Virus record (IMG/VR): IMGVR_UViG_3300030451_001515 | Coordinates: 1 to 26,036 of that record | Length of the DNA stretch: 26,036 nt | Reading direction: 5' to 3' (one strand) | From: a virus | Part shown: positions 1-26,036 of the stretch, piece by piece | Layout of the letters: every line of letters begins with the position of its first letter | Numbering within the stretch: the first letter of the stretch is position 1 | The notes under the pieces: model-generated | The model's database searches: none | Told to the model about the DNA's origin: nothing | What the model saw: the letters and a program-made list of their open reading frames with translations, nothing else | Position numbers and translations under genes: made by a program

Positions 1-177
1 TTCAAATTTATTAGCATCGTTAAACTTAGCATAAAACTCTACAATTACAGGCTTTGTTTGATCATCACCAAAAGCTTGCTTTTCATTTATTTTACTATCA
101 AAATTATCATCTGTAATAAACTCTTGACCAAATGAATTAAAAGTAATTAATAGTAAAATTATATTTAAGTATTTCAT
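1..177 (-). CDS. Exported thioredoxin-like protein without CxxC (partial, C-terminus beyond window)
   Basis: The reading frame begins with ATG at 177-175 and stays open to base 1, giving the first 59 residues only. Residues 1-18 form a signal peptide ending in SFGQ, a common cleavage context in Flavobacteriia, so the protein should leave the cytoplasm. The mature part follows the thioredoxin pattern: an N-terminal helix (NFDSKI), then KPVIVEFYAKF, which matches the strand before the active site. Where thioredoxins have WCGPCK this protein has FNDANK, so both redox cysteines are replaced by Asn while the following Lys is kept. It may therefore be a redox-dead binding or chaperone protein rather than a disulfide reductase. 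The start lies one base after the TAA of the preceding gene, so it belongs to the same operon. The fold call rests on 59 residues and is an inference; the gene itself is well supported. Confidence 0.7.
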   Translation of the reverse strand, partial: MKYLNIILLLITFNSFGQEFITDDNFDSKINEKQAFGDDQTKPVIVEFYAKFNDANKFE

Positions 178-178
178 A

Positions 179-466
179 TTATCTACCTCTTTGTTGTAGC
201 TCGTACAAGCGTTCGTCGATTTTATCTATAGTTTCTTTTATTTCCTCTACATCCTCTTGAGTATCCATAATTGTTTGACGAATTAATTCATCTTTTAAAT
301 CATATTCAACTCTGTCAATAACAGGTACCGGTAGTTCTTTAGCAAGGGCTATATCAGCTTGTAATGCAAAATAAAGCGTTGCTATTGAAACTGCTCCTCC
401 AATAATTAGTCCTATTGTTTTTAAATCTAATGTTACTTTGGTATCTTCACCTATTTGTTTAGCCAT
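179..466 (-). CDS. Small one-TM coiled-coil protein, holin- or spanin-like
   Basis: This 95-residue protein has a short charged N-terminus, one hydrophobic segment at about residues 17-37 (LKTIGLIIGGAVSIATLYFA) and a highly charged, heptad-like helix from about residue 57 to the end (VEEIKETIDKIDERLYELQQ). There is no signal-peptidase site, so it should stay anchored in the inner membrane with a long soluble coil. Small proteins of this shape beside phage late genes are usually holins or inner-membrane spanins, but nothing in the sequence decides between these. It starts one base after the stop of the outer-membrane-type gene and ends one base before the exported thioredoxin-like gene, so all three are probably translated from one message. 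The exact function is unknown. Confidence 0.75.
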   Translation of the reverse strand: MAKQIGEDTKVTLDLKTIGLIIGGAVSIATLYFALQADIALAKELPVPVIDRVEYDLKDELIRQTIMDTQEDVEEIKETIDKIDERLYELQQRGR

Positions 467-467
467 T

Positions 468-1640
468 TTATTTTAATGTTATATTTAATCCTACAGATCC
501 GTTATATATTTTACTATCCCAAAACTTAGTGTATTCGCCTTCTACAAATACTCCAATGCTTTTGCTTAATTTCCATCCAAATACTATACCTGCTTGATAA
601 TCCTCCCATTGCTCTAACTCTGAATCTTGTCTTAGTCCACCAAGTCCCCAGTTGTTTCTATTTAAATAACTAAAATCAACGTCGCCTTCTACATACTTAT
701 GATATGGTAATAAGTAAGAACCATAAGCATGAAGCCAAAAGTTATTTTTATAATGGTAAAAGTCAAAACCGACCACAGGTGATACAACACCAAACGGATC
801 TAATAAATCCCATTGTTCATTATTATATCGATTAATTAATGATTCAAATATAGTATCACGGAACTGTAAATCGGTATAAGCTACTTCGTTTCCTTCCGGA
901 TCATACCAATAATAATCATATACATCTTCACCATCAATATTAATAGTAACCCATTGATCAGTATAACCGTAGTTATAACCTAACTGATACCAGTAATTAA
1001 CTGGCCAACCATTATCATCTGTTTCATTTAACCATATTTCAATTGGATTATAGCCATAAGCTCTTTCATGTGTACGGTATATTGCACCTGCTGATAAACT
1101 AAACTTTTTACCAATAGGTAATTTAGCTCTAACCTCCGCTGATTTATATTTAAAATCAACTTTACCTTGTGCTCTACTTTCTAATTTAACCATGTGGTAT
1201 TTACCACTATGCTTTACAAAGTATCTATGGTTTTTATATATCTCATCTCTTGATCTTTCTTTTTCAGTATGAAATACATATTCTAAACCTTTTACAGGTG
1301 AATTAGTAGCAGATAAACCTACATTGCTTTCTGTTCCATCGTAGTATTGTTTACCTTTTACTTCATAATCAAACCTAGCTAATTTACGTATACCAAAACC
1401 ATATCTATAATCATAGTCATAATAATCTGTACCATCAACTACAACAGGTGGTGTATATAAATTACCATCAGGATTTGTTCTTACAAAGTAATCTTTTGGA
1501 TTTTCTTTTGGATTTTCTATGTCACCCGCTACATATATAGTCCCATATTTTAAGAAATCTTTATATATTTTTTCAAAAATATTTTGTGAATTTAGTGTAA
1601 AACTTACTAAAAATAGTAGTAATGTAAGTAATTGCTTCAT
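468..1640 (-). CDS. Phage-encoded probable outer-membrane beta-barrel protein
   Basis: The 390-residue product opens with a signal peptide (residues 1-19, MKQLLTLLLFLVSFTLNSQ) of flavobacterial style. The rest is rich in Tyr, Trp, Asp and Asn, with alternating polar/aromatic stretches that look like transmembrane beta strands, for example FSLSAGAIYRTH, NFWLHAYGSYLL, AGIVFGWKL and the closing NGSVGLNITLK. The last strand ends at the C-terminus, as expected for a barrel handled by the BAM machinery, although the final residue is Lys rather than Phe. I do not recognise a named family. A barrel made late in infection could alter the host surface, for example to block re-adsorption as proposed for lambda Lom, or take part in lysis; both are inferences. 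Its ATG overlaps the stop of a 29-codon ORF (TAATG). Confidence 0.7.
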   Translation of the reverse strand: MKQLLTLLLFLVSFTLNSQNIFEKIYKDFLKYGTIYVAGDIENPKENPKDYFVRTNPDGNLYTPPVVVDGTDYYDYDYRYGFGIRKLARFDYEVKGKQYYDGTESNVGLSATNSPVKGLEYVFHTEKERSRDEIYKNHRYFVKHSGKYHMVKLESRAQGKVDFKYKSAEVRAKLPIGKKFSLSAGAIYRTHERAYGYNPIEIWLNETDDNGWPVNYWYQLGYNYGYTDQWVTINIDGEDVYDYYWYDPEGNEVAYTDLQFRDTIFESLINRYNNEQWDLLDPFGVVSPVVGFDFYHYKNNFWLHAYGSYLLPYHKYVEGDVDFSYLNRNNWGLGGLRQDSELEQWEDYQAGIVFGWKLSKSIGVFVEGEYTKFWDSKIYNGSVGLNITLK

Positions 1641-1729
1641 TATTTATAATTTTTAAACATTAATTTATATAATAACTTATTCCAAGCCTCTTGTATTTTG
1701 TCTATTAATTTTTTTACTTTTTCTTTCAT
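1640..1729 (-). CDS. 29-residue cationic amphipathic peptide ORF
   Basis: This short ORF starts at ATG 1729-1727, overlaps the 3' end of the lipoprotein gene by 53 bp in another frame, and ends with a TAA whose last base is the first base of the next gene's ATG. The translation carries nine Lys, and hydrophobic residues fall at positions 5, 8, 9, 12, 15, 16, 19, 20, 23 and 24 (core KVKKLIDKIQEAWNKLLYKL), a clean amphipathic-helix spacing. It fills exactly the otherwise untranslated gap between its neighbours, and an AT-rich leader without Shine-Dalgarno box precedes it, like the other genes here. Such helices bind membranes, and disruptin-type phage lysis peptides have this character. With only 29 codons in an A-rich context, chance is possible, so confidence is modest. 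Confidence 0.35.
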   Translation of the reverse strand: MKEKVKKLIDKIQEAWNKLLYKLMFKNYK

Positions 1730-2000
1730 TTTTTACTTTTATTATATAGTTAATAACAACCCCGCCTAACCATGTTGCTAGTAGATCTTTAGCATCAAAT
1801 CGACCATAGTCAGCATAATCGTACAGCTCTTTTGCAAATCCTATGGCAAAAGCAGCGCTTGTAGGAGTTAAATCCATTTTATGTCCTACTACTTCTGTAG
1901 CTGCTCCAGCTGCAAAATGATAATATTTATCAGTTCCTATTGATTGCGTACTAGCACAACCCACAGTAACCACCGCAAAGAGGACAAGTATCTTTTTCAC
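1677..2000 (-). CDS. YfiM/DUF2279-like lipoprotein
   Basis: The 107-residue product starts at a GTG. An in-frame TGA lies immediately upstream, so this is the only start that keeps the signal sequence. Residues 1-14 form a short lipoprotein signal with a lipobox-like TVGC, Cys15 being the predicted lipidated residue. The mature part has DKYYHF (residues 24-29), a Gly-rich stretch, GFAKELYD (54-61) and GRFDAKDLLA (66-75). The spacing of DKxxHF, KExxD and DxxD resembles the YfiM/DUF2279 lipoprotein family, whose function I cannot state with confidence. A hydrophobic stretch at about residues 75-87 is followed by a very basic tail. It is the first gene after the giant virion protein and opens the envelope-directed cassette. 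A role in lysis or envelope modification is inferred from position only. Confidence 0.7.
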   Translation of the reverse strand: MKKILVLFAVVTVGCASTQSIGTDKYYHFAAGAATEVVGHKMDLTPTSAAFAIGFAKELYDYADYGRFDAKDLLATWLGGVVINYIIKVKNERKSKKINRQNTRGLE

Positions 2001-2005
2001 TCATG

Positions 2006-5000
2006 TTAAGGTTTTTTATAATACTGTATTTTACCATCTGGTCTTTCTATTTGTATATAATCAACACCTAATTCACCTGATGGTTTACCTGAATTAGGTC
2101 CTGTTAATGGTATTCGTTTTGTAAAGCCCATGTTTTTAAACTTTCGAACATCATTTTTAAATTTATCTTTTAATTTTTCGTCTTCAGCTTCTTCTTTTTT
2201 AATAGTACTTTCTCTACCCCAATACGGAAGACCTACGTTCCAACCAGACCAGCCAAGCAATAAAGCAACTGTTTGCCATGTTTTAGTTTCTTCATCAAAA
2301 GCTTGACCTATATTCATAGCTTTTCTAAGTACACGATCTAGTGGTAAATTTGTAGTAGCAGATATTATTTGAGACACTGCTAAATAAGCGGGATTATCTA
2401 AACTCCAGCCTCGCCTTTTTATTTCGTCCATGTTCCAGTCAAATGTTTTAGCTGCTGTTCTTAGTTTACGAACTTTAGAATCTAGCACTGGAGAAATATC
2501 AAACACATTCCATACTGTATCTCTATATTGTGTAGTTTTCTTTTCTGATTCTTCAGCTACACGAGCCGCGACATTTTTAACTGTAGATACTATAGCTCCA
2601 CCAAAACCTAATCCAAACAATAACGAGTCTAGCATACCGTTTGCAATACTAGCAGCGTTTGCTTTTTCTTTTTCTTCTGGCTCATCTTCAAATGCTAAAG
2701 CAAATAAAGCTTGTTGTAATCCATTAAACACTAGGTTTTGAACACCTACATAATATATTATGCTAGATAAATTACTTAAATCACTTTCACGCTGAGTCAT
2801 GCCAGGTTTTGTACGTCTATTATAAAGATCTTGTATAGACTTTTTAGTCTTTCTGTTATACTGCATTGTTACGTTTTGAAACGAAAGTATAACACGACCA
2901 GCAAAACTAGCTTGTTGTTGTGATATTCTAGCTGGATTACTTGACTGTTGTGTTTCTTCTGCTATTGCATAAAAATCATCAAATGCTTTTGATTCAGCTT
3001 CTGCTTCTGTATATAACTTACCAGTTTTAGGATTAACTCTGTTTTGTAATGATTTTTTTCTATTTATAAAAAACGTAGCACCACCAGTAGCAATTGCTAC
3101 ACTATCCATAACTCTTGTAATAGCAAATCCTTTATCAAGTATGTAATTAATCATACCTTTTATACCACCTTGCCTACCAGCATCTGCAAGTTCTGCTTCA
3201 TTTACATTTATTTTTAATCCATCACGTCTGTTTACAAGATAATCAGAGTTCATTAGTTTTAATACTGTAGGAAAATAATCTTTGCTTGTAAAAGCTTTTG
3301 CAGCATTATAAACATTATTATCACCCCAGTTTATAAAGTTAACATTAGATATTAACTGTAGTAAACCAGATCTCATGTTTAAGAACATAACCGCACCAAC
3401 AGAACTATTTAACCAGTCCATCATTTCATTTACAATACGAGCACCGCTTCCAACAAATACTGGTCTATTACTACCAGACTTCATTCTACGTAATGAATCA
3501 ACTAATGATTCTCTAAATTTACTTCCGTATAAAGCCTCTATTTTATTTAAGTTTTCAGGACTAAATATAATATCAGAGTTTTCATTAAATTCAGTCATTA
3601 ATTCTTTTCTATACGTAGTATCTAATCCTCTTAATATATCTGTTGTTATATCACCTGCTAACCAATTTTTAGTAGGCGCTGGATATTCTTTATTTTTTTG
3701 AACAAGCATTACATTGTCAGCAAAAGGCAGTAATTCTAAATCACTTTCAACAGCTGATACTAATGCATCTATATCTCTTTTTGACATGCCTGGTATTTCC
3801 ATACCTTGCTTGTTCCACATGTACACTCTAATAGCTTGTGATTTTGTGTATGGCCCAACACCTATTTCTTGCATTAATGGATTTTTACCATTTTTACTTT
3901 TTAATGTTGGAAAAGCATCTTTTAATGCAGCAAAATCATTTGCTACTGTCACTTTAGCAGATAGTAATTCTTGCTCTGCTTTATTATAAGGGTCCATTAA
4001 ATTTTCTTTAATAAACTGAGCGTGCTTATTACCTTGCTTACCTTTACCCATAAAAGCATACATTAGACCCATAAAATCATCAGCTGATGGTGTAATAGTA
4101 AATTGATTTATAAATCTTTTAAATATACCTTTATCTTTTTGCTTACCTTCTAACCTTGCTCTAGCATCAGAATATCTTTTAAATGATTCTTTACCTGTAA
4201 CTTCTTCTATTTGATTATTAAACTCATTGTTTAATCTAGTTGTTTTATCAGCTATTGCTTGTTGTACATCTGATTTAACATCTATTTGATCTAAAACGTT
4301 TTTAACTTGTTGCACGTTTAATAGTGAATCATCTGCAAAATAAAAATCATTATAACCTTCTGAAGCTTTTTCTAAGAACCAATCAGCTTTTGCTTGTGGA
4401 TCACCATTACCTAAACCTGTTATATTAGATAAAGGTATGTTTAAACCAATATTTTTAAGAAATGTTTGTATAGCAGTAGCAGAAGCACCTGGTCTAGCTG
4501 TAACTACAAATATATCTTTAGGTCCAAATTTAGCTTGTTTTTTTCTAGCTTCACCAACCATAGGTCCTTCTAATGTAGATATATCTACGTTTTCAAAATT
4601 ACTAAAATCAAACTCTGCACCATTAGCAGTTAATTCTTCTGCTTGTACAGCAAATTCACCTGCGGTTAATTCACCAGTTGTACCGTCTGGCATTGTGTAT
4701 TTAACTTTTTCTTTTGTCAAAGCTAACGTGTCGTCAAAATCAAAAGCGCTTAATCCTTTTTCTTTTTTATCAACCTTTTGCGCGTTAACTCTAACATCTT
4801 GTGAATTTACTAATGTTTGTTTTATTTCAGTAGAATTTTGTTTTTTACTAACAATATCTGACGCAATATTTGCTGTTTTATTTCTTGCTTGATCTTCTAG
4901 TTTTAATATATCTTGAACAGTTGGTGTTTGCATTAACTTTTCAAAAGACTTTGGACTGTCTAAATTAAAATTAGATTTTTCACCTGTAACTTTTATATTA

Positions 5001-8000
5001 GCTGGTACAAAAGCTAAAGTTGGAGTTATATTGCCGTTTGCATCTGTTCCAGATCTTTTAAATCTAAAAACCATATCTACAGTACCTTCAAGTTTAGGAA
5101 CTGGTAAATTTAATGGATTTTCACCCATATAAAACAAGCCTTGGCCTTGTATATTTATGTAATAAACAGGTGGTTGTTTTTTATTATATAATTCAGCTAT
5201 AACATCAGCACTTACTGTTTCTTTAGTAGTAGTCGCTTTTTGTAATCCAGCTTTTTGAGCTTGCATCCAAGCTGTTTTTGGTATTTTTTTAGAACTAGTT
5301 GTTAAATCAACACCTTGTTTTTTAATATCTTTAGCCCAAGCATTTAATTTAGGTTTAGATTTTTTAACAATGTTGTCCATAACTGATTGAAGCTCGGGAC
5401 TATATTTGTCATAGGTAAATTTAAAATCACCTGTATTAAAATCATAAGTACCATTTACACTGCTATACTGAGCATTGTCTAATTTAGATTCACCTAAAAA
5501 TTCAAAACCATTAAGTTCAAATGCAAAATCAAAGTTTCTATATCTACCTTTTTCACTAGGTTTTTTTAGTATAACTTTTAAACCTGGAAACTTACTTTCT
5601 AATTTTATTGCATTGTTAATAATTAGTTGTTCAAAAGCTTTATCTCTTTTTAAACCTTCTGTTTCCATTACTTTTTCAACAAGATATTCAGTATCTAAAG
5701 TATCATTTTGTAAACTTTCTTCTGTTATTTCTTGTTCAAAAGTATTTTGTAAATTATCTGCTTCTTTTTTAGTTAAACCTAAAGCTTTTCTTATACTATC
5801 AATACCAGCCTTTATAGATTTTACAATATCTTTTGTTTTACTATAAGTGTCTTTAATTATATTTAAACCGCTTTTTATAGCTTTAGCTACTTGACTAACA
5901 GGCAGTCCAGCATATAAAGTACCAGCTTGATCTTGTATAAAAGAGTCTACGTTATCTATTGCGCTTTGTAATGTTTGTTCTATTGTGTCTTCTACAACAT
6001 CTAAAGAAGTGTCTTCTAAGTTTCTTTTATCTAAATCAGATGCCACTTCGTCCATAAATTGTTCTGCGGTTAAATTAGAGTTTTTTAACTCTAACTTACC
6101 TTGTAAATCTTGCATAAAAGAATCATTAGCTTTTAACTCTTCTATTTGTTCAACTGCAATTCCTTCGCCTAATAAACTATATAATGATTGTTGTCTTTTT
6201 TCACTAGATTTAAAATAATCTCTAACGCTTTGAAGTTGATCTTCTGTTATTGCTGGTATATTAAATACAGGTTTTTTAAAATCAGTACGTTTACCGTTTT
6301 CAACTTTAGTAGTAGGCACTGTTCCTGTTTGAGTTATATTAAATAACTTACCAAATCTACGTTTTAAAGTTGCTATAGGTATAGTTCTAATAAAATCTTT
6401 AGTTACTAATCTATCAACATTTTCATTGTACTCAGTGCTGTTCCACTTACCTAATTGATTTTTTATTAACTTTCTATATTCTTTGCTTTTTGTTTTACTA
6501 GATATTTCTTGAGCTATTGATTTTGGAGATATTCCAATACTAGCAATACCTCTATCTATATCTTGTTGAATCATAGCTGTTTGATCAGCTCTTGTTTCAG
6601 GTGTAATTTTTTCAGAAATAACTTCTAATGATGCTGGATAAACTTTTGGTCTTTGTGGTATTTCTTGTCTAGTGTCAGTTTCAACTTGAGTGTCAGCTAC
6701 TTGTCTAGCGCCTTCAGTATCTAAGCTAACACCTCTTTGACCTATACTAGCTTCAGAATATATTTCTTGCATTTTAGGCTTTAAAGAATTTGTTACATAT
6801 GTACTCCAAGTAACACCTTTTGCAGGATCAAAATTATTTATAATTGGACCAAGCCTAGAATTAATAGCTTCTAATACTTTGTTTCTTGGTATTGTACCTG
6901 CCTCAGTACTAAATCTAACAGCTTCTAAGTATAGGTTTTGATTACTGTCTATTAAAGCTTGTTGAGCTTGATTTTGATCAGCTTTACTAGCATTAGGATT
7001 TTTTATTGTTTCAAGCAATGTTTCATTTATACCATCAGCAGAATCATCTACTTCTACGTCTGTTTCTTCTACAGTTTCGCCTTCTTGTCTAGTAGGTAAA
7101 ATACTCATACCTACTGTTTCAGATTTTTCTTTTTCAAAAGCAGCTTTTTCTTCAGTAACTATTTCACCTAATCTATCGTTTATTTCATTTACTCTAGTCG
7201 CGTCATCTTTTGTTAAAGCAGAATCATCAACCTCTTTTATTTTTTGCTGTAATTTATTTTTTTCAATTAACAAATTAGATGCTTCAACATTTTCTTGTAA
7301 TCCTAAAGGTTTTAACTGTTGAGTAGCTTTTGTTATGTTGTTAAAATTATCCTGTATATTATCAGCTTGTTCTTGGTTTATTTTACCTAACTCTAAATCT
7401 TTTTTTATTTGCTGGTCTATAATTATATTAGCATTTGGTACTTGAGCTATTTTTAATTCTTCTAAACTACTGATAGGTGTAGATAAATCTACAGGTTTAC
7501 TATAAACTTCTGTAAGATTATTTACACTAAAATTAGGATTTATTTCTGCTATATTTTTATTAATTTTATTTATAGCTACAGCTTCTTGAATACCTTGTTT
7601 TACTTGCATTACATTTATAGGTCCAGAATATGTGGCACCACCACCTAAGCCTTGTAAAAACGCGTCGTTAACACCTTCAAACGGATCTTTACCGTTTATC
7701 ATGTTTTGTGTTATTTGAGTAGCAACTTCTTCTATACCTTCACCTAACGCACCTGCTGGAGCTCCTGCTTTTTTAAGCGCTTGCTCATACATTTCAATTA
7801 ATCCGTTTCTAAATATTTTTGCTCCTTGTTCTTTTCCTTCTTTTAATAATATATCTTTATATACTTTACCTAAAGTTCCACTACCAATAGCAGAAAAAAC
7901 TGTTTCAGCACCTGCTAAGCCTATTGCTTTAACTGTTAAATCAAACTCGCTAGCGCCTGGATTTTCTTCTCTCAATCTTTCAAGTTCAGGTCCTAAAAAC

Positions 8001-8926
8001 ATAGGTGTTGAACCTGCTGCTAATCTTGGTATACTTGTACTAGCTCCACCAGCCATCATACCTATGCTTACAGGCGCACTTTCAGCTAAACCACTACCTA
8101 ATTGTTTAAAACCATCCGACCAATTACCTTTTTTAAAGTTTTCATAAATACCTTGAGTATCATAATTTTCATTATTCCAAATAGCTTGTTCTTTACCTAA
8201 TTTTTCACTTTCTTTTTGATAAAATTCTAATAAAGGATTTGATATATTAAAATCTTCTTTAAATTTTTTAGAACTAGCCTCAAATTCTTTAGGTAAAACA
8301 CCTGCTTTTACTAATAAATTTTGAGGTAAAGAAAACATATCATAAAAACTTTCACCTACACTAAACATCATTTCACCTAATGTTGTACTTCCTTTTGCTA
8401 AGTCTACAGTAAATAGTTTTTCTAAATAAGATTTTTTAGCTATTTTATCTTTTTCTATTTGCTCTTTATCTTGTACGCTTCTTAAAGCTGTATTATGATC
8501 TTCAATTGCTTTATTTAACTCAATTAAAGTATCGTTATACATTTTAATTCTATTAGGAGCATCCATGGCATCCATTTCCATATCACCTCCGGATATTTGA
8601 ATTAAATCAGTTTCAAGTTTATTTATATTGTTTTGAGAATTTTTAAAATCAAACTCCTCTACATCTATTTCAGGTTCTATAGGTTCTGTAGCTGAAGCAA
8701 TAGTTAAAGGTATAGGTTCGTCTTCTTTTGGTTTTTCTTCTTGTTCTATTGGTTCAGTAGCAGATTCAAAAGTTAATTTTATAGGTTTTTCTTCTACAAC
8801 TTCTTCAACTTCCTCTTCAACTTGTGGTTGAGGGTTTTTCTTCTTCCATTCCTCTACTTTAGCATATATCTCTTCTTGAGATAAATTCTGATCCTGTAAA
8901 GAAATAACGTATTCTTGTAGAGTCAT
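2006..8926 (-). CDS. Giant multidomain virion ('polyvalent') protein with sigma-like, nuclease-like and HAD domains
   Basis: This 2306-residue protein is the largest in the window, and its ATG directly abuts the stop of the preceding gene. Residues 1-100 are acidic and contain a duplicated element ending in SATEPIE (47-61 and 71-84). Residues 275-440 are Ala/Gly-rich helices typical of ejected internal proteins. Residues about 652-725 resemble sigma-70 region 2, with FDPAKGVTWSTY at 699-710. Residues about 1105-1310 hold a PD-(D/E)XK-like core (D1133, E1146-S-K1148). Residues about 1389-1560 form a HAD domain with all four motifs: DFDDT (1396-1400), VVTARP (1474-1479), K1513 and DD (1532-1533). 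Residues about 1600-2306 contain hydrophobic segments near 1840-1862, 1925-1955, 2055-2080 and 2098-2118. I infer that it is packaged in the capsid and injected with the DNA, acting on host nucleic acids or nucleotides. No RNA-polymerase DxDGD motif was found. The domain calls are motif-based. Confidence 0.8.
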   Translation of the reverse strand: MTLQEYVISLQDQNLSQEEIYAKVEEWKKKNPQPQVEEEVEEVVEEKPIKLTFESATEPIEQEEKPKEDEPIPLTIASATEPIEPEIDVEEFDFKNSQNNINKLETDLIQISGGDMEMDAMDAPNRIKMYNDTLIELNKAIEDHNTALRSVQDKEQIEKDKIAKKSYLEKLFTVDLAKGSTTLGEMMFSVGESFYDMFSLPQNLLVKAGVLPKEFEASSKKFKEDFNISNPLLEFYQKESEKLGKEQAIWNNENYDTQGIYENFKKGNWSDGFKQLGSGLAESAPVSIGMMAGGASTSIPRLAAGSTPMFLGPELERLREENPGASEFDLTVKAIGLAGAETVFSAIGSGTLGKVYKDILLKEGKEQGAKIFRNGLIEMYEQALKKAGAPAGALGEGIEEVATQITQNMINGKDPFEGVNDAFLQGLGGGATYSGPINVMQVKQGIQEAVAINKINKNIAEINPNFSVNNLTEVYSKPVDLSTPISSLEELKIAQVPNANIIIDQQIKKDLELGKINQEQADNIQDNFNNITKATQQLKPLGLQENVEASNLLIEKNKLQQKIKEVDDSALTKDDATRVNEINDRLGEIVTEEKAAFEKEKSETVGMSILPTRQEGETVEETDVEVDDSADGINETLLETIKNPNASKADQNQAQQALIDSNQNLYLEAVRFSTEAGTIPRNKVLEAINSRLGPIINNFDPAKGVTWSTYVTNSLKPKMQEIYSEASIGQRGVSLDTEGARQVADTQVETDTRQEIPQRPKVYPASLEVISEKITPETRADQTAMIQQDIDRGIASIGISPKSIAQEISSKTKSKEYRKLIKNQLGKWNSTEYNENVDRLVTKDFIRTIPIATLKRRFGKLFNITQTGTVPTTKVENGKRTDFKKPVFNIPAITEDQLQSVRDYFKSSEKRQQSLYSLLGEGIAVEQIEELKANDSFMQDLQGKLELKNSNLTAEQFMDEVASDLDKRNLEDTSLDVVEDTIEQTLQSAIDNVDSFIQDQAGTLYAGLPVSQVAKAIKSGLNIIKDTYSKTKDIVKSIKAGIDSIRKALGLTKKEADNLQNTFEQEITEESLQNDTLDTEYLVEKVMETEGLKRDKAFEQLIINNAIKLESKFPGLKVILKKPSEKGRYRNFDFAFELNGFEFLGESKLDNAQYSSVNGTYDFNTGDFKFTYDKYSPELQSVMDNIVKKSKPKLNAWAKDIKKQGVDLTTSSKKIPKTAWMQAQKAGLQKATTTKETVSADVIAELYNKKQPPVYYINIQGQGLFYMGENPLNLPVPKLEGTVDMVFRFKRSGTDANGNITPTLAFVPANIKVTGEKSNFNLDSPKSFEKLMQTPTVQDILKLEDQARNKTANIASDIVSKKQNSTEIKQTLVNSQDVRVNAQKVDKKEKGLSAFDFDDTLALTKEKVKYTMPDGTTGELTAGEFAVQAEELTANGAEFDFSNFENVDISTLEGPMVGEARKKQAKFGPKDIFVVTARPGASATAIQTFLKNIGLNIPLSNITGLGNGDPQAKADWFLEKASEGYNDFYFADDSLLNVQQVKNVLDQIDVKSDVQQAIADKTTRLNNEFNNQIEEVTGKESFKRYSDARARLEGKQKDKGIFKRFINQFTITPSADDFMGLMYAFMGKGKQGNKHAQFIKENLMDPYNKAEQELLSAKVTVANDFAALKDAFPTLKSKNGKNPLMQEIGVGPYTKSQAIRVYMWNKQGMEIPGMSKRDIDALVSAVESDLELLPFADNVMLVQKNKEYPAPTKNWLAGDITTDILRGLDTTYRKELMTEFNENSDIIFSPENLNKIEALYGSKFRESLVDSLRRMKSGSNRPVFVGSGARIVNEMMDWLNSSVGAVMFLNMRSGLLQLISNVNFINWGDNNVYNAAKAFTSKDYFPTVLKLMNSDYLVNRRDGLKINVNEAELADAGRQGGIKGMINYILDKGFAITRVMDSVAIATGGATFFINRKKSLQNRVNPKTGKLYTEAEAESKAFDDFYAIAEETQQSSNPARISQQQASFAGRVILSFQNVTMQYNRKTKKSIQDLYNRRTKPGMTQRESDLSNLSSIIYYVGVQNLVFNGLQQALFALAFEDEPEEKEKANAASIANGMLDSLLFGLGFGGAIVSTVKNVAARVAEESEKKTTQYRDTVWNVFDISPVLDSKVRKLRTAAKTFDWNMDEIKRRGWSLDNPAYLAVSQIISATTNLPLDRVLRKAMNIGQAFDEETKTWQTVALLLGWSGWNVGLPYWGRESTIKKEEAEDEKLKDKFKNDVRKFKNMGFTKRIPLTGPNSGKPSGELGVDYIQIERPDGKIQYYKKP

Positions 8927-10030
8927 TTAACTTAATTTGTTATCTTGTAAAAACTTATCTGCTTTCGCTTTTTTACCTTCTTCTAAATCAAATACAGCCG
9001 CGTCAGCTTGTACTGTAGGTATTTGATTAGTAGTAAATTGTTTTAAATAATTATTCATAAAATACTCTTTGTATTTTGTCATAAATAATTCTTTTTTATC
9101 TTGCATTAATGGTAAATCTTTTTCATATGACCACGCAACAAAACCTGCATTAGCATTTTGAGCCATTTGATCATCTTCTGATACACTAGTGTCAGCACCA
9201 ATAAATACGTTCCATGCTGCAACTACTGATTGTTCTGAGCTTAATAAACCTGCTACTTCAGCATTTATAAATGGAGTTACTTTTCTTTCAATTTTATCTA
9301 AATCATATTTAAGTAAGTTTCTACCTTTACCCATACCTATATCTATAATTTCATAATCATAGCTACCATCAGAGTTTTTTAACACAAATTCTTCTGCTAT
9401 TTTAGCTCCAGGCATTAATTCACCTGTTTCTGGATTAGTAGATCCTCCTGCCATAACACCAACCTCACTTAATAATCTAAGCATGTCCTTATTTATATCT
9501 GGAGTTTGTGCAACTATATCTGTGCCTGAGTTTAATAACGCATCTAACGCGTCGCTATTAATAATAAAAGGCTGATCAAGCATTGGTCCTTCAAATATTA
9601 ATGATTGACTACCATTTGCGTTTAAATATAAAGAAATATCATAACCATCGCTTTTAGCAAATGTGGGTTTACCTGTTAATATAGCATATGCAACAGCGTA
9701 TTTATAATTTTGATTAACATCATAATAAGTATCTTCTGTAACATTTAATTGAGATTCTATACTAGCAAGAAAATCTATAGATTTTTGAGGAGCTAACATT
9801 AAATGTTTTAATTGCTGATTTTCAGCATAACAAGTAGGATCAACACACGTATTGTTTTGTATAGCTGTTTTTAATTTAGCATACATATTACCTGTGCCTT
9901 CATAAGCTTTATCTAATATTTTAAAATTATAATCAGCATGATTAGCAATATATTGCTTATTATAACCAAGTGCATTACTCTTGTTTAATTGTTTTATAAA
10001 CAGATTAATTCTTATGTTTTTATCTTCCAT
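8927..10030 (-). CDS. Uncharacterised late virion-region protein (367 aa)
   Basis: I do not recognise this protein. It has no signal peptide and no clear membrane segment. It is a mixed alpha/beta soluble protein with a helical N-terminus (LFIKQLNKSNALGYNKQYI), a Cys pair at TCVDPTC, a central region with PMLDQPFIINSDALDALL, and a Lys-rich C-terminal helix. It lies between an internal-virion-type protein and the giant multidomain protein and is joined to the latter by TAAATG. It is therefore probably made in step with them and may be a cargo, tail or assembly component. That role is inferred only from position. Confidence 0.75.
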   Translation of the reverse strand: MEDKNIRINLFIKQLNKSNALGYNKQYIANHADYNFKILDKAYEGTGNMYAKLKTAIQNNTCVDPTCYAENQQLKHLMLAPQKSIDFLASIESQLNVTEDTYYDVNQNYKYAVAYAILTGKPTFAKSDGYDISLYLNANGSQSLIFEGPMLDQPFIINSDALDALLNSGTDIVAQTPDINKDMLRLLSEVGVMAGGSTNPETGELMPGAKIAEEFVLKNSDGSYDYEIIDIGMGKGRNLLKYDLDKIERKVTPFINAEVAGLLSSEQSVVAAWNVFIGADTSVSEDDQMAQNANAGFVAWSYEKDLPLMQDKKELFMTKYKEYFMNNYLKQFTTNQIPTVQADAAVFDLEEGKKAKADKFLQDNKLS

Positions 10031-10045
10031 TATAATTTATTTATT

Positions 10046-10708
10046 TTAAGTGCCAAATGCACTGCTTAACATATCTGCTGCGCCGCCAATAGCACCTGTT
10101 AAAGCCGCTGTAGAATCAGCACGAGCTTGAGCAGCAGCTCCACGTAAAGCACCAATTTGATTAGACAGTCTATTAAGTTTCTGCATTTCTCTTTTATCTT
10201 TTTCAGCAAAAACAAATTGTTTACCAGCTACTTCAGCTTGTTGAATTCTTCTAGCTTCAGCCATTTGTTGTGTTTGTAATGTAGCTTCGCCTTGAGCTCT
10301 TGCTTTTTCATTTGCAACCTCCTGAGATTCAATACTTGCAGCGACTCCTTTTTTAGCTTGTAATGCTGCTTGAGCTAATGCAGTTGCACTACCCGCGCCA
10401 CCACCAGTAGCTCTAATAGTGTCTAAAGTATTAGCCAGAGCTACATCTGATTGTTCTATTTGCATTTCAGCAGCTTGTGTAGCAACTGATAAACTAGCAA
10501 AAGGATTAGACAATGTAGAACTTAAATCAGTTACACCTTCATAAGGATTTATTATTTGCTGTCTATTTGCTTCTAATCTATTTAATTTACTTTGTAACCT
10601 TGCAGCTTCTCGCTCTCTACGCGCAGCTTCTTTTTTAGCCGCGCTACTAGCCATTATTCCGCCTATAATCTGGAGCCCTCCTCCTATAACCATTGATGCT
10701 GGATCCAT
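10046..10708 (-). CDS. Internal virion / ejection-type protein
   Basis: The 220-residue product is rich in Ala, Gln and Glu. It begins with a Gly-rich hydrophobic segment (residues 5-20, SMVIGGGLQIIGGIMA) followed directly by a basic coiled coil (AAKKEAARREREAARLQSKL). A second long helical stretch covers about residues 125-195, and the end is another Gly/Ala segment (LTGAIGGAADMLSSAFG). A membrane-active N-terminus followed by long helices is the layout of podoviral ejection proteins such as T7 gp14 and P22 gp7. Those leave the capsid with the DNA and help build a channel through the cell envelope. It sits after the tail genes and before the giant protein, the usual place for this class. The family assignment comes from architecture, not from a recognised signature. 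Confidence 0.65.
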   Translation of the reverse strand: MDPASMVIGGGLQIIGGIMASSAAKKEAARREREAARLQSKLNRLEANRQQIINPYEGVTDLSSTLSNPFASLSVATQAAEMQIEQSDVALANTLDTIRATGGGAGSATALAQAALQAKKGVAASIESQEVANEKARAQGEATLQTQQMAEARRIQQAEVAGKQFVFAEKDKREMQKLNRLSNQIGALRGAAAQARADSTAALTGAIGGAADMLSSAFGT

Positions 10709-10732
10709 ATTTATTATTTTTTATTATTAATT

Positions 10733-12220
10733 TTATTGATAACCATTATTTGCTATATATTCACTTCCAACAGCAAACAACTCTTTTTCACCTCCAACAT
10801 CTGTTACTGAGTCTGTTGCTATTGTTACTGTTGCAAAAAATCCTTTAATACCTGACATTGAAGAGCCAAAAGCTATTTCGCCTGAAGCTATAGGACTATT
10901 ATTTATTAAATTTGCAACATATTTATTTTCTTTTCTATTAAAACCAGCGTAATTAAAAGGAGGTATAACAGCTGCCGTACCTGTATTAGCAGGTGTTGCT
11001 GAATCATAAGTTCCTTGTACATAACTATATACTTGAGCTGTTGTATCTTGAAAATCTACCCAGTTATTATTAGAATAATTTAAATTTTTACCTGTTAAAT
11101 CTGAAACAAAACTATTTATTTGCCAACCATTACTTCCTTCATAATCAACAGTTTTAAAGTTTTTAGATATTGACACATTAGGATTAAAAACAAATGTAAT
11201 AGAACTAGGTTGTATTGTACCACCATCGTTAGGATAAAATCTATTTCTTGTACCTGCTAAAGAATAATGCTCGTATAAAGAACCAAATTTCACACTGTAA
11301 AATTTATTACCTAAACTAAACATGTGGTCTGGTTTATAAGTAAAAAAGCTAGTCCAACCTTTAATATTTTCGTCCCATGTTAATGTTTCATAACCTCTTT
11401 CAAAAGAAAACTCATCTGCTCCAGACTCTTGAGTTGAAATTACATATTGTTTATTATATATGTCCCAACCACCAATTATTTTACCTGGAACTCCTGCTAT
11501 ATTTATATCTGTTCCTAACCTGTCTCTAAAATAATCTATCATATTAGCTGCAGATATTTCTTGTAATTGACCACCCGCTAATCTTAATATAACATTATTA
11601 TTTTTATCAGAAAAATACTTTGCTGTTCCATATACAGCAAAACTTTGTGGATCTTTACTAATACCGTATTTACCCGGATAAGGTTGTATTGCCCCAATAA
11701 CTAAATTAGAACTTGTTACAGTGCCTCCACCTTCTGCTGAATATATCGCGTCTTTATCTATTAAAGCTCTATTTATTTTTAACTCTTGAAATATATTTAA
11801 ATTAGTATCTTCTGCATAAAGTTTTTGTATTGAGCCATTAGCAGGATCAACTGATTTAACTATATCATCTCCTACTGAAAAAACATTAGTTCTATTTATA
11901 CCAGTTCTAGAATTATATATTCCAGAGTATATCATACTATTGCTTCTTATAGAGCTATTTGGCTCTTCTTCAACTAAATAAGCTTTTGCGCCAAAAGATA
12001 CAGTTGTATTGTTATAACCTCCATTTATTCTTGATTCTTCAATAACCCAGTTATTACCTATATCCGTATTTGTAGAGCTTGGATAACCACCTTTACTTGC
12101 TGGTATACCATTAGAGCCATTCCAAACAGGTATATCTCCATAGTTTGGACTAGTTATATTAGCATTAACTTTCTTTAGAAGGAATGTATTAAAGTATTTA
12201 ACTTCTACAATAGCAGCCAT
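10733..12220 (-). CDS. Beta-rich tail protein, P22 gp10/muzzle C-terminal-like
   Basis: The 495-residue product is almost entirely beta-type. A diagnostic stretch at about residues 245-330 contains GKIIGGWDIYNKQYVIST, then TLTWDENIKGWTSFFTYKPD, MFSLGNKFYSVKFGSLYEHY and RNRFYPNDGG. It continues with ITFVFNPNVSISKNFKTVDYEG. From memory, this succession of short motifs is shared by large tail proteins of crAss-like and uncultured marine phages and by propeller-type tail accessory factors. The C-terminal GIKGFFATVTI and KELFAVGSEYI also occur in that family. In other phages these motifs can lie at the end of one long muzzle protein; here they form their own gene, 30 bp after the 1383-residue tail protein. 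The likely role is in the distal tail around the DNA exit channel. Confidence 0.65.
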   Translation of the reverse strand: MAAIVEVKYFNTFLLKKVNANITSPNYGDIPVWNGSNGIPASKGGYPSSTNTDIGNNWVIEESRINGGYNNTTVSFGAKAYLVEEEPNSSIRSNSMIYSGIYNSRTGINRTNVFSVGDDIVKSVDPANGSIQKLYAEDTNLNIFQELKINRALIDKDAIYSAEGGGTVTSSNLVIGAIQPYPGKYGISKDPQSFAVYGTAKYFSDKNNNVILRLAGGQLQEISAANMIDYFRDRLGTDINIAGVPGKIIGGWDIYNKQYVISTQESGADEFSFERGYETLTWDENIKGWTSFFTYKPDHMFSLGNKFYSVKFGSLYEHYSLAGTRNRFYPNDGGTIQPSSITFVFNPNVSISKNFKTVDYEGSNGWQINSFVSDLTGKNLNYSNNNWVDFQDTTAQVYSYVQGTYDSATPANTGTAAVIPPFNYAGFNRKENKYVANLINNSPIASGEIAFGSSMSGIKGFFATVTIATDSVTDVGGEKELFAVGSEYIANNGYQ

Positions 12221-12250
12221 ATTATTATTATTACTTGTTTTTTTAAATTT

Positions 12251-15200
12251 TTAAGAACCGTTACAAAGCGTTTGAGTTATTGGTTGTTGCACAAACCCAG
12301 CTGTTATTGCTCCAGCAGACATAGCTCTAGCGCAAACAGTGTATGTTGATCCATTATTTATAATATTAACAGTAGCAGCAGTTGGGTCTCCTTGACAATC
12401 TGTATATGTAAAACTTCCTAAATTAGCTCCATCTGTAGTAGAGTTATATAAAAATGTATAGCAAAAAGTTCTATCTATAATTAAATTAAAATTACAAACA
12501 GCGGTTGCTCCACCTGCGTCCTGAACAGTGGCGACACAAGCATATGTTCCATCAACCATACTTACTGGTGGATTGCCTCCTTGAAAATAAAATCTAGCTC
12601 TCCAATTTATAGAATTTATAAATGAATCTATTTGCACATCACCAGTTCCACTTGGCCCGTAATCTACACCGCTTTTAGTAACAGTTATTGACCATGTTAA
12701 ATCTTTATTAGTATTTAAACCCAACACATTAGAACCGTTTTGAGAATCTAAAATATGAAATGTCCCTACACCACCACCACTAGTTCCTGGTACATAAGTA
12801 GCTGGATTAGTACAACTTAATATAATTGGACTAACATTTTGTAAAGATACAGGTCCTTGACTAATAAAAGTTTCTACACCTGAAGGATAATTTATTTTAA
12901 AATTAAATAAATAAGTTTGACTAGTAGTATTTTGATTACTATAATATAAAAAATCTTGAGTTTTTACATTATATTGACCATTTGTATAATCTACTAAAGC
13001 AAAACTAGAAGTAACATCATTAGGTGGTTCATTATAATCTAAAACACTTTCTAGTTCTATTTGGGGTGGAACAGTAGCTGCGTATGAAACATTATTACCA
13101 AATTGATCAACTATTAAAAAATTAGTAGTTAATATATTGTTGTTGTTTCCTAAGCTTTCTAAAAATGTTCCTGTATAATTAAAGCCACTTATATTAACTG
13201 AATCATTTATTCCTCCTAAAACAGCAGTATTTAATTCACTTATTAATCCTGTGCTTGTAGTTTCCCAAAATATATCTAAGTTTGAATCTACAGGATCTGT
13301 TTCCATTACAGCTAGCTGAGGCATATTTACAATTCTAGGAGTTGTAGGAGACGTTGAGTTAGCATTTCTAAAAGGTGTAGGTGAAAATGTTATAACATCA
13401 CCAGCACCTGTTGATGTTGTTGCTCCACTTGGATTATTTATACTTACATCAAAATTACCTGCAGCAGGAGTTAATTTGACTACAGTACAACCATCTGGAA
13501 TTCCAGGACCTGATATTTTTTGACCAGGTACTATTCCACTTGTAGGAGAAATACTAGCACCAGTAATTTGAAATTCAAAATTAGGACCAGCTTGATTAAC
13601 ACCTGTAGCTTCTGCTGTTGTTATAACTGCTTGTATACCAAATTTACCTGAAGGTGTATTTATTCTAGCAACTAAAGGATCTGCATCAACATTGTAAAAC
13701 TCAATAGGAGCAGAATAATTAACATTATTAATACCATTAAATAAATCATCATCTGTTGCTATAGCACTTACAATAGGAGGTAATAATCCAGGGTAATACT
13801 GTTTATTAGTTACGTCAGCTGTATACGGTCCAACACCCTCGTTATTATTTAAGTTTTCTACTCTACCATGTAGTATCACACTGCTTCTAAATAATTTTTG
13901 CTCAGGACCAACCTCGGTTAAATCACGAGGTACTTTATTTATATTGTCATTTATTAATACAGCATGAGATGTTTTACCAAGTTCTTTATTTATATCTTCT
14001 GGATAAGCAGCCATAACACCAGGTAAATACACGTTATAATATTCTTGTTCTGTTTGTTTTACTACAATTTTATATGAATACCACCCGGTAGGATTATAGT
14101 CTATACTTGTAGTATCATTATTGTATAAACCAGTAGTTGATCCACTTATAGGGTCGTTAAATAAAACTTTTAATGAGTTTCCTAAAAAAGTTCTAGCAGC
14201 AATATTACTATCAATATACGGGTTAAAAACTGTAGAGCCTAAATAATTTTTATTATTTAAACTTACGGAATTATCTGAAGAAGAAAGTATTACACTAGAT
14301 TGTCTTCCATATCTATCAGATAAAACAACACCTACTTGATAATTTCTATTTTGTTTTAAAGAAGAATTAGGATATTCAACAGAGCTTGTAGTATAAGCTG
14401 TAGGATTACTACTACTAAAAGTTAAAACTGTATTATCAGGTAAACTTTGAGTTAAATTGTTGCTTATAGTTAAAGTTGAACCAATGTAAGAAACTACAAC
14501 TGTGTTAGCTGGTATTCCTGGATTACTAGCTGTTACAGTCATTCCATTATTTATAACACCTGTTATTGTATCTATAGCAAAATTATCTGCTGTAGCACCT
14601 GTAGCTCCATTAACTAACGCGCCGCCAGTACCAATATTAAATTCTGTTTTTTCACCTATACCTACATTATAATTTATTGTAGAAGGTGGATTATGTTTAT
14701 TTTGAAAATTACCATAAACAATTCTATTACTTATAACCTCTTGACTTAATGCTTTTACAGGAACTACATCATAAGTTCTAGTTGTTTCACTTGATGGTAA
14801 AGTTTTAACTGGTTTAGTGCTTTGATATTCGTATTCAAAAATACTAGGATCACCAAAAGTTAAAACAGTATTATTAGCTAAAGTTTGCGCAGTAGATAAA
14901 ATAACAGTAGTTCCATCAAAACTTACAACAGTAGGACTATTAACTATACCTGTACCTGTAACTAAAGCGCCAACTCTTATACCGCCTGTAACAGTATCTA
15001 CAGGAATAGAAGTAGTAGCAGCTGGTGTTCCATTAACTTCAGCAGTACCTGTTTGATTTTGTATTGTTGATATTGAAACGCTATCAACTACGTTTATATT
15101 GTTTGTATCAGATTCTTTATATAAAATATCTATTTCTTCTACTTTTAAAATACTTTGCATTTGAGTAGAGTTATATGGCAATGGTATTCTAAGTAAAATT

Positions 15201-16402
15201 TTATTTACTTTATTTTCCATAAACTCTACAGTTGTAGTTCTATAAGTATCTTCTTCGTCTTGTATTTCTAATATAGGTGAATTTACAGCGTTAGGAGCTA
15301 TAGTGCTACTACCACTTGTGTTGTTACTATTCACCTTATACATAAAATATCCATCTTGTTTTGGTATAAAACAATCTTGAGTAAATGGAGACATTATAGA
15401 ATATTCACCATCAATAAATTTAAACCTATAACCAAATCTTACAAATTTATCATGTAAAAAATCACTATCACCGTTATAGTCTATTTCATAATATTTATTG
15501 TAATTAAATATAAATTGAGGATTATCAGTAATAGTAAGCGTAGGTATAATATTAGCTGGTATAGTTACATCAAAATATGTAGTAGCTCCTGGATTTCCAC
15601 CAACAACATTACTAACAGTTGCTGTAGTTTCGTAAAAAACACCATCTAATATATATGCTATAGTTGCACCTATTATTAAATCACCTTCAAATGAACTTTT
15701 TAATATTCTTAAACTAGTTGATGCAGTGCTATAATTATTGGATAAATAACCAATACCACCATCAGGATAATGTTTACTAAAAACATCGTATAGTGTTGTT
15801 TCATAATTAGTGTCAGATACTGCCACATCAGAAGCAACCCTATATAATTCAATAGCTTTATAAGGATTATATTTAGCTACAGATATTTGATCTTCTGTAG
15901 TATAATAAGTAACTCCATTTACTAAAGCTAATGATACATTTATTTTTCTTGGTTGATTTCTATTATCTGTAAAAAATAATAATTCTTCTAATATATTAAC
16001 ACCTGTTATTGGAAAAAGTGTAGAAAAATTTAAAAAATCACCTTCAACTAATATAGAACCTACTGAACTAACAGCGTCATACATTACTATAAAAGAAGAT
16101 TTATCTGCTCCAGGTGAAACTTTATAATCACTACCAGTATTATCTGTTAAAAATAAAAAAACTCTATTATTTATTTCATCAGTGCAATAACCTATAGAAA
16201 ATAAGTTATCATTATTACATAGTTGTCTAAAATCAAAAGATAAAGCATTTCCTAATACATTTTCTAATGCACCAACGTTTTGACCTTCAGATTTGCTAAT
16301 CTGAGTATTTACCGCGTTTCTATATTCACCATTAGGTATTAATCGATCATCAAGATCTTTGTTCATTCTACCCTTTAGAAAATTATTGGTTATTTTTGCC
16401 AT
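12251..16402 (-). CDS. Large muzzle-like tail protein with inserted repeat domains
   Basis: This 1383-residue protein starts with a motif typical of phage stabilisation/muzzle proteins: NFLKGRMNKDLDDRLIPNGEYRNA, then GALENVLGN, with FFTDNRNQPRKIN at about residues 143-155. This suggests a beta-propeller tail component. The region 160-900 keeps elements such as YRFKFIDGEYSIMSPFTQ and NYQVGVVLSDRYGRQSSV, which read as core family motifs. Three Gly/Thr/Val-rich beta modules interrupt it, at about residues 451-519, 592-664 and 923-1008. The C-terminal 190 residues are Ser/Gly-rich with seven Cys (1197, 1289, 1303, 1314, 1336, 1357, 1380) and look like an exposed adhesion domain. It is placed between ring-type connectors and the second tail protein, where crAss-like phages encode the muzzle. 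The family call is from remembered motifs and gene order. Confidence 0.7.
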   Translation of the reverse strand: MAKITNNFLKGRMNKDLDDRLIPNGEYRNAVNTQISKSEGQNVGALENVLGNALSFDFRQLCNNDNLFSIGYCTDEINNRVFLFLTDNTGSDYKVSPGADKSSFIVMYDAVSSVGSILVEGDFLNFSTLFPITGVNILEELLFFTDNRNQPRKINVSLALVNGVTYYTTEDQISVAKYNPYKAIELYRVASDVAVSDTNYETTLYDVFSKHYPDGGIGYLSNNYSTASTSLRILKSSFEGDLIIGATIAYILDGVFYETTATVSNVVGGNPGATTYFDVTIPANIIPTLTITDNPQFIFNYNKYYEIDYNGDSDFLHDKFVRFGYRFKFIDGEYSIMSPFTQDCFIPKQDGYFMYKVNSNNTSGSSTIAPNAVNSPILEIQDEEDTYRTTTVEFMENKVNKILLRIPLPYNSTQMQSILKVEEIDILYKESDTNNINVVDSVSISTIQNQTGTAEVNGTPAATTSIPVDTVTGGIRVGALVTGTGIVNSPTVVSFDGTTVILSTAQTLANNTVLTFGDPSIFEYEYQSTKPVKTLPSSETTRTYDVVPVKALSQEVISNRIVYGNFQNKHNPPSTINYNVGIGEKTEFNIGTGGALVNGATGATADNFAIDTITGVINNGMTVTASNPGIPANTVVVSYIGSTLTISNNLTQSLPDNTVLTFSSSNPTAYTTSSVEYPNSSLKQNRNYQVGVVLSDRYGRQSSVILSSSDNSVSLNNKNYLGSTVFNPYIDSNIAARTFLGNSLKVLFNDPISGSTTGLYNNDTTSIDYNPTGWYSYKIVVKQTEQEYYNVYLPGVMAAYPEDINKELGKTSHAVLINDNINKVPRDLTEVGPEQKLFRSSVILHGRVENLNNNEGVGPYTADVTNKQYYPGLLPPIVSAIATDDDLFNGINNVNYSAPIEFYNVDADPLVARINTPSGKFGIQAVITTAEATGVNQAGPNFEFQITGASISPTSGIVPGQKISGPGIPDGCTVVKLTPAAGNFDVSINNPSGATTSTGAGDVITFSPTPFRNANSTSPTTPRIVNMPQLAVMETDPVDSNLDIFWETTSTGLISELNTAVLGGINDSVNISGFNYTGTFLESLGNNNNILTTNFLIVDQFGNNVSYAATVPPQIELESVLDYNEPPNDVTSSFALVDYTNGQYNVKTQDFLYYSNQNTTSQTYLFNFKINYPSGVETFISQGPVSLQNVSPIILSCTNPATYVPGTSGGGVGTFHILDSQNGSNVLGLNTNKDLTWSITVTKSGVDYGPSGTGDVQIDSFINSINWRARFYFQGGNPPVSMVDGTYACVATVQDAGGATAVCNFNLIIDRTFCYTFLYNSTTDGANLGSFTYTDCQGDPTAATVNIINNGSTYTVCARAMSAGAITAGFVQQPITQTLCNGS
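13379..15052 (-). repeat. Three diverged copies of a beta module inside the muzzle-like gene
   Basis: The copies lie at about 14846-15052, 14411-14629 and 13379-13636 (protein residues 451-519, 592-664 and 923-1008). Copies 1 and 2 share the frame DT(V/I)TG-(I/V)-(G/N)-T-GI-TVV-S-GT/ST-L-NNTVLTF or DNTVLTF. Copy 3 is longer and more diverged, with GIVPGQKISGPGIPDGCTVV and DVITFSP in the same order. Ig-like or similar beta modules of this kind are common decorations on phage tail and capsid proteins. The repeats were found by eye at the protein level. Confidence 0.6.
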
Positions 16403-16408
16403 TAAATT

Positions 16409-17632
16409 TTAGTGTTTTATCCATTTAGATTTACCACGCATAAGCTGTGTAAATTCTTGTAGCTTTATATTAGATAATCTTATTTTAGCATTACGCAAAG
16501 CAGCGTATCTATCTTTTTTGTATCTTTGTACTAAATGCTCTGGTTGATTAGCTCTTGTAGATACTATATTATATAATATACTTTTATACATTGCTTCTTC
16601 CGCCATTTTAGGTACTTTAGTATCTAAGTCGTAAGCAAGTCCATCAGAAATATATTCTAACACAACTAATTTATCTACTAAATTACTAGAAAAAGTAAAC
16701 TTACCTTCTCTTTCATCAATACCAAACCAACCGTTTACTTGAGATAATGTAGGGTCTAAACCGTATAATCTACCCCAGTTCCATGGTCCATTTAAACTAT
16801 ATAAATCTGGATTAGCATAACCATAATAATCAAAATCACGATACCATTCACCATTTAATAATTTAGTATTAGCTTTTTTCCATCTTTCTTCTGTTATAGA
16901 TGTACCTTCTAAGTTTTCACCAAAATTATCTTGAGTTGGTACAGAATCACTGTCTTGTATAAAAGTATAATATGGATCAGTAGTTAGGTTGTTAGCTGGA
17001 TATAAAGGTCTTTTTACACCTAGTTGGTCTATATAACAAAAACTTACATAGTTTACATAGTCTTGTGGAATTATTAAAGACAATGTTGAAGGCACAGTTA
17101 ATTCAGATGATTTTATACTTTTCAATGTATCATAGCTAAATTCTTGTAAACTTCTTTTTGCAAAGAAAACTACATCAGATTTTTTGCATGTCTGCACAAC
17201 TTTACCGTCACCTACATAACCAACCATAAAGTTATTTACAATATCGTTAAGTTTTATATACTCATATCCACCGTAATTATCTTCTACAGTTTCACCATAA
17301 GCATCATTATTTCCGTACTTACCACCATCTAATTTTTTAAGCTGCACAACTATATAAGCGTTTGCTCCTGGGTTTCCTGTAATAGTAATTGTATTATTAG
17401 CTACAGTGTAAGCAGCTGTATACTCTGTAAAACTTCCTGGAAAACCTGTAGTACTAGTATATAGTTTAAAATTATTTAATATATAGTTTTCATTTGCAGG
17501 ATCATAATTTTTAAAAACTAAATCAGTATCAAAAGTAGTTGTAAATGATTGACCAGCTGTATTTCCAGCATCACCTCTAAAGCCTTGAGCGCCTTGGTAA
17601 TATTGTGCGTTAGTTTCTGTTATTTGTGACAT
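16409..17632 (-). CDS. Tail connector / ring-type protein with N-terminal extension
   Basis: The 407-residue product has two parts. Residues 1 to about 110 hold a short collagen-like G-x-y run (Gly14, 17, 20, 23) and a beta domain ending in NTITITGNPGANAYIVVQL, reminiscent of fibre-attachment domains. From about residue 118 the sequence matches what I recall of head-tail connector proteins in crAss-like and marine uncultured phages: IKLNDIVNNFMVGYVGDGKV, SDVVFFAKRSLQEFSYDTLK, PQDYVNYV and a closing NIKLQEFTQLMRGKSKWIKH. The role would be a ring in the tail between portal and muzzle. Its ATG overlaps the upstream gene's stop by one base (TAATG), consistent with coupled synthesis of two connector subunits. 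Confidence 0.65.
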   Translation of the reverse strand: MSQITETNAQYYQGAQGFRGDAGNTAGQSFTTTFDTDLVFKNYDPANENYILNNFKLYTSTTGFPGSFTEYTAAYTVANNTITITGNPGANAYIVVQLKKLDGGKYGNNDAYGETVEDNYGGYEYIKLNDIVNNFMVGYVGDGKVVQTCKKSDVVFFAKRSLQEFSYDTLKSIKSSELTVPSTLSLIIPQDYVNYVSFCYIDQLGVKRPLYPANNLTTDPYYTFIQDSDSVPTQDNFGENLEGTSITEERWKKANTKLLNGEWYRDFDYYGYANPDLYSLNGPWNWGRLYGLDPTLSQVNGWFGIDEREGKFTFSSNLVDKLVVLEYISDGLAYDLDTKVPKMAEEAMYKSILYNIVSTRANQPEHLVQRYKKDRYAALRNAKIRLSNIKLQEFTQLMRGKSKWIKH

Positions 17633-18378
17633 TATGATTTTTCGTTTTGTTCAACTTTTGCCGCCTCTTGAATAGCAGTTTGAATTATAGTTGGATCATT
17701 TATTATTACCCCAGCGTATTTTAAAATACCTGTAATTATATTTGTTTGCTCTGATATATCTAGTTCAAAGTTAGTAGAACCACCAGCGTTATAAACATAT
17801 TGACCTACACTACCTAATGTAAAAGCCCATACAGGTGAAGATGGTTTAAATAAACAATTTATATTTAAATTGTTAGGTTGCGGTGATACTTTTATTAATA
17901 CAGATCCTCCAGTTCCTCCTGATTTAGTAAAACATAAAGGATACTGTTTTGTTGGAGCTGTTAATTTAGACCTAGTTATTTTTTCAAAATCACTTTTACT
18001 TGTTAATTGAGTTATTGAATCAAACTGTGGTTGACCAGTATATGTAGATATAATTTCTCCTAACTTATAAATAGTTCCAGCACCTGTATATTCCCAACCT
18101 AGAATACCAGCACCAGCATTATACGTAAAAGCAACACTCTTTTCAAAAGGATATAATTTATATGAAATATCTTTAAAGACATTGAAGAACTCAGTGTCAT
18201 TTTGTGTGTTTTGTTGATTTTGACGGTTTACTTGATTACCATCAGGAAAATATGAATTAAATATTTCTTCTTGTACTTGCGTAGCTAGACTGTTAAACTC
18301 AGTAGGAGTTACATATCCTCTTTGTTCTTTGTTTAATATGTACAAGACTGTAGTATATACTGTATTTATATTTACCAT
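17632..18378 (-). CDS. Head-tail connector-type protein (248 aa)
   Basis: This 248-residue protein begins with a helical segment (INTVYTTVLYILNKEQRGYV, then TPTEFNSLATQVQEEIFNSY). That segment resembles the N-terminus of small connector proteins seen between capsid and tail genes in crAss-like and related marine phages. The middle is beta-rich with many Gly and Pro, and the C-terminus is a helix with acidic and basic residues. There is no signal peptide or membrane segment. It lies between a capsid-neighbour protein and the ring-type protein and shares the stop/start overlap with the latter, which supports a connector role. The assignment is by position and partial motif memory. Confidence 0.6.
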   Translation of the reverse strand: MVNINTVYTTVLYILNKEQRGYVTPTEFNSLATQVQEEIFNSYFPDGNQVNRQNQQNTQNDTEFFNVFKDISYKLYPFEKSVAFTYNAGAGILGWEYTGAGTIYKLGEIISTYTGQPQFDSITQLTSKSDFEKITRSKLTAPTKQYPLCFTKSGGTGGSVLIKVSPQPNNLNINCLFKPSSPVWAFTLGSVGQYVYNAGGSTNFELDISEQTNIITGILKYAGVIINDPTIIQTAIQEAAKVEQNEKS

Positions 18379-18400
18379 TTTATATTTTTATTATAATACA

Positions 18401-18420
18401 GAGGTGACTTTCGTCACCCC
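18401..18420 (-). promoter_or_regulatory. RNA hairpin with GAAA tetraloop
   Basis: On the minus strand the gap between two late genes reads GGTGAC-GAAA-GTCACC, a perfect 6-bp stem capped by a GNRA tetraloop (stem arms 18413-18418 and 18403-18408). No strong U-run follows, so a full terminator is unlikely. Partial termination, RNA processing or protection of the upstream message are the main options. Confidence 0.55.
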
Positions 18421-18438
18421 TTATATTATTATCACTTG

Positions 18439-19263
18439 TTAATTTAGTTTTTTATCTATAGATTTATAGATTTCAACACCTTCATCAGTTTTCAAGAAAG
18501 ACGCAAATGCCGAGTATGGATTTTCATCAAACGGTACATTCATTAACTTTCTATTATTTGAACCCCAATAAAATGTTCTTTGATCTTGAGATAAAGTAAT
18601 AACACCTTCTTCTTCAGCTCTAATAGCTAGGTTTCTAAGCATTACATTTTCATCTTTAGCTAATTCTATAAATAACTTTGGATTTCTTTTAGCAAATAAA
18701 AGTAAATCTCTTTTTATTTCTTTAGAACTCATTAAACCAACTTTTGAACCTAACTCAACTCTCATTATTGCTTCTGCTTGATCAATATCTATATTTCTAG
18801 CAGCATTTAAAGCGTCAATTTCCCATTCAATAACATCTAATTCATCTTCTGCGTTTTGAATTGGTTTAAATTCATAATATACTTTGTCTTTTAGTGGATG
18901 GTATATACTTAACAGTTTTTGTAAAGCAATATTTTTTGCTGGAACAGTAAGCTTACCATCTCTAAAAACAATGTGACCAAGAGTTGCTTCTCCTTTTTGC
19001 TCATCTGCAAGAGGTGAAGACATATTGGTGGCATATCTTATTTCTCTTTGTTTTTGTGTTTTTGGATCAAACCATAATAAAGCATGTTTTCTTGTATGCT
19101 TACCTGGTATTGTTAATGTTAAAGGTGTTCTTCTACCTTTTAATAGATATAATCTATCTTTTACTTCCCATTCAGGTTTTACAACCTTAGGTGTTTCTTT
19201 TTTAGGTTCTGCAACAGCCACTGGCTCTTCTACAACCTTTTCTTCTTTTTTCTTTTTTGTCAT
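18439..19263 (-). CDS. Capsid-neighbour protein, function unknown (274 aa)
   Basis: The 274-residue product has a low-complexity Lys/Glu/Val/Pro tail (residues 1-35) followed by a folded region. Motifs include LYLLKGRRTPLTLTIPGKHT, LLWFDPKTQKQREIRYATNM, KEIKRDLLLFAKRNPKLFI and FYWGSNNRKLMNVPFDENPY. I associate this set with a protein found next to the major capsid gene in many uncultured marine phages, but I know no proven function. Its position between the capsid gene and the connectors suggests a minor capsid, decoration or head-completion role. RNA hairpins flank the gene on both sides, so its expression may be set apart from that of the capsid gene. Confidence 0.75.
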   Translation of the reverse strand: MTKKKKEEKVVEEPVAVAEPKKETPKVVKPEWEVKDRLYLLKGRRTPLTLTIPGKHTRKHALLWFDPKTQKQREIRYATNMSSPLADEQKGEATLGHIVFRDGKLTVPAKNIALQKLLSIYHPLKDKVYYEFKPIQNAEDELDVIEWEIDALNAARNIDIDQAEAIMRVELGSKVGLMSSKEIKRDLLLFAKRNPKLFIELAKDENVMLRNLAIRAEEEGVITLSQDQRTFYWGSNNRKLMNVPFDENPYSAFASFLKTDEGVEIYKSIDKKLN

Positions 19264-19287
19264 GATATAATAAAATTAAATAAGTTA

Positions 19288-19319
19288 AAGGTATATGGGC
19301 GCCGAAGCGCCCTTACCTT
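19288..19319 (-). terminator. UUCG-capped hairpin directly after the capsid gene (attenuator candidate)
   Basis: Eight bases past the capsid stop codon the minus strand can fold into GGGCGC-TTCG-GCGCCC (arms 19307-19312 and 19297-19302), closed by the very stable C(UUCG)G tetraloop. An outer stem AAGGTA/TACCTT (19314-19319 and 19288-19293) flanks it with a small asymmetric bulge. The downstream sequence is AT-rich but has no clean T-run. A leaky terminator or 3'-end stabiliser that raises capsid mRNA above downstream genes is the simplest reading. Confidence 0.6.
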
Positions 19320-19327
19320 ATAAATAA

Positions 19328-20785
19328 TTACACTCCTTTGAATAATACAAAGTTGTTAGCAGCTTGTGTTACTAAACATCTTTCTGATAGGAAGTTAATT
19401 TCCATAGCATCAAGAGTTGAAGTAAATGCACCACCTGCAGAACCAGTCACCCAAGACTTCATTCTTCTATCGTCAGCTTGAGAAGCTCTATATCTAACGT
19501 GTAAGAAAGGTCTTCTAATGTTGGTTCCTAAAACTTGATCATAAACTGTAGAAGTTCCAGCTGGTACTAATACACCTTCGATTGAGTTAATACCTGTAAT
19601 CGCGCCTCTTGTAGAAGCATCATTTAAATATTTCCAATCAGTTTTGTAAAAGTCGTAAGAACCTCTTCTAAATCCTGAGAATCCTAGGTTAAGCGCCATT
19701 TCTTCTGAATTTTCAAATAATCCATAAGCAACACCACCTTGTCCACCAGCAGAAATGCTAGCTAACATATCATCAAAATCTAGAGCAGTTTGTCTTTGTA
19801 AGAAAAGCATGTTTTCTTCGATAGCTCCTTGAGTATCTAGGTTTTTAAGAATTTCATCAAAGTCAGAAATACCAGTTGCAGCAGTAAATCCTACTTCAAC
19901 ATTACCTCTGTCTTCAATAGCAGCAAATAAACCTTGAGTACCTGGTAACTTGTCAATTTGATAAGCACCACCACCTGCAGCTGTATTCAACTCACCTTCA
20001 ACACATACCATTTCTAAATAATCCTCAAATCTTAATCTAGTTTCAGACTCAGCTTTTAAATACCATAAGTATCCAGAAGCACCATCTTCAGTAGCAACTT
20101 CAACCCAACCGATTTGCGCCATATCAGAACCACTTACTACGTATTGGTTTCTAATAATAACTGGTGAGTTAGAAAATTGTTTAAAAGCAGGATCAACAGA
20201 TATTCTTTCAGCACTAGCACCTGTAGCAGTTCCAAGTAATGTAGAACGACCTTTACTATATGCAGAACCGTAAACAAATACTTTAAGACTTCCAGAATTA
20301 AAGTTGTTTGCAGCAGTATACTGAACACCGTCCCATGCTTGTACTGTAATGTTACCAACACCAGGTCCACCAAGAGTTACAGCAGTAACAATTGCTTTTC
20401 CTGAAGCACCAGTACCTTCATCTAATACAACTACAGTGTCATTTACAGAAATAACCATGTCTTGATCAGCAGCAGCACTTAATGTTAAAATAGTACCAGC
20501 ACCATTTGCGGTCATATTTTTATATGCAATATGTAATCTATTTTGCTCAGACCAGATTACTTGGTCAGAGGTCATTGGCATTTCTGCACCGACCATTCTT
20601 AAAAATCCAGATAACGTTCTGTTTCCATAACGCTCTACTTCAGCTTCGTAGACCTCTGGTAAATACTGTTGGATAAAATCATTTGCATTCGCAGCTCCAG
20701 TGTTAAACTTTAAATAATTGCTATTTAAAAGTTCTTGAGACTGAGACGGCACGATTTTACCAAACTGTGGACTTAATGTACCCAT
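19328..20785 (-). CDS. Major capsid protein (HK97-fold, crAss-like type)
   Basis: The 485-residue protein has the size and motifs I associate with crAss-like and marine Bacteroidota phage major capsid proteins. An N-terminal helical segment (NDFIQQYLPEVYEAEVERYG) is followed by a Gly/Ala/Val-rich beta region at about residues 95-180. The conserved C-terminal half contains RGSYDFYKTDWKYLND, GVLVPAGTSTVYDQVLG, RRPFLHVRYRASQADDRRMK, SWVTGSAGGAFTSTLDAMEI and FLSERCLVTQAANNFVLF. It would form the icosahedral shell. It follows a scaffold-like gene, as usual. Sampled stretches of the gene are about 40% G+C, above neighbouring genes, which fits codon selection in a highly expressed product. A stable hairpin follows its stop codon. 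Confidence 0.85.
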   Translation of the reverse strand: MGTLSPQFGKIVPSQSQELLNSNYLKFNTGAANANDFIQQYLPEVYEAEVERYGNRTLSGFLRMVGAEMPMTSDQVIWSEQNRLHIAYKNMTANGAGTILTLSAAADQDMVISVNDTVVVLDEGTGASGKAIVTAVTLGGPGVGNITVQAWDGVQYTAANNFNSGSLKVFVYGSAYSKGRSTLLGTATGASAERISVDPAFKQFSNSPVIIRNQYVVSGSDMAQIGWVEVATEDGASGYLWYLKAESETRLRFEDYLEMVCVEGELNTAAGGGAYQIDKLPGTQGLFAAIEDRGNVEVGFTAATGISDFDEILKNLDTQGAIEENMLFLQRQTALDFDDMLASISAGGQGGVAYGLFENSEEMALNLGFSGFRRGSYDFYKTDWKYLNDASTRGAITGINSIEGVLVPAGTSTVYDQVLGTNIRRPFLHVRYRASQADDRRMKSWVTGSAGGAFTSTLDAMEINFLSERCLVTQAANNFVLFKGV

Positions 20786-20802
20786 AATTAATAAATTTTA
20801 AA

Positions 20803-22017
20803 TTAGTTAAACTTTTTTGTTTTAATTTTAAGTTTTGTAGAGTCTGCACCACTAATCGATTTTACTTTAAAGCCACCAACGAAAACTTCACCTGTATTAC
20901 CTTGTCTAGCTTTTACATCAGAAAGGTTTTTAGATTTGTTAACTACATCCTTAACGGCATCGGCTTTGCCTTGTTCATAAAAATGAGTAGCGATCTTATC
21001 TACGTTTTCAGCAGCATACATTGCTTTATGATAACCAGCCGGGTCTACTACACTACCATCTGCATCTAGGAACTTCCCTATCAGATTGTTAATGTTTGAT
21101 TGGTTTTCTGCAACTGCATCACGATTTTGTATGTTATACTTGTACTTTTTGCCTCCAACTTCAAAATCAAAACCTTTGAATTGATCACTGAAAAGCTGTT
21201 TAGTACTTTGTTTAAACTTCGCGTGTAGTTGCTCAGCCTGTTCTTGCTGTTTATTGTAACGATTAAAAAAGTCCATTGCTTTTTGCTGCTCTTGAGTTAC
21301 ACCAGGACGTAATTTAATTTCGTCATAGTATTTATCTTTCAAGTTGTCTAGATATGTTCTAGCTTTAGCAACTTCTTCTTTAAATGCTAACTTTTTCTTT
21401 CGTATATCTTTTTCCTCATCAACATCTGCGTCCCATGTAAAATCTTCTAAAATAAGATTTACATCTTCAGAATCTAAATGAGGTTTATTTTTTTTGTAAT
21501 ATTCTTTTAACAATGCTATTTCATCAATATTACTATAGTCGGCGTTTAATCTAGCGTAATCCTCTATAGTACCACCTGTTTCTTTCATGAAGCTAATAAG
21601 TTTTTCTACGTTTTCAGGTAAATCTACAGTTGGTTGTTCAACTGGTTTTACTTCTGGCTGTTTTACTTCTTGTTTAACTTCTTGTTTTATTTCTTCTTCA
21701 GTTACTTCTTGGATCGGAGAAAACCCTTCAGTAGTCTCGTTGGACTCTTGTACAGGTTCTCCCACCTCTGTGCTATCTCCGGATGGTTTTTCCACAGATA
21801 CCTCCTCTGTTTCTCCGATTTGAATGGCATCGTCTTCTTTTTTAATTTCTACTTTTTTAACATCAGGCTCAACTTCTACTAAAGGTTCCTTAATACTTAC
21901 CTTTTGTATTTCTTGTTTTTTATCACCTAATTGTTTTGGTTTTTTCGGTTTTGATTTACCTTTTAAAGTAAATTCACCTTCTTGCTTCACCTCTACGGCT
22001 GCTTGTTTTTCTGACAT
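20803..22017 (-). CDS. Scaffold-like assembly protein
   Basis: This 404-residue protein lies between portal and major capsid genes, where scaffolding proteins are usually encoded. The N-terminal 140 residues are disordered and dominated by Glu, Lys, Val and Pro, with a short tandem KQEV element (residues 111-119). The middle (about 150-275) is strongly helical and charged, including DEEKDIRKKKLAFKEEVAKA and EQQKAMDFFNRYNKQQEQAE. A compact segment follows (GFDFEVGGKKYKYNI), and a basic C-terminal tail ends KLKIKTKKFN. A helical body with a basic tail that binds the capsid protein is the standard scaffold layout. No protease motif is seen. The role is inferred from position and composition. Confidence 0.7.
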   Translation of the reverse strand: MSEKQAAVEVKQEGEFTLKGKSKPKKPKQLGDKKQEIQKVSIKEPLVEVEPDVKKVEIKKEDDAIQIGETEEVSVEKPSGDSTEVGEPVQESNETTEGFSPIQEVTEEEIKQEVKQEVKQPEVKPVEQPTVDLPENVEKLISFMKETGGTIEDYARLNADYSNIDEIALLKEYYKKNKPHLDSEDVNLILEDFTWDADVDEEKDIRKKKLAFKEEVAKARTYLDNLKDKYYDEIKLRPGVTQEQQKAMDFFNRYNKQQEQAEQLHAKFKQSTKQLFSDQFKGFDFEVGGKKYKYNIQNRDAVAENQSNINNLIGKFLDADGSVVDPAGYHKAMYAAENVDKIATHFYEQGKADAVKDVVNKSKNLSDVKARQGNTGEVFVGGFKVKSISGADSTKLKIKTKKFN

Positions 22018-22043
22018 AATATAATATAATTAAATAGTTAATA

Positions 22044-24431
22044 CTACATAGAAGGATTCATCATTGAACTAGATTGTGCTTCAAAGTCTATTGCTGGACC
22101 ATCTACATTTCTTTGCTCAATCATTTGACTCTGTTGAGTACCTTCCATTTTTATTCTTTTATCTTTACGATTTTCTTTTTCTTGTTCTTTTACTTGTTGA
22201 TTTGAAACTTCTAATTGTTTAAGTTCCATGTCATTTTTATGTTGCTGCATCATTTTCTGTTGATCTAATTGTGCTTGCAACTGCATACGATCTTTTTCAA
22301 ATTCACTCTTAGCTTTTTCATATTCTACATTAGCACCAGATATAGCTTGTTGTTTTTGTACTTCTGCCATAGCTGTTTTTTCTGCTGCTGCTGCTTGAGC
22401 TTCACTTTGAGCTTTAATATTAGCTTGTTGTGCTAATTGATCTTGTTTAGTTTTTTCTTTACGCTTTACTTTTAACATTTGATTAGCTAATTTAAGATTT
22501 TTAATTTGTCTTAAATCAATAGCGTCTTCAACATCAATGTTTTTAGCTTGTAAAGCTATTTGTATATTAGCTTCTAACTGTTGTTTTTCTTCTTCATCTG
22601 GTTCTAATTCTAAGAAAATACCAAAGTCATGTAAATTAAGATTAACAACTTCATCTAATGTTTTAATGTTATATGTTGATATAGAGTTCTGCAGTGAGGC
22701 TCTAGTTAATGGAAACTCTAAAGCATCAGCTACTTTTAAGCTAATATTTTCTGCTAATTTAAGCGTTAAAAATAAGCTAGACTGTACAATATGTCTAGTT
22801 GCTACATTTGATGCGTTAGCGGCTAGTTTCTGTAGTCCTACAAGCGTGTTACGATCTGGTAAACTACCATCTCTAGCTTCATTTAGTCCCGTCACGTCTC
22901 TTATCATCTGTAAATAATATTGATAAGTTTGTATAAGACTTTGTATCTTACCTGCACCTGTACCAGAATTAAGTTCTTGTATTGGAACTTTACCTGGATT
23001 CATATCGCCTTCTTGCGTTAAGCTTCTACCAACAATACTACCAGTTTGGAAATACATATTTAATGCTTCTGCTGGATTATAATTAGTACCATTACCTAAA
23101 TCAACTTCAGCAAGTCCGTCCATATCTAAGTAAACACCATCTGGCACCATACGAGATATAACTTGTTGTAGTTTTAAGTGTGTAATTTGAACCATATCAG
23201 CAAAACCAGTACACTTACTAACTAATGATTCTATTCTGCCCTTATAAATTCTAGGTGCGCATATAGCGTAATTCATTTTAACTTTAGTAGTATCAGCATA
23301 AGGTCTTGACATGTTTTCAGCAAGTTCCCATTTAAGCATTGTATTAGTTCCTAAAACTTTAGCACCACTATACAAAACTTCAATAGATCTTGAAACTCTT
23401 TCAAACATATCGTTTTCTGGTGGATTAAATGTATCTGGCTTTTCAATAGCTTTCATTAATCCTTGATCTGTTTGTTTTATTTTAAATACTTGGTTATGAT
23501 ATGTTTTATAATCAAAATATAAAACTTGCACTGTATTAGAATCATAATCGCCCCAACCAGTAATATAAGATTTATTACCTGGCATTGCTTGTATTCTTTT
23601 TAATTCTTCTTCAGATATATTAGGAAACTCTTTTTTAAGTTCTGGTATTGTAATTGCTTTTAATTCACCTACATAGTATATATCTTCAAAATTTGGATCT
23701 TCTGTATAAGAATATACCATATATGCTGGATCAACATAATCAACAGTAATACCTTCAGCTGTGTTAAAACTAGTTTTAGCCGCGGCGATACCACAAACAG
23801 CTAAATCCATATTTAATCTACGTCTAGTTAAATCATATTTATTTTGAGCAAGTATACTAGATATAGCTTCTTCTTCTGCTATTTCCACGCTCTGCTTGTA
23901 TGATAACTGCATGTGAAGCTCTAGCTCTTCTGTAGTTTCTGGTATTATATCTGTATTAGGCGTTTGATATAAATCAATACCTAAAGTATTTTTTAAGTTA
24001 TCTAAATATTCTTTAGACAACATATCTTCATATATTTTAGAAGCGTAGTTAGTTCTTTTCTTTATTGATTCAGGGTCTTGAGCATAAGCTTTTATATCAT
24101 AAGTTTTTGACGATATACCATTTACCACTATATCTACAAACTTAGACAATATTGGAACTGGTTTCCAGTCTAAGTTTAAATAAGATAAATCACCATTAAT
24201 AGCTAACTCATCTTTGTATTTTTGTATTGATTGTTCACCCCTAGCATAAGATCTTAACATGTGGAAATTATTCCAATTAGTTAAGTATCTATTACCACTA
24301 GTCCTTCCTTGCGAAAACCACTCTTGCTCTATAGCTTGAGCAACCTGTGTTCCATACTCAATACTAGCTTTTTCTGCGTCACTTACTACTTGACTTGGAA
24401 AAGGACTATTAGTGTTAGTGTATATATTCAT
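22044..24431 (-). CDS. Portal protein
   Basis: The 795-residue protein follows the terminase gene with stop and start adjoining (TAAATG), the classic order. The body carries motifs I associate with crAss-like portals: VKMNYAICAPRIYKGRIESL, LKLQQVISRMVPDGVYLDMD, RDVTGLNEARDGSLPDRNTL and VGLQKLAANASNVATRHIVQ. The C-terminal part from about residue 655 to 765 is a long Gln/Lys/Glu-rich helix without Pro (LQAQLDQQKMMQQHKNDMEL), matching a barrel or crown region pointing into the capsid. It would form the dodecameric DNA entry/exit ring. It ends in TAG, followed two codons later by TAA, whereas the other genes end in TAA; nothing suggests stop reassignment. Confidence 0.85.
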   Translation of the reverse strand: MNIYTNTNSPFPSQVVSDAEKASIEYGTQVAQAIEQEWFSQGRTSGNRYLTNWNNFHMLRSYARGEQSIQKYKDELAINGDLSYLNLDWKPVPILSKFVDIVVNGISSKTYDIKAYAQDPESIKKRTNYASKIYEDMLSKEYLDNLKNTLGIDLYQTPNTDIIPETTEELELHMQLSYKQSVEIAEEEAISSILAQNKYDLTRRRLNMDLAVCGIAAAKTSFNTAEGITVDYVDPAYMVYSYTEDPNFEDIYYVGELKAITIPELKKEFPNISEEELKRIQAMPGNKSYITGWGDYDSNTVQVLYFDYKTYHNQVFKIKQTDQGLMKAIEKPDTFNPPENDMFERVSRSIEVLYSGAKVLGTNTMLKWELAENMSRPYADTTKVKMNYAICAPRIYKGRIESLVSKCTGFADMVQITHLKLQQVISRMVPDGVYLDMDGLAEVDLGNGTNYNPAEALNMYFQTGSIVGRSLTQEGDMNPGKVPIQELNSGTGAGKIQSLIQTYQYYLQMIRDVTGLNEARDGSLPDRNTLVGLQKLAANASNVATRHIVQSSLFLTLKLAENISLKVADALEFPLTRASLQNSISTYNIKTLDEVVNLNLHDFGIFLELEPDEEEKQQLEANIQIALQAKNIDVEDAIDLRQIKNLKLANQMLKVKRKEKTKQDQLAQQANIKAQSEAQAAAAEKTAMAEVQKQQAISGANVEYEKAKSEFEKDRMQLQAQLDQQKMMQQHKNDMELKQLEVSNQQVKEQEKENRKDKRIKMEGTQQSQMIEQRNVDGPAIDFEAQSSSMMNPSM

Positions 24432-26036
24432 TTAACTTATAATTTTTGATGTCGATCCTTTATTATTATATTTTTTAATACCTAAATCAACAGGCTTTAA
24501 TTCTCTTTTTGTTACAGGCGTGTATCTGTGTTTATTACAAGCCATAAGAGCTAAACCTGAACTGATCGAAGCATCATGAGTTGTTCTGTTGTTTATATTA
24601 AATTTTGCCCAGTCTTCTAATGTTCTTTGAAAATACATATCTCCATATCCAGTTTCTTTTAAACCTACAAAAGTTTCTACATATGTTTCTATTGCTGCAG
24701 CATGAGCTTGTTTAATATCTTCACTAGAATTAGGTATACCACCTATTTCTCTTTCTGTTACAGATAATTTATTTCTTGCCTTATCAGGTCTATTCATTGC
24801 AAAACCTCTATAACCTCTACGCTTAAAATAATACAATAATCTTGGTTTATTATTTTCAGCAAGTATTGGCATACCATAAAATACACAAGCCATTAATACA
24901 TCTTCAAAAAATATTTCAGCTGTTTGTGGTCTTGCTATATACTCTAGAAAAAAGTGATTTGGTGGTGCATTCTCCATACTAAACTTGGTTAAACCATGTA
25001 AAGAGCCGTTAGAACCTCTTTTATCTACTGTACCTGATATATCATATGGGTCACAACCAAAAGCTCCCATATGTTCATTACCTGGATAATTTACACCATT
25101 TTTAATGTATCTTCTATTTTGAACCATTAAATCTGGTATCCAAGTAATGTAAAACCTTCCTTGTTTGTTTGGTATAAAAATAACTTTAGTATCTTGTTTT
25201 CCATCTTCCCACTGAAAATTACCTTGCGTTATATTTATACTGTTTTTTAAATCTTCATTAAAATCTATTTGCTCATATATTTTAGTTAGATTAAATAAAG
25301 ATTGTTTTGATTCGTCTCTAAAAGCATGTTTAGTTGTACGTGGAAACTGTCTATAAAATTCATTTAAAGCATCTTGATCTTCTTTTAATCCTTCTACTTC
25401 ATTTTCCCAGTACTCTACAACACCTTGTTTTATTTTTATTCCGTGAGGATCTTTAACTTCTTTTTTCGGTGTATCGAATACAGGTAATCCATAAGAATCA
25501 ATGTATCCTTCGTAATTCCATTCCATAGGTATGAACAAACTATATAATCCTGAGCGAGTCTGTCCATTGCTGTTTCTTTTTGTGACGTCTGAGTCATCGT
25601 ATAATTTTTTAAATTCTTTACCTCCTTTATCTAAAGCATTTGATGTTGAACCCATCATACACTTTCCAATAATTCTACTACCTAACCTTAACGTGGTCTT
25701 CGTGACCCTCCAGTTGTTGAGGATGTTGTTCGGCTTCTCCCATTTACCGGACTCGTCATGAACGAGGAGTTTGAGTTTCTCACCGTCATAGGAGTTATCA
25801 CCGGTGTTCTTCCAATCGATGGTGGTGTCAAGTCCCTGTAATTCGTCCTGTAAGGTTTCATCGGCGGAGGCGGTGAGCTTACGACGGGTGTACTTGGTTG
25901 CTGGGACACGGTAGGCAAGTTCGGTCTTTGGACGGTCCATTCCGTCCTGGGTCGGCTTGAAAAAGAAGGGATAATTAACTGATATGGGTACCACCTTATC
26001 TGTGAACATCTTCTTTGCATCAGGACCGGACTTGGA
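24432..26036 (-). CDS. terL: Terminase large subunit (partial, N-terminus beyond window)
   Basis: The frame is open to the right edge: nine more codons precede the first in-window ATG (26009-26007), reading SKSGPDAKK, so the true start lies outside. Counting from that Met, a Walker-B-like LLVHDES sits at residues 71-77 and an ATPase coupling motif MMGSTSN at 118-124; Walker A must lie upstream. The RNase-H-like nuclease half shows the expected acidic residues: GCDPYD (Asp320 and Asp323), AENN (Glu385) and HDAS (Asp479). The enzyme cuts and translocates DNA into the prohead through the portal. NGQTRSGLYSLFIP and EGYIDSYGLP match my memory of crAss-like terminases. The codons upstream of base 25680 are strikingly GC-rich compared with the rest of the gene. 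Confidence 0.9.
   Translation of the reverse strand, partial: SKSGPDAKKMFTDKVVPISVNYPFFFKPTQDGMDRPKTELAYRVPATKYTRRKLTASADETLQDELQGLDTTIDWKNTGDNSYDGEKLKLLVHDESGKWEKPNNILNNWRVTKTTLRLGSRIIGKCMMGSTSNALDKGGKEFKKLYDDSDVTKRNSNGQTRSGLYSLFIPMEWNYEGYIDSYGLPVFDTPKKEVKDPHGIKIKQGVVEYWENEVEGLKEDQDALNEFYRQFPRTTKHAFRDESKQSLFNLTKIYEQIDFNEDLKNSINITQGNFQWEDGKQDTKVIFIPNKQGRFYITWIPDLMVQNRRYIKNGVNYPGNEHMGAFGCDPYDISGTVDKRGSNGSLHGLTKFSMENAPPNHFFLEYIARPQTAEIFFEDVLMACVFYGMPILAENNKPRLLYYFKRRGYRGFAMNRPDKARNKLSVTEREIGGIPNSSEDIKQAHAAAIETYVETFVGLKETGYGDMYFQRTLEDWAKFNINNRTTHDASISSGLALMACNKHRYTPVTKRELKPVDLGIKKYNNKGSTSKIIS
25681..26036 (-). other. GC-rich patch inside the terminase gene
   Basis: Direct counting gives 179 G+C in 356 bases (50%) here against 117 in the adjoining 360 bases of the same gene (about 32%). 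Codons in the patch prefer ACC, CTC, CGT, GAC and TCC; just past residue 110 they switch to AGA, ATT, TCA, TTA and AAT. The reading frame and family motifs continue across the junction. A second frame (25688-26020) is open through most of the patch only because stop codons are rare in this composition. Confidence 0.85.

Follow-up and report, generated by a model that had tools for sequence, protein, structure and literature searches.

Five envelope-directed late genes of a marine virus as a probable part of its lysis module

The locus

The window, i.e. the whole stretch of DNA analysed here, is a 26,036-base virus fragment, one end of which (position 1) falls inside the gene of a thioredoxin-like protein. 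Its main genes, namely those for the terminase, the portal, virion proteins, a giant 2306-aa protein and then a set of five late genes (positions 1-2000), all lie on the minus strand (table 1). The original prediction described the five as a tightly spaced series coding for a lipoprotein, an amphipathic peptide, a barrel protein, a one-transmembrane (one-TM) coil protein and an exported thioredoxin-like protein, and these frames and their order were recovered, with spacings between -53 and +5 nt. The giant protein has a weak PHROG match only (phrog_26930, 1e-8) and, from its position, is probably a virion or DNA-ejection protein. An Rfam search gave no match. A host from the Bacteroidota, as had been proposed, is very probable, because the cultured phages with related terminases infect Flavobacterium, Cellulophaga, Tenacibaculum and Maribacter.

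Table 1. Features of the window discussed in the text.
Feature	Position	Strand	Remarks
Exported thioredoxin-fold protein (Trx), first 59 residues	1..177	-	gene cut by contig end
coil95, 95-aa one-TM protein	179..466	-	long charged tail, probably helical; i-spanin-like candidate
Outer-membrane beta-barrel (predicted), 390 aa	468..1640	-	signal sequence
AMPH, 29-aa cationic amphipathic peptide	1640..1729	-	sequence MKEKVKKLIDKIQEAWNKLLYKLMFKNYK; one base shared with barrel start
Exported lipoprotein lipo107, 107 aa	1677..2000	-	GTG start; signal then VGC
Giant 2306-aa protein	2006..8926	-	directly upstream of the five-gene set
Terminase large subunit	24432..26036	-	N-terminus lost at other contig end

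All the evidence presented in the following is comparative. The gene families were defined by purpose-built profiles resting on loci that had been found by homology, and therefore the co-occurrence counts are not counts of independent events; the loci themselves are fragments.

The five gene products

The description of the exported protein as thioredoxin-like stands as regards the fold, a complete homologue matching PF00085 (E 4.8e-7), but not as regards the active site, since the CxxC motif is present in none of the 85 complete Trx homologues, which makes a redox role of Trx very unlikely.

For the barrel, an AlphaFold model was obtained with a mean pLDDT of 76.4, and the best PDB folds returned by Foldseek are outer-membrane beta-barrels (NanC, PorB and autotransporter barrels), with TM-scores that are low to moderate; judged by its signal sequence and its predicted fold, the protein is an outer-membrane beta-barrel. 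Its alignment has 44 invariant columns over 45 sequences. A scan of the GTDB genomes (bacteria and archaea) returned 12 barrel relatives; in nine, the same piece of contig also encodes coil95, and in two of the other three the sequence stops within the barrel or shortly after it. An origin of the barrel from a host genome was considered and rejected: all 12 relatives lie in MAG contigs with clashing taxon labels, and most are accompanied by more genes of the phage set. These contigs (L305-L316), labelled Woesearchaeota, Maricaulis, Pelagibacter and Nitrosopelagicus, probably owe their phage-set genes to viral contamination of the MAGs. Among annotated cultured phages no homologue of the barrel, of coil95 or of AMPH was found, the search being insensitive for a peptide as short as the last.

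Hydropathy places a single hydrophobic segment of coil95 within about residues 11-37, and by this measure alone the protein has the one N-terminal TM segment expected of an i-spanin; there is no significant match to the PHROG spanin families (phrog_739, E 0.2), and a PDB sequence search with the coil family gave nothing useful. That coil95 might itself be the holin was suspected because, in the first 160 loci, it was hardly ever seen together with a recognised holin; this was rejected when a holin was found beyond the terminase in all eight relatives examined as full records, and both genes together in loci L193 and L308. The N-terminus of coil95 resembles phrog_20984, a family of one-TM proteins marked by a KWPRGEMGALPDD-like motif (L081:10885-11193; L169:14055-14387; HTVC027P gp15; HTVC121P gp53), which is widespread in viral contigs and directly precedes coil95 in many loci. 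The members from the Pelagibacter phages HTVC027P and HTVC121P share with coil95 the N-terminal TM segment, but differ from it in a KWPRG-type motif and in the tail.

The reading frame of AMPH overlaps the tail of the lipoprotein gene. Its core, WNKLLYKLMFKNYK (given as WNxLLYKLMFKKYK), is nearly invariant; the charge is +6, and the hydrophobic moment is 0.69, compared with 0.35 for shuffled sequences, only 0.15% of which reach so high a value. By the same shuffle measure, a 36-aa variant of AMPH and a 48-aa family are not significantly amphipathic. There is no match in PHROGs. A profile search labelled 35 frames as AMPH, of which 33 come from separate relatives, and the 26 non-overlapping sequences that had not been picked by a pattern gave a pN/pS of 0.17 at a pS of 0.71; a lower pN/pS from pattern-found loci was left out, being biased by the search pattern. 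As judged from these ratios, AMPH is a real gene under purifying selection, and the alternative of a conserved DNA element was rejected, as synonymous sites vary. The same low ratio, together with the existence of homologues in relatives for each of the five genes (for the lipoprotein in fewer of them), indicates that the set is more than a product of chance.

With a DNA search pattern based on the peptide core, at least 117 AMPH loci were found. Among the matches listed, a lysis gene lies within 100 nt of AMPH in 34 of 117, the overlaps being mostly of 1 or 4 nt, and the barrel within 400 nt in 46 of 117, in some with coil95 next to it. An occurrence of AMPH on independent phage backbones was rejected, for seven of the eight records tested have a window-type terminase (66-80% identity); the peptide is therefore documented within one broad lineage only. 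It was not found in the cultured phages elemo, phi19:3, phi38:1, Gundel and MW202828, some of which were covered in part of the genome only. Two more short peptide families, MGKLLVKLGLWMQACWCK... and MWKLTKQYW... (L053:15709-15849 and L008:12003-12236), occur in loci that often have no AMPH, and may replace it.

The lipoprotein is the accessory member of the set. The window protein matches phrog_29588 (E 6.9e-7) and is YfiM/DUF2279-like in style, although the best member of the family scores 17.0 bits against the cut-off of 28.6 for DUF2279/YfiM (PF10043), and the window protein itself has no match there. Family members often have no lipobox, whereas that of the window has the VGC. Most relatives do without lipo107, and many of them carry another small exported protein at the same place.

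Endolysin, holin and gene order in relatives

That no endolysin is to be seen, as the original prediction pointed out, is true of the fragment only, because the fragment stops inside the Trx gene. An M15 endolysin is found in all 24 barrel relatives with at least 4 kb of downstream sequence, where its gene comes after that of Trx at distances of -4 to 1,908 nt, with one outlier at 6.5 kb. It is assigned to the endolysins by both Pfam and PHROGs (PF08291, E 5e-17, 62.3 bits against a cut-off of 23.2; endolysin family phrog_894, E 6e-32), and both zinc motifs (SxHxxGxAxD and WxHxS-like) are kept in 33 of 33 near-complete proteins; a PDB sequence search gave nothing useful for M15. The protein has neither a hydrophobic start nor a signal sequence and should therefore need a holin. 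A holin (phrog_3427, E 3.8e-18), a 3-TM protein of 151-156 aa that reaches 21.3 bits with PF11351 and so stays below the cut-off of 24.8, is encoded upstream of the terminase, on the same strand and about 1.4-8.3 kb away, in each of the eight relatives examined. By extension from the relatives, the window virus would have an M15 endolysin and a holin of its own. The endolysin slot alternates between M15 and Amidase_2 enzymes among relatives, a switching to be expected of a lysis module. Between Trx and the endolysin, L002 (14240-15454) and its relatives have small basic proteins (DUF5872-like, DUF6321), several of them with SPF/SPL motifs near the start.

Members of the set and lysis genes stand together in three loci: (i) in L308, a 64.7-kb MAG contig, the order over positions 5252-8612 is, in a single run, coil95, Trx, barrel, an amphipathic 78-mer, lipo107, M15 and holin, with several overlaps, so that here a lipo107 family member adjoins endolysin and holin; (ii) in L309, it is M15, barrel, coil95, Trx and AMPH; and (iii) in L193, it is coil95, Trx, M15, AMPH and holin. 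The trio of barrel, coil95 and Trx is also found in records of 81-181 kb in which no window-type terminase is detectable. In a 181-kb record, it is preceded by a PG_binding/Amidase_2 endolysin and by a holin-like protein with 2 TM segments. In five other large records, an apparent ribonucleotide reductase precedes the trio or the trio's lipoprotein, and these were counted against a lysis role. A gene for a PAP2-family phosphatase, possibly a lipid-modifying enzyme, stands shortly after the trio in L169 (12829-13476), a 181-kb virus record.

Membership of the five genes in a lysis module is considered likely, because the gene order in relatives puts the set with the M15 endolysin and the holin. 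The set is, as originally described, envelope-directed; it is also conserved and goes together with lysis genes. As for the proposed unconventional lysis system, the lysis part is supported by gene order, but nothing indicates that an endolysin is lacking. The original prediction had also named what would speak against it, i.e. a standard endolysin/holin/spanin set nearby and a scattered occurrence of the five genes: the endolysin and the holin are indeed present in the relatives and no conventional spanin was identified, and barrel, coil95 and Trx stay together, whereas lipo107 and AMPH vary in presence and position between relatives.

Proposed role and alternatives

The reading preferred here, with moderate confidence, is of a marine podovirus of Bacteroidota whose lysis module would rely on a holin and an M15 endolysin and have the five genes as its envelope part, the set serving the outer-membrane step in a spanin- or disruptin-like manner. 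This step is proposed from the predicted locations of the products, the outer membrane being all that is left once holin and endolysin have acted. In detail, the holin would open the inner membrane, the signal-less M15 endolysin would cut the peptidoglycan, and the five envelope products would handle the outer membrane. Within the set, coil95 would have its anchor in the inner membrane and extend its tail into the periplasm, the outer membrane would contain both barrel and lipoprotein, and the redox-dead Trx fold would be a periplasmic binding module between coil95 and the barrel or lipoprotein; AMPH, cytosolic until freed by the holin, would destabilize the outer membrane in the manner of a disruptin. 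By analogy, coil95 may act like a spanin with the lipoprotein or the barrel. The core of AMPH is conserved above what is usual for membrane-active peptides, which hints at a specific partner and was counted against the disruptin-like element of this reading.

The barrel, the coil, the dead Trx and the peptide are unfamiliar families within an otherwise known type of module. Whether they amount to a new outer-membrane lysis device, with barrel, redox-dead Trx and coil95 replacing the o-/i-spanin pair and AMPH representing a new family of disruptin-like peptides, is a tentative and, at present, doubtful proposition.

Another distribution of roles, judged rather unlikely, would have coil95 (or the related phrog_20984 protein) as the i-spanin and a lipoprotein as the o-spanin of a split two-component spanin, with AMPH as a regulator, i.e. 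an antiholin or a regulator of the endolysin, and no membrane disruptor at all. The single N-terminal TM segment and the long charged tail of coil95 agree with it, as does lipo147, a Pro/Asn-rich lipoprotein (L014:13487-13930 and others) which overlaps the start of coil95 by exactly 32 nt in eight loci, elsewhere comes -4 to +6 nt after M15 in many loci, and is itself a candidate o-spanin. However, lipo147 is absent from the window, where the lipoprotein gene is not adjacent to coil95, and the genes stand in reversed order (o- before i-spanin). Also in favour of this reading, in Pelagibacter phages the phrog_20984 relative is encoded near a TM protein or, as in HTVC027P, near an M15 peptidase, and AMPH overlaps the starts and stops of holin or endolysin genes; yet its core stays constant beside differing families of endolysins and holins, which argues against either as the partner.

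Alternatively, barrel, lipoprotein and Trx might merely share a late transcript with the lysis genes and change the surface of the infected cell, blocking a receptor or DNA entry, in the service of envelope protection or superinfection exclusion. Exclusion roles are known for some outer-membrane proteins and lipoproteins encoded by phages (Lc porin, Cor and Llp), and the position of the trio after an apparent ribonucleotide reductase in several large records is in keeping with such a role; a weak similarity to Cor proteins (phrog_1119, E 0.28) shown by the window lipoprotein was given no weight. Against it, the trio or parts of it travel with endolysin, AMPH and holin in L193, L308 and L309, and the invariance of so many barrel positions contrasts with the variability often seen in exclusion genes. 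An exclusion function is, on these grounds, improbable. A mere gathering of late accessory genes without common function downstream of the giant structural gene, as the coming and going of the lipoprotein, exp76 and lipo147 and the shifting positions between relatives might suggest, is very improbable, given that barrel, coil95 and Trx keep together as a block whether or not the record has a window-type terminase and that coil95 so regularly accompanies the barrel in the genome scan.

Relation to known lysis systems

In the preferred reading, a lysis role at the outer membrane, the set would provide small, concrete candidates for this step in phages of the Bacteroidota, which are a major group among the degraders of algal blooms; in many phages from public viromes, gene order links barrel, coil95, Trx and AMPH to holin and endolysin. 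In a survey of 677 tailed phages with Gram-negative hosts, 91 (approx. 13%) had no recognizable spanin, among them Croceibacter and Bacteroides phages (PMC6139136); it has been stated to be an open question whether spanin-less phages use disruptins or other outer-membrane breakers (PMC12819732). A survey of lytic proteins lists Bacteroidetes phages with unimolecular spanins only (PMC12596118).

With the Rz/Rz1 two-component spanins (PMC6139136), the window set has in common a one-TM, long-tailed protein and an exported lipoprotein, encoded with an endolysin; it differs in that the lipoprotein gene is not adjacent to the coil gene, that a beta-barrel, more constantly than the lipoprotein, is present as the outer-membrane partner, and that no spanin family is matched significantly. 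An outer-membrane protein has been considered as a possible o-spanin in the same survey (PMC6139136). AMPH is likened by description to the disruptin of coliphage phiKT (Holt 2022, as summarized in PMC12819732), and may act like it: both are short amphipathic phage peptides, and AMPH, encoded among the lysis genes of relatives and with no signal sequence seen, has by its charge and hydrophobic moment the character of a short cationic amphipathic helix, as looked for in a disruptin. It differs from the phiKT disruptin in its length of 25-29 aa and its nearly invariant core.

The flavobacterial phages with holin/endolysin lysis (PMC8776804) likewise have a signal-less endolysin and a holin, with TM proteins nearby, and the only spanins reported for them are u-spanins, in two phages. 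In contrast, holin and endolysin are split by structural genes in the close relatives of the window, and its lineage adds the barrel, the dead Trx fold, the coil protein and the amphipathic peptide. Enzymes of the M15 or D-Ala-D-Ala-carboxypeptidase type are also present in Caudoviricetes sp. MW202828 and in Flavobacterium elemo phages. In distant relatives of the window, the region holds an M15 or Amidase_2 enzyme and a one-TM protein of 51-64 aa, and in a Flavobacterium elemo phage a similar-looking small protein is encoded directly before the annotated D-alanyl-D-alanine carboxypeptidase.
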